From contig NZ_QURB01000001.1 in assembly GCF_003402975.1 (NCBI RefSeq), forward strand, positions 434,001-498,000: DNA of 64,000 nt. Direction: 5' to 3'. Position numbers and translations under genes: made by a program. This stretch comes from Brumimicrobium aurantiacum. Lineage in GTDB: Bacteria > Bacteroidota > Bacteroidia > Flavobacteriales_D > Crocinitomicaceae. The notes under the pieces were generated by a model. It saw only the letters and a program-made list of their open reading frames with translations. It searched no databases and was not told where the DNA came from. This document shows positions 1 through 64,000 of this stretch, piece by piece (within the stretch, counting starts at the first letter, position 1; each line of letters opens with the position of its first letter).

Positions 1-211
1 ACTCTTCTTTGAGTGGTGTCATCCAATCTTGTTCAGTGAATTCTTCACCTTTATCTTTGGCTTCTAGTTCAGCAATCTGAAACTGACGAGTCGCTTCAAT
101 TAAATAATCTTCAAATTGCGTTCGCAATTCATTCACTTCTCTTCCAGTACTTAGAACATTTTCCTTCTCGGTTAGTTCTTTAAGTGCCTCAATAAACTCT
201 CTTTTCTCCAT
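1..211 (-). CDS. N-terminal part of a charged protein, possibly DUF349 family
   Basis: The gene runs off the left edge; only the first 70 residues are visible, starting MEKREFIEALKELTEK. The segment is rich in Glu, Lys and Leu and predicted helical, with a VNELRTQFEDYL stretch. It resembles the N-terminal helical part of DUF349 proteins of Flavobacteriales, but this is recall and not a domain match. The start is the ATG at 211, 20 bp downstream of the PfkB kinase stop on the same strand, so the two may be cotranscribed. No function is assigned. Confidence 0.6.
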   Translation of the reverse strand, partial: MEKREFIEALKELTEKENVLSTGREVNELRTQFEDYLIEATRQFQIAELEAKDKGEEFTEQDWMTPLKEE

Positions 212-231
212 TGTAATAGATATTAAATAGA

Positions 232-1149
232 TTAATCCATTTTAAAATTCGTCAAATCGACAAACTTTTGAATACGACCTTCTATTTCACTTTTTGTTAA
301 ATTCTCTAATCTTTCAGTACCAAATTTCTCCACACAGAATGAAGCCATTGCAGACCCCGCAATAACACCTCTTTTCATATTCTCAAAAGAAATATCATCT
401 GACGAAGCTAAATAACCAACAAATCCTCCAGCAAATACATCTCCAGCTCCTGTTGGGTCAAACACATCCTCCAAAGGTAATGCTGGTGCAAAGAAGGTGT
501 TTTCACCGTGGAACAATAATGCACCGTGCTCACCTTTCTTAATCACCAAATATTTTGGTCCCATATCACGAATCACCTTCGCTGCTTTCACTAAAGAATA
601 CTCACCAGAAAGTTGACGCGCTTCCTCATCGTTGATGATTAAGATATCTACTTTTTTTAAGGTTTTCTTCAAGTCATCCATTGCGATATCCATCCAAAAG
701 TTCATGGTATCCATTGCAATCAACTTAGGACGCTTCTCCATTCTTTCAATTACCTTCAACTGAACGTCTGGACTTAAGTTTCCTAGCATTAAGTATTCAC
801 AACCTTGGTAAGAATCTGGGATAATTGGATCAAAATGCTCCAATACATTTAATTCAGTAACAAGTGTGTCTCTTGAATTCATATCATTTCGGTACTTTCC
901 TGACCAAAAGAAAGTTTTTTCACCTTCCTTGATTTGAAGACCTTCTAGATTAACACCTTTATCTGTTAATTTGTCTAACATTTCTTGTGGAAAATCCTCT
1001 CCAACAACAGAAACAATATTCTGTTTTTTCATGAAATATGAAGAAGAAAAAGCGATGTATGTACCTGCTCCTCCGATAATTTTATCTGTTTTTCCAAACG
1101 GTGTTTCAATAGCATCAAACGCGACACTTCCAACTGTTACTAAACTCAT
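232..1149 (-). CDS. PfkB/ribokinase-family carbohydrate kinase
   Basis: Predicted cytoplasmic ATP-dependent sugar or nucleoside kinase of 305 residues, the normal length for the family. The N-terminal family glycines are present as GGAGTY (residues 26-31). The C-terminal signature is DPTGAGDVFAGGF (231-243), where D237 would be the catalytic base and GAGD forms the anion hole. The substrate cannot be read from sequence; in Bacteroidota, proteins of this type are usually just called PfkB family or ribokinase-like. The start ATG at 1149 gives MSLVTVGSVAFD, a typical first beta strand. It lies 20 bp upstream of the partial gene at 1-211 on the same strand. Confidence 0.9.
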   Translation of the reverse strand: MSLVTVGSVAFDAIETPFGKTDKIIGGAGTYIAFSSSYFMKKQNIVSVVGEDFPQEMLDKLTDKGVNLEGLQIKEGEKTFFWSGKYRNDMNSRDTLVTELNVLEHFDPIIPDSYQGCEYLMLGNLSPDVQLKVIERMEKRPKLIAMDTMNFWMDIAMDDLKKTLKKVDILIINDEEARQLSGEYSLVKAAKVIRDMGPKYLVIKKGEHGALLFHGENTFFAPALPLEDVFDPTGAGDVFAGGFVGYLASSDDISFENMKRGVIAGSAMASFCVEKFGTERLENLTKSEIEGRIQKFVDLTNFKMD

Positions 1150-1318
1150 AATCTTTAATTTTAGTGCAAATATATTGTTTAATATAAAGATACGCCATTA
1201 AGAGACCTACAATATTCTTCTATTTCCCAAAAAGCCATGTACCTTTTTAAAACATTCTACGTTAATAAGTATAACCAGCTTGGTCAATTTGTAATAGATT
1301 CCCTATTAATTTTGTTTT

Positions 1319-3979
1319 ATGAACTGGAAAAAGGCATTTAATATTTTCAAATGGGTCGCTGGAATTACCATCGGACTCATGCTTGCCATTAGTGCCTTAA
1401 TTCTCGTTTTCAAAGACGACATCAAATCATACGCTCTAAAGGAAGCCAACAAATACCTCAACAAGCGTGTACATATTGGTTACATAGATGTTGGGATTTG
1501 GAAAAGCTTTCCAGACATGAGGCTATCCTTTGATGATGTTTTGGTGCACAGTAAATTTGACACCACAATAACGGCCGATACCGCAATTTATGCTAAAAAG
1601 ATCGACCTTAGGTTTAATCCACTCGATTTTTTCAACAACGACTTCAGCGTTCACCGGATTGATATTGATCAAGCAAAACTCAATTTAAAAATTCTTGAAA
1701 ACGGCCAAGTGAATTATGATTTCCTCAAACCGAGTGAAGACACTACAAATTCGCCATTTGAATTTAATTTGGAACGTATCAATTTACGTGCTACAGATTT
1801 CACTTATCACAACGAGTCGACGCAACAGTTTTATGAAGGGTATTTCAAAAATCTAGATTTTAACGGTTCCTTTAATGAAAAGCAATTTGTTTTAAATGCC
1901 CTCACCGAATTTGACGTTAAAACTATTCAATCGAAGTCACTTACTTTAATAGAAAACAAAAGTGCAAAATGTGATATTTCCATTCAAATGGATCAAATCA
2001 ATGATGTTTTTGAAATTATTTCAGCAGATTTATCCATCAACAAGTTGCCTTTCTTGGTGAGGGGAAAAGTAAGCAATGATAGCTTAAACTTTTATGTAGG
2101 ATCGAGAGGCCTTGAACTTTCTCAAGTCGCGAATAATTTCTCCATCCAAGAACTTGATGTAGTTGATGAAATCAATGGTCAAGGGAAAGTAAATTTTGAA
2201 CTCTTCATCAGAGGAGCCAATGAAAAAACAAAATCACCTGCCATAGATGCCAATTTTAATATCGAAAACGGAAGTTTATCAGAGCAAGGGTTTTCACTTT
2301 CAAACATCAACTTAAACGGGAGTTACACCAATGGTATTTCAACTGGCAAAGAACAAGTTGTATTGTCTAAACTACAGTTCAATACTTTAAACGAAGCCTT
2401 TTCTGGGAACCTTAGCATTTCTGATTTTGATCGACCAAGATTAAGAGGAAAAGCGAAAGGATTACTCGATTTAAAAGCGATTCATCGTTTATTTGGACCT
2501 TTCTCCTTGTCAGAACTATCTGGAAGCGTTTTACTCGATGGGAATTTTGATTTAAGAATGAATAGTCCAAAGACGGACCCACAAAATCTTACCATTTATG
2601 ATTTAAGAGCTTCCTTGCGATTGAATAATATAATTACAAAATTTATGAATGACGAAAGAGCAGTGAGAATAAAGGATGGAAAAATCACCATTCGCAATCA
2701 ATTTGCAGGAATTACAGATCTATCCGTTTCTCTTAATCAATCGTCACTTACCTTGGATGGGCAATTCAACCATTTAGCGGATTATTTTAAAGGAGCACGT
2801 AATCTGTCTGTTGATGCAAGTGTTAGTAGCGACTTTTTGAATTTAGATGATCTTTCCTCAACCCAAGAAGAAACAAGTAAAAGTAAAGCATGGATTTTAC
2901 CCAACAAAATTGACGGAAAGTTAATGCTAACACTCAACGAGGTTATTTATAGCGACCATCAATACACATTCATTAAAGGAAAAATGAACTTTGGAAAACG
3001 TAAATTGACTTTCCCTTATGTTTCAGGGGTAAGTGCCAAGGCTAAGATAAATGGACGCCTGAAAATCACAGAAACTCGTCCGATGTATTTAGTTGTAGAA
3101 ACCAGTTTAAGTTCTCCAAAAGTAAACTTTAAGCCATTATTTGCTGAATGGAACAACTTTGATCAAACAGTAATAAAATCAGAGAACATCAATGGAAGTG
3201 CAAAAATACAATTGGATTTTAAAGGTCCGTTTGACTTGTATGAAGAGGAGATTTTAAAAGAGAAGTTTGATGTGAAAGCAAAGGTTAAAATCACAGATGG
3301 GGCACTGATGAATGTAGAACCATTTAAAGAAATCACACAGAGTTTGCGTGCTTCAGGTGGAGGACTTCTGATTAAAAAATCAAAGATTGATGCTTTTGAA
3401 GCGCGATTATTGAATTTACAATTTGACTCTTTTGAAAATGAATTCACAGTAAAAAATGGAGTAATCACCATCCCCAAAATGACCATTCGATCCAATGCAT
3501 TAGATGTAAATTTATCGGGAACGCATTCATTTGACAACGCTATCGATTATTCATTTGATTTTAGATTTAGAGAAATAAAAGGAACCACAAGTTCTGAATT
3601 TGGAGACGTGATAGACGATGGAACAGGGTTTAGAGTATTCTTAAAAATGTATGGCACGATTGATTATCCTGAATTTAAATGGGACAAAGAAGCAAAAAAA
3701 GCAGTGAAAGAAGAAAAGCGCGAGGAAGCTAAAGACGATTTGAAAAGTGCCTTAAAAACAGGATTTGGTATCAACAAGAAGGATACGACCATTAAAGAAA
3801 TAAAGACTACCGAGAAACCCAAAGAGAAAATTATCATGGATTTTGGACAAGACACTATTCAAGAGGATTTCACTGAAGAAAGTAAGAAAAAGAAGAAAAA
3901 CGCACTGCAACGGAAAATTGATGCTTGGAAAAAAGAGAATGAAAAAGAGAAGGAGGAATCTATATTTGAATTTGAGTAA
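1319..3979 (+). CDS. AsmA-family inner-membrane/periplasmic protein
   Basis: An 886-residue protein with one N-terminal membrane anchor (about residues 13-31) and a very long periplasmic body rich in beta strands, ending in a highly charged Lys/Glu tail (about 790-886). The opening after the anchor (KSYALKEANKYLNKRVHIG followed by a KSFPDMRLSFDDV stretch) is the AsmA/DUF748 pattern of a new membrane protein with a repeating beta-groove. AsmA-like proteins are linked to lipid transport between membranes and to outer-membrane assembly; a specific substrate cannot be inferred. It stands alone on the plus strand and starts with ATG at 1319. The C-terminal basic/acidic tail looks like a low-complexity extension. 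Confidence 0.85.
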   Translation: MNWKKAFNIFKWVAGITIGLMLAISALILVFKDDIKSYALKEANKYLNKRVHIGYIDVGIWKSFPDMRLSFDDVLVHSKFDTTITADTAIYAKKIDLRFNPLDFFNNDFSVHRIDIDQAKLNLKILENGQVNYDFLKPSEDTTNSPFEFNLERINLRATDFTYHNESTQQFYEGYFKNLDFNGSFNEKQFVLNALTEFDVKTIQSKSLTLIENKSAKCDISIQMDQINDVFEIISADLSINKLPFLVRGKVSNDSLNFYVGSRGLELSQVANNFSIQELDVVDEINGQGKVNFELFIRGANEKTKSPAIDANFNIENGSLSEQGFSLSNINLNGSYTNGISTGKEQVVLSKLQFNTLNEAFSGNLSISDFDRPRLRGKAKGLLDLKAIHRLFGPFSLSELSGSVLLDGNFDLRMNSPKTDPQNLTIYDLRASLRLNNIITKFMNDERAVRIKDGKITIRNQFAGITDLSVSLNQSSLTLDGQFNHLADYFKGARNLSVDASVSSDFLNLDDLSSTQEETSKSKAWILPNKIDGKLMLTLNEVIYSDHQYTFIKGKMNFGKRKLTFPYVSGVSAKAKINGRLKITETRPMYLVVETSLSSPKVNFKPLFAEWNNFDQTVIKSENINGSAKIQLDFKGPFDLYEEEILKEKFDVKAKVKITDGALMNVEPFKEITQSLRASGGGLLIKKSKIDAFEARLLNLQFDSFENEFTVKNGVITIPKMTIRSNALDVNLSGTHSFDNAIDYSFDFRFREIKGTTSSEFGDVIDDGTGFRVFLKMYGTIDYPEFKWDKEAKKAVKEEKREEAKDDLKSALKTGFGINKKDTTIKEIKTTEKPKEKIIMDFGQDTIQEDFTEESKKKKKNALQRKIDAWKKENEKEKEESIFEFE

Positions 3980-4192
3980 TCACTGACAGTAAAAAGACTG
4001 AAACCAAGTGAATCACAAAGGTTGTTTTATGATGCACCTCCAGAGAATTGAAAATTTACACCTTTTTCATAATCAAACTATTAAGAACGCTACACGACGA
4101 CAAAAACATGTTTTTTTTATCGATAAAGTTTTCTTTTTCAAAGATTAATGGTCTATTTTTACAGGTAAACAAGTAACATAAATTTTTCTGTG

Positions 4193-4393
4193 ATGAAAAA
4201 ACCGTTTTTAAAACTTTTAATAATAGCCGTTGTTTTCACCTTAATTCTTTTTTATCTCAAGGAAAGTCCTTATTATTTTATAAAGAAATCAGAAACATTA
4301 GACTTTTTTGCCGTAACAATAATTACTACCATTGTATTAAACATAATTTTCTTTGTTGGAAGATTATTCAAAAGGCGAGTCCTAAAAATTTAA
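4193..4393 (+). CDS. small two-helix membrane protein, unknown
   Basis: A 66-residue protein (MKKPFLKLLIIAVVFTLI...) with two predicted transmembrane helices (about 6-22 and 40-58), a short polar loop and a basic C-terminus FKRRVLKI. A GTG codon directly upstream (4190) could also start it, but the ATG at 4193 is preferred. It precedes pnuC by 67 bp on the same strand. No family is recognised. It may be real because of the clean topology and the positive-inside tail, but a chance ORF is not excluded. Confidence 0.5.
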   Translation: MKKPFLKLLIIAVVFTLILFYLKESPYYFIKKSETLDFFAVTIITTIVLNIIFFVGRLFKRRVLKI

Positions 4394-4460
4394 GTGCATT
4401 TTCAAATCAAAGCTTTTATTGTTTTTCAATTGCAATAGATAAATCACTATTTTCGCCAAC

Positions 4461-5081
4461 GTGGAAATAATTGACGAAGTTTTAGAAGGGTTAGCAAACA
4501 CTTCTTTGCTAGAATGGGCTGGTGTTTTGATTGGTACTGGATACCTAATTTTAATTGCCTTAAAAAATCGTTTCGGATGGTTTTTTGCAATGGTAAGCAC
4601 AGCGATTTATATCTATTTGTGCTACATAAGTCAACTCTACATAGAATCCTGCTTACAAGTTTTCTATTTTGTTATGGCAATTTATGGCTGGATTACGTGG
4701 AATAAAGGAAGTAGCGAGGAACGACTAATCATTCGTTGGCCGATTAAATACCATCTCCTCAATATCGTAGCGAGCTCAATTGTAACTGTTGCCCTTGGCT
4801 ATATTATGGTTATTTGGACAGATCAAGAAAACCCTTACCTCGATGCATTCAGTACTGTTTTTAGTCTGGTAGCGACATACATGGTGACTCAAAAAGTATT
4901 GGAAAACTGGATTTATTGGATTGTTATTGACGCCACATTAATTTCCCTATACTCTTCCCGAGGACTTTACCTCACAGGATTCCATTATTTGATCTATACA
5001 ATAATTGCTATTTTTGCTTTTATCTCATGGATTCGAATCTATAAAGCTCAGAAAATTGAAAGTCACATTCACAGGACCTGA
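4461..5081 (+). CDS. pnuC: PnuC-type nicotinamide riboside transporter
   Basis: A 206-residue integral membrane protein with about seven hydrophobic helices, the size of PnuC vitamin transporters. Recognisable family features are WAGVLIGTGYLILIALKN near the N-terminus, the central FYFVMAIYGWITWNKG region (Trp-rich substrate site) and the late WIYWIVIDATLISLYSSRG segment. It facilitates diffusion of nicotinamide riboside into the cell, trapped by phosphorylation. The downstream gene is a NadR-type kinase that overlaps it, so together they form an NAD salvage pair. The start is GTG at 4461; no upstream ATG fits the family N-terminus. Confidence 0.9.
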   Translation: MEIIDEVLEGLANTSLLEWAGVLIGTGYLILIALKNRFGWFFAMVSTAIYIYLCYISQLYIESCLQVFYFVMAIYGWITWNKGSSEERLIIRWPIKYHLLNIVASSIVTVALGYIMVIWTDQENPYLDAFSTVFSLVATYMVTQKVLENWIYWIVIDATLISLYSSRGLYLTGFHYLIYTIIAIFAFISWIRIYKAQKIESHIHRT

Positions 5082-5556
5082 AAGTTCAGGGAAATCAACA
5101 ATATCAAAAGCTATTGCACAACATTTTGATGGTGTTTGGTTTGCGGAATATGCTAGAGATTTCTTAATGGAACGCGATGGAGAATACCAATTTAAAGATT
5201 TAGAAATCATCGCTAGGGCACAAGAATCTGAAAGGAAGGAAAACGAAATTCAAGGAATGAACATCTATGACACAGAAAACATTGTGTTGTACATCTGGTC
5301 GAAATTCAAATACGAAAAGGTTTCAGATTACATTGTGGATTTGGTTAAAAACCAAAACTTTGACCATTACTTCTTATGCAGTCCAGAAGGTATTCCATGG
5401 GAAGAAGATCCTTTGAGGGAAAGTCCAAACCACAGAGGTGAACTCTTTGAATTATATCGTTCGGTATTAGAAAAGGAAAAAGTTAGTTTCACTATTCTTA
5501 AAGGCTCAGCCAAGGAAAGAATGGAAACAGCTACAGCCATCATACAAGACTTATAA
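5056..5556 (+). CDS. NadR-type nicotinamide riboside kinase (AAA/P-loop)
   Basis: A P-loop kinase of about 166 residues carrying FTGPESSGKST near its N-terminus (Walker A), an FAEYARDF segment and the DTENIVLYIW motif seen in the ribosylnicotinamide kinase domain of NadR. It lacks the NadR helix-turn-helix and adenylyltransferase domains, so it is a kinase-only form. It would phosphorylate nicotinamide riboside imported by PnuC. No ATG exists at the N-terminus; TTG at 5056 places the start just before KVTFTGPE and makes the gene overlap pnuC by 26 bp, suggesting translational coupling. The reading frame stays open upstream to a TTG at 5005, but that part lies inside pnuC. Confidence 0.85.
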   Translation: MKVTFTGPESSGKSTISKAIAQHFDGVWFAEYARDFLMERDGEYQFKDLEIIARAQESERKENEIQGMNIYDTENIVLYIWSKFKYEKVSDYIVDLVKNQNFDHYFLCSPEGIPWEEDPLRESPNHRGELFELYRSVLEKEKVSFTILKGSAKERMETATAIIQDL

Positions 5557-5646
5557 TGACAGCTTACATTTCTAAAGTCTGTATATTTCACGAATTTATA
5601 ACTAAATAATTTAGGCTTTGAATTGCTTTTCATCTATCTTTGTAAC

Positions 5647-5913
5647 ATGAAAAAATGGCTTCCATATATCCTATTATTAGTTGCTTTTATTTTTTTCTTC
5701 AACGGAGATGTAGAAGCACAATGTTCTCAATGTAAATTATTGGCAGAACAAAGTGGAGATTCGATTGACGACAGTATTCTTGACAACAACAACGGAAACA
5801 ATATCAATTCAGCGATTCTTTACATCATGGCTTCACCTTATATTTTGTTGGCCATCTTAGGAATCACATTCCGCAAAAGAATTAAAGCTTTCTTTAAAAG
5901 TAAGATGGGTTAA
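5647..5913 (+). CDS. small membrane protein with signal peptide, unknown
   Basis: An 88-residue protein starting at ATG 5647 (MKKWLPYILLLVAFIFFF). The N-terminal helix looks like a signal peptide or anchor ending before EAQCSQC. A polar, Asn/Asp-rich extracytoplasmic segment with a CSQC pair follows, then a second helix (about 58-76) and a basic tail FRKRIKAFFKSKMG. The topology is plausible and short proteins of this layout are common in Flavobacteriales. No function is known. Its stop codon overlaps the convergent photolyase stop by 4 bp. Confidence 0.6.
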   Translation: MKKWLPYILLLVAFIFFFNGDVEAQCSQCKLLAEQSGDSIDDSILDNNNGNNINSAILYIMASPYILLAILGITFRKRIKAFFKSKMG

Positions 5914-7208
5914 GCTAAAGCTTCCTTAAAAACAGCAATGGCATGTTCGCGTGCTTTTTTGTGTTCTACAATTGGCTCAGGATATTTATCTGTCCCGTAT
6001 TCCGGCACCCATTTTTTAATGTATTTAAATTCAGAATCAAACTTTTCTTGTTGACTTGTTGGATTAAAAACACGGAAATAAGGTTGAGCATCTACGCCTG
6101 ATGAAGCCGCCCATTGCCAACCACCAACATTACTTGCCATTTCATAGTCCAATAATTTCTCAGCGAAATAGGCTTCACCCAATCGCCAATCGGTCATTAA
6201 ATGTTTGGTTAAAAAACTCGCGACAATCATTCGTACACGATTGTGCATAAAACCAGTATTATTCAACTCCCTCATTCCTGCATCTACAATTGGATAACCA
6301 GTTTTACCTTCACACCAAGCTTTAAAATACGATTCTTTGTTCTCCCAAGGAATATCGTCATATTGTGGTTTAAAAGATTGATCAACTGTTTTAGGAAAGT
6401 GATACAAAATCATCTGATAAAAATCTCTCCAAATCAATTCATTGTAATACTTTTCGTTTTTTTGGGCTTGACGCATTAGTTCACGAATCGAAATTGTTCC
6501 AAAACGCAAATGAACACTCATCCTTGTTGTTCCTTTAATTGATGGAATATCTCGTGTTTTTTCATAATCCTTAATAATGGAATCACTTGCCTGAATTGGA
6601 GGGAAATCTTGTGTTTGTTCTTCTGAAAAACCCATTGCTTGCAGAGAAATTAACGCTGTTGGTTCTTCTGATTGATGCAAATTATCCAAGTACTTTTTAA
6701 CTGGATAAGACTTCAAATGAAAAGCCGTCACCTCCTTCTTCCATTGTCTCATATAGGGAGTAAAAACACGATAAGGCGTGTCATCACTTTTCAATACTTC
6801 ATTGCCTTCCATGATGACATGGTCTTTCAGTGTTTTCAATTGAATTCCATTATTGGACAGCAATTTTTGAATTTGCTCATCGCGCGATTTTGCATAAGGT
6901 TCATAATCTCGATTGGTGTAAACCTTTTCCATTGTACAATCTTTAATCAGCTTTTGAAAAACCTCTATTGGAGTTCCATAAAACACCCATAAGTCAGCTC
7001 CATGATTTTGGTATTCATCTTTTAACTTCTGAATATATTGATGAATAAACAAAACCCTTTGATCATTCTTATTTAAATCTTCAAGAATGTTTTTGTCAAA
7101 AATAAAAATGGGCTGAACATTGTCCTCTTTTCTCAGAGCCGCGAAAAGCCCAGCATTGTCCTCCAACCTTAAATCTCGTCTGTGCCAAAAAATCGTCATC
7201 TTTTTCAC
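5910..7208 (-). CDS. phrB: deoxyribodipyrimidine photolyase (cryptochrome/photolyase family)
   Basis: A 432-residue protein with the photolyase N-terminal alpha/beta antenna domain (TIFWHRRDLRLEDNAGL) and the C-terminal FAD domain. FAD-domain signatures include ELIWRDFYQ, GYPIVDAGMREL, HNRVRMIVASFLTK and GGWQWAASSG. The Trp residues of the electron-transfer chain appear to be present. The family uses blue light and FADH- to split cyclobutane pyrimidine dimers. The layout fits a class I CPD photolyase better than the DASH or FeS type. It is the last gene of the light-response operon (54 bp after the flavin reductase-like gene), consistent with light-induced expression together with carotenoids. 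A photoreceptor role cannot be excluded. Confidence 0.92.
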   Translation of the reverse strand: MKKMTIFWHRRDLRLEDNAGLFAALRKEDNVQPIFIFDKNILEDLNKNDQRVLFIHQYIQKLKDEYQNHGADLWVFYGTPIEVFQKLIKDCTMEKVYTNRDYEPYAKSRDEQIQKLLSNNGIQLKTLKDHVIMEGNEVLKSDDTPYRVFTPYMRQWKKEVTAFHLKSYPVKKYLDNLHQSEEPTALISLQAMGFSEEQTQDFPPIQASDSIIKDYEKTRDIPSIKGTTRMSVHLRFGTISIRELMRQAQKNEKYYNELIWRDFYQMILYHFPKTVDQSFKPQYDDIPWENKESYFKAWCEGKTGYPIVDAGMRELNNTGFMHNRVRMIVASFLTKHLMTDWRLGEAYFAEKLLDYEMASNVGGWQWAASSGVDAQPYFRVFNPTSQQEKFDSEFKYIKKWVPEYGTDKYPEPIVEHKKAREHAIAVFKEALA

Positions 7209-7262
7209 TGCTTAAAAGTTATATTTATAAAGCGAATTCCTCTTAATACTACAAAGCTTGAT

Positions 7263-7898
7263 TTACTTAATATCATCCAATGGAGAGTCGGGTTTTGCAT
7301 AACTATACCTTCCAATTTCTTGGGTAGATAAATAACTATCTAAACCTGTTCCACCCACAATACCCTGATCAGAAAGTGATAAAAACCCATCATTGCGAAG
7401 GTGTTTTTCATCTAAGGTCAGCATTTTAATTCTACCAATAATCAATTTCGTATTGTTTAGCGGAATTGGAATAATATCCGCCAATTCTAATCCAATTTTC
7501 AAAGGTGATTCTTGAACAAAAGGAGCTTCAAAACCGTCAAAATACTCTTCAGTTAAAGAAACCTCATCAAATTCACTTTCACTTTTTTCATATCGAGCTC
7601 CAGTTTGATGGGCTTGCTTGTGGATAGCTGCCGTTACCGAATTAATTGTAAAAAAGGAAGTCTCATTGATATTTTCAAAAGTATGTCGCTCAACAGATGT
7701 CGGCCGATGAATGAAGCCCATTAACGGAGGATGCGCCCCAATATGAACTACAGAATTAAAAATAGCAAGATTACTTTGTCCATGATTATTTTTAGTTCCT
7801 ATCAAATTCAAGCTTTTTACTCCGCTCAAACAATTAATCAAATTCGTTCTATATCGTTTGTCGAGATCGTTAAGCTCCTCTATTAAAAAAGTTTTCAT
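7263..7898 (-). CDS. flavin reductase-like (FMN-binding split barrel) protein
   Basis: A 211-residue protein with the split-barrel flavin reductase fold: CLSGVKSLNLIGTKNNHGQSNLAIFNSV (residues about 24-51), then GAHPPLMGFIHRP and the FTINSVTAAIHKQAHQTG segment. The family binds FMN and often reduces flavin with NAD(P)H. Its position between the pterin synthase and photolyase genes, within the same operon, suggests a role in supplying or using reduced flavin in the light response. That role is inferred from context only. Confidence 0.85.
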   Translation of the reverse strand: MKTFLIEELNDLDKRYRTNLINCLSGVKSLNLIGTKNNHGQSNLAIFNSVVHIGAHPPLMGFIHRPTSVERHTFENINETSFFTINSVTAAIHKQAHQTGARYEKSESEFDEVSLTEEYFDGFEAPFVQESPLKIGLELADIIPIPLNNTKLIIGRIKMLTLDEKHLRNDGFLSLSDQGIVGGTGLDSYLSTQEIGRYSYAKPDSPLDDIK

Positions 7899-7925
7899 AA
7901 TGTAAAATAAATTTCGGTAAATCGC

Positions 7926-8327
7926 TTATTCTGAATATTCGACCATATTATTTTGTGTTTCAGACAATCTAACCGTCAGTTTAAAACCCTGAAGTCTCGG
8001 CTTTAATTTTTGATAAATCACTTTTGCTATATTTTCTGCTGTAGGATTTAAGTCTTTAAATGCTGGAACATCCAAATTGAGATTTCGATGATCAAATTCT
8101 TCTTCAATTTCCTCTTTGATGATTTGTTTTAGGTCGGCAAGATCAATTAAAAAACCTGTTTCAGGATCAATTTCTCCTTCAACCCAAGTTTCTAGTGTGT
8201 AGTTATGACCATGATAATTAGGTGAGTTACATTTTCCAAAAACCTTTTGATTTTTTTCATCAGACCACTTATCATTGTGTAATCGATGAGCGGAATTAAA
8301 TGTTGTTCTTCGTCCTATTTTAACCAT
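7926..8327 (-). CDS. 6-pyruvoyl/6-carboxy-tetrahydropterin synthase family (PTPS/QueD-like)
   Basis: A 133-residue T-fold enzyme. Zinc histidines are in FNSAHRL and NYHGHNY; the catalytic region is C-NSPNY-HGH. The spacing C-x5-HGH is the arrangement of true 6-pyruvoyltetrahydropterin synthases (PTPS-II), while QueD-type enzymes usually have C-x3-HGH. The C-terminal PTAENIAKVIYQKLK and VRLSETQNNMVEY segments are family hallmarks. Automated annotation will probably say 6-carboxytetrahydropterin synthase (queD). It overlaps the idi gene by 8 bp, so it is part of the carotenoid/photolyase operon. A pterin role linked to photolyase is more likely than queuosine synthesis, but this is inference. 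Confidence 0.88.
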   Translation of the reverse strand: MVKIGRRTTFNSAHRLHNDKWSDEKNQKVFGKCNSPNYHGHNYTLETWVEGEIDPETGFLIDLADLKQIIKEEIEEEFDHRNLNLDVPAFKDLNPTAENIAKVIYQKLKPRLQGFKLTVRLSETQNNMVEYSE

Positions 8328-8865
8328 ACGCCAATAATTCTGTTAAATATTTATCTACAATTTCCTTAAACCAAACGGTGTAATTTTCAGGATGCTTTTC
8401 AATATCTGCCTTCAATTCATCAATGGTAACGTAGCGAAAATCCTCAACTTCTTCTGGATTAGGTTTGGGCTCTCCATTAAACCTTCCTACAAAAAGATGA
8501 TCTAATTCATGTTCTGTTAGTCCGTTTTCAAAAGCAGTTTTATAAATGAATTGACCAATATAATGAATTGAAGTGGTGAATCCCATTTCCTCGTTCATTC
8601 TTCTTAAAGCACCTTCTTTAACTGTTTCCTCAAGGCGTGGATGAGAACAACAGGTATTTGTCCATAACCCTCCACAATGGTATTTATCACTGGCCCTTTT
8701 ATGGATTAACATTTCATTTTTATCATTGAAAATAACGACAGAAAAAGCACGATGCAAAAGTCCATCTTGGTGTGCTTTCAGTTTTTCCATTGTACCTAAA
8801 ACGCGGTCATTTTCATCTACGAGCACCACCTCTTTCGTTCCTGTTTCTTCCATTTCTATATCCAA
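8320..8865 (-). CDS. idi: isopentenyl-diphosphate delta-isomerase, type I
   Basis: A 181-residue Nudix-fold enzyme that interconverts isopentenyl and dimethylallyl diphosphate, the C5 precursors of carotenoids. The sequence shows VLVDENDRVLGTMEKLKAH at the N-terminus, the catalytic cysteine context TNTCCSHPR, and the Nudix-like LEETVKEGALRRMNEEMGF segment with the metal-binding glutamates. The length matches type I Idi. It overlaps crtB by 10 bp and the pterin synthase gene by 8 bp, which strongly indicates one transcript. Confidence 0.93.
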   Translation of the reverse strand: MDIEMEETGTKEVVLVDENDRVLGTMEKLKAHQDGLLHRAFSVVIFNDKNEMLIHKRASDKYHCGGLWTNTCCSHPRLEETVKEGALRRMNEEMGFTTSIHYIGQFIYKTAFENGLTEHELDHLFVGRFNGEPKPNPEEVEDFRYVTIDELKADIEKHPENYTVWFKEIVDKYLTELLAYG

Positions 8866-9692
8866 TTCAATTTGTGACGCATTAGCGAAGAAAACATCAG
8901 CATGAATTTTCTTTTATTAGAAATCCTCACCCTTTCGTTTAATATAATATCAGCTTTTGCGTTTTTAATTTTTGAAAATAACTTATAATAATAGATATAT
9001 GCCATATATGTTCCAAAACGTGCCGATTTTGGTAGTTTTTTTATTCCATTAAGCCCTTTTTTGAAGTCGATTTCAATGTCTTTTTCAATTTCCTTTTTTG
9101 TTTTATCGTCAAACCTTGTCATATCAACATTTGGGAAATATGAACGATCAAGCTCTTTATAATCCGCTTGTAAGTCTCTTAGGAAATTAATTTTTTGAAA
9201 AGCAGATCCCAAACTCATCGCTTCAGGTTTTAATCTTTGGTATTCTGTCTCGTCTCCTTTTAGAAACACCTTTAAACACATTAAACCAACAACTTCAGCA
9301 GAACCTAAAATATACTGTTCGTAATCGTCTTGATTGTAAGTTGATTTATCCAAATCCATTTCCATGCTATTCAAAAAACACGCTATCAAATCTGGTGTAA
9401 TATTATATTGATGAACTGTTTCTTGAAAGGAGTTTAAAATTGGGTTAAGCGAAATTCTTCGTTCAATGGCCAATTCGGTATCTTTTCTAAATTCCTTAAG
9501 CAGTTCTTCTTTCTCATAATCATGAAATGAATCAACAATTTCATCTGCCAGCCTTACAAAACCATAAATATTATAAATCGGCTGTTGAATATCTTTACTT
9601 AAAAATCTTATTCCTAACGAAAAGCTGGTACTGTACATCCTGGTTGCACATTTACTCATGTCGTTAGAAAGCTTATCAAATATTAATTTCAT
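8856..9692 (-). CDS. crtB: phytoene synthase
   Basis: A 278-residue squalene/phytoene synthase. It condenses two geranylgeranyl diphosphates to phytoene. Visible motifs: YSTSFSLGIRFL near the N-terminus, the first aspartate-rich motif DEIVD (about 68-72) and the second region FLRDLQADYKELDRSYFP (about 167-184). It sits between crtI (adjacent, no gap) and idi (10 bp overlap). A geranylgeranyl diphosphate synthase gene is not in the window and must lie elsewhere. Confidence 0.95.
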   Translation of the reverse strand: MKLIFDKLSNDMSKCATRMYSTSFSLGIRFLSKDIQQPIYNIYGFVRLADEIVDSFHDYEKEELLKEFRKDTELAIERRISLNPILNSFQETVHQYNITPDLIACFLNSMEMDLDKSTYNQDDYEQYILGSAEVVGLMCLKVFLKGDETEYQRLKPEAMSLGSAFQKINFLRDLQADYKELDRSYFPNVDMTRFDDKTKKEIEKDIEIDFKKGLNGIKKLPKSARFGTYMAYIYYYKLFSKIKNAKADIILNERVRISNKRKFMLMFSSLMRHKLNWI

Positions 9693-11177
9693 CTATAGTT
9701 TGTTAGTAAGTAGTCTTTTATTTATTTCTTCGGCCACAACCTTCCCCGAAATAATACTCGGCGGAACACCTGGTCCTGGAGTTGTTAATTGGCCTGTATA
9801 AAAAAGGTTTTTAATCTTCTTATTTATGATGCGAGGTTTCAAGAAAGCAGTTTGTCGAAGTGTGTTTGCTAATCCGTACGCATTCCCTTTAAACGCATGA
9901 TAATCTTCTTTAAAGTCAGTTAAGCAATAACTTCTTTTATAAACAATATGCGATTTGATTTCAGTATTTGTCTTCTCTTCCAAGCGCTGCAATATAATGT
10001 CAAAATATTGCTCACGTAAAGTTTCAGAGTCTTCCAAGTCTGGTGCAATAGGAATTAATAAAAACAAATTCTCCATTCCCTCAGGCGCAACGGAATCGTC
10101 CGTTTTGGAAGGACAACATGCATAAAACAATGGCTTAGAGGGCCACTGAGGATCTTTGTAAATTTCCTCTGCATGGTCACTAAAATCTTCATCAAAAAAC
10201 AGATTATGATGCAAAAGGTCGTCAATTTTTTTGTCAACTCCAAGATAAAACAGCAATGATGAGGGCGCCATCAAACGTTTATCCCAGTACTTTTCGGTAT
10301 AATTTGACTTTCCTTTAGCCAACATACGATCTGTATGATGGTAATCTGCTCCTGAAACGACGATATCTGTTTCGAAATCACCTTTTGTTGTATTAACGGA
10401 TTGAATTTTTCCATCCTGATAATTGAAAGTTTTCGCTTCACAGTCAGTGATAATTTTCACTCCTTCATTTTGTGCAATCGTCGCAAAAGCTTCGATGATT
10501 TTATGCATTCCTCCCATTGGATACCAAGTTCCCAATTTGATATCCGCATAATTCATTAAAGAATACAAGGCAGGAGTATCTTTTGGCATCGCGCCCAAAA
10601 ACAAAATAGGGAATTCAAGCAATTCTATGATTTTCGGATGCGAAAAATAGGTCTTGATATATTTTGTAAATGATGAAAACAGATGAAGCTTCAAAGTTCC
10701 TTTTACAATTCGCATATCCGCAAACTCTGTAATTTTCAAACTTGGTTTATGCACCAAATCATTCATTCCTACATCGTATTTATACGCTGCTTCTTTTAAA
10801 AACTGATCTAATTTTTTTGAAGACCCCGGTTCTAAAGCTTCAAACCAAGCATAAAAATCATCTATGTTGGCCGGCACATCATCATGCGAATCATCTTTCC
10901 AATACACACGGTAACTAGGATCTAAACGTTGCAGTCGATAAAAGTCTTGAGTTGTAAAACCGAAGTGATTGTAAAACTTTTCAAAAACTTCTGGCATCCA
11001 ATACCAACTCGGCCCCATATCGAAAGTAAAACCCTCTGAATTAAACTTTCGAGCACGACCACCAATGGAGGGGTTCTTCTCAATGACTGTAACTTCATGA
11101 CCTTCTTTGGCCAAATAACTCGCTGCAGACAATCCTGCAACTCCACTTCCTATAACGGTTACCTTGCGTTGATTCAT
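9693..11177 (-). CDS. crtI: phytoene desaturase (CrtI family)
   Basis: A 494-residue FAD-dependent desaturase that converts phytoene to lycopene (or neurosporene). The N-terminal dinucleotide motif is VIGSGVAGLSAASYLAKEG (residues 9-27) followed by EKNPSIGGRARKF. The C-terminal CrtI signature is FYTGQLTTPGPGVPPSIISG. The length is typical. The start shares its last base with the sigma factor stop (11177), so the two are translationally adjacent. No lycopene cyclase or hydroxylase gene follows in this operon; final pigment structure therefore depends on genes outside the window. Confidence 0.95.
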   Translation of the reverse strand: MNQRKVTVIGSGVAGLSAASYLAKEGHEVTVIEKNPSIGGRARKFNSEGFTFDMGPSWYWMPEVFEKFYNHFGFTTQDFYRLQRLDPSYRVYWKDDSHDDVPANIDDFYAWFEALEPGSSKKLDQFLKEAAYKYDVGMNDLVHKPSLKITEFADMRIVKGTLKLHLFSSFTKYIKTYFSHPKIIELLEFPILFLGAMPKDTPALYSLMNYADIKLGTWYPMGGMHKIIEAFATIAQNEGVKIITDCEAKTFNYQDGKIQSVNTTKGDFETDIVVSGADYHHTDRMLAKGKSNYTEKYWDKRLMAPSSLLFYLGVDKKIDDLLHHNLFFDEDFSDHAEEIYKDPQWPSKPLFYACCPSKTDDSVAPEGMENLFLLIPIAPDLEDSETLREQYFDIILQRLEEKTNTEIKSHIVYKRSYCLTDFKEDYHAFKGNAYGLANTLRQTAFLKPRIINKKIKNLFYTGQLTTPGPGVPPSIISGKVVAEEINKRLLTNKL

Positions 11178-11689
11178 TAATTATTGTAGTGTTTATAATC
11201 TGGTAGTAAATCCATTAACTGTTTACGGGCAATAAAAATTCGACTCTTCACTGTTCCCAATGGAATATCAAGTTTTTCAGCGATTTCTTTGTATTTATAC
11301 CCTAAATAATGAAGCTCGAATGGCTCTTTATATTCGCTACTCAATTTATCCAATTGTGCATTCACCTCATTATCTGTCATGTAATTATACGGAGAATCTC
11401 TGTTTTCTGTTGAATTATTTAGCAAAAATAAATCTGTTGAATTATCAAAGATTGTTTTAGAACGAACTTTTCTTCTGTATTGATTAATGAAAGTGTTCTT
11501 CATAATCGTAAAAATCCACGCTTTAAAATTTGTTTTTGGCTTGTAATAATCTTTATATCTTATCGCCTTTAACATCGTTTCCTGCGTTAAATCTTTCGCA
11601 TCCTCCATGTTTTTTGTGTAGTTCATCGCAAAAGCCAATAAATACGACTCCATTGATGTTAATGTATTATTGAATTCTAATGTTGACAT
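11177..11689 (-). CDS. ECF-type RNA polymerase sigma factor, carotenoid-linked
   Basis: A 170-residue sigma-70 family protein with region 2 (ESYLLAFAMNYTKNMEDAKD with LTQETMLKAIRYKDYY, about 13-50) and region 4 (DKLSSEYKEPFELHYLGYKYKEIAEKLDIPLGTVKSRIFIARKQL, about 115-160, paraphrased here as a HTH ending in GTVKSRI). It is the first gene of the crt operon and probably directs its transcription. Analogous gene pairs of a B12-binding MerR regulator and an ECF sigma factor (LitR/LitS in Streptomyces, CarH-type systems) control carotenoid genes by light. No anti-sigma factor gene is adjacent. Confidence 0.93.
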   Translation of the reverse strand: MSTLEFNNTLTSMESYLLAFAMNYTKNMEDAKDLTQETMLKAIRYKDYYKPKTNFKAWIFTIMKNTFINQYRRKVRSKTIFDNSTDLFLLNNSTENRDSPYNYMTDNEVNAQLDKLSSEYKEPFELHYLGYKYKEIAEKLDIPLGTVKSRIFIARKQLMDLLPDYKHYNN

Positions 11690-11737
11690 TTTCTATTTTG
11701 TTTAGTTTTCTACAATATTTATTAAACAAAACTGTGC

Positions 11738-11768
11738 CAAATGTATGCTTTTTACATAAAACATGCAA
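11738..11768 (-). promoter_or_regulatory. predicted Bacteroidota promoter of the sigma-crt-phr operon
   Basis: On the minus strand a TACATTTG box (11738-11745) fits the Bacteroidota -7 consensus TAnnTTTG. A TTG (11766-11768) lies 20 bp upstream and could be the -33 element. The spacer holds short ATGT-type direct repeats (ATGTTTTATGTAAA), a place where a CarH-like repressor could bind and block polymerase. The box is about 50 bp ahead of the sigma factor start codon. The promoter is read directly; the operator is inference. Confidence 0.5.
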
Positions 11769-11877
11769 CAACACTAAGAAACATTAGGCTTTAAAGTAGA
11801 AAAAAAGCATCAATCTGGGGAGTATAGATTACACAAAGAATCAAAACGAGGAGATAAACACACACTACATGTGGCAT

Positions 11878-12732
11878 TTATTCCCCAATCCAATCTTTTA
11901 CAGGGAAAATAATATCGTGTTCTGGCAATCCAAACTTATCAACAATGGAACCTCCCAGAAAAGAAGGAAGGTTAACTTCAACCAATAATTGATCTATGAA
12001 AGAGCGGTATTGATCTTTTGACATTCCAGAAACCAAAGAGACGACGATGTTTTTTGGATGAATAATAGAAAGGTGGTTTTTTAAATTAGTAATAGGCAAA
12101 CTTACCCCGAGGTATAGCGTTCGAAAACCTCTCTTTTTCAAAATATATTGGTAAAACAGCAAACTTATTTCATGAAATTCACCTTCAGGAGTAAACAATA
12201 CAGCATCTACCCTGCGCTTCTTCACCATTGGCAAACGATCAATCTCTACAATTAATTTCTGACGAATGATATTTGAAACGAAATGTTCTTGAAGCGGACT
12301 AATTGTTCCTACCATCCACAAAACACCAATCCTTTCAAGAAAGGTAATCATATAATTTCTATACACTGTTTCAAAACCTTCCTTTGTAATGGCCTTGTTC
12401 AATATCCTTTCAAAAGATTGACAATCTACATTAATCATCGATTGCACCAACAGACTCACCACAGCACTGCTCGATCCATCAACATCATAAATTTTCTTGA
12501 CCTTTTCAATTATCTCTGCTTCAGAAAGTTGAGCAATATGTGAAATCTTCACCCCATTTTCGTATAAAATCGCCACATTGAGTAACCTTACCAAATCTTG
12601 ATCACAATAACTCCTGATTTTTGTTGAAGTACGTTCTGGCTCTAAAAGCCCATAGCGCTTTTCCCACATACGAATTGTATGCGCTTTTATCCCTGTAAGG
12701 ATCGCTAAGTCTTTTATTTTAAAATCTGCCAT
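11878..12732 (-). CDS. CarH/LitR-like MerR regulator with B12-binding domain
   Basis: A 284-residue light-sensor-type repressor. Domains: MerR winged helix (about 1-70, IKDLAILTGIKAHTIRMWEK), a B12-binding helical cap (about 85-165) and a Rossmann-like cobalamin domain (about 172-284). The cap contains the W-x9-EH motif that contacts adenosylcobalamin in CarH/LitR (W139, E149, H150). The lower axial ligand motif E-x-H-x-x-G reads E185-F-H187-E-I-S190, so His is kept but Gly is Ser. In the family, adenosylcobalamin drives tetramer formation and DNA binding in the dark, and light breaks the Co-C bond. It precedes the sigma-crt operon on the same strand with a 188 bp gap, fitting a regulator of that operon. 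Confidence 0.9.
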   Translation of the reverse strand: MADFKIKDLAILTGIKAHTIRMWEKRYGLLEPERTSTKIRSYCDQDLVRLLNVAILYENGVKISHIAQLSEAEIIEKVKKIYDVDGSSSAVVSLLVQSMINVDCQSFERILNKAITKEGFETVYRNYMITFLERIGVLWMVGTISPLQEHFVSNIIRQKLIVEIDRLPMVKKRRVDAVLFTPEGEFHEISLLFYQYILKKRGFRTLYLGVSLPITNLKNHLSIIHPKNIVVSLVSGMSKDQYRSFIDQLLVEVNLPSFLGGSIVDKFGLPEHDIIFPVKDWIGE

Positions 12733-12859
12733 ACAAAAACAACAGCAAAGGGTGAAAATAGTTCAGAAAATTACTTCTCTATACTTTGAATAATTCAAAA
12801 TACGAAGGATCAAAGTTAGTAAAATAATAGTATACTCTGTAAACCAAATTACACCTACA

Positions 12860-12896
12860 ATACGCTATGCGTATATTATCAAGTTCTACATAGAAC
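12860..12896. promoter_or_regulatory. two adjacent short inverted repeats
   Basis: Two inverted repeats lie in tandem: ATACGC-TAT-GCGTAT (12860-12874) and GTTCTA-CA-TAGAAC (12883-12896), both with perfect arms. They sit between the epimerase stop and the start of the CarH-like regulator, both on the minus strand. No strong U-tract follows on either strand, so a protein-binding operator for the regulator gene is as likely as a terminator. Confidence 0.4.
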
Positions 12897-12970
12897 CAGG
12901 CACATTAAAAAAACAGCAAACTTACCTTAATAAATTTACACGCCTTAAAAGAGTTTAAGTCAAAGACAGA

Positions 12971-13918
12971 CTACAAATTGTTTAATTCTCGATACAAAGG
13001 TGAGGCAATAACTCTTTTCATCCCTTCATCTAGTGAAAGGAATTCTCGATTCAACAAACTTCTTACATTTTCAGCACAAGGTTGTCTTCGCGTCATATCC
13101 CCCTCTTTTAATGGTGGTAGAAATACAATTTTAGACTTTGACTCTGTTTGTTTGATCACAGACTTCGCCAAATCAAGAATCGTTGTCTCCTTGTCGTTCC
13201 CGACATTTACCACGTCATTAATGAATTTATTTTCCTCAAAAGCGGTGATACAAGCATCGATATTATCATCTACATGACAGAAAGTTCTCGTTTGTGAACC
13301 ATCTCCATATATTGTAATATCCTTATGACTCAAAGCTTGCTTAATAAACTTACTCATTACAAAATCTGGACTTTGCTTTGGACCATAAGTATTAAAGAAT
13401 CGGAAAATAGTATACTCTAAATTATAGGCTTGAAAATAAGATCGGCAGTAAGCCTCACCAAGATTCTTTACAATTGCATAAGGTAATTTCGAGTTCAATG
13501 GAGTTGTTAATTCACGTTGTGGCAACTCAACAGGTTCCCCATACACTTCTGATGAAGAAGAGAAGAATATTCTTTTAACCTTTGTTTCAGCACTCAATTT
13601 AAAGATGTGATTCAAGCCTTCGATGTCTTCCAATACTGACAAGGGATGATCGGTAGTTCGCTTCACTCCAACCACAGCAGCATAATGAAAAACATAATCA
13701 AATTTCGTAGCATCGAAAATCGCTTTCATTTGCTCGTAATTATTACAATCGCCCTCAATAAACTGATAATTATCGTATTGGCTTTTGGTAATCTTCAATG
13801 GATGACCTGTCAAAAAATTATCCACTGCTACGATATTGTAGTTTGGATTTTCTGCAAGTTTATCTGTTAGGCAGCTAGGAATAAAACCCGCTCCTCCTGT
13901 CACAAGTATATTGATCAT
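12971..13918 (-). CDS. NAD-dependent epimerase/dehydratase (extended SDR)
   Basis: A 315-residue nucleotide-sugar SDR enzyme. The catalytic Tyr/Lys pair is PYAIVKN (Y147, K151) with upstream SSSEVYGEP, as in UDP-glucose 4-epimerases and dTDP-glucose or UDP-glucuronate dehydratases/decarboxylases. The NAD-binding motif reads TGGAGFIPS (7-15): the third glycine of the usual TGxxGxxG is P14, which is unusual. The start ATG at 13918 puts the first beta strand at the N-terminus; an in-frame upstream codon at 13939 would add seven residues without homology. It likely supplies a sugar nucleotide for the surface glycan genes that follow at 15.7-33 kb. Confidence 0.87.
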   Translation of the reverse strand: MINILVTGGAGFIPSCLTDKLAENPNYNIVAVDNFLTGHPLKITKSQYDNYQFIEGDCNNYEQMKAIFDATKFDYVFHYAAVVGVKRTTDHPLSVLEDIEGLNHIFKLSAETKVKRIFFSSSSEVYGEPVELPQRELTTPLNSKLPYAIVKNLGEAYCRSYFQAYNLEYTIFRFFNTYGPKQSPDFVMSKFIKQALSHKDITIYGDGSQTRTFCHVDDNIDACITAFEENKFINDVVNVGNDKETTILDLAKSVIKQTESKSKIVFLPPLKEGDMTRRQPCAENVRSLLNREFLSLDEGMKRVIASPLYRELNNL

Positions 13919-14134
13919 GGTATTAAGTCTATAAAACAAGGAATTAAGCAGGTAAAGTTAGGAATTAAATCTCAGATTGTTAAAAATCTAATGATTATAT
14001 TCATATTAACTTTTCTTTCTCTTCAGAAATAAAACTGCTTTTCACATGCCAAATCATTTTATCCCTTAACCATTTATTAGAGAAGTTTCTTTGTCTTTCA
14101 TAAACAGGCTGCCTCTTTCTCCAAATAGAAAATC

Positions 14135-14170
14135 AAAAAGTGGAGTAAAGAACTAAGCTCACTCCACTTT
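14135..14170 (-). terminator. intrinsic terminator after the pappalysin-like protease
   Basis: A 10-bp perfect stem, AAAGTGGAGT (14137-14146) with ACTCCACTTT (14161-14170), followed on the minus strand by a short T run. It starts 45 bp beyond the protease stop codon. Confidence 0.75.
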
Positions 14171-14215
14171 CAAATATTTAACCAAGTTTATTTCGACTAA
14201 GCCAGCTCCTAAAAT

Positions 14216-15529
14216 CTAATGCTTAATGAATTTTTGAACTGTTGTAATTCCGGCATTATTATTCACCTTTACAAAGTAAACTCCATTATTCAATCCTTCA
14301 ACATTAAGTTTTACGAACTGATTTCCTCCTTCATCGGTCAATAAAACCTGACCTTGCGTGTTAAACACCTCAACCTTTTCAATTTGACCATTGTCTATTT
14401 CCACATGCAATGTACTGCGTGTAGGATTGGGATAAATCGAAGCGCTTAACTCCTCTTTAATAACTGATGCAGGATTATTGTAAGCCAAGTCATAACGCTG
14501 GTTTTCCAATACACCATGCATCAAGGCTACCTGACCTTTCGTAAATGAATTCTGACAAGTTTCATCAGAATAATCCATATAGTTTTCTAACATATCTGGC
14601 AAATCAACACCGTTGATTACATCCACACAACTATTCATTGTGGTATCGCACCCATCTGATTGATCTGTTGCATTTGGTGTATCATCAATTCCATCTTGAC
14701 TAGAACAATCACCATCACCCCAAATATGACGCAACCCTAAATAATGTCCAACCTCATGAGACAATGTTCTCCCTAACACCTCATGATTATTTCCAGGTCC
14801 TAACAATAAATCATTAGGATTATTGGCTCCAAAGGCTTGATATTGTACAACCACACCATCACCTAAATTTCCAACTCCACCTGCAGGCCAATTAGATAAA
14901 TTCGAAGGTGGCGTTGCATACCCCAATAACAATGTGAAGCCTGAAATCTCCATATTACACACCCAAATATTAATGTAACGACTTTGGTCCCACGGATCGA
15001 TTCCGCCATCAGCGGTTGACTTCACTTCTTCTAAGCTCGAAAAATCACCAGTAAACAATCCGATATCACCAAATGTATATTGCGATGTTTGTGTCCTTGT
15101 AATTCCTGTGGTAGGATTTCCATTTGGATCTACTTGAGCCAAAACAAATTCAATTTTTGGACTACCAGCTACATCAGCAAAATCAGTACGCATATTGACT
15201 GTATCTGGATTCAATCGATTATAATCTTGATTTAAAGTTTCAATTTGATTATAGATTATACTGTCGTGAATATTTTGCTCTGGAGTTGACGGATCGTAAA
15301 CCACATGTACAACAACCGGCAACTTGTATTCAGCTTCAGGACCTTTTGTCGCAGCACTGTTTTTTGCAATTTCAAACTGCTCCTCAACATGTGCTGCATA
15401 ACCAGGATTTTGTTCCTCTTGCCATTCAATGTATTGATGTGATAAACATTGTTCAACAGCTGTTGGATCATGCTGGGCAAATGCCATTCCAGCAAAAAGG
15501 GACAGCCCAAAAAGTATAACTTTCTTCAT
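14216..15529 (-). CDS. secreted pappalysin-like zinc metalloprotease (M43) with T9SS sorting domain
   Basis: A 437-residue exported protease. It begins with a signal peptide (MKKVILFGLSLFAGMAFAQ), has the metzincin zinc motif HEVGHYLGLRH (HExxHxxGxxH) near residue 260, a disulfide-rich insert and a Met-turn region LENYMDYSDETC. The C-terminus is a type A T9SS sorting domain (SIYPNPTRSTLHVEI ... TVQKFIKH), so it should cross the outer membrane by T9SS. Substrates are probably extracellular proteins. The ATG at 15529 is chosen because the longer frame only adds a TTG-initiated three-codon extension. It is monocistronic with a clear terminator. Confidence 0.92.
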   Translation of the reverse strand: MKKVILFGLSLFAGMAFAQHDPTAVEQCLSHQYIEWQEEQNPGYAAHVEEQFEIAKNSAATKGPEAEYKLPVVVHVVYDPSTPEQNIHDSIIYNQIETLNQDYNRLNPDTVNMRTDFADVAGSPKIEFVLAQVDPNGNPTTGITRTQTSQYTFGDIGLFTGDFSSLEEVKSTADGGIDPWDQSRYINIWVCNMEISGFTLLLGYATPPSNLSNWPAGGVGNLGDGVVVQYQAFGANNPNDLLLGPGNNHEVLGRTLSHEVGHYLGLRHIWGDGDCSSQDGIDDTPNATDQSDGCDTTMNSCVDVINGVDLPDMLENYMDYSDETCQNSFTKGQVALMHGVLENQRYDLAYNNPASVIKEELSASIYPNPTRSTLHVEIDNGQIEKVEVFNTQGQVLLTDEGGNQFVKLNVEGLNNGVYFVKVNNNAGITTVQKFIKH

Positions 15530-15710
15530 AGTGCTCAATTAAAATAAAATTTGAATAAACGTAAATATAGAGAAAAGACTGCAGTACTCTCTACAATTTT
15601 ATTGAGCGGGTGGAATGAGGGATGAATGGGGATTTGTTGGAATAGAAAACCTTTTAATTAAAATGTTTTTTAAATTTGGTCAATTAGAAATACAATAAAC
15701 TTAGCACCCT

Positions 15711-16601
15711 ATGATTCGTAACTTTTTATTTCATCGTGTACATCCACAACGTGATCCATTATGGGACCCCATGGATTTAGCTCTATTCGATAAATGTATA
15801 CAATACATTGCAAAAAAATATGAAGTGGTTTTGTTTGAAGATTTGGCAAAAGACAAAAGTGCACTTTCTAAGAAAAATAAATTTGCAACCATTATGTTTG
15901 ATGATGGATATAAAGACAATTTCGAATATGCACTACCCATTTTAGAAAAATATAAAGTAAAGGCTTCTTTTTATGTTGTAACTGACTGTATTGACAAAAA
16001 TGTTCCAACGTGGACTCATGTATTAGAACATTCTTTTCAAGCTACACAAATAAAAAATCTTGAACTCCCTTTCGATATTTTACCTAAAGAACTTCAATCT
16101 AAATCATTTTTAAACGATGAGGATAAATTAAAGTTTGCGGCTCAATTAAAACCTTTTTTAAAAACAATACCACACCAAAAAAGAGAGGAAATTCTTTTAA
16201 GTATTGAAAAACAATTCAACGATGTGGAACCTCCTAAATTAATGATGAATTGGGAAGAAGTAAGAGCATTGAAAGAAAGAGGTCATTACATTGGAAGCCA
16301 TTCTGTAACACATAGCATGCTAGGAACAATGGAGCATGAAGGTGATATTGAAAAAGAATTACAAGAATCTGGCAATCGAATAAAAGAAGAACTTGGTTAC
16401 TTCCCAACAACCATTTCTTATCCTATTGGGAGTTTTGATGAAAGGATTAAAAAATTAAGTAAAAAAGTTGGCTATTCTATTGGATTGGCTGTAAAACAAG
16501 ACACTTTTAACCCCAACACAGAAGATTTATTGAAGTCTCTAGAATTGAATTATATAATGAAGCCTGGTGGAAAACAAAACTTAGAATTTCAAACAAATTA
16601 G
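15711..16601 (+). CDS. polysaccharide deacetylase family protein (NodB/CE4)
   Basis: A 296-residue protein with the CE4 metal motif beginning MFDDGYKDNFEYALP (first Asp of the catalytic set), the SFYVV strand, and the second motif GSHSVTHSML (metal His residues). A late TISYPIGSFDERI segment provides the usual Arg/Pro region. No signal peptide is seen, so it is cytoplasmic or membrane-associated, and probably acts on N-acetyl or N-formyl groups of sugar intermediates. It is followed 28 bp later by a formyltransferase-like gene on the same strand; together they suggest sugar modification. Confidence 0.88.
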   Translation: MIRNFLFHRVHPQRDPLWDPMDLALFDKCIQYIAKKYEVVLFEDLAKDKSALSKKNKFATIMFDDGYKDNFEYALPILEKYKVKASFYVVTDCIDKNVPTWTHVLEHSFQATQIKNLELPFDILPKELQSKSFLNDEDKLKFAAQLKPFLKTIPHQKREEILLSIEKQFNDVEPPKLMMNWEEVRALKERGHYIGSHSVTHSMLGTMEHEGDIEKELQESGNRIKEELGYFPTTISYPIGSFDERIKKLSKKVGYSIGLAVKQDTFNPNTEDLLKSLELNYIMKPGGKQNLEFQTN

Positions 16602-16629
16602 AGCAAATTAAAAAACTAATTCGATACAG

Positions 16630-17409
16630 ATGAAAATAGTACTATGGTTGGGAAACGAACCTAATCAAAAAGCATTAGCTAGCAAAATGGCTGTACAGTT
16701 TGATGTTGTTGGGATTGTAACAGAAACAAGAAAACAACAACGAAAGATTACTGTTCAAAAAATTAAACATTCAATTATTGAAAGGCTATTTCTATCGTCT
16801 ATTAATAAGGCATGGTGGGGTTTGCAAAACTACTATCAAAAATATTATTCAAATTTTCCAGAAATTGCACGTTTAGATATTGAGAATATTAATTCTAATG
16901 AGGCTGAGCAATTCACTAGAAACCTAAAACCAGATTTGATTATTGTTTCAGGAACAAGACTTATAAAAAAAGAAATGCTTTCCATACCTGTAAAGCATGG
17001 CATTTTAAACCTACACACTGGCTTATCGCCCTATATTAAAAGTGGGCCAAACTGCACCAACTGGTGTATCGCAACAAAACAATTTCACTTGGTAGGAAAT
17101 ACGATTATGTGGATTGATGAAGGTATTGACTCTGGTAATATTGTAACGACCGAACAAACAGACATAGATTGGGAGCAATCACTTTTGGATATCCATATTA
17201 ATGTAATGGAACACGCACATAATTTGTACTTAAAAGCTGTTAATTTCATTCAAGTAGGCGGAAGGTCAAATGTTGCTCAAAAAGAGATAGGAGAAGGAAA
17301 AACCAATTATACTAAAGAATGGGGATTAAAACAGAAGATTCAGCTACTCAAAAACTTGAAACAAGTACGAAAAATGAACAAAGAAAATATTACCGAAAAA
17401 AAAAAATAA
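16630..17409 (+). CDS. formyltransferase-family protein
   Basis: A 259-residue protein with the formyl transferase core: LKPDLIIVSGTRLIKKEML, then GILNLHTGLSPYIKSGPNC (the N-x-H-x-G catalytic region) and NTIMWIDEGIDSGNIV with the conserved D. Family members use 10-formyl-tetrahydrofolate to formylate Met-tRNA, GAR or sugar amines. Here the location between a polysaccharide deacetylase and a glycan locus containing two sugar 4-aminotransferases suggests an amino-sugar N-formyltransferase. The C-terminus is basic and short compared with Fmt. Its exact acceptor is unknown. Confidence 0.82.
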   Translation: MKIVLWLGNEPNQKALASKMAVQFDVVGIVTETRKQQRKITVQKIKHSIIERLFLSSINKAWWGLQNYYQKYYSNFPEIARLDIENINSNEAEQFTRNLKPDLIIVSGTRLIKKEMLSIPVKHGILNLHTGLSPYIKSGPNCTNWCIATKQFHLVGNTIMWIDEGIDSGNIVTTEQTDIDWEQSLLDIHINVMEHAHNLYLKAVNFIQVGGRSNVAQKEIGEGKTNYTKEWGLKQKIQLLKNLKQVRKMNKENITEKKK

Positions 17410-17470
17410 AGTTCAAATAGTGAAAATTGAGTTGGATTAATTTATGATACTCCCCAATAGTTGGACAACT

Positions 17471-18916
17471 TTAATTTTTCTGTCTAGAAAGTTCTCTTAA
17501 TAGAAGAATACTAAAATAAGCAAGAAAAGGAAAACCTAAAACTAGAAATCTATACTCAACAAAACCATAATAAACAGGAAATAACGCAATTAAAAACAAC
17601 GGAACCATTATCAACAAACCATCCTTTGCTTTGAATTTTCGTTTAATTAAAGAGTTTGTTGTAAACAAAATTAAACTAAAAAAACCAATAATGATGACAA
17701 AAGCATTAATGATATAAATCAATCCTTTAATTAAGAATTGAACAGGACTATCATTCCTCATATTCAAGTAATAAGTAAAAGGTTGAAAAATGAATTTTCT
17801 TAATAATGTTAATCTAGAGCCAATATAAAAATCGAAAGGTGATTCTTTTTTATAATTATCAATAAAATCTTTTACTTTTTCAATAAATAAATCTGATTTA
17901 AATTGCCGTTCATTTAGTATCAAGGAGTCATTGTTTGCATCCCAATAAATTTGTCTTAAATTTTTCAAACTATCTAAGGTAAAAGATTTATTAAAAATTC
18001 TTTCTGGAAATATATCATCAGAAGGCCGTTCAAAACCACCATCTTTTAAATGTTTTTGGTTTTGAAACCAAAGTCCTTCAGAGTTAGGGTTCCATTCAAC
18101 AGCATCCCCACCAAAAGATTTTAAAAACTCCCTATAGCTCAGTAGATGATTTGAAAAATCTGGGTACGCTTGTAGTGGAGTAAATTTATTTTCAATACTA
18201 TAATTTCTAATAATCCATATTGAATCAACAATTATGAACATTGAAGTAAAAAGAAAAAGAGATAACATTAGCCTACTTCTTATTTCATTTCGGAATTTGT
18301 AAACGATGTAAAGTGCCATTAGTATCCAAATAACAATCATAAATGGACGTAAAAAAATTAACCAACAGATGAAAGCACCAGATAAGAAATAATATACATT
18401 TTTTCTTTTCTTTTCTGCTTTTAATAAGAATGCAAATCCTATTAATAAACAGCTACAAGCCAATGATTCAGTATAAAAAGGAAAACCCCAATATGTTATA
18501 TAATCAGTTAGCCCTAAAATAGAGACAAGAAGTATAAAAAAAACTATTCCCTTATTAAAAAATGCGCATAACTGTTTTGAAAAATAAATAACTGAAAAAG
18601 AATAAAATAACAACATAAAAACTGACAAAAACTGTAGTGTGATATGCTGTAAAAAAAAATACCTTATGGGTAAATACAAAATGGTGATACCGGGCATTCT
18701 TGAGGTATAACTACCATTAAATTCATAAACACCCTTGCTAAATAAATTTTCACTTAAACCTATATAAGCTTTTCCATCAGCTTTAATTTGATACAAATTA
18801 AAGTCATTAAATATTAATACTTTGACTAATTGAAAAATGAAAATCAATACAAAAAGAACCAAATAAACTTTTGTGGAATGATAATTTAATTTTTTAGATA
18901 CAGCTTTTAATTTCAT
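17471..18916 (-). CDS. polytopic GT-C-like membrane protein (glycosyltransferase candidate)
   Basis: A 481-residue protein with about ten transmembrane helices and a large periplasmic loop (about 240-380). The N-terminus MKLKAVSKKLNYHSTKVYL precedes the first helix, and the first loop has the pattern seen in ArnT/PMT-like GT-C enzymes (YLGLSENL-type Asp/Glu and GITILYLPIRYFF). GT-C enzymes move sugars from polyprenyl-phosphate carriers to acceptors on the periplasmic face. The start at ATG 18916 overlaps the wecE stop (TAATG), giving tight coupling; a longer upstream frame lies inside wecE and is rejected. The family assignment is tentative. Confidence 0.7.
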   Translation of the reverse strand: MKLKAVSKKLNYHSTKVYLVLFVLIFIFQLVKVLIFNDFNLYQIKADGKAYIGLSENLFSKGVYEFNGSYTSRMPGITILYLPIRYFFLQHITLQFLSVFMLLFYSFSVIYFSKQLCAFFNKGIVFFILLVSILGLTDYITYWGFPFYTESLACSCLLIGFAFLLKAEKKRKNVYYFLSGAFICWLIFLRPFMIVIWILMALYIVYKFRNEIRSRLMLSLFLFTSMFIIVDSIWIIRNYSIENKFTPLQAYPDFSNHLLSYREFLKSFGGDAVEWNPNSEGLWFQNQKHLKDGGFERPSDDIFPERIFNKSFTLDSLKNLRQIYWDANNDSLILNERQFKSDLFIEKVKDFIDNYKKESPFDFYIGSRLTLLRKFIFQPFTYYLNMRNDSPVQFLIKGLIYIINAFVIIIGFFSLILFTTNSLIKRKFKAKDGLLIMVPLFLIALFPVYYGFVEYRFLVLGFPFLAYFSILLLRELSRQKN

Positions 18917-20046
18917 TAAATTGATTTTAGTGTTTGAAACAGCTCTTCCTGTACTTTTTCTGGCAACTCGAAAAATAAAGGCAATCTTAACAAGCATTTA
19001 GTAAACTTATCTGCCTCTTGGAGGTTTCGTCCATCATGTTTTTCAATATAATAGGGGCTGCTGTGTAAAGATAAATAATGGAAAACAGAAGAGATATTTT
19101 TCGATTTTAATTTTTCAATAGCTTTCGACCTTTCATCAATAGAAGAAAAAATTAAATAAAACATATGCGCATTATTTGTTGCAAAAACAGGAATCTCTGG
19201 AAGTCTAAATTTGGAATTTGATATAGGGCTTAATAATTCATAATATTTCTCCCAAATGGCTTTTCTTTTCCTTTGAATTTTTTCGATATTCTCAACTTGA
19301 GCATATAGAAATGCTGCGGTAACTTCAGAAGGAAGGAAAGAAGACCCAGTGTCAACCCATCCATATTTATCGACTTCGCCTCTGAAAAACTCAGCGCGGT
19401 TAGTTCCTTTTTCCCAAATGATTTCTGAACGTTTTAAAAAACGATTATCGTTAATAGCTAACATCCCACCCTCACCACATTGTATGTTTTTTGTTTCATG
19501 AAATGAAAAACAGCCAAAATGGCCAATTGAACCTAATGACTTTCTAACCCCATCCTTTCCAGTATAAAAACTATCAATGGCTTGTGCAGCATCTTCAACA
19601 ACGAAAAGTTTATATTTCTCCGCAAGTTCCATTATTTTATCCATTTCGCAAGCAACCCCTGCATAATGGACGGGAACAATGGCTTTCGTTTTTGAGGTAA
19701 TGAGAGCTTCAATCTTATTCTCATCAATGTTTGGATTGTCTTTTCGACTGTCAGCAAAAACTATTTTTGCGCCCTGACGCACAAAAGCTAAGGCTGTTGA
19801 AACAAAAGTATAAGACGGTATAATAACTTCATCACCTGGTTTAATATCACATAAAATAGCACTCATTTCCAATGCATCAGTACACGAGGTGGTAAGTAAA
19901 CACTTCTCGAAACCATATTTTTCTTCGAAGTAATTTTGACACCTTTGGGTAAACATGCCATTTCCAGATATTTTACCGCTATTTACTGCTTCGTAAATGT
20001 AGTGGGTTTCTTTTCCCGTTAAATAGGGTTTGTTGAATGGGGTCAT
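18916..20046 (-). CDS. wecE: dTDP-4-amino-4,6-dideoxygalactose transaminase
   Basis: A 376-residue DegT/DnrJ/EryC1/StrS PLP enzyme. It closely follows E. coli WecE/RffA in its motifs: FNKPYLTGKE, SGNGMFTQRCQ, LTTSCTDALEM, GDEVIIPSYTFVSTALAFV, VPVHYAGVACEMD and CFSFHETKNIQCGEGG with the PLP lysine at K186. It should aminate dTDP-4-keto-6-deoxyglucose to dTDP-4-amino-4,6-dideoxygalactose (dTDP-Fuc4N). It overlaps the OafA-like acyltransferase by 4 bp. The enzymes making the keto sugar (RmlA, RmlB) are not in the window. Confidence 0.9.
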   Translation of the reverse strand: MTPFNKPYLTGKETHYIYEAVNSGKISGNGMFTQRCQNYFEEKYGFEKCLLTTSCTDALEMSAILCDIKPGDEVIIPSYTFVSTALAFVRQGAKIVFADSRKDNPNIDENKIEALITSKTKAIVPVHYAGVACEMDKIMELAEKYKLFVVEDAAQAIDSFYTGKDGVRKSLGSIGHFGCFSFHETKNIQCGEGGMLAINDNRFLKRSEIIWEKGTNRAEFFRGEVDKYGWVDTGSSFLPSEVTAAFLYAQVENIEKIQRKRKAIWEKYYELLSPISNSKFRLPEIPVFATNNAHMFYLIFSSIDERSKAIEKLKSKNISSVFHYLSLHSSPYYIEKHDGRNLQEADKFTKCLLRLPLFFELPEKVQEELFQTLKSI

Positions 20047-21209
20047 AATTTAGGCTGTTTAGCATTAGCTCCGCTAAGTATATGTGAATAATTTGTTTTT
20101 AATTTTATAAATCTATTTTCGAATAGATAGTAAGATAAAGAAGCAATAACAATGGTAAATGAAAATATTATTGAATATAATAAAAAATTAGAACTTTGAT
20201 CAAATGTAGAACATAAGTAAATAGCTAAGACAATGGATACAGAATGGAACATATATAAACCGTAAGAAATTCTACCTAAAAAGTTTAAAATAGAATTTTC
20301 CATAGAAAAGATACGATTTTCATTACATGCGAAGTTTAAAATTAGTACTCCAAATAAGATGGAATAAAATTCATAATGGAAAAAACCTATAGGAGATGGT
20401 AAAACATATCCAATAATTAAAAAGTAAATAGTTAATGCAAGCACACACCACTGCAATATTTTATTAAATAAAATACTTTTAATTTTCTTAACCATAGCAC
20501 TCTGACTATAAGCAATTATTGCAAAAACTCCCCCGATAGCCATGCAATCAATTGGAACAGTATTCCATATTTTTCTATATAATTCAATAGAAGAGCTATC
20601 TGGTGAAAAATTGAGGATAATTTTTATAATAAGATATATCCCGATCACGGATAACATAAGTAACCATTTATTATTGATTTTCTTGTTTAAGATTGGCCAA
20701 ATTAAATAGAACTGCTCTTCGGTTCCGATTGACCATAATTGAGAAGCGTATGGCACCACACCATAAACGGTTAAAACAATATTAGGCATCATAAAGATAT
20801 ATAGAAGAAACATTTCAACAACATTACCTTTTGAACCAAGACTTTCATAACCTGGAATACTCAATGCATCAACAAAAGGAAAGATGAAAAAAGCCATGAT
20901 AACTATTAGGAAATACAAAGGCCATATTCTTAAAATTCTTCTGACATAGAATTTCTTTACATCAATATTACCGATTGTGTCTTTTTCTTTGAACAATAGG
21001 TAAGAAATTAAAAAACCACTTAAAACAAAAAATAAAATGACACCTAATTTCCCAACAATTGCCACCCCTTGATTTCCCCAATTATTTTCTATGTGGAAGA
21101 TGTTTTTAATTTGTTCTGTATGATGAATTATAACAAGTGATGCCGCGATAAACCTAATGGCATTTAAATTCTTAAAATAAACCTTTGGTTGTGATTTAGT
21201 GATTGACAT
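20043..21209 (-). CDS. acyltransferase family 3 (OafA-like) membrane protein
   Basis: A 388-residue protein with about ten membrane helices and the acyltransferase-3 start LNAIRFIAASLVIIHH (His at about 29-30), followed by GVILFFVLSGFLISYLL and the RRILRIWPLYFL segment. Such proteins O-acetylate or otherwise acylate surface polysaccharides. It lies in the middle of the decoration cassette, overlapping wecE by 4 bp and 32 bp after a NeuD-like gene. Confidence 0.88.
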   Translation of the reverse strand: MSITKSQPKVYFKNLNAIRFIAASLVIIHHTEQIKNIFHIENNWGNQGVAIVGKLGVILFFVLSGFLISYLLFKEKDTIGNIDVKKFYVRRILRIWPLYFLIVIMAFFIFPFVDALSIPGYESLGSKGNVVEMFLLYIFMMPNIVLTVYGVVPYASQLWSIGTEEQFYLIWPILNKKINNKWLLMLSVIGIYLIIKIILNFSPDSSSIELYRKIWNTVPIDCMAIGGVFAIIAYSQSAMVKKIKSILFNKILQWCVLALTIYFLIIGYVLPSPIGFFHYEFYSILFGVLILNFACNENRIFSMENSILNFLGRISYGLYMFHSVSIVLAIYLCSTFDQSSNFLLYSIIFSFTIVIASLSYYLFENRFIKLKTNYSHILSGANAKQPKL

Positions 21210-21241
21210 AAACTATTGTTATCTTTAATAAATAAGTTTGT

Positions 21242-21871
21242 TTAATTAATAAACCTTTGTGGATTACCAACATAAAGTCCTTTTTTCTCTAGATCATTTA
21301 TAACAACAGTCCCTCCTCCAATTTGAATTTGTTCTGCAATATTAATGTTATCTATAATAGTTGAATTAATTCCTAGTATACATTTCTCACCTATTTTTAC
21401 GAAACCTGCAATTGCAATACGAGGGCTCAAAAAACTATGTTTACCGATATAAGAGTCATGGGCTACTGAACATGAATTGTTAATAATTGTATTTTGGTCA
21501 ATATGCACGTTTATATCAATAGAACATGATGGATAAATAACACAACCCTCACTAATATGAGCTGATTTGTCAACCCAAGAAGTTGAATGTATTATTTTTC
21601 CAAAAGGAATTATGCCTTTAAATTCATTAAAAAACCTCTCTCTTGCGTTCAAATGTTTATATCCAATTCCAATAATCAATTCATCAAAAGCAGCCAAGTT
21701 AAACTGTTGAATTATATCAGCGGTTTCCCCTAATATTTGAAAGCTTTTAATGTGCGAAGTCTTTGATAAGTCATCAAAAAATACCACTTTACTGTAATGT
21801 TTGTCCTCGATTGCATAATGAGCAATCTGTAAACCTAAGTCTCCTGCACCAATGATAGCTAACGTTTTCAT
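21242..21871 (-). CDS. NeuD/PglD-like sugar acyltransferase (left-handed beta helix)
   Basis: A 209-residue protein with an N-terminal Rossmann-like PglD_N domain (LAIIGAGDLGLQIAHYA) and a C-terminal hexapeptide-repeat left-handed beta-helix (about 105-200, with repeats such as ISEGCVIYPSCSIDINVHID). Family members N-acetylate 4-amino sugars with acetyl-CoA. Its partner is probably the WecE product, giving a Fuc4NAc-type sugar. It lies one base after the GT2 stop, so the genes are cotranscribed. Confidence 0.85.
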   Translation of the reverse strand: MKTLAIIGAGDLGLQIAHYAIEDKHYSKVVFFDDLSKTSHIKSFQILGETADIIQQFNLAAFDELIIGIGYKHLNARERFFNEFKGIIPFGKIIHSTSWVDKSAHISEGCVIYPSCSIDINVHIDQNTIINNSCSVAHDSYIGKHSFLSPRIAIAGFVKIGEKCILGINSTIIDNINIAEQIQIGGGTVVINDLEKKGLYVGNPQRFIN

Positions 21872-21872
21872 T

Positions 21873-22796
21873 CTAATAGATGTTTTTAATTATTGCGTTC
21901 GGTCTATTTTGAACTTGCTTAAAGATCTTAAAGATATAGATTCCTATCAGACCCAAAAAAGTTGAAATAATTCCTAGTATCAAAACATTCAACGAAATTA
22001 ATGATGTCCAACCTAATTGAACAGAATCTCCGTATATCAATTTCTTAACCGTATAATACACTATCGTTAAAAGACTCCCGAAAGTAATAAGAATGCCTGA
22101 GTAAAATAGATATTCTAATGGTTTTCCAGAGAATGAAGTAACTGCTTGAATCATTAACTCCATTCTTTTCCTTGTGCTATATGTACTCTCACCTTTTCTT
22201 TGTTTTTTTTCTACAGGAAGGCTCTTTTGATTATATCCCACCCAATACATCATTCCACCCAAAAACAAATTAGCATCACCTAACAGAAGTAAACTATCTA
22301 CATATTTCCTAGTCATCAATCTTTCTGTTAGAATGTTTTTTGGTATATTAACATCTGAAAATTTATTTATTGCCCACCAGAACATTCTTCCTCCAATGTT
22401 TTCAATAAAACGACCCTTTCTTTCTTGTTGGAAGCCATAAACAACATCTAAACTAGCATCTTCTGATAGTTCTTTAAAACAATCAATTAAAAAATCAGGA
22501 GAGACCTCCAAATCATTGTCAATCAAAAAGACGTACTCTCCGATAGCTTGTTGTAATCCGACTTGCATAGCGTAATGATGCCCAAAGTTTCTGGACAAAT
22601 CAATTATTTTTATCTGAGGTATTTCTTTTTTCTTTTCTATTAAATATATTAGAGAGTTATCAGGAGAACCGTCATTCACAAAAATAATTTCAAAGTCAGA
22701 AATATCTAAACTATTAATCGCGGTAATGGTTTCAGTTAAAAATTCATCTAAAAAGACTTCTGATTTATATAATGTAGAAACAATTGATAAATTCAT
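21873..22796 (-). CDS. DPM/GtrB-type GT2 (polyprenyl-phosphate glycosyltransferase)
   Basis: A 307-residue family 2 glycosyltransferase with the N-terminal GT-A fold (LSIVSTLYKSEVFLDEFL), the EIIFVNDGSPDNSL metal motif, the DNDLEVSPD (DxD-like) segment and two C-terminal membrane helices (about 235-255 and 268-290). This layout is that of ArnC/GtrB/DPM1 enzymes, which load a sugar on undecaprenyl phosphate at the inner membrane. Neighbours include a small SMR-like flippase and a GT-C enzyme, fitting a three-component glycan decoration system. Confidence 0.88.
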   Translation of the reverse strand: MNLSIVSTLYKSEVFLDEFLTETITAINSLDISDFEIIFVNDGSPDNSLIYLIEKKKEIPQIKIIDLSRNFGHHYAMQVGLQQAIGEYVFLIDNDLEVSPDFLIDCFKELSEDASLDVVYGFQQERKGRFIENIGGRMFWWAINKFSDVNIPKNILTERLMTRKYVDSLLLLGDANLFLGGMMYWVGYNQKSLPVEKKQRKGESTYSTRKRMELMIQAVTSFSGKPLEYLFYSGILITFGSLLTIVYYTVKKLIYGDSVQLGWTSLISLNVLILGIISTFLGLIGIYIFKIFKQVQNRPNAIIKNIY

Positions 22797-22806
22797 AATA
22801 AATGTA

Positions 22807-23514
22807 TTATATAGACTCTTTACCTCCCATTAATATATATTCTCTAGAAGAATCACCACAGTTAAACAACACATCTAAAACACTAATATAATGATTGAAT
22901 TGGCCATGCATTTGAATATATTCCGGGTATTCATACTTTATATATGATAATTGAATGTTATTGTTTTCAAAGTTAAGAGGATCAATATAATCTTTGGCTG
23001 AAGGACCACTTAAATATTCAGTCGCTTTTAATTCTTTACATATCTCAATCAACCGAATATCTTTTGCCCCCGACACGGATATATCCTTTGAATTAATAAA
23101 TTTCGTTTGAATATTCAGGATTTCACAAATTGTTTTTGTAAAATAAATATTCATTTCAGATAGATTAATCCATTTGTTTCCTAAGTAAAAATCTTCTATT
23201 ATATATTTATATTTATCGTAAAAAGGAGCTTTCTTATAGTTTAATTCAATCGACTTATAGTGCTTCAATTGCCAATCTTCACTTTGAGATATTTGTATAT
23301 CAGAAATTTTTGTTCCTCTAGGTGATTTCGCCACAGGAACCGATAACCAGATTGCACCATTTGGTGTTTTAATTTTATTTCTAGAACGCCAATCACGCTT
23401 TGTATAATCAACATCTTCAAAAAAAACAAAAGTATCCACCATGTTTATCATGTCAAAGACGCCCTTCCATGGAATATAGTTTGATTGCAGAATTGCAACT
23501 TTGTTTTCGATCAT
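22807..23514 (-). CDS. WbqC family protein
   Basis: A 235-residue protein with the family's N-terminal pattern ILQSNYIPWKGVFDMINMVD and FFEDVDYTKRDWRSRNKIKTP, then LSVPVAKSPRGTKI and a late LSGPSAKDYID region. WbqC-family genes are found in O-antigen and related surface polysaccharide clusters; the reaction is not well established. It sits 10 bp upstream of the DPM-type GT2 and belongs to the same run of genes, so it probably modifies the same amino sugar. Confidence 0.85.
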   Translation of the reverse strand: MIENKVAILQSNYIPWKGVFDMINMVDTFVFFEDVDYTKRDWRSRNKIKTPNGAIWLSVPVAKSPRGTKISDIQISQSEDWQLKHYKSIELNYKKAPFYDKYKYIIEDFYLGNKWINLSEMNIYFTKTICEILNIQTKFINSKDISVSGAKDIRLIEICKELKATEYLSGPSAKDYIDPLNFENNNIQLSYIKYEYPEYIQMHGQFNHYISVLDVLFNCGDSSREYILMGGKESI

Positions 23515-23580
23515 AAAATTTATTTATTTTAACAGATAGCTAATGCTTAATTTAAAGTTGGGTTATCACGAAAATAATAA

Positions 23581-23949
23581 TTAAAACCTTACAGTAACAA
23601 TAGTACCAATTATTATTAGAATTAACCCCGCTATCTTTCCTATAGTAAAAGTCTCTCCTAAAAACAGAATTCCTATTATAAAAACAAATGCAGGTGCTAA
23701 ACTCATAAAAGGATATGCCGTGGTTATTTCAAACTTTGTCATTGCTCCCATCCAAAAAAGAGAAGCTATAAAAGCGGAAGCAAAACCAGAAAATATTAAA
23801 GGATCAAGTATTAATTTTGTTAAATAAACAAGTTTTGTTAATATACCTTCGGGTAGGCTAATCTCTAATTTCGATAATCGCCATTTCAAAATAATTTGAC
23901 CATAAACTGTAAAGAATAGAGTTCCAAAAATATATAGGTAGTTACTCAT
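23581..23949 (-). CDS. small EamA/SMR-like four-helix transporter
   Basis: A 122-residue protein with four predicted helices and the ArnE/EamA signature FEITTAYPFMSLAPAFVFIIGILFLGETFTIGKIAGLILI (cited in part: AYPFMSLAP and FLGETFTIGKIAGL). The size is that of ArnE/ArnF or GtrA-like flippase subunits. It most likely flips the undecaprenyl-linked sugar made by the GT2 gene next door. It starts the cassette on the minus strand (23949), 67 bp ahead of WbqC. Confidence 0.8.
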   Translation of the reverse strand: MSNYLYIFGTLFFTVYGQIILKWRLSKLEISLPEGILTKLVYLTKLILDPLIFSGFASAFIASLFWMGAMTKFEITTAYPFMSLAPAFVFIIGILFLGETFTIGKIAGLILIIIGTIVTVRF

Positions 23950-24144
23950 GTTTTTTCATCAATAAAGTTAGAAAATTATTATATGTGATTCATTAGGAAA
24001 ACTAATGGTTCCGAAATTAGTGATTTTTAAAATAACAAACAGAAGCTAACAATATTTTTTTAGTGGTGTGTTCAATATTTTGAGTGTGTTCTGAAGTTCA
24101 TAAACTATCAAGCATGAGGGGAGTCTTCAAGACTTAAACTATTT

Positions 24145-24988
24145 CTAAACATAATCTGCCATTTCTCCTTCTACTTTCCTAAAGTAAAACAGCCCAGATA
24201 CAAATATCACCAAAATCATAAGAATTGAAACATACATCAAAGGACCTGGAGCATCACCGCCAAACATTGACCAACGGAAACCTTGAACAACTCCTGCCAT
24301 TGGGTTGAGGTAATAAAGAGTGACTGCCCATTCTGGAAGTTGCTTAACTGCAAACTCAGCTGGGTAAGCAACTGGTGTAATGTATAAACCTATTTGAACC
24401 ATAAAAGGGACGATGTGTTGGAAATCTCGGTAACGAACTGTTAATGCGCTTAGCCAAATCCCTACAGCCAATGCTGCAATCACTCCAATTAAAATAAATA
24501 CTGGTGCCAACCAAACATTTGCAGAAGGTGGCACTTGAAAGTAAATCATCAAGACAATCATAATCAATAAAGCCACTCCGAAATCGATAAAACCTACTAC
24601 TGCTTTAGATAATGGAATAATCAAGCGCGGGAAATAGATCTTTTTCACCATGTTTTGACTGGCAATTATCGAACTTCCAGAGTTGGTCATGACATAAGAA
24701 AAGTAACTCCACACACTCATTCCAGCTACTGTAAATAAAATGTGCGGAACTTCTGTTTCTACTCCAACAAAACGACCAAAAACCAATGAAAGAATCAATA
24801 ATGTTACTACTGGTTGTAAAATAGCCCACAATAATCCTATTTTAGTTTGTGCATGACATACTCGGAAATCCCTCCAGGCGAGCGTGAGGAATAAATCCTT
24901 ATATTGGTAAAGTGCCTGAAGTTTACTATGATGGACAGCTTCCTTGCGTCAGTTTTGGTTTTGAAGCATGAAAAGAACCGAAAGGCAT
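24145..24988 (-). pseudogene. ABC-2 type polysaccharide export permease, frameshifted at the N-terminus
   Basis: The frame from 24948 to 24145 encodes a typical six-helix ABC-2 export permease (Wzm/KpsM-like): LAWRDFRV, LLWAILQPVVTLLILS and KKIYFPRLIIPLSK are family signatures. The part ahead of 24831 has family homology but no ATG, and a TGA at 24949-24951 closes it. A second frame from ATG 24988 (MPFGSFHASKPKLTQ) ends at a TAG at 24926-24928, overlapping the first, so one base gain or loss may have split the N-terminus. Two bases after the LAWRDF motif look like decay: C and H replace the usual Arg-Tyr in the R-V-R-Y-x-QT stretch. No ATP-binding partner gene is present. A start at TTG 24831 would remove the first amphipathic helix and is unlikely to work. 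Confidence 0.7.
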
Positions 24989-25534
24989 ATACGACCGTAA
25001 AGGCAATTTGGGTACCCCCTTAGTGTTACGGCATCAAACGAGGACGATTCCCAAGCCTTGCCTCTCTTTTAGTCTATTTTTGATCATGCAATAAGTAAAA
25101 GCAATAAAGTTATTATCTTCATACTGTTTCTCACATTATAATCAGATTCCTCGTCGTTTGCTAGCTTACACCTTCAAGCTTTGTCAAAACAATAATGGCT
25201 AGGGTCAAGTATGAGAAGAGAAGGAAATTTATTAGTAACCTGTTAGACATTTAGTTCAGAGAATATCGCTCTCACTGTCTTTCTCAATCTATAATATCTC
25301 CGCTAACTTCTTGTCTTGTAAATTCCACAACTATTTCATTTGAAAGCCTTGCTAATAATTTCAAATACCTTTTAAACTTAGTAGTATTAAAACCAGATTT
25401 CAATAATAAACCAAAATTTAATTCATAACAAAAAAGGAAATGATTAGTGCCTCATCAAATTAATAAGTGTAATTGTACATCTTAAATAAAAAAAATTATA
25501 TTGAAACAGTTATTAGTGAATTAATTTTTTTAAT
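24989..25534. other. gene-free decayed segment
   Basis: About 545 bp between the broken permease and a GT2 gene. I find no ORF with a start and family match. One open stretch on the minus strand (about 25275-25450, ending DII-D-stop) reads KRYLKLLARLSNEIVVE but lacks a start codon. The segment probably holds remains of lost glycan genes. Confidence 0.4.
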
Positions 25535-26380
25535 TTAAAAAAAAGATACTAAGTATTTACCTCCATATTTTAACGCCTTTGGTAAACGTTTCATTTTTAA
25601 GTAATCAATAAATAATTGATAGGCAAGTTTACGTTTAAAAATAGAAATATCGTTTTTTGACTTTAGAAGATTTTGCTTTAAGGTGTGGTGCAAATAAAAT
25701 TCTTGATCTATAATTAGCTTTTCACTTTTGAAATGTGACATGCTATTAGGGTGAATTCTATATTTTAGTTTTGCCTCGATCATAAAACCACCTTTCAAAT
25801 GCGCCCCCACTTCCAACAAAAAATAGCGATCTGCAGGACTTGAAAGTGCTTTATTATAATAAATATTGTGTTGAGTTAAACTCTCTTTACGATAAATATA
25901 AGCTGATGGGCATGTGCTTATGTTAGGAAGAAAAGAAACAATTTCATTCTGAACGTTTTCATAAGTACCTCTTAAAACATTTTCATTTAAAATAGCTTCA
26001 CTTTTTTCATCAATCTGAATGATACCACAAGTTAAATAATCAACGCTCCTATTTACAGTGAAATTTTCTATTGCTTTTTCAAAGAAATTTGTAGAAAGAA
26101 GATCGTCTGCATCTAAAAAGATAATAAATTCTCCTCTTGCTTTTTTAAAACCCAAATTTCTGGAATCTGAAACGCCTGTGTTCGCTTTATCAATTAATAT
26201 GATGCGTTTATCTCTAATAGATTGAATAACTTCAACAGAATTGTCTGTTGAACCATCATTGACAATCAGGATTTCAAAATTGGTGTATTTCTGTTTAAGC
26301 ACAGAATTAATTGTTTCAACTATAAAATCTTTTCCGTTGTAGCACGGTATAACTACGCTTATTAATGCACTTTCTTTCAT
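25535..26380 (-). CDS. glycosyltransferase family 2
   Basis: A 281-residue cytoplasmic or membrane-associated GT2 enzyme. Motifs: ISVVIPCYNGKDFIVETI, EILIVNDGSTDNSVEVI, ISDSRNLGFKKARGEFIIFLDADDLL (the DxD region is LDADD) and a later CPSAYIYR. It probably adds one sugar to a lipid-linked glycan repeat. It overlaps the next GT gene (26377) by 4 bp. Confidence 0.9.
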   Translation of the reverse strand: MKESALISVVIPCYNGKDFIVETINSVLKQKYTNFEILIVNDGSTDNSVEVIQSIRDKRIILIDKANTGVSDSRNLGFKKARGEFIIFLDADDLLSTNFFEKAIENFTVNRSVDYLTCGIIQIDEKSEAILNENVLRGTYENVQNEIVSFLPNISTCPSAYIYRKESLTQHNIYYNKALSSPADRYFLLEVGAHLKGGFMIEAKLKYRIHPNSMSHFKSEKLIIDQEFYLHHTLKQNLLKSKNDISIFKRKLAYQLFIDYLKMKRLPKALKYGGKYLVSFF

Positions 26381-27345
26381 TTTTTCAAATAATATTTAAC
26401 CTTATGTTTTAATTCATTATTCATCGGAGCGTAGAGCATGGATTTAAATGCCAAAAATAAATTTTTAAAATGAGAGTTTTGGGTTTTATTGATTTTAAGA
26501 GCATAATATTCTCCGAAAGCTTTTTTTCTGGCTTTACTAGTCGATAATGGATATTGTTGTGGATTGTCCTTTAAAAATTGAGCAACAACCTTATTGTATC
26601 CTAAAAATTTATCATTAAAATAGAATTTAGAAAGCGTTTCTAGTGGAAAATAGGTTGTTTTTTGATCTATCATTTCTTGCTCATCCATAATAATCCCATT
26701 AGGGGAAAACTTTGCATTATTAACCTTCTTAATAGTAACTGAAGGAGGATCATGCACTAAAAAGTAGGTTTGGGCATCTGATGGAAATATAAAAGGAGAT
26801 GGCTGTAAATCTTGATGAAAGAAACGATAAGAATGCTCTGTATGCCCATATCTCTTATACTTTGCAAACAATGTATTAAAACCTCCAACCTTGTGAATAC
26901 CTTGTCTAGTATAAGAAGCAAACTGCGCCCCTCCAAACAAAAACCAATCCACTGATAATGAATCTATATCGGTTTGGTTATGGGGTTTACAACCATGAGG
27001 ATAGCATAAATGAGGTGCCCCTATTCTTTCATGAATTCGTATAGAGTCTTGAAATACTTCACTATTAATCAACTCAACATCATCCTCTATAAAAAAGTAA
27101 TAACCATAATCTGGAAATTGAGTCAACACTCTGTTTTTAGACAATCCTACACCTTCACGTTCTTCGGAGTAAATTAACGGAATATTGTATTCTTCACAAA
27201 AATCAATATAAGTTTGATCATTACCATCTAAAGCCAGAACGAAGTGAAAAGATTCATTTGAGTTAACGAATTTTAAATAATCCCAAATGTATTTCTGAAC
27301 TTCAGGAAGACGGTTGCATGAGGTGATTGTGATGAGTGATTTCAT
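26377..27345 (-). CDS. GT2-like glycosyltransferase, divergent
   Basis: A 322-residue protein with the GT-A type opening LITITSCNRLPEVQKYI, an FALALDGND strand ending (VLALDGNDQTY) and YYFFIEDDVELI, where EDD is the probable metal motif. The HEHSYRFFHQDL-like region (GHTEHSYRFF) resembles acceptor-side motifs. It is less canonical than its neighbours. Placed between two GT2 genes in the same orientation, it is most likely another glycan assembly enzyme. Confidence 0.75.
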   Translation of the reverse strand: MKSLITITSCNRLPEVQKYIWDYLKFVNSNESFHFVLALDGNDQTYIDFCEEYNIPLIYSEEREGVGLSKNRVLTQFPDYGYYFFIEDDVELINSEVFQDSIRIHERIGAPHLCYPHGCKPHNQTDIDSLSVDWFLFGGAQFASYTRQGIHKVGGFNTLFAKYKRYGHTEHSYRFFHQDLQPSPFIFPSDAQTYFLVHDPPSVTIKKVNNAKFSPNGIIMDEQEMIDQKTTYFPLETLSKFYFNDKFLGYNKVVAQFLKDNPQQYPLSTSKARKKAFGEYYALKINKTQNSHFKNLFLAFKSMLYAPMNNELKHKVKYYLKK

Positions 27346-27417
27346 TACTTGTCTTTTGGACGATTTTAATTAAAGAATAATAATACTTATAAATTTATGA
27401 TTTCCTTTGAAGTCAAA

Positions 27418-28386
27418 TTATCTGAATTTATTATAGATAGGAAATAACAATTCCTTAAACTTTCTTTTTGCAACATAGCCTTTAGAAAAGAAAGAATTTT
27501 TAATAAAAGTGCTAATTAATTTAAAACCCTTGTTTTGAAATGTTTCATGATATAGTTTTTGATTAATTAGATAATGCTGAATGTCATTATCCATAGATTC
27601 TTCAGACTTGGCCCAACATCCAATAGCATTGTGTTTTAAAAATAGATTTCGTTCCTTTTCATCTATATTGTTGGTGATTCTATTGCTTTCATGAACACCA
27701 CGAAGAGCTGTTGCTTTAGTTATCTCACCAGTATACAAATCGAGGTAAAAGGATAGTCGAGCTATAAACTCTGTATCTTGATGGAGCCGTAGTTCATCAT
27801 TAAACCAACCTCCTTTTAACTTCTTTAAAGAAGACTTACGTATTGTCAAACCATCTAAAGAAAAATATCCTTCGCTATTTTTTGGTCGTACTAAAGCTTC
27901 AAATAATTCTTTAGGGTTGATCTCTCGATTAACCGTGGTCAAAAAGTTCTCAGATAAGTTATAAGGATGATTAAAGGTATTACAAAATTTCACTTTTGCT
28001 TCTTCACTGTAATAATGAACACCAATTGCATTATAAACACCATCGACATCTAGATTTTTAAAAAGTTCCTTCTCCTTTTCAAATCGATTCGGAAGATAAA
28101 TATCATCAGCGTCTAGAAAAGCAATGTATTCTTGCTTAGCATGTTTTAATCCTAAGTTTCTACTTTCTCCAGCTCCTAAATTCTCATTGTTGGGATGTTG
28201 TAACAATTGAACTCTATTGTCTTCTGAAACTAATTGTTCACATATAAGTAAAGCATTATCAGGAGACTTATCCTCAACAAGAATTACCTCCTTTACTTCT
28301 TTAAATTGCAATGCAGATTCTACAGCCTTGCGCAGAAATGGCTCTGCATTATAAACAGGTATTATTACAGATATAGAAAGTGACAT
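27418..28386 (-). CDS. glycosyltransferase family 2
   Basis: A 322-residue GT2: ISVIIPVYNAEPFLRKAVES, VILVEDKSPDNALLIC, ESRNLGLKHAKQEYIAFLDADDIYLPNRF (LDADD as DxD) and a late GGWFNDELRLHQDTEF segment where D and E could be catalytic. It sits in the glycan assembly run on the minus strand, 73 bp upstream of the divergent GT gene. Confidence 0.9.
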   Translation of the reverse strand: MSLSISVIIPVYNAEPFLRKAVESALQFKEVKEVILVEDKSPDNALLICEQLVSEDNRVQLLQHPNNENLGAGESRNLGLKHAKQEYIAFLDADDIYLPNRFEKEKELFKNLDVDGVYNAIGVHYYSEEAKVKFCNTFNHPYNLSENFLTTVNREINPKELFEALVRPKNSEGYFSLDGLTIRKSSLKKLKGGWFNDELRLHQDTEFIARLSFYLDLYTGEITKATALRGVHESNRITNNIDEKERNLFLKHNAIGCWAKSEESMDNDIQHYLINQKLYHETFQNKGFKLISTFIKNSFFSKGYVAKRKFKELLFPIYNKFR

Positions 28387-28474
28387 AGTTAGTTTTTAAC
28401 TGTATATATTATAGACCTAGAATTGAATATTCAATAGTTGTCTTCAACTTGAAAATGTAAACAAGAGATATAAT

Positions 28475-29599
28475 TCACGAATCTAACGTTTCTTTTATAT
28501 TATTTAGAAAATCTTCTTTTGTATAATCTCTTTGCAGTTGTATGTACTTATTAAAATTATTCAATTGTTCTTCATAGTTTAAAAAAATAAGATCCTTCTC
28601 TAAATCGTATTTTAAGGATTCAATAGAGCTAATATTAAAACCTTCAGATGTTAACCACCTATATGTAGAACTCTTAGTGTTTAAGTATATTTTGCAACCA
28701 TTAAATATAGCAGTATATATATTGCCTAATGCATGTTGTCTATAAGAGTTTATAATTAAAGCAGCCGAATCCTTATAGATACTCTCAAATTCTTTAAAAT
28801 CTAAAAAATCTTCTATTATTCTTATATTATCATTTTTTAACGCCGTTTTTCTAACTTTATCTGAGTAAAAGCCTTCTTTCCCATAACTAAAAAACATATA
28901 AAATGTTATGTTGCTTTTTTTAACAGAATCAATAATAGACAAAGCCTCCAAGTGATTATTCCAGTGTGACTTGCTATTCCCTAATATTATTTTAGGTTCC
29001 TTTTGGTGGGTTTTAAAAACAACTTTTTCATTTAAATTTCTTTTAATAAAGTTAGGCAACTTAATAAAGTTAGATAATTCCTCATACTCTTGTTTACTAT
29101 GTATTAATATCGCATCAATTCTTGAATAAAAATCCATTTCTTTTATTTCATCTATGCCAAACTCTTTATTTCTTATCCTACTGATTTTCCTGGTTATATA
29201 ATTTTTGAAATCATAAACACTCAAGTTAATTGGATATGCATTTTTGAATGTTTCTTTACAAAGAAATTTTTTTGGTATCTGACCATAGATTTCATAACCA
29301 AAAAACAACCAAAAGAACTTGAAAGATTTGGGGAATTTATTTAAAAATTGCTGTTTAAAATCACATAAGTCGTAAATAACAGCGCCATTAAAACGTTGAT
29401 ATTCGCGAGAAATCTCTACAATTGATTGTTCTGTTTTTGGATAAATCTTAAATTTCATCTTTAATGAATTTAACTTATCATGTATTGTATCATTTATCTC
29501 ACCTAGGTAAATAACAACATTTTCAAACTCCTTGTCCTGATATGAATTTGATAGATAAAAGAATTTTGGATCTGTATGTAAATGAATAATTTTATACAT
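28475..29599 (-). CDS. WecF-like (GT56) glycosyltransferase
   Basis: A 374-residue protein with the pattern of the TDP-Fuc4NAc:lipid II transferase WecF: a GNSKSHWNNHLEAL segment (WecF has GNS...NxHxxAL), a later IRIIEDFLDFKEFESIYKDS and INSYRQHALGNIYTAIFNGCK with LNTKSSTYRWL. No DxD GT-A motif is present, as expected for a GT-B enzyme. It would transfer a 4-acetamido-4,6-dideoxy sugar to a lipid-linked intermediate. A NeuD-like acetyltransferase (2 bp downstream of its start) and a 4-aminotransferase follow upstream in the operon, fitting this substrate. Assignment is by motif recall. Confidence 0.68.
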   Translation of the reverse strand: MYKIIHLHTDPKFFYLSNSYQDKEFENVVIYLGEINDTIHDKLNSLKMKFKIYPKTEQSIVEISREYQRFNGAVIYDLCDFKQQFLNKFPKSFKFFWLFFGYEIYGQIPKKFLCKETFKNAYPINLSVYDFKNYITRKISRIRNKEFGIDEIKEMDFYSRIDAILIHSKQEYEELSNFIKLPNFIKRNLNEKVVFKTHQKEPKIILGNSKSHWNNHLEALSIIDSVKKSNITFYMFFSYGKEGFYSDKVRKTALKNDNIRIIEDFLDFKEFESIYKDSAALIINSYRQHALGNIYTAIFNGCKIYLNTKSSTYRWLTSEGFNISSIESLKYDLEKDLIFLNYEEQLNNFNKYIQLQRDYTKEDFLNNIKETLDS

Positions 29600-29601
29600 A
29601 T

Positions 29602-30234
29602 CTAAATTCGCTTTTTAATAACTGCAGGTATACCTGCGACCATCACATTATCAGGAACATCCTTCGTTACAACTGCACCTGCTGCTACAATTACATTTTT
29701 ACCTATTTTTATATCAGGAAGAATTGTTGCGTTACCACCAATAAAACAATTATCGGCTATTTCACATCTCCCTAAAATAGTTGCAGATGGTGATACTTGC
29801 GAATAATCACCTACAATACAATCATGAGAGACAACAGAGTTATAGTAGATTATACAACCTATTCCTATCGTACAATTACTAGAAATTATGGCCCCATCTA
29901 ATATTGTACTTCCTTTCCCTATACTTGTTAGAAAACTTCCGATCCTTGCATTTTCAGAGATAATTGATTTTAAATCACCTCCTATTCTAATCATTTTTTC
30001 GGTCATTAACCTCCTTGCTTTTGGGTTTCCAAGACCTAAAGCAAAGCTTTTTCCATTTTTATTAAAATAATCTGCCGCCTCACTTTCACTTTTTAATATT
30101 GGAAATCGTGAATACATTCTATCCTCAATATCAGAACTAACATCATCATAAAATACTAAATCCTTCAAATAATCATTTTGGGCACAAACTTCCAGTACCT
30201 CCTTTGCAAACCCTTTAGCTCCAACAATCAACAT
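29602..30234 (-). CDS. NeuD/PglD-like sugar N-acetyltransferase
   Basis: A 210-residue protein with a PglD_N-like domain (LIVGAKGFAKEVLEVC) and hexapeptide repeats (about 100-195) with ISENARIGSF, GSTILDGAIISSNCTIG and the loop VAAGAVVTKDVPDNVMVAG. It should acetylate the 4-amino sugar made by the adjacent aminotransferase, with which it overlaps by 7 bp. Confidence 0.88.
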   Translation of the reverse strand: MLIVGAKGFAKEVLEVCAQNDYLKDLVFYDDVSSDIEDRMYSRFPILKSESEAADYFNKNGKSFALGLGNPKARRLMTEKMIRIGGDLKSIISENARIGSFLTSIGKGSTILDGAIISSNCTIGIGCIIYYNSVVSHDCIVGDYSQVSPSATILGRCEIADNCFIGGNATILPDIKIGKNVIVAAGAVVTKDVPDNVMVAGIPAVIKKRI

Positions 30235-31334
30235 GAATACGAGTTTATTATATTATTAATTAATTTGATAATTGAATCCTGACTTACCTTATTAAGCCCA
30301 ACATATAAGGGTAAACATAGAATTCTTGAGGAAATTGAATCAGAATTTACCATTAAACAATTTTCAACAAATTGTAAATTATTTAAGGATGGGTAAAAGT
30401 ATCTTCTAGGAAAAACACCCTCATTGTTTAAAACATTTACAACTTCTAATAAAACTTCTTCTGATTTAAAAATCACAGGAAAATAACTATAATTCCATTC
30501 AGTTCCATTACGAATTTTAATTCTATCTAAGCTATTCCAATTTAATTTGTCAATATAATAATCCACCACCTTATTTCGTGCTTTTTGTATCTCATTAATA
30601 TAAGGTAAAACAGTTAATCCCATTGCAGCTTGTAACTCAGACATTTTGGCATTTATTCCAACGCCAAAATAGTTTTCTGCTCCATTATGTCCAAAATTAT
30701 GACTATAATAACTTTTATGCTGCAAATTAAAATCTGAAGCAAAAAGGGCACCTCCTTCACCAGTATGAAAAAGTTTTGTTGCGTGAAAACTTATTGTGCT
30801 TATATCTCCATATTCGAATATCGACTTATCTTTATATCTAACCCCAAAACAATGGGCTGCATCATAAATAACATTCAAATTATGTTTCTTCGCTATTCGA
30901 TTTATTTCTTCTACATCACAAGGGTTTCCAAAAACATGAGTTGCTAAAATACATGTTGTGTTTTTAGTAATAGCAGCTTCAATTTTACTCTCATCAATTG
31001 TTAAATATTCGGGATGAATATCAACAAAAACTGGAGTACAGTTTTCCCAAACAATCGCAGAAGTTGTAGCTACATACGAAAAAGGAGTTGTTATGACTTC
31101 ACTATTTCCACCTAATAGTTTTAAGGCTATTTGTAAAGGAAGAGTACCATTTGCCATAAGGTTAATATGGGGAACCTCCAGATAATCTTTCAACTTCTCT
31201 TCAAGTTCAATTGTCAATGCACCGCGATTGGTTAACCACCCTTTATCAAACGCACGTTTGATTTGACTTGTATATTCTTCGATTGGAGGTACAAAAGTTT
31301 TTGTTACTGGTATTAATTTTTCTAAATCTTCCAT
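30228..31334 (-). CDS. DegT/DnrJ/EryC1 sugar 4-aminotransferase (VioA/FdtB-like)
   Basis: A 368-residue PLP-dependent sugar aminotransferase with GWLTNRGALTIELEEKLKD, LMANGTLPLQIALKLLGG, TPFSYVATTSAIVWENCTPV and ISFHATKLFHTGEGG (PLP lysine K187). The motifs fit enzymes producing dTDP-Qui4N or 3-amino analogues (VioA, FdtB) rather than WecE. It forms the start of a sugar branch with the NeuD-like acetyltransferase (7 bp overlap) and the GT56-like transferase. Confidence 0.85.
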   Translation of the reverse strand: MEDLEKLIPVTKTFVPPIEEYTSQIKRAFDKGWLTNRGALTIELEEKLKDYLEVPHINLMANGTLPLQIALKLLGGNSEVITTPFSYVATTSAIVWENCTPVFVDIHPEYLTIDESKIEAAITKNTTCILATHVFGNPCDVEEINRIAKKHNLNVIYDAAHCFGVRYKDKSIFEYGDISTISFHATKLFHTGEGGALFASDFNLQHKSYYSHNFGHNGAENYFGVGINAKMSELQAAMGLTVLPYINEIQKARNKVVDYYIDKLNWNSLDRIKIRNGTEWNYSYFPVIFKSEEVLLEVVNVLNNEGVFPRRYFYPSLNNLQFVENCLMVNSDSISSRILCLPLYVGLNKVSQDSIIKLINNIINSYSC

Positions 31335-31340
31335 TACATA

Positions 31341-33140
31341 TTATAATTCTTGTAATTCCACCATTCTTTTAAATCTATCAGAGCTTTTAACTAACTCTTT
31401 GAAATTACCTTGTCCAACTATCTTACCTTTGTCCATCATATATACTTTATCAGCGTTCTTGATTGTTGAAAGACGATGAGCAATAATCAAAATAGTATAA
31501 TCACCTTTAATTTGATCAATATTCGTTTGAATTTCCATTTCTGTTTCGGAATCCAAAGCCGAAGTTGCTTCGTCTAATATAAGAATATCAATATCTTTGA
31601 ACAATTCACGAGCAATTGAAATACGTTGTTTTTGTCCTCCGCTCAAGTTAATCCCATTGTTACCCAATAAGGTCTCTCCTTCTTTTGGAAGTGTATTAAT
31701 GAACTCTATTAAGGAAGCTTGATTTAAGGCCTCTTCATAACGCTGTATATTTTCTTCTGTTGTTTCTGCCCAAAGGGTAACATTATTATAGATCGTATCA
31801 TTAAAAACAACAGGTTCTTGTGTAATATAACCAATGCGCGATTGGTAAGAATGCATATTTAATTCTTTAAATGGAATGTCATCGATATAAACTTCTCCAT
31901 TACTCGGTCTTAATAATCCTCCTAAGAGATTGACCAAAGTCGTTTTTCCACTTCCGCTTTCCCCAACAAATGCAATCGTTTTGTTTTTATGAATTTTAAG
32001 ACTTAATCCTTTTAAGATACCATCCGCTTGATCATATCCAAAATCAACTTTGTCTGCAACAATATGATTTTTAAATTGATGGATTTCTCTCTTGCCTTCA
32101 AGCTCTGCACTTTCTTTCAATTCGTTTTCAAATTTAACGATATTATCTAGAGACCCTGATACAGAAAGATAGTTATTATAACTCGCTTGAAAAATCATTA
32201 ATCCAGATAATGCGCGGTAAAAGAAAAGTAAACTGATCATTATACTGGCCAATTGTCCTCCTAAAAACTCAACCTGAATCAAAATAACAATACAAACAAC
32301 ACCAATTAAAATCGGTTCTCGTAAGGCTGTTATTTTTGAGTGTAGAATTCCTATTTGAGTGTTGTTCTTTTCAACTTCTCTAATTTGATCTTTTAATCTG
32401 TGTGCATATGTACGCACAAACCCTGTTGCTTTTAGGTATTTAAAATTGGCGATATACTGAATTATCACCCCTTGAAACTTACTGTTATTTTTGGTCAACT
32501 CAGCAGATTGTTCCTTGGTTTTTTTAAATAAACGACTAAAAAACAGGTTGGATAATCCACCCCCGACACTTACCAATAAAGCAAACTTCCAATCCACTAA
32601 AAACACGAAACTCAAATAGACCATCACCATAATTAGGTTTTGGACGCTATCTGCAAAGTTCTTATAAGCATTTGAAACTCGAGCTACTTCTCCAGTCATA
32701 GAGTTTTGTATTCTTCCAACATCAGAACTAACAAATTGTTGAAATGAATAACGTGTGAATAAGTCCGTGAGTTTAATTCTCATTGAAGACACAAAGAATT
32801 GTAGGATTCTCACGTTAAATTTCAAAGAAGCATAATAGATAATCCCTTTTAAGGTAAAGAATCCAAACATAAAGAGAAGTGCTGTTCTGATATTTAATAC
32901 AATGCCTAAACTTTCAATCCCCTCTACAACAAACCCCATACTTCCCATACCTTCACTGGAAACTTGGGAACTCCCATCTGCCATTTGCAATAGGGGTAAA
33001 AACATGGTCAATCCTAATCCGTCAAGCATACCAATTAGAATACTTAAAAAAAGCATTAGAAATATTCTATATCCTAAATAACTGTAAAAGTAGCTAAAAG
33101 AGGAAAAGTACTTTTTTATTAAATTCTTGATGGTATTCAT
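31341..33140 (-). CDS. MsbA/PglK-like ABC flippase
   Basis: A 599-residue half-transporter with six N-terminal membrane helices and a C-terminal ATPase: Walker A GESGSGKTT, ABC signature NLSGGQKQRIS, Walker B ILILDEATSALD and switch His in IAHRLS. It could flip a lipid-linked oligosaccharide, as PglK does, or lipid A, as MsbA does. The location at the head of the glycan assembly run, 6 bp ahead of the 4-aminotransferase on the minus strand, favours oligosaccharide export. It is the functional transporter in this locus, while the ABC-2 permease at 24.1 kb looks broken. Confidence 0.88.
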   Translation of the reverse strand: MNTIKNLIKKYFSSFSYFYSYLGYRIFLMLFLSILIGMLDGLGLTMFLPLLQMADGSSQVSSEGMGSMGFVVEGIESLGIVLNIRTALLFMFGFFTLKGIIYYASLKFNVRILQFFVSSMRIKLTDLFTRYSFQQFVSSDVGRIQNSMTGEVARVSNAYKNFADSVQNLIMVMVYLSFVFLVDWKFALLVSVGGGLSNLFFSRLFKKTKEQSAELTKNNSKFQGVIIQYIANFKYLKATGFVRTYAHRLKDQIREVEKNNTQIGILHSKITALREPILIGVVCIVILIQVEFLGGQLASIMISLLFFYRALSGLMIFQASYNNYLSVSGSLDNIVKFENELKESAELEGKREIHQFKNHIVADKVDFGYDQADGILKGLSLKIHKNKTIAFVGESGSGKTTLVNLLGGLLRPSNGEVYIDDIPFKELNMHSYQSRIGYITQEPVVFNDTIYNNVTLWAETTEENIQRYEEALNQASLIEFINTLPKEGETLLGNNGINLSGGQKQRISIARELFKDIDILILDEATSALDSETEMEIQTNIDQIKGDYTILIIAHRLSTIKNADKVYMMDKGKIVGQGNFKELVKSSDRFKRMVELQEL

Positions 33141-33220
33141 TATAGCCTTGTAAAATCAGCTGCGAAAGTAGTAATTTTTTTACTATCTTAATGATAAGAC
33201 AATTAACAATTCTAAATCAA

Positions 33221-33508
33221 ATGCAGTATTACACCTATATCCTTTTATGCAGTGATGACTCTTATTATGTCGGGGTTACCAATAACATTGAGCGTCGTTT
33301 TTCTGAACATACCACCGGAGAAAACTCTACATCATACACCTACTCTCGTCGTCCATTAAAATTAGTTTATTTCGTAAGTTCAGAATATATAATTAACGCC
33401 ATTGCCAGAGAGAAACAACTCAAAGGTTGGACACGAAAGAAGAAGGAAGCTTTGATTAACGGGTGGGAAGGGGAGCTAAAAGATTTAGCGAAGAAGAAGT
33501 TTAAATAA
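33221..33508 (+). CDS. small GIY-YIG nuclease-like protein (copy 1)
   Basis: A 95-residue single-domain GIY-YIG protein (family UPF0213-like). The signature is YTYILLCSDD-SYYVGVTNN, followed by R (ERRFSEH), the E in AREKQLKGW and the basic end TRKKKEALI. The ATG at 33221 places the domain at the N-terminus; the longer frame starts at 33191 but adds only residues without homology. The gene ends 13 bp ahead of a structured palindrome of about 208 bp (33522-33729). Family members cut DNA in repair and mobile elements; this one may be a repeat-associated nuclease (see findings). Confidence 0.85.
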   Translation: MQYYTYILLCSDDSYYVGVTNNIERRFSEHTTGENSTSYTYSRRPLKLVYFVSSEYIINAIAREKQLKGWTRKKKEALINGWEGELKDLAKKKFK

Positions 33509-33521
33509 CACGCTTTTGTCC

Positions 33522-33729
33522 GCCTTCGGTACTATTTCATTCGTTCCTCATGAAATCACTCAGTCTGACAAAAACTATATATTATAGTCAATTACTACCA
33601 AGAGACAATCATCTTCAAACAATGCTTTTCCTTGTCAGACTGAATGATTCGCTACACTAGAGAAAAACTGTATTCTCTGTTTGTCAGACTGAGTGTTTTC
33701 CGACACCAGGAGGAAAATGTACCGAAGGC
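33522..33729. repeat. imperfect long palindrome after GIY-YIG gene 1
   Basis: Outer perfect arms GCCTTCGGTAC (33522-33532) and GTACCGAAGGC (33719-33729). Inner perfect 16-bp arms CACTCAGTCTGACAAA (33557-33572) and TTTGTCAGACTGAGTG (33680-33695). A third partial copy TTGTCAGACTGA lies at 33632-33643. It fills the gap between the GIY-YIG gene and the PKD protein. It is not a simple terminator because the span is over 200 bp. Confidence 0.75.
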
Positions 33730-33785
33730 TGATGTCTTTTTCATCCTTTTTCCCTACTTTTGATTGAAAATTTTTCTACTTGATT

Positions 33786-36700
33786 ATGGTGAATTTAAAA
33801 CCAACTCTTATTTCATTCTTACTTTGCCTTACAAGTATTTTATCCTTCGCTCAAGGATTGCTCGTATATCCAAAAGACAGTGCTGTATTTGATGTTACAG
33901 AAATTCAATTTGAATGGAACAGTAAAAATGGGGCAAACAACTATCACTTACAAATAGCTGACGAACCCACTTTTACAAATCTGATCGTAAACAATAGCAA
34001 CTTAACCTCACTTTCTTATTTAGCTCAAAACCTAACCCCAAATACTGTTTATTATTGGAGGGTAAAACCCAACAACTCCAATTGGTCAAATGCTCATATT
34101 TTCACTTTAGTTGATTTCAGAACTTGGCCAGAATTAGAGTTTATGCTAGATCCTGACAGCGTCATACTAGATGTGAATGGAAAAGTTGAGCAATGGACTG
34201 ATTTATCTGGAAATGGTTTAAATTTCAACCAATCTAACTTGAGTTCAAGACCGTCTAAATCAATTGACCAACAAATAAATAACAAAAACACCATTCAATT
34301 CAATCCTAATTCTAATGAATATTTAATTGGTCCAGATTTATCTCATTTACTAGAAGGAGAGATAATCTCTTTAGTTAAAAAGTTTAATTTTCCTATCACA
34401 AATCAATTTCATAGTGCAATATGGAGGTTTAATACAAGTTTAGATATTGGTGTATATCCCTACACTAACAACTATGTTTACTCGGGATTTGGTCGATCAA
34501 TACGTTTTACTAATTTGTTTTTAACTGATTCATTAGAAATGTGTACTTCTCATATTTTAAACATTTCAAGTGGAATTAACTTTAATTTTAACATCAATAA
34601 TTCTACAAAGTTTTCTTCTTCAAATGGCAGCGTAATCTTCACAAATGAAGCTTTGCTAGGCCGAGGGAGAAATGGTGCGAACTACTACTTCGACGGCTCA
34701 TTCGGTCAAATCCTATTCTTCAATACCGTACTTACTGATTCTTTAAGAAATCTTGTCCACGCACAAATGCAACACAAATACGCTCCCCCAGTTAATTTAG
34801 GAAGAAACATCTCTCAATACGGATTTTGTGATACCACCCTATACGCAGGAGAAAGATTCACCTCCTACCTCTGGTCAGATGGATCTACCGCAGATAGTTT
34901 AATTGCTAATGGGCCTGGTACCTACTGGGTGGAAGTGGAAGATATCTTTGGTTTTGTTTCTCGAGATACTATTGAAGTACTCCCAGAACTCAACTACCCT
35001 ACCACTCAACTCTACTGTCCCAACGATTCAATAATTTGGGACACAGGTCTCGGTCAGCACTACTCCTACCTATGGTCGGATGGTTCAACGGGGGATACAC
35101 TTGAGATAGAAACTCCGGGTGATTATCATGTTGTGGTGACGGACACGAATGGTTGTATTTTCAAATCGGATACCTTAACATTTGCAGAAGATCCATATCC
35201 AGCTTCGGTGAGTTTGGGCCCTGACACCAATCTCTGTTCCGGAAACACAATTGAACTCCTCAATGGCGCGAATGGAGCGGTAAGTTATTTATGGAATACA
35301 AATGATGTTACGCCGTCAATTGCAATCAACACTACTGGAACATACAGTGTGATTGTAGAAAATAGTAATGGCTGTATAGCAAAGGACACCATTGATGTGA
35401 CCATTTTGGGAGACGCACCCATTGTACAGATGCAAATTCCAGCTGAAGTTTGTTTGGGGGATACATTTAACTTTCAAGATCAATCGACAACAACAGATGG
35501 TTCTACAATAATAGACTGGGAATGGGCTTTTGCCAATAACGACACTTTAACAATAGCAACTGGAACACAAGTGTATGACACAAGCGGATTTTTCCCTGTT
35601 CACCTTACGATTGAAACTTCGGCAGGTTGTTTTAACAATATAACAGACACCATTGAGGTACGTAGCTTACCGATTTTGACATTTGCTACTTCCAATCAAT
35701 GTGAAGACGAAAGTATACTTTTCAATGGCGGTCAAATGACTCCATCGTTAATTAATACATGGGAATGGAACTTTGATGACCCTTCAAGTGGCAGCAATAA
35801 TATGGCTTCAGGTCAAAACACTGATCATATTTTTAACGCACCTGGAGATTATGATGTGATGCTTGTAGGAACAGATGTTTTCGGATGTATTGACACCCTT
35901 ACACAAACTAAAACGATTGCTCCTAAACCTGTGGCTGATTTCACTTTCACTGAAGTTTGTGAAGGTAGTGTAGTTGATTTTCAGAATACTTCTACTGTAG
36001 CAGCACCCGCGAGTTTAAATAGTCAGTTTTGGAGTTTTGGAGATGGAACCAATGCCACGCAAACGGACCCTCAAAAACCATATAGTACGCATGGAAGTTA
36101 TACCGTAACTTTAAGTTCAACAGCAGACAATGGCTGTAGTCATAGTGTTTCAAAAGACATTAAAATTCATGCAATACCTCAAGTGGCAAACACGATTTCA
36201 CAAAATTGTGCAGGCTTAGCAACTGAGTTTTCAGATGCATCATTCGTACCTGACGGAAGTGTGGCTATTGTCGATTGGGATTTCAACAATCAAAATGCAC
36301 AATCAGGATTTTCAATAACACAAAGTTTTCCAACAGATGGAACATACACATTGGAACAAACTGTGACTTCTGGATTCGGCTGTCTAAACACTGAAGTTTC
36401 AACAATTACCATCAATCCATTTTTAGCCGCAGATTTCACATTTACACCTAATGCATTTATCGCTGATTATCCAATTTTATTTGAAAATACAAGTACAGGA
36501 GAAAACACTTTGATTTGGGACTTTGGAAACGGAATTTACTCGACTCAAAATGATACAAGTATTGTTTTCGACAACACTCAAATAGGAACAACACAATCGG
36601 TAAAACTAAAGGTGGAAAATCAATGGAACTGTACAGACAGTATGATTATCCAACTCCCTGTGCTAAAACAAAGAACAGATCTTGAATTGGGTCAACTTTT

Positions 36701-37280
36701 TGTACAAGAGACAAATGGATTCTTAACAATTGGCGTTCAATTAAAGAACTCAGGAAGCACTCCTATTTCAGAGGTAGATTTAATTTTGAGTAGTCCAAAC
36801 GAAGGATTAATCAAAGAAACATGGACTGGAATGTTACTGGCTGAAGAAGAAGAGATCTTTGTATTTAACGCTTCGCCGAGTGCTGTTATTTCTAAAAACG
36901 ATAGTTTACAAAACTATATTTGCATCAAAGGAGAAATCATAAATCCGTCTCAATTTACAGAACAAGAAACTGCAAACAATGAAGTTTGTAAATCCTTAAC
37001 TGAAGACAATGCTGTTGTAGTTCAACCTTATCCAAACCCAGTGCACGACTTGCTGACCATCAAGATTGTGATGCCAAAAGAAGGAAATGCTTCGATTCGT
37101 ATTTTGGATAATTTGGGAAGAATTATTCAAGAAGTAAGCAAAGAAGAGGCAATGGAGAAAGGACTGAACACCACTACAGTTAACACTGACAATTTCAGTA
37201 ATGGAAACTATAAAATTTATGTTTCAACGGATATTGAAGGCAAAGAAACCGTGGTGATTAGGGAGTTTGTTAAGATGTAG
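33786..37280 (+). CDS. large secreted PKD-domain protein with T9SS sorting signal
   Basis: A 1164-residue extracellular protein: signal peptide (to about residue 22), fibronectin-III-like domain (about 30-105), a concanavalin/LamG-like domain (about 115-330), three short SYLWSDGST-type repeats ending in NGC (about 370-540), three or four PKD domains (about 555-890; FSFGDG-like WSFGDGTNAT is visible) and a type A T9SS domain (PYPNPVHDLLTIKI ... VREFVKM). Such proteins often act in adhesion or cell-surface structure. The first codon listed by some callers is TTG at 33780; ATG at 33786 is chosen. No catalytic motif is seen. Confidence 0.9.
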   Translation: MVNLKPTLISFLLCLTSILSFAQGLLVYPKDSAVFDVTEIQFEWNSKNGANNYHLQIADEPTFTNLIVNNSNLTSLSYLAQNLTPNTVYYWRVKPNNSNWSNAHIFTLVDFRTWPELEFMLDPDSVILDVNGKVEQWTDLSGNGLNFNQSNLSSRPSKSIDQQINNKNTIQFNPNSNEYLIGPDLSHLLEGEIISLVKKFNFPITNQFHSAIWRFNTSLDIGVYPYTNNYVYSGFGRSIRFTNLFLTDSLEMCTSHILNISSGINFNFNINNSTKFSSSNGSVIFTNEALLGRGRNGANYYFDGSFGQILFFNTVLTDSLRNLVHAQMQHKYAPPVNLGRNISQYGFCDTTLYAGERFTSYLWSDGSTADSLIANGPGTYWVEVEDIFGFVSRDTIEVLPELNYPTTQLYCPNDSIIWDTGLGQHYSYLWSDGSTGDTLEIETPGDYHVVVTDTNGCIFKSDTLTFAEDPYPASVSLGPDTNLCSGNTIELLNGANGAVSYLWNTNDVTPSIAINTTGTYSVIVENSNGCIAKDTIDVTILGDAPIVQMQIPAEVCLGDTFNFQDQSTTTDGSTIIDWEWAFANNDTLTIATGTQVYDTSGFFPVHLTIETSAGCFNNITDTIEVRSLPILTFATSNQCEDESILFNGGQMTPSLINTWEWNFDDPSSGSNNMASGQNTDHIFNAPGDYDVMLVGTDVFGCIDTLTQTKTIAPKPVADFTFTEVCEGSVVDFQNTSTVAAPASLNSQFWSFGDGTNATQTDPQKPYSTHGSYTVTLSSTADNGCSHSVSKDIKIHAIPQVANTISQNCAGLATEFSDASFVPDGSVAIVDWDFNNQNAQSGFSITQSFPTDGTYTLEQTVTSGFGCLNTEVSTITINPFLAADFTFTPNAFIADYPILFENTSTGENTLIWDFGNGIYSTQNDTSIVFDNTQIGTTQSVKLKVENQWNCTDSMIIQLPVLKQRTDLELGQLFVQETNGFLTIGVQLKNSGSTPISEVDLILSSPNEGLIKETWTGMLLAEEEEIFVFNASPSAVISKNDSLQNYICIKGEIINPSQFTEQETANNEVCKSLTEDNAVVVQPYPNPVHDLLTIKIVMPKEGNASIRILDNLGRIIQEVSKEEAMEKGLNTTTVNTDNFSNGNYKIYVSTDIEGKETVVIREFVKM

Positions 37281-37385
37281 TAGAAGATTATATTTTTCAA
37301 ACACTAAAAACAACAGGGTAGAGTTTAAGAATGAAGACTCCTCGTCGTTTCACATCATTGGAATGACGTGGCATTAAGTGAAACT

Positions 37386-37455
37386 TCGTCGCGCTGCGCG
37401 CGACGAAATTAATCCAATAATCCTGTCATTTCGATGGAACACAGTGACTGAGAAA
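37386..37455. repeat. partial copy of the long dispersed repeat (right half)
   Basis: Starts with the GC-rich hairpin TCGTCGCGC-TGC-GCGCGACGA (37386-37406; arm shown in parts) and ends with the arm CATTTCGATGGAACACAGTG...GAGAAATCTG. It lacks the left half found in the two complete copies downstream. Confidence 0.75.
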
Positions 37456-37528
37456 TCTGTTTTCAATTAGTTATTTACTTTTTCCCATTATTCATTCTTG
37501 CCTGTTATAATTTATAAACTCAAACTCC

Positions 37529-37823
37529 CTTCGTCGTTCTCAAACACTATAAATTTTTCAGAAAGACTGAAGTAATGTGGGGCCCAAACGTGGTTTTCTT
37601 AGGCGCATCCGAGAAGAGTAAGGTTTGGATTCTTTTTTAAATATTCCATAGATAAACTGTCTGTTTACTCAGATTTCTCCAGCATTACATGCTGTTCGAA
37701 ATGGCCTCGCTTTGGGGTGAAACTTCGTCGCGCTGCGCGCGACGATTCAAACCAATTAAATTCGTCATTTCGATGGATCGCAGTGACTGAGAAATCTGTT
37801 TTCAATTAGTTATTTACTTTTTC
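37529..37823. repeat. complete dispersed repeat, copy 2
   Basis: About 295 bp. Order: leader CTTCGTCGTTCTCAAACACT, GTGGGGCCCAAAC, arm AGATTTCTC (37671-37679), CGAAATGGCCTCGC, a GC hairpin (arms 37725-37733 and 37737-37745, 9-bp stem, loop TGC), TTCGTCATTTCGATGG and the inverse arm GAGAAATCT (37789-37797). It has no ORF and shares outer arms with the GIY-YIG modules at 43-45 kb. Confidence 0.85.
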
Positions 37824-37903
37824 AAAGTTGAAATCAGTAGAAAGTTGAATTTTCAAGACTCCAAACTCTTGTACACTACTGTATTTCCGCCCTGAAGGGG
37901 CAA

Positions 37904-37940
37904 CTCTTGCTAACTGAGGTATCGCCTCAGTTAGCAAGAG
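37904..37940. repeat. perfect 16-bp hairpin in gene-free DNA
   Basis: CTCTTGCTAACTGAGG (37904-37919) pairs with CCTCAGTTAGCAAGAG (37925-37940) with a 5-nt loop. It is flanked by small GC hairpins with GCCCT...AGGGC arms. It lies between two dispersed repeats. It could be a terminator or a REP-like unit; no gene precedes it closely. Confidence 0.65.
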
Positions 37941-38109
37941 GAATAAGTGCAACTTCGCCCTAACAGGGCAGCTTAATAACAACTGACCGAGAAGTCTTTA
38001 TTTACTTTTTCCCATCACCGCAAAAAGTAAAGCCAAAAAGGCTAGCGCTTAGAAAACCTTTTACCCACTTCTGCCTTCACTTTCTAAAATTTATAAACTC
38101 AAACTTCCT

Positions 38110-38402
38110 TCGTCGTTTTCAAACACTATAAATTTTCCAGAAAGGATGAAGCCAAGTGGGGCCCAAACATGGTTTTCTCATGCGCATCCGAAAAGATCAA
38201 CGTTTGGATTCTTTTTTTAAGTACTCCATAGATAAACTGTCTATTTACTCAGATTTCTCCAGCAGTACATGCTGTTCGAAATGGCCTCGCTTTGGGGTGG
38301 ATCTTCGTCGCGCACAGCGCGACGACTCAAACCAATTAAATTCGTCATTTCGATGGAACGCAGTGACTGAGAAATCTGTTTTCAATTAGTCATTTACTTT
38401 TT
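38110..38402. repeat. complete dispersed repeat, copy 3
   Basis: The same order as copy 2 with scattered substitutions. The GC hairpin at 38305-38325 keeps the 9-bp stem while the 3-nt loop changes from TGC to ACA, as expected if the stem matters. The next partial copy begins at about 38446. Confidence 0.85.
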
Positions 38403-38445
38403 GCCATTATTCATTCTTGCCTGTTTTAATTTGTATTCTTGAGCT

Positions 38446-38535
38446 TCCTTCGTCGTTCTCAAACACTATAATTTTTTCAAAAAGACTGAAGTCAGGTGGG
38501 GCCCAAACGCGGTTTTCTTAGGCGCGTACGAGAAG
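38446..38535. repeat. partial copy of the long dispersed repeat (left half)
   Basis: Contains the leader and GTGGGGCCCAAACGCGG only, then loses similarity. Together with the half copy at 37.4 kb it shows that copies break near the middle. Confidence 0.7.
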
Positions 38536-38749
38536 CAAATGATTTGCATTCCTTTTAAAAACAGAGATTAGTAAACAGTTCCCTAAATTCAGATACGATT
38601 ATGGTGTCTTTCTTCATTCTCCTACTGCTTTTCTTTCACGTACTATAGTTAAAAAGCATGGTGATTGGAATTTTACCCTAAACATGGTACAGTAATTCCT
38701 TTAAAAGATTTGTATTTTTGCCATTATTTAGAACAATTCTAAGTTAGTT

Positions 38750-40207
38750 ATGAGAGCAATATTAAGTATCATTTTATTTTCTTGCGTTTTTACATTAAAC
38801 GCTCAAAAAAACGTATTCCTAGATCGTACATTTTGGAATGAAAAGACATCAATTAATGATGTTAAAGAAGCAGTAAAGGAAGGCAATAGTCCAACGGAGT
38901 TTAACAAATATAACTTTGACGCAACAGTTTATGCTATTTTACAAAATGCTCCAACAAAAACAATCGCTTACCTACTTTCACTCGAAGGAAATGAAGTGAG
39001 TAAAATTACACACGACGGAAGAAATTACTTAATGTGGGCTGCATACAAACACAACTATCCAGTGGTTAAATTACTCCTTGAAAAAGGATCGGACATTAAC
39101 ATCTACGACGATAAAGGTCAAAACACACAGACTTTTGCCGCAATGGGTGGAAACTTAAACATTGACATCTATACTCTTCTTGAAGAAAATGGTTTGCCTA
39201 TAAAAACACCAAGTAGAAAAGGAGAAACTGCAATGCATTTATTGAGTCAACATATTGAAGATATTGAACAATTAAATTTCTTCCTTGAACATGGGTTAAG
39301 TTTAAAACAAACTGATAAAGCCGGTAACAATCTATTCCACTTTGCTTCAGCACAAGGAAATATAAAAGTATTAAATCAACTGATAGAAAAGGACTTTGAT
39401 CCTAAGGCAAAAAATAAAAATGGAGAAAATGCACTCTTCTTTGCGGCGAGAGGAAAACGTAGTCATGTAAACGAGTTTCAATTGTTCAGGTTTTTACATA
39501 CACAAGGACTTAAATTGGATTTGATCAACAATAGTGGAAGTACAGTTTTGCATTATCTTGCAAGAAGTCAGAAAGATGAAACGGTTTTTAAATATTTCAT
39601 GGAATTTGGTGCTGATGTAAACAAGGTTAATGTCGAAGGAAATACAGCCTTGATGATTGCAATGGCTAGAAATAACACTCCTGCGATTGAAATCTTGTTT
39701 GAAGTCACTGAGAAGAAAAACATCATTAATAAAGATGGATATTCTATCCTTACTTATGCATTGCGTACGAAAAATGAAAAGATCATCTCTAAATTAATGG
39801 AACAGAACGTTAATTATCATTTAGAAGATAAAAAAGGAAACAACTTCATCACTCATCTGGTAGATACTTATAAAAAGGAAGACAAGGTGTTTTTTGAAAA
39901 ATACATGAAATTATTTATCTCAAAAGATGTCGAAATTCAAGCTCAAACTTTGCAAATTGCTACTTCAAAAGAAAATGAATATTTAATCAATTTTTTAACT
40001 GAAAAAGGCGCTGACATTAACGCCAAAAACAAAGAAGGTTTAACTGCATTACAGCTGGCTGCTATGAAAGGTGAAAACACTGAATTTATTAAGTTTTTAA
40101 TTGCAAAAGGAGCTGACAAGGATGTCCAAACAGAATTTGGAGAAACAGTTTACGAACTGGCAAAAAACAATGAATTATTAGAAGGAAGATTAAAGTTTTT
40201 GAAATAA
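38750..40207 (+). CDS. exported ankyrin-repeat protein
   Basis: A 485-residue protein with a signal peptide (MRAILSIILFSCVFTLNAQ) and about ten ankyrin repeats (e.g. HDGRNYLMWAAYKHNYPVVK, GNTALMIAMARNNTPAIEIL, EGLTALQLAAMKG). Ankyrin arrays bind proteins; in the periplasm they may protect enzymes or act in stress defence. It is followed 15 bp later by the DUF2271 gene on the same strand, so the two and the next gene may be an operon. No enzyme domain is seen. Confidence 0.88.
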   Translation: MRAILSIILFSCVFTLNAQKNVFLDRTFWNEKTSINDVKEAVKEGNSPTEFNKYNFDATVYAILQNAPTKTIAYLLSLEGNEVSKITHDGRNYLMWAAYKHNYPVVKLLLEKGSDINIYDDKGQNTQTFAAMGGNLNIDIYTLLEENGLPIKTPSRKGETAMHLLSQHIEDIEQLNFFLEHGLSLKQTDKAGNNLFHFASAQGNIKVLNQLIEKDFDPKAKNKNGENALFFAARGKRSHVNEFQLFRFLHTQGLKLDLINNSGSTVLHYLARSQKDETVFKYFMEFGADVNKVNVEGNTALMIAMARNNTPAIEILFEVTEKKNIINKDGYSILTYALRTKNEKIISKLMEQNVNYHLEDKKGNNFITHLVDTYKKEDKVFFEKYMKLFISKDVEIQAQTLQIATSKENEYLINFLTEKGADINAKNKEGLTALQLAAMKGENTEFIKFLIAKGADKDVQTEFGETVYELAKNNELLEGRLKFLK

Positions 40208-40222
40208 AGTAAAAGTAAAGAA

Positions 40223-40726
40223 ATGAAAAGGTTATCGATATTAGGTTTGTTTGTTGTTTTAACAATCTCTTTGACTTCATTTGTGAACAAAGTTAACAGT
40301 GGTGGAGGTGATTACAAATGTTTAATTCAACTAAAAAACTATCAAGGAGAAGGTGCGTATGTTGTCATTTCTCTAATTGATAATGAAGGAGAATATGTTA
40401 AAACCTTGCGTGTTTTAGGTGATGATCGTGAATGGTACCCAGATTTGCCTGCTTGGAATACGTTTAGGGAGAAAAACCGTTTTCAACCCCGATTAGACGG
40501 AATTACAGGTGCTTCAATTGGTAGTGGTGAACGCTCGGTTGTTTCATTCACTTTAGAAGAACAATACATCGATAAAGGATATACTTTACGATTTGAAACA
40601 TCAGTTGAAGACAAAAAATATCACAAAGAAGATGTTGTCATCGACTTAAGCAAAGACAATTTAAGTAAAGGGAAATACGAAGGAGAAAAAGGTTATATCA
40701 GAATGATAAGATTGATTCCTGTTTAA
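40223..40726 (+). CDS. DUF2271 domain protein (periplasmic)
   Basis: A 167-residue exported protein (signal peptide about 1-22) whose body fits DUF2271: YVKTLRVLGDDREWYPDLPAW, then DGITGASIGSGERSVVSF and a C-terminal beta strand pair. DUF2271 proteins are usually found next to PepSY-type membrane reductases and ApbE flavin transferases, implying a periplasmic redox or flavin role. Here a PepSY reductase gene follows by 42 bp, which supports the call. No ApbE gene is in the window. Confidence 0.85.
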   Translation: MKRLSILGLFVVLTISLTSFVNKVNSGGGDYKCLIQLKNYQGEGAYVVISLIDNEGEYVKTLRVLGDDREWYPDLPAWNTFREKNRFQPRLDGITGASIGSGERSVVSFTLEEQYIDKGYTLRFETSVEDKKYHKEDVVIDLSKDNLSKGKYEGEKGYIRMIRLIPV

Positions 40727-40768
40727 TTTCTAACAGGAAGAATTTAACCTTATTAAAATCAGTATTGA

Positions 40769-42937
40769 ATGGCGTCTAGTTTTTGGAGGTATAGTCACTT
40801 AATTTTAGCTTTACTTTCGAGTGTTTTCTTATTTATTGCAGCAGCCACGGGAATTATTCTTTCCGCTGAGCCTGTAATTCAGCAAGCACAATCTCCGGCA
40901 GAAAAAGCGGCATTAGACACCCTTACGCTTTCTGATTTGATTCCAAAACTAAAAAACGAATACATCGAAGTATTTTCCGTTGAGGTTGAAAAAGAAGGCG
41001 CTGTTAAGGTAGATGTTATTGGATTTGATGAGGAAACGGATGGTGCATTTTATATTCATCCCGCTACGGCCAAAAAAAGTGCTGAAATAGAACCAAAAAG
41101 TGACTTTTTTGAATGGGTAACTGCCCTTCACCGTTCATTATTTATGCATAATAGCGGTCGAATTATTATGGGAATAACGGTATTCCTTTTACTATTGATG
41201 GCGACTTCTGGAATTGCCTTAGTCATCAAAAGCACGAATGGATTAAAACACATTTTCACGCGTCTCAAAAAACATAATGAAGCACAATACTTCCATACCG
41301 TTTTAGGACGTTGGTCTTTTATTCCCATCATGGTAATGGCATTCGGAGGAACGATCATGTTTCTAGACACCCAAGGATTATTGGAAAAAGAAGTTCCATC
41401 CAGCTCAGTAAAGGAATCTAACAATAAAAACATTTTTGAGGACATACTGCTTTCTGAGGTAGTTACCCTAAACTTCCCATTTTCATCCGACGAAACTGAC
41501 TTTTTTGAACTGGAATTGCATGATAAAAATTTAAAAATCCATCAATACACTAACTCTGTAGTTTCGGATACTCCAAAATCGAATACAGAACAATTAGTTA
41601 ATCTATCCGAAACTTTACACACAGGAAGAGGGCAATTTATTTGGGCAATTATTTTAGGTTTGATCTCTATCAACCTCATCTACTTTATGTATTCAGGTAC
41701 TAAAATTGCTTGGAACAGAATATCTTCAAAAACCCGCAATAAATTTGGTGCAGAAGATGCTGAAATCATCATCTTAGTCGGCTCAGAAAATGGTTCAACG
41801 AAGAAATTCGCACTACAATTATTCAAAGCATTAATCTCCAAAGGAAATACTGTCTTTGTAGATGAAATGAATGCCTACCAAGCCTACCCTAAAGCAAAAC
41901 ACTTACTTGTTTTAACTTCAACCTATGGAGATGGTGAAGCACCTTTTAAAGCCCGAAAATTTCTTGACAAAGTAAATGAAATTAGTCAACCCAACACCTT
42001 ATCAACCTATGTCATTGGCTTTGGCTCGATGAGTTATCCTCAATTTTGTCAGTACGCCATTGATGTTCATGAAGCATTAGCAAACAACCGACAATTTGAT
42101 CTTTTCGCTCCTCCATTTTTAATCGACAAGCAGTCATTCACAAGCTTCAAACTAGCCATTGATGAATGGGCCAAACAGCATAAAATTTCAATCGATTTAC
42201 CCAACGAAGAAGACCATCCTTCACAAGAAAAATCTAACTTTGAGATCGTCAGGAAGGAAATCGTTGATGATGGCTACTCTACAACATTCACCCTCTCATT
42301 AAAACCTTTAAATCATAATAAGTTTCAAGCGGGAGATTTATTGGCCATTGCTCCTCCAGAAGAAGAACATGTTCGTTATTATTCGATGGGTAAAACCCAC
42401 GATGGAAATATCCTTTTGAGCATCAAAAAACATGACTTAGGAAAATGCTCAACGTATTTATTTAAGCAAGAATTGGGTGATAAAATTCGAGGAATCATCA
42501 AGATTAACAAGTCCTTCCATTTACCTAAAAACAATGACGTTATATTGATTGCCAACGGTACGGGTATAGCACCATTTTTGGGCATGAATTCTATGTACAC
42601 CAACCAGAAAAAGACCTTTTATTTAGGGGGAAGAACTAAGGACGGATTCAAATTATACCATCATTTAATCCAAGAAAACTCTTCAAAGGAGCAGTTCAAC
42701 ACCTTACATTTTGCCATATCGAAGGAAGAAAGTGAATGTAAATATGTTCAAGATTTAATTCGTAAGCATAAACACGAAGTACTAGAGCACCTGAAAAACA
42801 AAGGAAGCATAATGATTTGTGGTTCACTAAAAATGCGTGATGGCGTTTTAGAAGAATTAAAACAATGTGTATCCAACAGTAACCTCAAGATAGAAAACCT
42901 AATCGAGAAAGGTAAAATTAAAATGGACTGCTATTAG
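40769..42937 (+). CDS. PepSY membrane domain fused to flavodoxin and NADPH reductase domains
   Basis: A 722-residue three-part protein. Residues about 1-320: PepSY-type membrane part with four helices and histidines in ALHRSLFMHN and AQYFHTVLGRW. Residues about 335-475: flavodoxin with IILVGSENGSTKKFA and LTSTYGDGEAPFKA for FMN binding. Residues about 490-722: ferredoxin-NADP-reductase-like FAD/NADPH domain, with RYYSMGKT, ANGTGIAPFLGM and a final KMDCY. It resembles sulfite reductase flavoprotein and should move electrons from NADPH through flavins to the membrane or periplasm, possibly for iron or flavin reduction. It is the last gene of a three-gene run. Confidence 0.88.
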   Translation: MASSFWRYSHLILALLSSVFLFIAAATGIILSAEPVIQQAQSPAEKAALDTLTLSDLIPKLKNEYIEVFSVEVEKEGAVKVDVIGFDEETDGAFYIHPATAKKSAEIEPKSDFFEWVTALHRSLFMHNSGRIIMGITVFLLLLMATSGIALVIKSTNGLKHIFTRLKKHNEAQYFHTVLGRWSFIPIMVMAFGGTIMFLDTQGLLEKEVPSSSVKESNNKNIFEDILLSEVVTLNFPFSSDETDFFELELHDKNLKIHQYTNSVVSDTPKSNTEQLVNLSETLHTGRGQFIWAIILGLISINLIYFMYSGTKIAWNRISSKTRNKFGAEDAEIIILVGSENGSTKKFALQLFKALISKGNTVFVDEMNAYQAYPKAKHLLVLTSTYGDGEAPFKARKFLDKVNEISQPNTLSTYVIGFGSMSYPQFCQYAIDVHEALANNRQFDLFAPPFLIDKQSFTSFKLAIDEWAKQHKISIDLPNEEDHPSQEKSNFEIVRKEIVDDGYSTTFTLSLKPLNHNKFQAGDLLAIAPPEEEHVRYYSMGKTHDGNILLSIKKHDLGKCSTYLFKQELGDKIRGIIKINKSFHLPKNNDVILIANGTGIAPFLGMNSMYTNQKKTFYLGGRTKDGFKLYHHLIQENSSKEQFNTLHFAISKEESECKYVQDLIRKHKHEVLEHLKNKGSIMICGSLKMRDGVLEELKQCVSNSNLKIENLIEKGKIKMDCY

Positions 42938-43050
42938 AAAATCATGCTCAAATTCACTGATAAACATAAGCTTTAATGTTGAGGATTGGAAATTAGATTT
43001 CTCGTCGAATGACTTCAAAAAATAAACTCCAATATTATTGTTTGTAATAA

Positions 43051-43182
43051 TAGATTTCTCGTCGAACACAACATGACCAAGTATCAATGCTAATTAGATT
43101 TCTCTCCGAATACCACACAAACAAAAATCAATGTTAGATAGATTTCTCTCCGAACAATGCATAAACAAGCATCAATGCTAAA
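43051..43182. repeat. 44-bp tandem repeat array A (three units)
   Basis: Units begin at 43051, 43095 and 43139, each opening with TAGATTTCTC then GTCGAA or TCCGAA and closing with ATCAATGC or ATCAATGTTAGA. They lead directly into palindromic module 1 at 43184, whose first bases match the unit start. Confidence 0.8.
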
Positions 43183-43183
43183 T

Positions 43184-43341
43184 AGATTTCTCGTCGCTTC
43201 GCTCTGTCGAAATGAACGTAAACGCAGGCGTAGGGGAAAAAAGAAACGAAAGCTGCGCTTTCGTTTCTTTTTTCATTCCCTCCCTCCGAAAGGGATCATT
43301 TCGAACAGCTCAAAATCTTCGATTTTGGGATGGAGAAATCT
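43184..43341. repeat. palindromic module 1 (next to GIY-YIG copy 2)
   Basis: 158 bp: outer arms AGATTTCTC (43184-43192) and GAGAAATCT (43333-43341); next pair GTCGAAATGA and TCATTTCGAAC; a central perfect 16-bp hairpin AAAAAAGAAACGAAAG-CTGCG-CTTTCGTTTCTTTTTT written in parts (43237-43252, 43258-43273), and a small CAAAATC-TTC-GATTTTG hairpin. It ends 31 bp before the GIY-YIG stop codon. Confidence 0.88.
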
Positions 43342-43372
43342 CAATGTGGTTTGATAGAGCTTTGTTTATGAA

Positions 43373-43672
43373 TTAATTACTGATAGGTGCAATGATTTCT
43401 TCCCATTTAGGATTATCTATTTCAATTAGCGCTTCTTTTTTAGATCTTCTATATTTCTTTATTTGTCGCTCTCTTGAGAAAGCTAATTTTGCATCGTTGA
43501 AGGTTTCATAATACACTAATTTTGTAATGTTATATCTTTTTGCAAAACTTTCATAATATCCAGTTTTATGCTGATGAACTCGTTTTAACAAATCACTTGT
43601 ATAGCCGACATACAAAGTTGTTTTTGAAGGGTTTGTTAAAATATACACAAAGTAAACTCTATTAATTCTCAT
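43373..43672 (-). CDS. small GIY-YIG nuclease-like protein (copy 2)
   Basis: A 99-residue GIY-YIG domain: VYFVYILTNPSKTTLYVGYT, R31 region LLKRVHQH, and RERQIKKYRRSKKEALIE with the catalytic Glu. The whole gene plus flanks is duplicated at 44064-44363. The two genes differ at four bases: three silent and one changing A44 to S44, suggesting selection for function. The 3' end abuts palindromic module 1. The protein is of a different subfamily from copy 1 at 33.2 kb but shares the REKQLKG/RERQIKK helix and KKEALI end. Confidence 0.88.
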   Translation of the reverse strand: MRINRVYFVYILTNPSKTTLYVGYTSDLLKRVHQHKTGYYESFAKRYNITKLVYYETFNDAKLAFSRERQIKKYRRSKKEALIEIDNPKWEEIIAPISN

Positions 43673-43783
43673 TTGATTTAGATGATTTAGTTTTATTTAA
43701 GTTAAGCCTATTCATTAATAATAACAAGAACTATCGAAAAAATCAAAAGTCTTCAAATTTCCAACAAATGAAAAATCAATAAA

Positions 43784-43872
43784 TAAACTTCTCTCCGAAC
43801 AATGCATAAACAAGAATCAATGTTAGATAGATTTCTCGTCGAACAATGCATAAACAAAAATCAATGTTAGAT
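43784..43872. repeat. 44-bp tandem repeat array B (two units)
   Basis: Units at about 43784 (opening with ACTTCTCTCCGAAC) and 43828 (TAGATTTCTCGTCGAAC), the second one base longer. The array joins module 2. Confidence 0.75.
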
Positions 43873-43873
43873 T

Positions 43874-44032
43874 AGATTTCTCGTCGCTTCGCTCTGTCGA
43901 AATGAACGTAAACGCAGGCGTAGGGAAAAAAAAGAAACGAAAGCTGCGCTTTCGTTTCTTTTTTCATTCCCTCCCTCCGAACGGTATCATTTCGAACAGC
44001 TCAAAATCTTCGATTTTGGGATGGAGAAATCT
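43874..44032. repeat. palindromic module 2 (next to GIY-YIG copy 3)
   Basis: 159 bp with the same arms and central hairpin as module 1, one A longer in the poly-A before the hairpin. Outer arms 43874-43882 and 44024-44032. It ends 31 bp before the stop codon of the third GIY-YIG gene. Confidence 0.88.
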
Positions 44033-44063
44033 GAATGTGGTTTGAAGGAGCTTTGTTTATGAA

Positions 44064-44363
44064 TTAATTACTGATAGGTGCAATGATTTCTTCCCATTTA
44101 GGATTATCTATTTCAATTAGAGCTTCTTTTTTAGATCTTCTATATTTCTTTATTTGTCGCTCTCTTGAGAAAGCTAATTTTGCATCGTTGAAGGTTTCAT
44201 AATACACTAATTTTGTAATGTTATATCTTTTTGAAAAACTTTCATAATATCCAGTTTTATGCTGATGAACTCGTTTTAACAAATCACTTGTATAGCCGAC
44301 ATACAAAGTTGTTTTTGAAGGATTTGTTAAAATATAAACAAAGTAAACTCTATTAATTCTCAT
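44064..44363 (-). CDS. small GIY-YIG nuclease-like protein (copy 3, duplicate of copy 2)
   Basis: A 99-residue protein identical to copy 2 except for S44. It is part of a direct duplication of about 690 bp including module, gene and 125 bp of upstream DNA. All GIY-YIG catalytic positions are retained. Whether both are expressed is unknown; the common upstream sequence would give both the same promoter. Confidence 0.88.
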   Translation of the reverse strand: MRINRVYFVYILTNPSKTTLYVGYTSDLLKRVHQHKTGYYESFSKRYNITKLVYYETFNDAKLAFSRERQIKKYRRSKKEALIEIDNPKWEEIIAPISN

Positions 44364-44530
44364 TTGATTTAGATGATTTAGTTTTATTTAAGTTAAGCCT
44401 ATTCATTAATAATAACAAGAACTATCGAAAAAATCAAAAGTCTTCAAATTTCCAACAAATGAAAAATCAATAAATAAACTTCTCTCCGCTACAATTTTAG
44501 AATTAATCATCAAAATAGGAAGTTGAAAAA

Positions 44531-44706
44531 CAGATTTCTCGTTGAACAATGCATAAACAAAAATCAATGTTAGATAGATTTCTCTCCGAACAATGCATAA
44601 ACAAGAATCAATGTTAGATAGATTTCTCGTCGAACAATGCACAAACAAAAATCAATGTTAGATAGATTTCTCTCCGAACAATGCATAAACAAGAATCAAT
44701 GTTAGA
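44531..44706. repeat. 44-bp tandem repeat array C (four units)
   Basis: Units at 44531, 44575, 44619 and 44663 alternate between a GTCGAA/GTTGAA type and a TCCGAA type, so an 88-bp higher-order period is visible. The next TAGATTTCTC at 44707 opens module 3. Confidence 0.82.
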
Positions 44707-44707
44707 T

Positions 44708-44864
44708 AGATTTCTCGTCGCTTCGCTCTGTCGAAATGAACGTAAACGCAGGCGTAGGGAAAAAAGAAACGAAAGCTGCGCTTTCGTTTCTTTTTTCATT
44801 TCCACCCTCCGAACGGTATCATTTCGAACAGCTCAAAATCTTCGATTTTGGGATGGAGAAATCT
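44708..44864. repeat. palindromic module 3, without a nuclease gene
   Basis: 157 bp, same arms (44708-44716, 44856-44864) and central hairpin. Similarity to modules 1-2 continues for about 30 bp to GAGCTTTGTTTATGA and then stops exactly where the GIY-YIG gene ends in the other copies. It looks like a non-autonomous copy. Confidence 0.85.
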
Positions 44865-44979
44865 GAATGTGGTTTGAAGGAGCTTTGTTTATGATACGAC
44901 CATTAATTGGTACAGTATATAAACTAAACCACTTTCCTTGTATGAAGCGTAACTGATGATTTTGGAATGGAGAAATAAT

Positions 44980-45975
44980 TTATCCTCCAACCAAAAAGTC
45001 TATGAATTCATTTTTATCAATAGCACCGAAATAGTTAGTTATATCAACATTTTCAAGGGCTTTTTGAATAGAAGGCTTATCATAAGGAATGTCGATAAGA
45101 TGTTTTTCTAATTCAGATACAGCATCACGTCCAAAGAAGTCACCAAAAATATTGGCTTGTTGAATTAAACCTTTTTCTACGTAAATTCTAGCGTCTAATT
45201 CACCAACTGAAAAGCGTTTATTGTGTTGGATATTGAATTTAGGCGCTCGTCCATAATTCCATTTCCAAGTATCGTATTTCTCATTTTTTAAGGCACGAAC
45301 TTCATCCCATTCTTCCTCACTTAAAGTGTAGGTCACAAAATGGTCTGATTCTGCAAACAATCCTTTTAAAAGCAATTCTCTAAACTCCTCAATTGATAAG
45401 TCTACATCCATTAAATCACTAATATTCGCAACACGACTTCTTACAGATTTATGACCTTTTGACTCTAATTTGCTAGGCTTTACATTTAGTGCATTTACCA
45501 CTTCACCAATGTCTGTTTTGTACAACAATGTTCCGTGACTAATCATTCTTCGTCCTGTAGAAAACTGAGCTGTACCTGAAATTTTCTTATCGCCAACCAA
45601 AATATCATTTCGTCCTTTCAGTTCAGCATCCAACCCCAATTCTTTCAACAATTTGACAACTGGTTCTGTAAACTTTTTGAAGTTATGAAGCTTCTTTACA
45701 TCATGATTGGTGATAAAACTAAAATTTAAATTTCCTAAATCATGATAAACTGCACCACCACCACTTACACGGCGTACCACATGAATATTATGGTCATCAA
45801 TATAATCTTGATTTACCTCTTCAATTGTAATTTGATTCTTTCCAATAATGATTGAAGGTTCATTAATATAGAACAGTAAATAGTCATTTTCACCACTAAA
45901 TTTACGTACAATATATTCTTCAAGGGCAAGGTTTAATCTTGGGTCTGTTACACCTGCATTATCTACAAAAATCAT
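44980..45975 (-). CDS. lplA: lipoate-protein ligase A
   Basis: A 331-residue BPL/LplA-fold enzyme that activates lipoate with ATP and attaches it to E2 and GcvH lipoyl domains. Motifs: NLALEEYIVRKF, INEPSIIIGKNQ, RRVSGGGAVYHDLGNLNFSF (the signature loop) and KISGTAQF with the active-site Lys. The C-terminal accessory domain (about 250-331) is present. It is monocistronic and 115 bp from module 3. Confidence 0.92.
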   Translation of the reverse strand: MIFVDNAGVTDPRLNLALEEYIVRKFSGENDYLLFYINEPSIIIGKNQITIEEVNQDYIDDHNIHVVRRVSGGGAVYHDLGNLNFSFITNHDVKKLHNFKKFTEPVVKLLKELGLDAELKGRNDILVGDKKISGTAQFSTGRRMISHGTLLYKTDIGEVVNALNVKPSKLESKGHKSVRSRVANISDLMDVDLSIEEFRELLLKGLFAESDHFVTYTLSEEEWDEVRALKNEKYDTWKWNYGRAPKFNIQHNKRFSVGELDARIYVEKGLIQQANIFGDFFGRDAVSELEKHLIDIPYDKPSIQKALENVDITNYFGAIDKNEFIDFLVGG

Positions 45976-46087
45976 GATCTTTCAATTTAAAAAATAAAGA
46001 TAAAAGTTTTTCTTCATTGTTGGTTCTACATATTAAAGTATAGCAGGTAAAATTTATTTTTTCAGAAACATATCAAAATCAAATCTA

Positions 46088-46555
46088 CTAGGATTTAGCT
46101 TTTTCTAAAATTGACAATGCTTCATCAACATGCTGTTCAACTTTCATTTGAGAATTAAAAACTCCTTGAACAATTCCTTTTTTATCCACCACATAAGTTA
46201 CACGCCCTGGAATTAAACCCAATAGATTTGTCGGAACTCCAAACGCCTTTCTGACAGATTTTTGGGTATCAGCCAGCAATGTAAAAGGCAATTGATGTTT
46301 TTGCGCAAACTTTTTATGACTTTCTTCGTTGTCACTAGAAATTCCGATCACCTTAGCATCAGCTTTTGTAAAATCTTCGAATGCATCACGGAAAGAGCAT
46401 GCTTGCTTTGTACATCCTGGCGTATCATCTTTAGGATAAAAATAGATAATGATATTTTCTTTCCCTAAAACCTCCTCTATGTTGAAAGCTTTCCCTTCTT
46501 GATCTTTTAAACTAAAAAGTGGGCATTGATCTCCTACCTCGATTGATTTACTCAT
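46088..46555 (-). CDS. bcp: thioredoxin-dependent peroxiredoxin (Bcp/PrxQ)
   Basis: A 155-residue PrxQ-type enzyme that reduces H2O2 and organic hydroperoxides. The sequence PKDDTPGCTKQACSFRD contains the peroxidatic C48 and the resolving C53, the C-x4-C arrangement of PrxQ. No signal peptide, so cytoplasmic. It is followed by a MerR gene 24 bp upstream on the same strand. Confidence 0.93.
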   Translation of the reverse strand: MSKSIEVGDQCPLFSLKDQEGKAFNIEEVLGKENIIIYFYPKDDTPGCTKQACSFRDAFEDFTKADAKVIGISSDNEESHKKFAQKHQLPFTLLADTQKSVRKAFGVPTNLLGLIPGRVTYVVDKKGIVQGVFNSQMKVEQHVDEALSILEKAKS

Positions 46556-46579
46556 AATTTCTTAAAATTAAGCTACAAA

Positions 46580-46918
46580 TTACTTTTTCAAAGACAATAA
46601 TCTCGATTTGATATTCTCAAGTTTCTCGATTAATTCCTCTTTATTGATCTCTGGCTGGGTAATTTCAACATCACCACTTTTCAAGGCTTTTTTTGCACCT
46701 TCTAAAGTATGACCATCTACCTTTACCAATTGATAAATATTCTGAATTTCTAAAATACTCTTCGGAGAAAACAAGCGATTTCCCTTTTTGTTCTTCTTCG
46801 GTTTAATAGAATCAAATTCTTTCTCCCAAAAACGAATCAATGAAGTGTTCACATCAAACATTTGTGCGACTTCTCCAATAGAATAATATAATTTTGTTAA
46901 TTCACTTGCTTTAATCAT
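46580..46918 (-). CDS. MerR family transcriptional regulator
   Basis: A 112-residue protein with the MerR winged helix (YYSIGEVAQMFDVNTSLIRFWEKEFDSIKPKKN, about 10-44, cited in part as SIGEVAQMF and LIRFWEKEF) and a short dimerisation helix. No effector domain. It is 24 bp upstream of bcp on the same strand, so it may control or share a transcript with it. This short MerR type is common and poorly characterised in Flavobacteriales. Confidence 0.88.
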   Translation of the reverse strand: MIKASELTKLYYSIGEVAQMFDVNTSLIRFWEKEFDSIKPKKNKKGNRLFSPKSILEIQNIYQLVKVDGHTLEGAKKALKSGDVEITQPEINKEELIEKLENIKSRLLSLKK

Positions 46919-47087
46919 AACTTGAGATCGTTGGTGCTAATTTAATGAAAATAAAGCAATACATCCGATAGAGAATGGATTTTAAATCTTTATTTTTTGA
47001 ATGGATTAAATCTGATAGATTTGAATTAAGATTTGTGATTTTTTATCCGAAAGCTTGCAGATCGTAATTCGTAATTAAAATAGAATT

Positions 47088-48059
47088 CTAATCCATAGAT
47101 TTCATTGCATTGTTTGAAATCTCAACAATCTTTTCGTATTGTTCTGGTGTTAAATCTGAATGAAAATAATTGATTGGGTTGACTTTATGACCGTCTTTAA
47201 TCACTTCATAATGAAGGTGTGGACCTGTTGATTTCCCAGAATTCCCGAGTAATCCGATAAGATCTCCACGCTCAACCACATCACCTTCTTTCACTAAAAA
47301 AGAACTTAAATGAGCGTATCTAGTTTTGTATCCAAAGCCGTGGTTAATCACAATTTCTCTACCATAACCCCAGCTACTTACGCGTGTTTCTTCAACAACT
47401 CCTCTTCCTGTAGCGTAGACATCAGTTCCCACTTCAGCGGAAAAATCTGTTCCCCAGTGCATTTTTCGAGTTCCATAAACAGGATCTATCCTCCAGCCAT
47501 AACCAGAAGCCATTCTTTTTAACTCTTTATTATTCACAGGTTGAATTGCCGGCAGGGAAGCCAAACGATTTTCACGTTCTTTCGCTAAATTAACTAGTTC
47601 TTTAAAAGATAAACTTTGGGCGTGTAACTTACGTTCAACTTCATCTAATTTTGAGATAGACTCTATTAAAATTTCACTGTTTGACATTTTCTTATACGAA
47701 CTGTAGGCGTCACTTCCACCAACTCCCATCAAACGAAGTTCTTCTGGAAATTCGTTTGCTCCAAGTGCGATTCTGTATAATTCTTCATCACGTTTTTTAA
47801 TCACCTCAGTTACTTTATCCACCAAAGCCAAACGGGATTGAATATTTTTAAACTCACCTTTTAATTCGGCAAGTTCTTTTTTAAGGGCTTTTTCTTTTGG
47901 AGATTCTATTCTGTAGGCTAAAATAAATGCAAAAACAAGACTTAATGCAATGGTTGGGGCTATAAACACGAATCCACGTAGGATACGCTCACCAATAGAA
48001 CGATCCACTTTTTCGTATGAAAGTGTTTTGGGATTATACCTGAATTTTGTCTTTGACAT
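47088..48059 (-). CDS. M23 family peptidoglycan endopeptidase
   Basis: A 323-residue membrane-anchored protein: one helix (about 29-48), a coiled coil (about 52-90) and an M23 domain (about 180-300). Zinc-site motifs are HWGTDFSAEVG and GPHLHYEV. The ID is close to MepM/NlpD-like enzymes that cut peptide cross-links during growth. It is divergent to alaS with a 106 bp gap. Confidence 0.9.
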   Translation of the reverse strand: MSKTKFRYNPKTLSYEKVDRSIGERILRGFVFIAPTIALSLVFAFILAYRIESPKEKALKKELAELKGEFKNIQSRLALVDKVTEVIKKRDEELYRIALGANEFPEELRLMGVGGSDAYSSYKKMSNSEILIESISKLDEVERKLHAQSLSFKELVNLAKERENRLASLPAIQPVNNKELKRMASGYGWRIDPVYGTRKMHWGTDFSAEVGTDVYATGRGVVEETRVSSWGYGREIVINHGFGYKTRYAHLSSFLVKEGDVVERGDLIGLLGNSGKSTGPHLHYEVIKDGHKVNPINYFHSDLTPEQYEKIVEISNNAMKSMD

Positions 48060-48165
48060 TATTTTACACTAAAACATCGCAAAATTATGTAAATAATCTA
48101 ACTTTGCAAAATCGTTAACCTTGATTAACACAAAGAACAGTATACCAATTTAATAGGGAATAGAA

Positions 48166-50790
48166 ATGACACTTGAAGAAATCAGAAAAAAATTTCTCAC
48201 TTACTTTGAAGAGAAAAAGCATTCCATTGTACCATCGGCTCCAATGGTTGTAAAAAACGATCCAACGCTAATGTTTATCAATGCTGGAATGGTTCCATTT
48301 AAAGAATTTTTCCTTGGTAATGCTGTCGCCAAAAACAAACGTGTAACTGATACGCAAAAATGTTTGCGTGTTTCTGGAAAGCACAATGACCTGGATGAAG
48401 TAGGTGTTGACACCTATCATCACACAATGTTTGAAATGCTAGGAAACTGGTCATTTGGTGACTATTTTAAGGAAGAAGCGATTGAATGGTCATGGAAATT
48501 GTTGACTGAAGTTTATGGAATTAGTAAAGAAAACCTTTATGTGACAATCTTCGAAGGAGACGAGAAAGATGGTGTGCCTAGAGATACTGAGTCTTATGAC
48601 TTTTGGAAAAAATGGATTGCTGAAGACCGTATCTTAGAAGCCAATAAAGATGATAATTTCTGGGAAATGGGTGAGATGGGACCTTGTGGACCATGTGCTG
48701 AAATCCATGTTGACATTCGTTCTGATGAAGAAAAAGCAAAGGTTGACGGAAAAACATTGGTAAATCAAGACCATCCTCAAGTAATTGAAGTTTGGAACCT
48801 TGTATTTATACAATTCAACAGAAAAGCAGATGGAAGCTTAGAAAAACTACCAGAAACTCATATCGATACAGGAATGGGACTTGAGCGTTTAGCAATGGTT
48901 CTTCAAGGAAAACAATCGAATTATGATATTGATTTGTTTCAAACCCTAATTGGTCAGGTCGTAAAACAATCTGGTTTTAAATATGGAGAAAACGAAACTA
49001 CTGACATTGCTTTGCGCGTAATTGCAGATCATATTCGTGCTATTGCATTTTCAATATCTGACGGTCAATTGCCTTCAAATACAGGAGCTGGATACGTTAT
49101 TCGAAGAATTTTGAGAAGAGCAGTACGTTATGGTTACCAAACTTTGAAAATGGATGAACCATTTATGGCTCCATTGAGTAAAGTGTTGGTTCAAGAAATG
49201 GGTGGCGCATTCCCTGAATTGGTGGACAACCAAACTTTAATTGAAAATGTAATTCGTGAAGAAGAATTGAGTTTCTTTAAAACTTTAGCACAAGGTATTA
49301 AGCGAATTGAAGTCATCATTGAGGAACAGAAAAAAGTTGGAAACGACACAATTTCTGGTGAACAAGTATTCGAATTGTACGACACATTCGGTTTCCCATT
49401 TGATTTGACAGCCTTAATGGCAAGAGAGGCCAATTTGAAACTGGATGAAAAAGGATTCAACAAATCCTTACAAGCACAAAAAGACAGATCTCGTTCGGCA
49501 ACTTCTGTAAAAACAGATGATTGGACAGAGATTTTAAAAGACGAAAAAGAAGAATTTATTGGCTACGACCGACTGGAAACGGAAGTGAAAATCACACGTT
49601 ACAGAAAAGTTGAGCAAAAGAAAAAGTCATTTTACCAATTGGTATTCAATTTAACACCGTTTTATCCTGAAGGAGGTGGACAAGTTGGTGACAAAGGATA
49701 TATTGAGTTTGATGGTGAAAAAGTTGCGATTTTTGACACCAAAAAGGAAAACAATTTGATCGTACATTTCGCGAAAGAACTTCCTTCAAATCCAAAGGCA
49801 ACTTTTAAAGCAGTTGTAAACAGTAAACAAAGAGCGCTAACTGCATCAAACCACAGTGCTACTCACCTTTTACACCATGCATTACGTGAAGTATTGGGAG
49901 ATCATGTAGTACAAAAAGGTTCTTTGGTAAATGCTGATCATTTACGTTTTGATTTCTCTCATTTTTCAAAAGTGACAGATGAAGAAATCGAAAAGATTGA
50001 AAAGATCGTCAATGATTTAATCCGTCAAAATGAGCCATTAAATGAATTGAGAAACACTCCAATCAACGAAGCCAAAGAACTTGGTGCAATGATGTTGTTT
50101 GGTGAGAAATATGGAGATACTGTTCGTGTAATTCAATTTGGAGATTCTATTGAATTGTGTGGAGGAACACACGTTCAAGGAACAGGAAATATTGGTTGGT
50201 TTAAAATTGTGTCAGAAGGATCTGTAGCTTCTGGGATCCGTAGAATTGAAGCAATTTCAAATACTACAGCAGAGAAATACATCAACGATAAGTTGGCGCA
50301 ATTAGATAATGTAAACGCATTGTTTAAAAACACCAAAAACGTTGTTCAATCAGTTAAAGACTTGATTGAAAGCAATAATAAAATGCAAAAGCAGATTGAG
50401 CAAATTGAGAAGGACCGTGCAAAAAGCATCAAAGTTGATTTAAAAAACAACATTGTTGAGCAAAATGGCACCAATTTCCTTTCCGCTATTGTTCCATTAG
50501 ATGGTGGATCAATCAAAGACATTTTATTCCAATTGAAAGGTGAGGTTGAAAACTTATTTGCTGTTATAGGAGGCGATAAAGATGGAAAATGTACTTTGAG
50601 TATCATCATTGATGATGAAGTGGTAAAATCAAAAGATTTACACGCAGGAAACATGATACGTTCTGCCGCTAAACACATCCAAGGTGGTGGAGGTGGTCAA
50701 CCGTTCTTTGCAACTGCAGGAGGTAAAAAACCTGAAGGATTAAAAGATGCAATTGAAGAAGTGAAGCAATTGGCAATTGGCAATTCGTAA
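48166..50790 (+). CDS. alaS: alanyl-tRNA synthetase
   Basis: An 874-residue class II synthetase, full length. N-terminal catalytic domain (RKKFLTYFEEKKHSIVPSAP, FINAGMVPFKEFFLG, RVSGKHNDLDEVG), editing domain zinc site (NHSATHLLHHALR and CGGTHVQGTG) and the C-terminal oligomerisation domain. The last codons contain a 7-bp tandem CAATTGG repeat, giving a KQLAIGNS tail. Essential for charging tRNA-Ala. Confidence 0.97.
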   Translation: MTLEEIRKKFLTYFEEKKHSIVPSAPMVVKNDPTLMFINAGMVPFKEFFLGNAVAKNKRVTDTQKCLRVSGKHNDLDEVGVDTYHHTMFEMLGNWSFGDYFKEEAIEWSWKLLTEVYGISKENLYVTIFEGDEKDGVPRDTESYDFWKKWIAEDRILEANKDDNFWEMGEMGPCGPCAEIHVDIRSDEEKAKVDGKTLVNQDHPQVIEVWNLVFIQFNRKADGSLEKLPETHIDTGMGLERLAMVLQGKQSNYDIDLFQTLIGQVVKQSGFKYGENETTDIALRVIADHIRAIAFSISDGQLPSNTGAGYVIRRILRRAVRYGYQTLKMDEPFMAPLSKVLVQEMGGAFPELVDNQTLIENVIREEELSFFKTLAQGIKRIEVIIEEQKKVGNDTISGEQVFELYDTFGFPFDLTALMAREANLKLDEKGFNKSLQAQKDRSRSATSVKTDDWTEILKDEKEEFIGYDRLETEVKITRYRKVEQKKKSFYQLVFNLTPFYPEGGGQVGDKGYIEFDGEKVAIFDTKKENNLIVHFAKELPSNPKATFKAVVNSKQRALTASNHSATHLLHHALREVLGDHVVQKGSLVNADHLRFDFSHFSKVTDEEIEKIEKIVNDLIRQNEPLNELRNTPINEAKELGAMMLFGEKYGDTVRVIQFGDSIELCGGTHVQGTGNIGWFKIVSEGSVASGIRRIEAISNTTAEKYINDKLAQLDNVNALFKNTKNVVQSVKDLIESNNKMQKQIEQIEKDRAKSIKVDLKNNIVEQNGTNFLSAIVPLDGGSIKDILFQLKGEVENLFAVIGGDKDGKCTLSIIIDDEVVKSKDLHAGNMIRSAAKHIQGGGGGQPFFATAGGKKPEGLKDAIEEVKQLAIGNS

Positions 50791-50828
50791 TTCGTTAATG
50801 CATATTTGAAATTATGAATTAACGAATT
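50789..50828. terminator. bidirectional terminator overlapping alaS and truA ends
   Basis: Perfect 11-bp inverted repeat AATTCGTTAAT (50789-50799) and ATTAACGAATT (50818-50828), loop 18 nt, AT-rich. It covers both stop codons of these convergent genes. No long T run follows, so termination may be weak. Confidence 0.5.
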
Positions 50829-51600
50829 CAACAGCGTGCAATTGCAGTCCAGAGGCTGGGGCGTTATAACTTAGTTTAATTCTATTTGATCCGTCGAGGG
50901 TTGCTAGAAATTCGCTCCAGGCTTTTTTTCCTTGTCCAAGTTCAAAGAGCATACCCATCATTAAACGTATTTGATTACGCTTAAAACCGATGCCTTTTAC
51001 TTTTACGACATAACTCTCCTCTGGGAAAAATGAAGCTGTTAATTCGGTGTTTTTAGTTAACTCACATGAAATCACTTCTCCATTGGTTTGCGTTTCTGGG
51101 TTAGGACGAAAAGTATAAGAGTAAAAGTCTTTTTTCCCGACGAACATCGTGGCTGCTTTTTGCATGATTTCAACATCTAAGTCTGCCAAAATATTGCACA
51201 TAAATGCCGCACAATAGGGATGAAACTTCTCTCCAAAAGCAAAATAGTAATGGTATTCTTTGATCTTTTCAGATTGAATAATATTGAACTTAGCATCAGT
51301 AGGCTCAATGGAAAGTGCTTTTACATCTGCTGGAAGGTTAAGATTAAATTCATCAAGAAATTGTGGCAGATCCTCAATGGCACGATCTGTAAATACTTCA
51401 ACATAAGTTTGATTAACAGAGACCTTAGCATCGGTTCTACCTGCAGCCAAAACTTTACTTGATGTTTCATCTGGCAAGACCCAATTCAAAGTTTTAGTTA
51501 TCATTTCTTGAACCGTGATTACATTGGGTTGCTTTTGCCAGCCGTGATAACGAAAGCCAAGATATTGGATTTCCATTAAATAATAAAAGCGTGTTCTCAT
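50812..51600 (-). CDS. truA: tRNA pseudouridine(38-40) synthase
   Basis: A 262-residue TruA-family enzyme that isomerises U38-40 in tRNA anticodon arms. The catalytic Asp is in AAGRTDAKVSVNQTY; the usual sequence is GRTDAGVHA, so G and HA are changed, as seen in some Bacteroidota. Later motifs are KGIGFKRNQIRLMMG. The start ATG at 51600 is used; a second Met at residue 9 is possible. Confidence 0.88.
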   Translation of the reverse strand: MRTRFYYLMEIQYLGFRYHGWQKQPNVITVQEMITKTLNWVLPDETSSKVLAAGRTDAKVSVNQTYVEVFTDRAIEDLPQFLDEFNLNLPADVKALSIEPTDAKFNIIQSEKIKEYHYYFAFGEKFHPYCAAFMCNILADLDVEIMQKAATMFVGKKDFYSYTFRPNPETQTNGEVISCELTKNTELTASFFPEESYVVKVKGIGFKRNQIRLMMGMLFELGQGKKAWSEFLATLDGSNRIKLSYNAPASGLQLHAVEFVNS

Positions 51601-51613
51601 ATAAGGCTTGAAT

Positions 51614-51644
51614 ATAAAAAAGCAGTCCGCTAAGAGAACTGCTT
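51614..51644 (-). terminator. intrinsic terminator of the small exported protein gene
   Basis: Minus-strand stem AAGCAGT and ACTGCTT with an 11-nt loop, followed by TTTTTT. It lies 27 bp after the stop at 51671. Confidence 0.8.
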
Positions 51645-51670
51645 ATTCAAAAATATTGTAAAAAAAGATG

Positions 51671-51925
51671 TTAGTCTTCCTCTTTAATTGCTGGTGAAGC
51701 CGACTTGAATTCTTTCTTTTTCTCCGACTTTATCTCCTTGTTTATCTTATTTGAATTAATAAGCCCTTCTTCTTTTGAGGGTTTTTGTTTTGCTACTTTC
51801 TCATTTAACAAAAGAGCGGGTGCTTTCTCAACCTTCTTAACTTCTGCATTTGCATTTACTTGTGCAAAAACTGGTGCTGTCATAACAATGGCAAAAACAC
51901 CTAATGTCATCAATGATCTTTTCAT
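51671..51925 (-). CDS. small lysine-rich exported protein, unknown
   Basis: An 84-residue protein with a signal peptide (MKRSLMTLGVFAIVMTAPVFAQ) and a mature part of about 62 residues rich in Lys and Glu (KEIKSEKKKEFKSAS). No family recognised. It has its own terminator (51614-51644) and lies between truA and ssb on the same strand. Confidence 0.65.
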   Translation of the reverse strand: MKRSLMTLGVFAIVMTAPVFAQVNANAEVKKVEKAPALLLNEKVAKQKPSKEEGLINSNKINKEIKSEKKKEFKSASPAIKEED

Positions 51926-51994
51926 ATTCTCAAGTTTTAAATTACGATTATTAATTACTTCATTTTAGAATTGTCCCCCATGAATAATTCTTCC

Positions 51995-52447
51995 TTAAAA
52001 ATCATCTTCATTGAGTGTAAAGCCATCTAAACCTCCATACATATCAGTATTACTTTCACTCTCTTCATTCTCATTATAATTGTCATCGCTAATATTGCTG
52101 GCACTTTTACTTGATCTCAGAATATTAGTACGTGCAATATTCAGCCTAATCTCTGTTTTTATAGAACCATCATCTTGTTGAAAAGCTTTAGCATAAGGAG
52201 TTCCAACAACTTCAACCAGTGCCCCACTTTTTAGAAAATCTAAAATTCGCATATTAGATCCTTCTTTTTTCCAAATGGTACAATTCACCCATGTGGTTTT
52301 TGTCCTTGATTCTCCCGTCTTTTTATCTCTCCAATTTTTATTGTGCGCTACGGGAAAATTAATTGCGACAACTCCCCTATCTATTTTTCTTACTGTTGCA
52401 TCTTTACCTAAATTTCCAATCAATCTTGTCTCAAACACTGTAGCCAT
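51995..52447 (-). CDS. ssb: single-stranded DNA-binding protein
   Basis: A 150-residue OB-fold protein. N-terminal MATVFETRLIGNLGKDATVR, VAINFPVAHNK and the WVNCTIWKKEG strand are typical. The C-terminal acidic tip ends LNEDDF, which fits the interaction tail although it differs from the E. coli DDDIPF. It probably is a second Ssb or the housekeeping one; another copy could lie elsewhere. Confidence 0.9.
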   Translation of the reverse strand: MATVFETRLIGNLGKDATVRKIDRGVVAINFPVAHNKNWRDKKTGESRTKTTWVNCTIWKKEGSNMRILDFLKSGALVEVVGTPYAKAFQQDDGSIKTEIRLNIARTNILRSSKSASNISDDNYNENEESESNTDMYGGLDGFTLNEDDF

Positions 52448-52590
52448 CCTGTTTTGTCTTTCTAAATTTAATTTGTCTGTAAAACCTAAATATAAAGAAA
52501 TAATTAGTTTACATTTTATTATTCACCCAATGAGTTTAAGTTAAAAATCATAAATAGGACTAAAACAGGAGAGAATAAAGCAAAATCAAC

Positions 52591-52624
52591 AAAAAAGGCC
52601 GCCTCCTGAGGAAACGACCTTTAA
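52591..52624 (-). terminator. intrinsic terminator of nrdJ
   Basis: Minus-strand stem AAAGGTCG with CGGCCTTT (one G-U pair), inner CCTC-AG-GAGG, followed by TTTTTT. It is 57 bp after the nrdJ stop. Confidence 0.85.
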
Positions 52625-52680
52625 AATCTAACATTTGTTCACTAATTCATCAAATTAGCGTATGAAATAACTTTATATAA

Positions 52681-55248
52681 TTAACCGCATTTACTGTGAC
52701 CACAGTTTGTACAAGTTAAACAACCTTCTTGGAACTGTACGCTTTTCTGATTACACTCAGGACATTCGTTGTTACTTTGTGTTCCATCAGGAATAAACTT
52801 CTTCACAACACGAGAAACACCATTTTTCCATGTATTCAAAGTGTCGTCACTTAAGTTTAAAGAACCTACAAGGTCTACAACATGTAGCAATGGCATTCCG
52901 TGACGTAATACACCAGAAATCATTTTTGCATAGTTCCAGTATTCTTTATCGAAAGAACGAGAAAGTCCTTCAACTGTAACATTATAACCTCCTCTATCTT
53001 CGTATTGGAAGTCATAACGACTACTGTCGTCACTCTTCACTTTCTTGATTAATCCTTTCTTTACATCGTTCGGGATTCCATTAAATCCATCTCTACGTCC
53101 AGTAAAGATTTCGTATGGACGACCATCTAACATTCCTACAAAAGCAATCCATTCTTCCAAGTTATTTTGGAAACGTACAACTTCAGCTTCTAAGAATTCT
53201 GGTCGTTCTGGAGCATGGTGATCGTCAAAATTCACACTTTTAGTTTCTTTTTCTTTTTCAGAAGTAGAAACAAGTACACCAGAACGTGAGCCATCACGGT
53301 AAACAGTAACACCTTTACATCCAGACTCCCAAGCTGTTTGATAAACTTTTCCTACCATATCTTCAGTTACATCTGATGGAAGGTTAACAGTTACAGAAAT
53401 AGAGTGATCAATGTGTTTTTGCACACGACCTTGCATTTCTACTTTCTTCACCCAATCCACATCGTTAGATGTTGCCTTATGGTATGGAGACTTCGCGATA
53501 ATTGAGTCAATTTGATCCTGATCCATTTTACGCACCTCTTCTAAATCATACCCTTTTGCAATAAGGTATGTTTCAAATTTGTGGTGGAATACAGGATATT
53601 CTTGCCAAGAATCACCAACCTCATCAACAAAGTCTACACGTGCATCTTTATCATCTGGGTTAATTTTTCTTCTTCTCATGTAAGAAACCATAAATGCCGG
53701 CTCAATACCTGATGTTGTTTGCGTTAAAATTGAAACTGAACCTGTTGGCGCAATTGTCAACAACGCTATATTTCTTCTTCCGTGCTCTACTAGTCTTTCG
53801 TAAAGTGCTGGATTCTCCTCTTTAATTCTTAACATAAAAGGATTATCCTTCTCACGTTGTGCTTCCCAAATTGGGAATGCACCTCTTTCTTCAGCCATAA
53901 TGCTTGATGAAAGGTAAGCACCGTGCTTTAATCTCATGTGTAATTGATCAGAGAAATCATTTGATTCATCTGTTCCATAGCAGATTCCAAGTGCAGCCAA
54001 CATATCACCTTCAGCTGTAATTCCTAGACCAGTTCTACGTCCTTGCTTACATTTTTCACGGATTTGCATCCATAAACTTAACTCTGTATTCTTAACGTTA
54101 TCTGATTCTGGATCATTCTTAATTTTATTGATGATTTTATCAACTTTTTCAAGTTCTAAATCAATCAAGTCATCCATTAAACGTTGCGCAATGATTACGT
54201 GCTTATCAAACAATTCATAATCGAATGTCGCTTCATCCGTGAAAGGATTTTTAACATAAGAATATAAATTGATTGCCAACAAACGACAAGAATCGTTTGG
54301 ACAAAGTGGAATCTCACCACAAGGATTAGTTGAAACAGTTTCAAAACCTAAATCGGCATAACAATCAGGAATAGATTCTTTGATCAAAGTATCCCAGAAC
54401 AAAATTCCAGGTTCAGCAGAAGCCCATGCATTATGAACTACTTTATCCCAAATTCTTTTTGCATCTACAGTCTTTGTAAATGTTGGATTCTTTGATTTCA
54501 CAGGATAAGTCAAAGTATAATCACCACCTGTTAAGGCAGATCTCATAAAATCATCAGAAATTTTTACAGAAACGTTGGCACCGGTAACTTTTCCTGCAGT
54601 TGTTTTGGCATCGATGAATGCCTCTGAATCTGGATGATCAATTGCTATTGATTCCATTAACGCTCCACGACGACCTCCTTGAGCAACTTCTCTCGTTGAA
54701 TTTGAAAAACGCTCCATAAATGGCACAACACCTGTTGCTGTTAAAGCAGAGTTTTGAACTGGCGATCCACTTGGACGAACAAATGATAAATCAACACCAA
54801 CTCCAGCTCTTCTTTTCATCAACTGAACCAATTCTTGATCTAGTTTCAAAATTCCACCGTAAGAATCTTCGTCTTTGTCATTTCCAATCACAAAACAATT
54901 TGAGATTGAAACGTATTGGAAATCGTTTCCAATTCCAGCCATTGGACTTCCTTGAGGAACGATGTATTTAAAGTCTTTAATTACATCATAAATTTCTTGT
55001 TCAGAAAGTGCATTTGGATACTTCGCTTCGATTCTAGCAAACTCTCTTGAAATACGTTTATGCATTTCATCTGGAGTTCTTTCATAAAGATTACCCATTG
55101 CATCTTTTAATGCATATTTCTTCATCCAAACTTCCCCTGCTAGAGTGTCTCCTTTGAAATATTCAATAGCAGATTTCAAAACCTCCTCCTGAGAAAAACT
55201 CTTTAAATCACTAGCTTTCTGAGTTTTAAGTGCCAATCCGTCGCTCAT
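52681..55248 (-). CDS. nrdJ: adenosylcobalamin-dependent ribonucleotide reductase (class II)
   Basis: An 855-residue class II enzyme that makes deoxynucleotides without oxygen or a small subunit, using coenzyme B12. Key sites: C118 in SISNCFVIGND, the NPCGEIPLC motif at 308-316 with C310 and C316, and the C-terminal redox/zinc region with C829, C832, C843, C846, C849 and C854. Length and the C-terminal cysteine set fit the common bacterial NrdJ. No cobalamin riboswitch is visible upstream. The need for B12 matches the CarH-like regulator at 11.9 kb. Confidence 0.95.
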   Translation of the reverse strand: MSDGLALKTQKASDLKSFSQEEVLKSAIEYFKGDTLAGEVWMKKYALKDAMGNLYERTPDEMHKRISREFARIEAKYPNALSEQEIYDVIKDFKYIVPQGSPMAGIGNDFQYVSISNCFVIGNDKDEDSYGGILKLDQELVQLMKRRAGVGVDLSFVRPSGSPVQNSALTATGVVPFMERFSNSTREVAQGGRRGALMESIAIDHPDSEAFIDAKTTAGKVTGANVSVKISDDFMRSALTGGDYTLTYPVKSKNPTFTKTVDAKRIWDKVVHNAWASAEPGILFWDTLIKESIPDCYADLGFETVSTNPCGEIPLCPNDSCRLLAINLYSYVKNPFTDEATFDYELFDKHVIIAQRLMDDLIDLELEKVDKIINKIKNDPESDNVKNTELSLWMQIREKCKQGRRTGLGITAEGDMLAALGICYGTDESNDFSDQLHMRLKHGAYLSSSIMAEERGAFPIWEAQREKDNPFMLRIKEENPALYERLVEHGRRNIALLTIAPTGSVSILTQTTSGIEPAFMVSYMRRRKINPDDKDARVDFVDEVGDSWQEYPVFHHKFETYLIAKGYDLEEVRKMDQDQIDSIIAKSPYHKATSNDVDWVKKVEMQGRVQKHIDHSISVTVNLPSDVTEDMVGKVYQTAWESGCKGVTVYRDGSRSGVLVSTSEKEKETKSVNFDDHHAPERPEFLEAEVVRFQNNLEEWIAFVGMLDGRPYEIFTGRRDGFNGIPNDVKKGLIKKVKSDDSSRYDFQYEDRGGYNVTVEGLSRSFDKEYWNYAKMISGVLRHGMPLLHVVDLVGSLNLSDDTLNTWKNGVSRVVKKFIPDGTQSNNECPECNQKSVQFQEGCLTCTNCGHSKCG

Positions 55249-55754
55249 ATCACAATTTATTTTATGTTATCAATAATTCTGTATCAAATTCAATGGTTCT
55301 ATCAAGAATCTTTCGATTGTATCTTATTCAGATACTTTTATTCTCAATTGAAAGGTAAAATTAGAAACTTTAATTGACATATTTGTCCGAAAGAAATTAT
55401 ATCATTTTTTAGTTATTCACATTTTCAAAACGCGATTCATTTGATAAAAAAAATCTCATTTTGTAACCGCTTATTCACAAAGGGAATTACAAAAAAAATT
55501 GGCCAAAATAGTGTTGAAAAAAATGTTAAAAACCCTCCGGAAATTTCTATTAACAAAACCCTGTTTAATAAAAAGAGAGAATAGATGTAAAATGTATTGA
55601 TGAATTTTATATTTTATGAAGCAAGCAATCAAATAGAGAAATTCTCACCTTCTAAAATATCCACTACAATCGTGTTTATAGTTCAAAAGTATCTTTGATA
55701 AATAAACAACTCTAAGAGAACCTGAACTTTTGGACTATTCAATTGGACTACAGA
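55249..55754. other. AT-rich gene-free region between PorP/SprF gene and nrdJ
   Basis: About 500 bp without an ORF. It has two TTATTCACA sequences (55413-55421 and 55471-55479), a close match to the DnaA box TTATnCACA, in AT-rich DNA with T runs. No tRNA or hairpin terminator seen. It contains the nrdJ promoter. Confidence 0.4.
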
Positions 55755-56681
55755 TTATTCAAACAATGGACAAGCAGTATTTGATCTTTTTGCACGTCTA
55801 CATCCATTAAACTGCAAAGATATTTCATGTGTATGAAAATTTCCTCCACGAATATTTGAAGTAATGTAATCGAAACTGTAGCCAATGGAGAATTTTTTAA
55901 TACTCACTTTCATAAATCCTATGATTGCATCAACATTTCTATACCCTACTCCAATCATAAAATTATTCTGAAAATCAAGCATCAAATTTAAATCAAAATT
56001 AATCGGACCCGCAGGTGGAATGCGTACCAACATCCCTGGCAATAATGAATTATCATTTTCAAAAGTAAATTTTGTTCCTGCTTGAATTTTTGTGTGAAGT
56101 CTATATCTTGAATCATCTCCAATATCACTCCATTCGTTCATTCCCAATTGATCAATTGCAGCACCAACATAAAACACTTTTGTATTGTACCAAATTCCTG
56201 CACCAATTAATGGAAACAACATTTGATTTACAGATTGTGCTACAGCAGGATCTGCTTCAATCGTGCTAACCTCTGTATGATCAAAGGCCAATTGTTGAAC
56301 TCCTCCGGAAACTCCAAAACTTAAACGTCGACCATCTTTTATAGGAAAATGCAAAGCATAAGCCATGCTCAATGCAAAATTATTAAATGGACCGTAAACA
56401 TCTCGTTCCACTTTCCCTCCAAGTCCATGAAAAGAGGCATTGTAGCGTTTTTTCTTCTTTTTTAAAGGGGCATTAATTGTGAAAATCCCACTTTGTGGCG
56501 CGCCTTCAAATCCTGCCCACTGCACCCTTGCAGCTGTTCTCACATCCAAACAACGTTTTACTCCTGCCAAGGCCGGATTTATAGCAAATTGATTAAAAGA
56601 CCACTGAGAATATTGGGCAATTTGCTGACTACAAACTGAGAAGGAGATAGTCAAAATTAGAAATGTGATTAATCCTCTCAT
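55755..56681 (-). CDS. PorP/SprF family outer-membrane protein (T9SS-associated)
   Basis: A 308-residue protein with signal peptide and the family start QIAQYSQWSFNQFAINPALAGVKRCLD, followed by beta strands and a GVGYRNVDAIIGFMKVSI region. PorP/SprF proteins form outer-membrane platforms for CHU_C-type T9SS cargo and for gliding. The overlapping gene encodes such cargo (4 bp overlap), a classical pairing. Confidence 0.92.
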   Translation of the reverse strand: MRGLITFLILTISFSVCSQQIAQYSQWSFNQFAINPALAGVKRCLDVRTAARVQWAGFEGAPQSGIFTINAPLKKKKKRYNASFHGLGGKVERDVYGPFNNFALSMAYALHFPIKDGRRLSFGVSGGVQQLAFDHTEVSTIEADPAVAQSVNQMLFPLIGAGIWYNTKVFYVGAAIDQLGMNEWSDIGDDSRYRLHTKIQAGTKFTFENDNSLLPGMLVRIPPAGPINFDLNLMLDFQNNFMIGVGYRNVDAIIGFMKVSIKKFSIGYSFDYITSNIRGGNFHTHEISLQFNGCRRAKRSNTACPLFE

Positions 56682-57955
56682 CTAATTATTGTAACGGTTC
56701 CTTTAAATGGTTCATCATAATTTGCATCTCGTAAATTCACAACATAATAATAACTCCCTGAAGCCAATGGTTTTCCTGATTCGGAGTTTCCTTTCCATCT
56801 TTTTTCAATTGGATAACCTGTCGTTTGAAACACAACTTGTCCCCATCGATTATAGACTTGGATAAAACAATCAGGGAAATTTTCTATTCCTAGAATTTCC
56901 CAATCATCATTAATTCCATCTCCATTAGGCGAAAAAGTATTGGGAATTTCCAATGTATTCTCAACAAAGACGGTCATCTCATCTGAAATATAACAATGCC
57001 CATTATACCCAGTAAGATAATAGGTCGTTGTTTCATTTGGAAAAACAATTGGTTTTAAAAGATTAGCGTCATTAATATTGTATATCGGTGTCCAATAAAA
57101 TGTACTTTGACTCGTCTCTCCTTCAAGCATAACTTCTTCTCCTTGGGTAATGTATAAATCTGGACCAGCATCAACAACAAAATCATAGACGGTAAACGAA
57201 ATCGTATTACTCGAAACAGTATCTCTGCATTGCGTAAAACAAATCATTTCTGCAGAAACGACATCCCCATCATTCAAATCCTTTGTTTCAAAAACAGGAT
57301 CAATGGTTGTTCCAACTTCAACACCATTAACAAACCAATTAAATGCAATCGGATTACCACAGTCAACAGTTGAAGCATTAAAAACAACATTTTCATCTTT
57401 ACACACCACACTATCATTGGTTGAGATAGTAATTTGTGGATTTCTTTCGACACCTAATCCAGTCATTGAAACATCAAAAGTTGCTTCAGCATTTTCTGTT
57501 GTTCCTGCCACTCCATTAACAACCACGTAATACGTTGTGCTTGGAGCTAATCCAGGTGCGTTTAAAGTAAAGTTGGTTGTAGCTGCTGCCTCACAATTTG
57601 AAACTTCAGTATATGACGAGGGTATACATGGAAGATCTGCCTTTACGATTACCGCTTGTAGTTCTATTCCTTGTCCAGGATTATTCTCAAAATTGATATT
57701 ATTGAAGTTTACATTGACATCACCACCTGTGCTATTGGTGGTAAAAGTCATCCAAATAGAATTTTCTCCGCTAAAGCAGAAATTAAAGTCATCCTCACAA
57801 TTTGCACATACTGTTGCGTTGGCTCCGATATTATTTAATGTAAATGTGGTATTCGGACACAATTCGAAAGCATTTGTACATTCATTATAATCCTCTTGTG
57901 CAAGAAGAAATAAAGGGCCAAAGAGCGCTAAAAGAAGTACAAAGTTTCTCATCAT
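56678..57955 (-). CDS. CHU_C-type (T9SS type B) cargo protein, gliding motility-associated
   Basis: A 425-residue exported protein: signal peptide, a cysteine-containing N-terminal domain (NECTNAFELCPN, about 23-180), an Ig/PKD-like middle and the C-terminal CHU_C domain with NTFSPNGDGINDDWEI, QVYNRWGQVVFQT and LASGSYYYVVNL. Type B cargo is exported by T9SS and held by SprF/PorP. The partner gene follows with 4 bp overlap. Confidence 0.9.
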   Translation of the reverse strand: MMRNFVLLLALFGPLFLLAQEDYNECTNAFELCPNTTFTLNNIGANATVCANCEDDFNFCFSGENSIWMTFTTNSTGGDVNVNFNNINFENNPGQGIELQAVIVKADLPCIPSSYTEVSNCEAAATTNFTLNAPGLAPSTTYYVVVNGVAGTTENAEATFDVSMTGLGVERNPQITISTNDSVVCKDENVVFNASTVDCGNPIAFNWFVNGVEVGTTIDPVFETKDLNDGDVVSAEMICFTQCRDTVSSNTISFTVYDFVVDAGPDLYITQGEEVMLEGETSQSTFYWTPIYNINDANLLKPIVFPNETTTYYLTGYNGHCYISDEMTVFVENTLEIPNTFSPNGDGINDDWEILGIENFPDCFIQVYNRWGQVVFQTTGYPIEKRWKGNSESGKPLASGSYYYVVNLRDANYDEPFKGTVTIIR

Positions 57956-58147
57956 AATTACAAAACTATATATAATTCACCTGTTTACAATTGATGAAAC
58001 GAATATATTCTTGATTTATGGTATAGTTCGAGGCATTATTTTGAATTAAGGAAAAACTTTAGGTTCCCAGCGAACACAAACGGATCCGACAGCTGTAGGG
58101 TTCGCGCATGAGTTGGGGAATACTGAGGATGATGGAGTAAGATAAAT

Positions 58148-58498
58148 TTACGCTAGCAATGATTCTGCTGGAATTCCGAATTCTTTATGAAGCTTTTTAA
58201 TCATGGTAAGTGATAAACTTCTTTGTCTGTTAAGAATTTCTGACACTCTACCACGCGTACCAAAATACTTTGTCATATCAATTCGTTTCAGTCCCATTTG
58301 TTCCATTCTAAATTTAATAGCTTCTATTGGATCTGGCGTGTCAATCTTGTAATGTTGCTCTTCATACAACTCAATCAAAGTTATTAACAATTCAGCTTCA
58401 TCAAACTCCTTTGTATTGGGTTTTGCATCAAATATCAACTCCATACGCGCTAAAGCCTTATTGTAATCTGTTTCTGTTTTTATTAATTTCACTTCCAT
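58148..58498 (-). CDS. higA: HigA-type antitoxin (HTH)
   Basis: A 116-residue protein with an acidic N-terminal region (PNTKEFDEAELLITLIELYE) and a C-terminal XRE-like HTH (DPIEAIKFRMEQMGLKRIDM then GRVSEILNRQRSLS). This is the HigA layout; it binds the toxin and represses the operon. It follows the toxin gene by 23 bp on the minus strand, the order of higBA. Confidence 0.9.
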   Translation of the reverse strand: MEVKLIKTETDYNKALARMELIFDAKPNTKEFDEAELLITLIELYEEQHYKIDTPDPIEAIKFRMEQMGLKRIDMTKYFGTRGRVSEILNRQRSLSLTMIKKLHKEFGIPAESLLA

Positions 58499-58521
58499 AA
58501 TTCAATATTCCAAACTCATTA

Positions 58522-58824
58522 TTAAATTGTTGCTGCATCAATTTTATCATACTCTTTGTGTGTTCCCACAAAACGTATAAACATCCATTGAGCCTCGTAA
58601 TTGATTTTAACAATCAATCTATATTTATTACCACATATATTAAACACTACTCTATTATCTCCAACTATACTTGCATTACCGTATTGTTGTTTCACCTCGT
58701 TTGGGTTTTGCCATTCTGCATGTTTTGCCTCATGATACCAAGCCTTCAGTTGTTCTTTCGAATCTTCTCTTCCTGACTTTTCCCAATGTTCTCTTAAGGT
58801 TCTTAGTGCTATTATATTACTCAT
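58522..58824 (-). CDS. higB: HigB-type toxin (mRNA interferase)
   Basis: A 100-residue RelE-superfamily protein: SNIIALRTLREHWEK, NVV-FNICGNKYRLIVKINYEAQWMFIRFVGTHKEYDKI with the family core strands and the late His-Lys-x-Tyr. It cleaves ribosome-bound mRNA unless bound by HigA. The ATG at 58824 is followed by the second M at residue 1 only, so the start is firm. Confidence 0.9.
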   Translation of the reverse strand: MSNIIALRTLREHWEKSGREDSKEQLKAWYHEAKHAEWQNPNEVKQQYGNASIVGDNRVVFNICGNKYRLIVKINYEAQWMFIRFVGTHKEYDKIDAATI

Positions 58825-59011
58825 CTCTTTTACAAAGGTACTATAATCCTCACAAATGATCCCTGTACGGGAACAAAAAAATCATCCAAACATCTTTTGA
58901 TGTAGGCGATATATTACCTCTCATTGTTCTTGTGGTTTTAAGTTATTAGGGTTCTCAGCCATTAATAGTTACCCCTTGGACAAACAACATTATTCTCATG
59001 GATTATAAGTT

Positions 59012-59743
59012 TTACGGTTTATCATTTACACTGTCTTTTGGGATATTTAAAAATTCAATTTTTGTATTTCCACTACGTTTAAATATCTCATCACCGCCAA
59101 AACCGAAACTATTCGTATAATCATTTTGTCCATAATGATTATACATACCTACATGTTGAAAAAACATTTTTAGATATCTCGATGGAATTTCTTCTTTAGA
59201 AATAAGTTTTCTAATCAAAGCAGGATGATTCATTTTTTTTGAAATTTTTAATTTATATAAAACATCATCCAATCGAAATAAATACTCAGCCTTTTTGAAA
59301 TTGTAATTTATCAAATAACATTTCTCTATTCTAAATAACTCTTCTAGTTCAGGTTCTGAATAATCAATGAAGTGTTTTACTTTATAAAAAGATTGATTTA
59401 CAATAATCGTATCAACTACATTCAAAAGCATCTCTTCTTCAACACTCTTCAACGAAATTCGAAACTTAATTCCTGTTACAGGGTAACTCGGGTAAGTACA
59501 TTCTAGACAATAATCTTGATCATATCTGGTAAATCCTTCACTAATGAAATAATTTTGATCTGTTAAGGTGTTTTTTCCTTGTGAATATTGAAAAAAAGCT
59601 TCTGATAATTGATTATCAAATTTCATTTCATCATACTCTGGAACCTATTTATAATATGAATGCCATTTATCACCAATCATACAACTTGAAAAAATCAACC
59701 CTAGAGCGAAAATAACAAGTAACTTCAAATTAACAATTCTCAT
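59012..59743 (-). pseudogene. lipoprotein gene split by an in-frame amber codon
   Basis: The ATG at 59743 starts MRIVNLKLLVIFALG, then LIFSSC, a lipobox; codon 33 is TAG (59647-59645). The same frame continues VPEYDE and joins the open frame that starts at M 59626 and reads MKFDNQLSEAFFQYSQ through residue 204 to the stop at 59012. Without the TAG the product would be about 242 residues and a normal outer- or inner-membrane lipoprotein. The downstream part alone has no signal sequence. The rest has no known domain. Either the gene is dead, or read-through occurs, or the base is a sequencing error. Confidence 0.7.
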
Positions 59744-60080
59744 AAGTATCTTGGATTTCTCGATTTAGTTTTGTTTTCTGTATCTTTTTTTTCTTCCCCT
59801 GGAACTACCACATATCCCGAGAACAGTCGGATCCGTTCACGTGATCATCTGAATTCTAGCTTTTGCCATGCTTAAAAATACAAATATCCTCAAATCCCTA
59901 GCTCCAATATTCCATTTAAAACTCTTTTTCCTCTGCTGTAATCAACAACACAAATTTATGGATGATCTTTTGGTCTCGAAACGAATCTCAGACTTACAGG
60001 CTTATTATGAATATATCTTATTTTTGTAAAAAAATTAGTTTGGCACAAATTCTGTTTTGTCATTTTGAAATGAATAGCTT
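59744..60080. other. gene-free region ahead of the large repeat protein
   Basis: About 340 bp. It has a TATTTTTG box (60019-60026) like the Bacteroidota -7 consensus, and a 53-codon open frame (59868-60029) that I do not trust. The arm GTCGGATCCGTT (59826-59837) pairs with a matching arm at 58079-58090. Confidence 0.4.
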
Positions 60081-63000
60081 ATGAAAAAGATTTTACTCAC
60101 CTCAGTACTTTTGCTCCTTATCGTTTTCCAAGGAAAAACACAACGTTTCGATTATGAAAACACTTCAAAAATGTTTTTGGGGTTAAATATTGGAAGCGTT
60201 TGGCACACTTCTGACGTTCAGAACGTAAAAAACCGTTTTCCACTTGGAGCTGGTTTTGTGATCGGAGGTTCTATCAATCAAAACTATGGAAACGCTGTTT
60301 CTTTCGACCTTCGTTTTAGGTATTTAGGTGGTGTTTGGTATGGACAAGATACCGATACTACTGGAGCTATTTCCAACAACTATGCGGTTAACCAATATTA
60401 TGACACTTTGGGTTATACCGTTCAAAATTTCAGAAACGCGCAACACCGATTTGCATTAGAACTTTCAATGCACGCCAATCGATTCAAAGAAAGAACAGGA
60501 ATTGATCCTTATATTTTTGGTGGAATTGGTTTTACTGCGTCTTCTCTTCGAGGTGATTTATTGGACGATGTGCCAGGAACAAGTCAAGGCGATATTTATG
60601 CCTATGATCAAACGCCAAATGGGAGTTTAATTGAAAAAGAATATGAAACCCCACTAGACCTTAATCAGAATGGAGATCCGTATCCAAGTAATGAGTTTGA
60701 TGTAAAAGTTCTCCCTAGCTTGGGTGTCGGTTTAGGATATTATTTCAATAGCCGATTCTCAATGGGAATTGAACACAAAACTACATTTTTTATGGATGAC
60801 TATTTTGATGGTACAACCTTCGATCAAGATGGTGCAACAAGTAGTTTTCTTGACAATGACATGTATCATTACACTAGTATTTACTTCAAATGGTATTTAA
60901 AAGGGAAATCAAGTAATGACAAATGGGAAGAACCAGTTGAAGATGATCCATATACTCCAGCGCCTGTAAACAAAGATCAACCAATCGTTGATTTTACAAA
61001 TCCTTCTAATTCTCCACATAGAACAAATTCTAGACTTTTTAACTTAAGAGCAAATGTTTACAATGTTGCAAGTGCTAGTGACATTACTTTCACAAACAAT
61101 CAGCAAACAAACACAAACTTTGTATTCAATCCATCAACGAATCAATTTGAAGCAACCGTTCAATTGGTTCCCGGAACGAACACATTCTTCCTTAAGGGAA
61201 CAAATCAGTTTGGAAAAGATAGAGATGTTGTGGAAATCTATTACGTTGAAGAAATTGAACGTGGAAATCCGCCAATCGTGAACATCACAAACCCAACAGC
61301 ATTGCCCTACAGAACTAGTTCATCAACACACACTGTTGTTGCAACAATTCAAAATGTTCAATCAAGTGGCTGGTTAGAAGTTTGGTTTAATGACATGGTT
61401 GTAAGCAATTATAATTTCTCTAGCTATGGAACAAACAATTTTTCAATTCCATTAAACCTTATTGAAGGAACCAACAAATTAAAAATAGAAGGAAGAAATG
61501 AATTTGGTCAAGATATGGATGAAGCCATCATCATCTACAAGCCAATTGTAAATACAGATGACAGAGAGCCACCTGTTGTAAATATTTTAACACCAAGTTC
61601 AAATCCTCATATAACAGCGCAGTTAAATGAGAATATTGTTGCAAAGGTTGAAAATGTTGACTTAAAACAGAACATCGAGGTTCGCGTAAATGGTAATATT
61701 TATTCAAATTTCACTTTCAATGCCGCGACAGGAAGAGTACAATTCTCTACTGGAATTAATGCAGGAACAAACACGGTAAAAATTAGTGCGACAAATGCTG
61801 TCGGAAGTGATTTCGATGAAACACAAATCATTTATCGTCGTCCTACGCCTGTTACGCCTCCAAATGTAAATATTCTTACTCCAAATGTGAGTCCTTACAC
61901 GGTAACTCAGCAAACGCAAGGAGTTATTGCTGAAGTTGAAAACATTACTTCTACTTCTCAAATTGAAGTACGCATCAATGGCGTACAAACAAGTAACTAC
62001 TCGTTTAACAACACTACAAAGCGAATTCAGTTTACTGCACCTTTAAATGCTGGAGTAAACACGGTGAATATAACAGTAATCAACAATGACGGAAGTGACT
62101 TTGATGAAACACAAATCATCTACAGAGAACCTATTCCTGTTACGCCTCCAACTGTAAATATTCTTACTCCAAACGTGAGTCCTTACACGGTAACTCAACA
62201 AACGCAAGGAGTTATTGCTGAAGTTGAAAACATTACTTCTACTTCTCAAATTGAAGTACGCATCAATGGCGTACAAACAAGTAACTACTCGTTTAACAAC
62301 ACTACAAAGCGAATTCAATTTACTGCACCTTTAAATACTGGTGTAAACACGGTGAATATAACAGTAACCAACAATGACGGAAGTGACTTTGATGAAACGC
62401 AAATCATCTACAAAGAGCCTGTTCCTGTTACGCCTCCAACTGTAAATATTCTTACTCCAAACGTGAGTCCTTACACGGTAACTCAGCAAACGCAAGGAGT
62501 TATTGCTGAAGTTGAAAACATTACTTCTACTTCTCAAATTGAAGTACGTATCAATGGTGCACAAACAAGTAACTACTCGTTTAACAACACTACGAAGCGT
62601 ATTCAATTTACTGCACCTTTAAATGCTGGAGTAAACACGGTGAATATAACGGTAACCAACAATGACGGAAGCGATTTTGATGAAACGCAAATCATCTACA
62701 AAGAGCCTGTCCCTGTTACGCCACCAACTGTAAACATTATCTCACCTAACGTGAGTCCGTATACAGCTACGCAACAAACACAAACAATAATCGCTGAAGT
62801 AGAGCACATTTCTTCTTCAACGCAAATTGAAGTACTTTTTAATGGGGTACAAACAAACAACTTTACATTTAATAGTAGTACACAACAAGTACAATTAGTT
62901 GCATCATTGAATTTGGGATCAAACACTGTAAAAATCACCGCTACAAACAACGATGGAAGTGATTTTGATGAAGCACAATTAATTTTGAATACAAATCCAG

Positions 63001-64000
63001 ACATAGGTTTACCTCCAGTAGTTACATTTATTACACCAGATGTTAATCCATATGTAACCTTCCAATTTTCGGAATCAATTAAAGCACAAGTGGACCATGT
63101 TTCATCTGCACAAGAGATCGATGTAGAGATCAACGGTTCATCTACGAATAACTTCACTTTTAACAACACAACAAAAGAAGTACAGTTTTCCGCAAGCTTA
63201 AATACAGGAATGAATACTGTAAAAGTTACTGGGACGAATATGTATGGAGTTAATTTTGAAGAAGCAACGATTGTATATAAAGAGCAGAATGTACCTCAAC
63301 CTCCAACAATTCAATTTTTAGCACCTGTTCAAAATCAAGGGTCAGTTACACAAGAATCGTATAACATGATGGCCAAAGTATTCAATGTAACTCAAGGAAG
63401 TGATATTCAGGTATATTTCAATGGTAGTTTAGTGAGCGCTAACAACTACAATTTCAGTCCACAATCAAAACTGATTACATTTCCAAGTACTTTAATTATT
63501 GGTGTGAACACATTTAAGATTAAAGCTCAAAACAATGACGGTAATGCGGAAGAGACTGCTCAAATCACAAGAATTGGTGAAGGACCTGGGAAAGACGAAG
63601 GTGGAAACACTGGTATTAAACCAACGCCTTGTGAAAAGCCAAAAGCGAGCTTCACCTCACCAAGAACAACAACTTCTAATGTTGATGAGGAGTCTTATAA
63701 TGTTGTTGCATTTCTAAGTAACATTACTTCTAATAATCAAATAAAGGTTACACTAAATGGAAAAACAATTAAAGGTTTTACTTTCAATTCAAAAACAAAA
63801 CTATTCAAACACACCATTAAATTAACAGAAGGGAAAAACACTTACAAACTACATATAACAAATTCTTGCGGAACTATCGTGAAGACTTATCAGTTTAATT
63901 ACAAGCCGGAACCTGAATGTGGAGTAGTTGTTGAGATCATTAATAGTAGCTCTGAATTTTGTTTGACAACTTCAAACGGGACAGTTACCACTTTAGATCT
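60081..64000 (+). CDS. giant outer-membrane protein: beta-barrel plus Ig-like tandem repeats (3' partial)
   Basis: An open frame of at least 1306 codons running off the window; it is missing from simple ORF lists because no stop is seen. Residues 1-20 are a signal peptide (MKKILLTSVLLLLIVFQG). Residues about 25-275 look like an outer-membrane beta-barrel (FLGLNIGSVWHTSDV ... IYFKWYLKGKSS). Then follow at least nine Ig-like domains of about 96 residues, each beginning NVNILTPN-like and ending NNDGSDFDETQIIY-like. Three of them (codons at 61848-62711) are nearly identical in DNA. The layout fits a cell-surface or T9SS-related adhesin or gliding-type protein. The C-terminus is not in the window. 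Confidence 0.88.
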   Translation, partial: MKKILLTSVLLLLIVFQGKTQRFDYENTSKMFLGLNIGSVWHTSDVQNVKNRFPLGAGFVIGGSINQNYGNAVSFDLRFRYLGGVWYGQDTDTTGAISNNYAVNQYYDTLGYTVQNFRNAQHRFALELSMHANRFKERTGIDPYIFGGIGFTASSLRGDLLDDVPGTSQGDIYAYDQTPNGSLIEKEYETPLDLNQNGDPYPSNEFDVKVLPSLGVGLGYYFNSRFSMGIEHKTTFFMDDYFDGTTFDQDGATSSFLDNDMYHYTSIYFKWYLKGKSSNDKWEEPVEDDPYTPAPVNKDQPIVDFTNPSNSPHRTNSRLFNLRANVYNVASASDITFTNNQQTNTNFVFNPSTNQFEATVQLVPGTNTFFLKGTNQFGKDRDVVEIYYVEEIERGNPPIVNITNPTALPYRTSSSTHTVVATIQNVQSSGWLEVWFNDMVVSNYNFSSYGTNNFSIPLNLIEGTNKLKIEGRNEFGQDMDEAIIIYKPIVNTDDREPPVVNILTPSSNPHITAQLNENIVAKVENVDLKQNIEVRVNGNIYSNFTFNAATGRVQFSTGINAGTNTVKISATNAVGSDFDETQIIYRRPTPVTPPNVNILTPNVSPYTVTQQTQGVIAEVENITSTSQIEVRINGVQTSNYSFNNTTKRIQFTAPLNAGVNTVNITVINNDGSDFDETQIIYREPIPVTPPTVNILTPNVSPYTVTQQTQGVIAEVENITSTSQIEVRINGVQTSNYSFNNTTKRIQFTAPLNTGVNTVNITVTNNDGSDFDETQIIYKEPVPVTPPTVNILTPNVSPYTVTQQTQGVIAEVENITSTSQIEVRINGAQTSNYSFNNTTKRIQFTAPLNAGVNTVNITVTNNDGSDFDETQIIYKEPVPVTPPTVNIISPNVSPYTATQQTQTIIAEVEHISSSTQIEVLFNGVQTNNFTFNSSTQQVQLVASLNLGSNTVKITATNNDGSDFDEAQLILNTNPDIGLPPVVTFITPDVNPYVTFQFSESIKAQVDHVSSAQEIDVEINGSSTNNFTFNNTTKEVQFSASLNTGMNTVKVTGTNMYGVNFEEATIVYKEQNVPQPPTIQFLAPVQNQGSVTQESYNMMAKVFNVTQGSDIQVYFNGSLVSANNYNFSPQSKLITFPSTLIIGVNTFKIKAQNNDGNAEETAQITRIGEGPGKDEGGNTGIKPTPCEKPKASFTSPRTTTSNVDEESYNVVAFLSNITSNNQIKVTLNGKTIKGFTFNSKTKLFKHTIKLTEGKNTYKLHITNSCGTIVKTYQFNYKPEPECGVVVEIINSSSEFCLTTSNGTVTTLD
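61848..62711 (+). repeat. three near-identical 288-bp tandem repeats
   Basis: Units at 61848-62135, 62136-62423 and 62424-62711, each opening CCTGTTACGCCTCC. They differ at only a few bases, while the flanking units (before 61848 and after 62712) are diverged. Each encodes one 96-residue Ig-like domain. Confidence 0.92.

Follow-up and report, generated by a model that had tools for sequence, protein, structure and literature searches.

Short genes for GIY-YIG nucleases are paired with palindromic REP repeats in Brumimicrobium aurantiacum and across bacterial phyla. Because of this pairing, and because the CGTC class of REPs is apparently without a dedicated transposase (Di Nocera et al. 2013, PMC3733652), we propose the short GIY-YIG family as the enzyme of these repeats; the data suggest that it is the long-missing agent of their spread, with binding, cutting and movement inferred in the absence of any assay. 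What we observe is the pairing itself, bracketing of genes by repeats, co-variation of repeat class with protein clade, copy number biased by class, REP footprints, and sites at which the gene is present in some genomes and absent from others. CGTC REPs, which include Neisseria dRS3 and Rickettsia RPE-4/6, carry a CGTC, TGTC or CCTC tag, a stem of 8-9 bp that starts with AT and a loop of 4-5 nt, and occur mostly as head-to-head dimers with a structured spacer; their mode of spread was left open (PMC3733652).

Short GIY-YIG genes and palindromes in the window

The window is the whole stretch of B. aurantiacum DNA analysed, 64,000 nt in length (Table 1). The initial annotation placed a structured palindrome directly 3' of the stop codon of each of its three short GIY-YIG genes; open reading frames and Pfam matches confirm the three genes, each has a strong palindrome at that place, and fold shuffles bear this out for palindrome A and palindrome B copy 2. 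None of 200 shuffles folded as well as palindrome A, and likewise none as well as palindrome B copy 2, whilst for the three gene-less dimers, in the order of Table 1, 5, 0 and 1 of 200 did so. The right units at 37764 and 38344 show a tag of the CGTC-REP type followed by an AT-starting stem; the tags of palindrome B are decayed (GTTC/TATC), and stems are imperfect in the window units as in the class II units described below. Outside the window the genome has a fourth short GIY-YIG gene (L006), with a palindromic repeat 3' of its stop, another copy upstream and a 250-nt fold z of merely -3.4. The window gave no Rfam match at gathering score.

Table 1. Short GIY-YIG genes, palindromes and repeat arrays, in window coordinates.
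Feature	Position	Strand	Basis
A-type short GIY-YIG gene, 105 aa	33191..33508	+	ORF; PF01541 E 9.9e-18
Palindrome A, 3' of A-type gene; holds three TGTCAGACTGA-type units	33522..33730		fold z -6.5; one genome copy
Head-to-head REP dimer without gene; CGTCGCGC hairpin at centre, arms akin to palindrome B	37335..37458		fold z -2.6
Head-to-head REP dimer without gene; outer arms those of palindrome B (AGATTTCTC...CGTCATTTCGA...GAGAAATCT)	37671..37797		fold z -5.5
Head-to-head REP dimer without gene; outer arms those of palindrome B	38251..38377		fold z -3.8
Array, ~44-bp repeats of palindrome-B left arm	42986..43183		repeat search; TRF 43049-43192
Palindrome B copy 1, directly 3' of gene B1 stop	43184..43342
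B-type short GIY-YIG gene B1, 99 aa	43373..43672	-	ORF; Pfam GIY-YIG
Array, 44-bp repeats of palindrome-B left arm	43789..43873		TRF 43789-43886
Palindrome B copy 2, directly 3' of gene B2 stop	43874..44033		fold z -7.3
B-type short GIY-YIG gene B2, 99 aa; 1 residue differs from B1	44064..44363	-	ORF; Pfam GIY-YIG
Array, 44-bp repeats of palindrome-B left arm	44532..44707		TRF 44532-44720
Palindrome B copy 3, no gene	44708..44876

The search of the host genome that had been proposed for these palindromes found no dispersed exact copies, palindrome B being present three times, always within the window, and palindrome A once. These copies are too few for the host genome alone to decide the earlier claim of one palindrome family per GIY-YIG subfamily. 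The gene-less copy at 44.7 kb, previously read as a non-autonomous element, does exist and may be a local duplication.

All three window proteins match the Pfam GIY-YIG family above its cut-off, and the two B-type proteins also match T5orf172; against NCBIfam, none of the three had a match up to E 0.001. The closest solved structures by sequence include UPF0213 proteins (PDB 1zg2, 1ywl), UvrC and, weakly, SLX1. All 78 of 78 proteins keep the Tyr, Tyr, Arg, His and Glu that we take to form the GIY-YIG catalytic site, an observation that does not establish activity. Class I proteins have Trp in 'KNWHREW' (31/31) where class II proteins have Gly in 'KGGSR' (14/14).

Within the genus, 58 palindromes of the form CGGAATGAC-(70-100)-GTCATTCCG were located in 7 of 10 genomes, compared with 0 for the reversed control. 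Of the 37 short GIY-YIG genes, five have a CGGAATGAC-type palindrome no more than 1 kb away, where 0.09 would be expected by chance, so that the predicted enrichment holds, and a lack of it, which would have refuted the association, is not found; among long GIY-YIG genes the corresponding count is 0/19. Y1/RAYT-type genes fall within 1 kb of these palindromes in 0/39 cases and within 5 kb in 1/39, and on the absence of Y1_Tnp genes within 1 kb we rejected a RAYT as mover of the genus palindromes.

REPs often bracket short GIY-YIG genes in many bacterial groups

Wide loci were taken from the best 80 of 563 relatives, picked by protein similarity alone; they are hence the best-scoring relatives and not a random sample. 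The density of CGTC units in these 80 loci is 4.86 per kb within 300 bp of the gene and 0.31-0.49 beyond 600 bp, four scrambled-tag controls giving at most 0.99 per kb; the tags of the units counted are CGTC, TGTC or AGTC, the search not having been aimed at GTAG. Of the 72 GIY-YIG genes that could be tested, 47 have CGTC-type units on both sides, compared with 5 of 362 other genes (taken by us to be ordinary genes of the cell or an ORF called spuriously within a REP array), and a REP pair with tags outward flanks 33/72 and 4/362, respectively. The most frequent layout is a gene between REPs with tags facing outward, and the canonical element, as found outside the window, is of ~400-500 bp and consists of a single or paired CGTC/TGTC-tagged REP hairpin, the GIY-YIG gene and a single or paired inverted REP hairpin, with tags outermost. 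Motif-free alignment gave an inverted flank match of at least 34 for 36/72 GIY-YIG genes and 8/362 others, and for the window's own family an inverted match in 18/60 against 4/221. No unit was detected near 5 of 78 wide-locus GIY-YIG genes.

Amongst Alphaproteobacteria, REPs were found on both sides of 21/65 GIY-YIG genes against 0/88, and inverted flank matches of at least 40 in 30/65 against 0/88; a further count is that 21/65 genes had no detected unit nearby, and one alphaproteobacterium yielded 11 GIY-YIG matches. REP-bracketed genes were present in 4/5 hand-picked named records, four of the five having been chosen from taxa already known to host CGTC REPs; no unit was detected near the GIY-YIG gene of Rhizobium tumorigenes. 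A tag with an AT-starting stem is present in most wide and alphaproteobacterial loci (in a Novosphingobium unit GCCCC follows CGTC), and a stem of ~8-9 bp with a 4-5 nt loop appears, by inspection and without a count, in many alphaproteobacterial and class I units, e.g. CGTCATGCCCGGGCTTGACCCGGGCAT.

The CGTC-unit test was not significant in the window's own family (16/60 vs 40/221, P=0.1), because that family consists mostly of A-type genes with other repeats, e.g. CTTCG(A/G)CT.CGCTCAG. Two tests of folding were weak: the 250 nt downstream had fold z<-4 for 18/66 GIY-YIG genes and 57/437 controls, and local folds with E<=-32 across 78 wide loci numbered 0.79 per intergenic kb vs 0.42 at 3-6 kb. 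The downstream fold-energy test was replaced by the position-resolved and motif-free tests. Some members of the GIY-YIG family are without REPs, and repeats of this kind are missing beside some of the short GIY-YIG genes.

Repeat class follows protein clade

The type of REP follows the GIY-YIG clade even between phyla (Spearman 0.30 over cross-phylum pairs, a value reached by 0/1000 within-phylum permutations), and the part of the earlier claim that subfamily tracks palindrome family therefore stands among relatives. Copies of each REP class are concentrated in genomes that hold the matching GIY-YIG class: the class I pattern is found in 12/14 class-I genomes vs 3/25 others, and the class II pattern in 13/13 class-II genomes vs 11/26 others. 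These 11 genomes have class II REPs but a sampled gene of another class, and five of them (G187, G152, G181, G180, G185) yielded a class II-type gene, the typing resting on the GGS/GGN stretch, on flanking units and on a poorly resolved tree. The G187 protein has no flanking REPs, the G180 gene contains an internal stop, and the G185 frame is split and was typed by 55% identity and by the class II unit on either side of it. For the other six, where only the best match was considered, no class II gene was identified; class II REP copies number 1-7 in G150, G151, G156, G157 and G162, and 191 in G184.

Sites with and without the gene

The proposed check for empty sites succeeded in Azospirillum, Sinorhizobium and Chryseobacterium, the direction of gain or loss not being polarised in any of them. 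Gene-free sites in the first two have flank identity of ~95%. Occupied and empty states with element-bounded junctions are seen at the Azospirillum sufB-sufC site, in Sinorhizobium and at a Chryseobacterium barnase/barstar site, the empty sufB-sufC site of Azospirillum oryzae and A. ramasamyi being without a REP. Some gene-free sites (L277, L264, L271 and Sinorhizobium K101) keep a REP where relatives have the gene.

Near-identical dispersed copies in one genome (G056) were considered as proof of spread driven by GIY-YIG and dropped, since they have their own terminal inverted repeats (TIRs) and 8-bp target duplications, the latter read by eye (L281, L282, L284). They represent a classical TIR element, with seven dispersed copies there and relatives in G094 and G006, in which the REP dimer is a passenger.

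Discussion

The window probably contains two REPtron-like loci in which a GIY-YIG endonuclease replaces the RAYT (HUH) transposase, operating by a proposed mechanism of REP cutting whose recognition, cutting and movement steps are inferences. The nuclease would recognise the REP hairpin of its own class, either single-stranded or extruded as a cruciform, and would cut at or near the CGTC tag; host repair might then copy, insert or remove the REP-bounded segment, and activity in trans could spread gene-less REPs and head-to-head REP dimers. Hydrolytic cutting by itself joins no DNA, and we know of no GIY-YIG enzyme that acts as a transposase. A further reading, put forward tentatively since the case for it falls just short of even, is that the CGTC REP superfamily has its transposases in the short GIY-YIG proteins, with which it would form a pan-bacterial class of minimal mobile elements built on a nuclease fold not known to transpose, and that a short specificity stretch (KNWHREW Trp vs KGGSR Gly) reads the REP hairpin.

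GIY-YIG domains are established homing nucleases, and the REPs could instead pre-exist as targets that the nuclease cuts, the gene being copied in by double-strand-break repair without the REPs themselves moving. Gene-less REPs alongside gene-bearing relatives do resemble unfilled and filled targets; however, the gene is flanked by two whole REPs rather than two half-REPs, copies of a REP class are concentrated where the matching gene is present, and the two Azospirillum species above have an empty site with no REP, leaving homing possible but unlikely. The catalytic fold is shared with I-TevI and I-BmoI, as may be spread through cutting, but unlike those homing endonucleases the window proteins, of ~100 aa, have no separate DNA-binding domain that we found, the window has no Rfam intron match (inteins were outside the search) and palindromic repeats bracket the genes. 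Penelope-like elements differ in that the window proteins are single-domain, of 99-105 aa, with no reverse transcriptase fusion.

A structure-specific nuclease akin to Slx1/YhbQ might alternatively clear REP hairpins or cruciforms for the host, with selection keeping its gene adjacent. This would suit the nearest structures and the assignment of YhbQ and YazA to the Slx1 family (PMC7017083). UPF0213/COG2827 proteins resemble the window proteins in having a single GIY-YIG domain of ~100 residues; these relatives are known as repair-type or uncharacterised proteins (PMC7017083) and are not known as parts of repeat elements. A general hairpin cleaner needs no place between inverted REP pairs and need not vary in class with REP sequence across phyla, and neither multiple copies, such as the 11 matches in one alphaproteobacterium, nor presence and absence at sites would be expected of it, so that we consider a host function very unlikely. 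We would give still less credence to something else moving the REPs, with GIY-YIG genes riding between them: the TIR element does carry a REP dimer as passenger, and six of the 11 genomes with class II REPs yielded no class II gene, but REPs on both sides are rare for other genes, the genus palindromes have no Y1/RAYT-type gene within 1 kb and co-variation with REP class is not required of a passenger.

The preferred reading, a REP-cutting GIY-YIG enzyme, retains the REP/RAYT-like interpretation of the initial annotation, which is supported by gene-palindrome enrichment, class tracking across phyla and gene-free sites. As in REPtrons and REPINs (GTAG REPs, TnpA_REP), a small dedicated enzyme gene lies between REPs, enzyme subfamily matches REP family and gene-less REP dimers occur elsewhere; here, unlike there, the enzyme is a GIY-YIG endonuclease with a CGTC/TGTC tag rather than a Y1 HUH transposase with GTAG, and Y1_Tnp genes are absent within 1 kb of the genus palindromes. 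With the published CGTC REPs our repeats share the tag, the stem that starts with AT, the head-to-head arrangement of dimers, structured spacers and several of the same species, as well as, by inspection of many units, a short loop; the difference is that PMC3733652 reports no transposase gene whereas here the repeats accompany a GIY-YIG gene.

CGTC REPs, the neisserial and rickettsial repeats among them, are widespread small bacterial repeats, and a matched GIY-YIG gene brings the question of their spread within direct experimental reach, by means of small proteins and short hairpins. If correct, the proposal would account for the multiple copies and patchy occurrence of GIY-YIG genes, and would mean that the REP/RAYT way of life has been reached a second time with an unrelated enzyme.

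Results

Palindromes of the window and its genus

A strong palindrome lies directly 3' of the stop codon of all three short GIY-YIG genes in the window, as the initial annotation had described. The products of the two B-type genes are identical except for one residue; both genes lie inside a duplicated block, and the blocks are separated by arrays of a 44-bp repeat whose start resembles the left arm of palindrome B, the palindrome that follows these genes. Three more gene-less palindromes, absent from the initial annotation, lie at 37.3-38.4 kb, with arms the same as or related to those of B. Searches of the host genome placed palindrome B at 43-45 kb only, and palindrome A, which follows the A-type gene, at a single position; one further short GIY-YIG gene, outside the window, has repeats on both sides. 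The flanks of this fourth gene (L006, G000:C4:47671-49732) are two tRNA-end-like copies containing palindrome GTGCCGATAGCTATCGGCAT. Tandem arrays of one palindrome end, with a period of ~44-57 bp, adjoin palindromes both where a GIY-YIG gene is present and where it is not (window 42986-44720; loci L104, L015 and L052). Elsewhere in the window, at 61802-62856, lie 3.7 copies of a 288-bp tandem repeat with 91% matches.

Short GIY-YIG genes and the gene-less palindrome copy at 43-45 kb
Feature	Position	Strand	Basis or remark
Short GIY-YIG gene, A-type	33191-33508	+	ORF, Pfam GIY-YIG match
Short GIY-YIG gene, B-type	43373-43672	-	ORF, Pfam GIY-YIG match
Short GIY-YIG gene, B-type	44064-44363	-	ORF, Pfam GIY-YIG match
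Gene-less third copy of palindrome B	44708-44876		Part of duplicated block with B-type genes

Each palindrome half is a hairpin unit whose intact form has a TGTC or CGTC tag followed by AT, which is how CGTC REPs are defined in Di Nocera et al. 2013 (PMC3733652); the same paper reports no tyrosine transposase gene flanked by CGTC units in the named CGTC hosts. In the window, the palindromes are CGTC REP-type dimers arranged head to head, with the CGTC tag retained on the right unit of those at 37.7 and 38.3 kb and decayed tags in palindromes B.

Across the genus, the pattern CGGAATGAC-(70-100)-GTCATTCCG occurs 58 times in 7/10 genomes (reversed control, 0). A palindrome of this form lies no more than 1 kb from 5 of the 37 short GIY-YIG genes, against 0.09 expected (P = 4e-8), so the enrichment that the initial annotation proposed to test is present at genus level; no long GIY-YIG gene (0/19) and no Y1_Tnp (RAYT-type) gene (0/39) of the genus lies within that distance. 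In genome G056 a GIY-YIG gene adjoins a head-to-tail run of palindromes, about ten by visual count. Seven near-identical dispersed palindrome copies in G056, with relatives in G094 and G006, were rejected as evidence of GIY-YIG-driven spread, since their ~22-bp terminal inverted repeats (TIRs), together with target duplications of 8 bp seen by eye in L281, L282 and L284, identify a classical transposon carrying a REP dimer inside. This MITE (L281-L287, L292-L295) has TIRs of the form TTGGG.TACCAA and a CGTC head-to-head dimer mid-element. The central hairpin loop occurs in both orientations, TTCG and CGAA, in otherwise near-identical copies (genus pattern listing; L281-L287); opening and refilling of the hairpin would produce both, as would recombination between arms.

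In the window's own family the CGTC unit is not enriched (16/60 GIY-YIG versus 40/221 other genes, P = 0.1), because most genes there are A-type and carry another repeat. In the 60 family loci a local fold scan gave a strong-palindrome density of 1.07 per intergenic kb up to 500 bp from the gene, compared with 0.17 at 2-5 kb. The repeats that flank A-type genes (among L057-L103) include CTTCGACTCCGCTCAG and GGCTTCGAGAGCCTCAGCCACC, and some A-type protein ends (LRQAQPPI) are apparently read from such a repeat.

Generality across bacteria

A wide set came from an alignment of seven GIY-YIG proteins (A2), used to scan named genomes without regard to flanking sequence; the best 80 of 563 relatives were taken, 78 of which had a short ORF. 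CGTC unit density was 4.86/kb within 300 bp of the gene and 0.31-0.49 beyond 600 bp, three of four control tags near the gene reaching 0.24-0.35 per kb and one 0.99. A unit lay within 400 bp in 73/78 loci, and on both sides in 54/78. Where 300 bp was available on each side (72 GIY-YIG, 362 other genes), units occurred on any side of 65 GIY-YIG versus 70 other genes, on both sides of 47 versus 5 (P = 1e-38), and with tags outward at 33 versus 4; of three scrambled tags, one showed a slight both-sided excess (4/72 versus 2/362, P = 0.008) and the other two showed none. On our reading, the five non-GIY-YIG genes bracketed by units are normal cellular genes, except for one spurious ORF inside a REP array. 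For 19 of 20 phylum labels (one being 'None') at least one locus had a unit no more than 300 bp away, and 12 had a both-sided locus, Bacteroidota contributing 47 of the 78 loci and most other labels one. A motif-free comparison of upstream with downstream flanks agrees with these counts: inverted matches of at least 34 were found for 36/72 GIY-YIG versus 8/362 other genes (18/60 versus 4/221 in the window's family), and direct matches for 35/72 versus 15/362 (26/60 versus 4/221).

Alphaproteobacteria are the main home of CGTC REPs, and 108/289 of their genomes matched one alphaproteobacterial GIY-YIG protein. One locus was taken from each of 70 better-scoring genomes (ORF in 68, sufficient flank in 65). 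Units lay on any side of 44/65 GIY-YIG versus 9/88 other genes, on both sides of 21/65 versus 0/88 and with tags outward at 19/65 versus 0/88; inverted flank matches of at least 40 occurred in 30/65 versus 0/88, and two scrambled tags gave 4/65 and 2/65 on any side. A plasmid collection yielded 34 matching records; of the five regions examined, four were chosen as belonging to a known CGTC-host species or genus and the fifth came from among eight related Rhizobium plasmids. REP-bracketed GIY-YIG genes were found in Azospirillum lipoferum 4B, Sinorhizobium meliloti Ak57, Novosphingobium aromaticivorans (whose unit has CGTC then GCCCC, not AT) and a Neisseria gonorrhoeae record, and no bracket was found in the Rhizobium tumorigenes region examined. 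PMC3733652 lists the first three species as CGTC hosts, and likewise the Neisseriae as a group.

Pairing of REP class with protein clade

In a tree of the 78 proteins, REP type follows protein clade more than organism. A 13-protein clade (support 88) spanning Bacteroidota, Chloroflexota, Thermodesulfobacteriota and Melainabacteria has ATTGC-type units in 12/12 labelled rows, with three more such rows outside it; many forks are unresolved owing to the few alignment columns. Protein and unit similarity correlate (Spearman 0.35, and 0.30 on cross-phylum pairs; 0/1000 permutations, free or within phylum, reached this), and in 45/73 loci the unit of the nearest cross-phylum protein was more similar than the average, a modest effect. 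The clade and the cross-phylum correlation uphold the earlier suggestion that GIY-YIG subfamilies track palindrome families.

For two REP types, class I and class II, sampled genes were assigned by us from tree and units. Class I pattern copies occur in 12/14 genomes with a class I sampled gene versus 3/25 others, and class II copies in 13/13 versus 11/26. Five of these last 11 genomes also hold a class II-type gene; judged by the best hit only, none was found in the other six, including G184 with 191 copies. With classes set by unit pattern (27/78 unclassified and left out), position 73 in the numbering of the L131 protein is Trp in 31/31 class I and Gly in 14/14 class II proteins; this split is confounded with clade and is therefore a prediction of specificity, not proof.

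Occupied and empty sites

Sites without the gene, whose absence would have told against the initial annotation, are present in Chryseobacterium, Azospirillum and Sinorhizobium. In Chryseobacterium the GIY-YIG gene lies between barnase-like and barstar-like genes (neighbour names are our reading of the sequence). The sample comprised 50 loci from 49 of 118 genomes searched, 30 by BLAST rank and 20 picked as apparently gene-less, so occupied/empty proportions are meaningless. A gene or remnant was present at 26/50 loci, 22 of these 26 being bounded exactly by GTCATTG on the left and CAATGAC on the right, ~370-405 bp apart. The 24 gene-less loci (23 genomes) kept the exact tag motif in 8 cases and a tags-outward pair in 3, e.g. 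the solo REP of L277. A gene that we read as archaemetzincin-like is, like the GIY-YIG element, present in this interval at some loci and absent at others (L188-L195, L231-L280).

In A. lipoferum the interval from sufB to sufC contains a ~0.5-kb block bracketed by REP pairs; in A. oryzae and A. ramasamyi, whose flanks are ~95% identical, it is an intergenic region of 87-91 bp that has neither REP nor gene. The same interval holds an annotated DUF559 gene in Sphingomonas parapaucimobilis (L382). Sinorhizobium Ak57 carries one truncated and one intact GIY-YIG gene in REP brackets, and K101 (~95% identical flanks) has REP-like hairpins at the Ak57 gene site and no gene. At these sites a REP-edged segment has been either gained or lost, the direction not being polarised on a tree.

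Discussion

Our data document that gene and repeat are paired, that REPs bracket the gene, that their classes match, that copy number is biased by class, and that the gene is present or absent with REPs at the edges. A mechanism inferred from these would have the GIY-YIG protein read the hairpin of its own REP class and cut near the tag, after which repair would copy or join the segment; gene-less units may be moved in trans. Among the matches listed (titles and abstract starts, subscription papers and preprints not covered), none linked GIY-YIG or COG2827/UPF0213/YhbQ to REP-type repeats, and the main text of a 2024 review of prokaryotic MITEs contains neither 'GIY' nor 'CGTC'.

There is strong evidence for a widespread association of short GIY-YIG genes with repeats of the CGTC REP type and their relatives; movement of these repeats by the nuclease is likely but untested. 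The REP/RAYT-like system proposed in the initial annotation is borne out and proves wider than supposed, the window being one instance of a widespread GIY-YIG/REP pairing.
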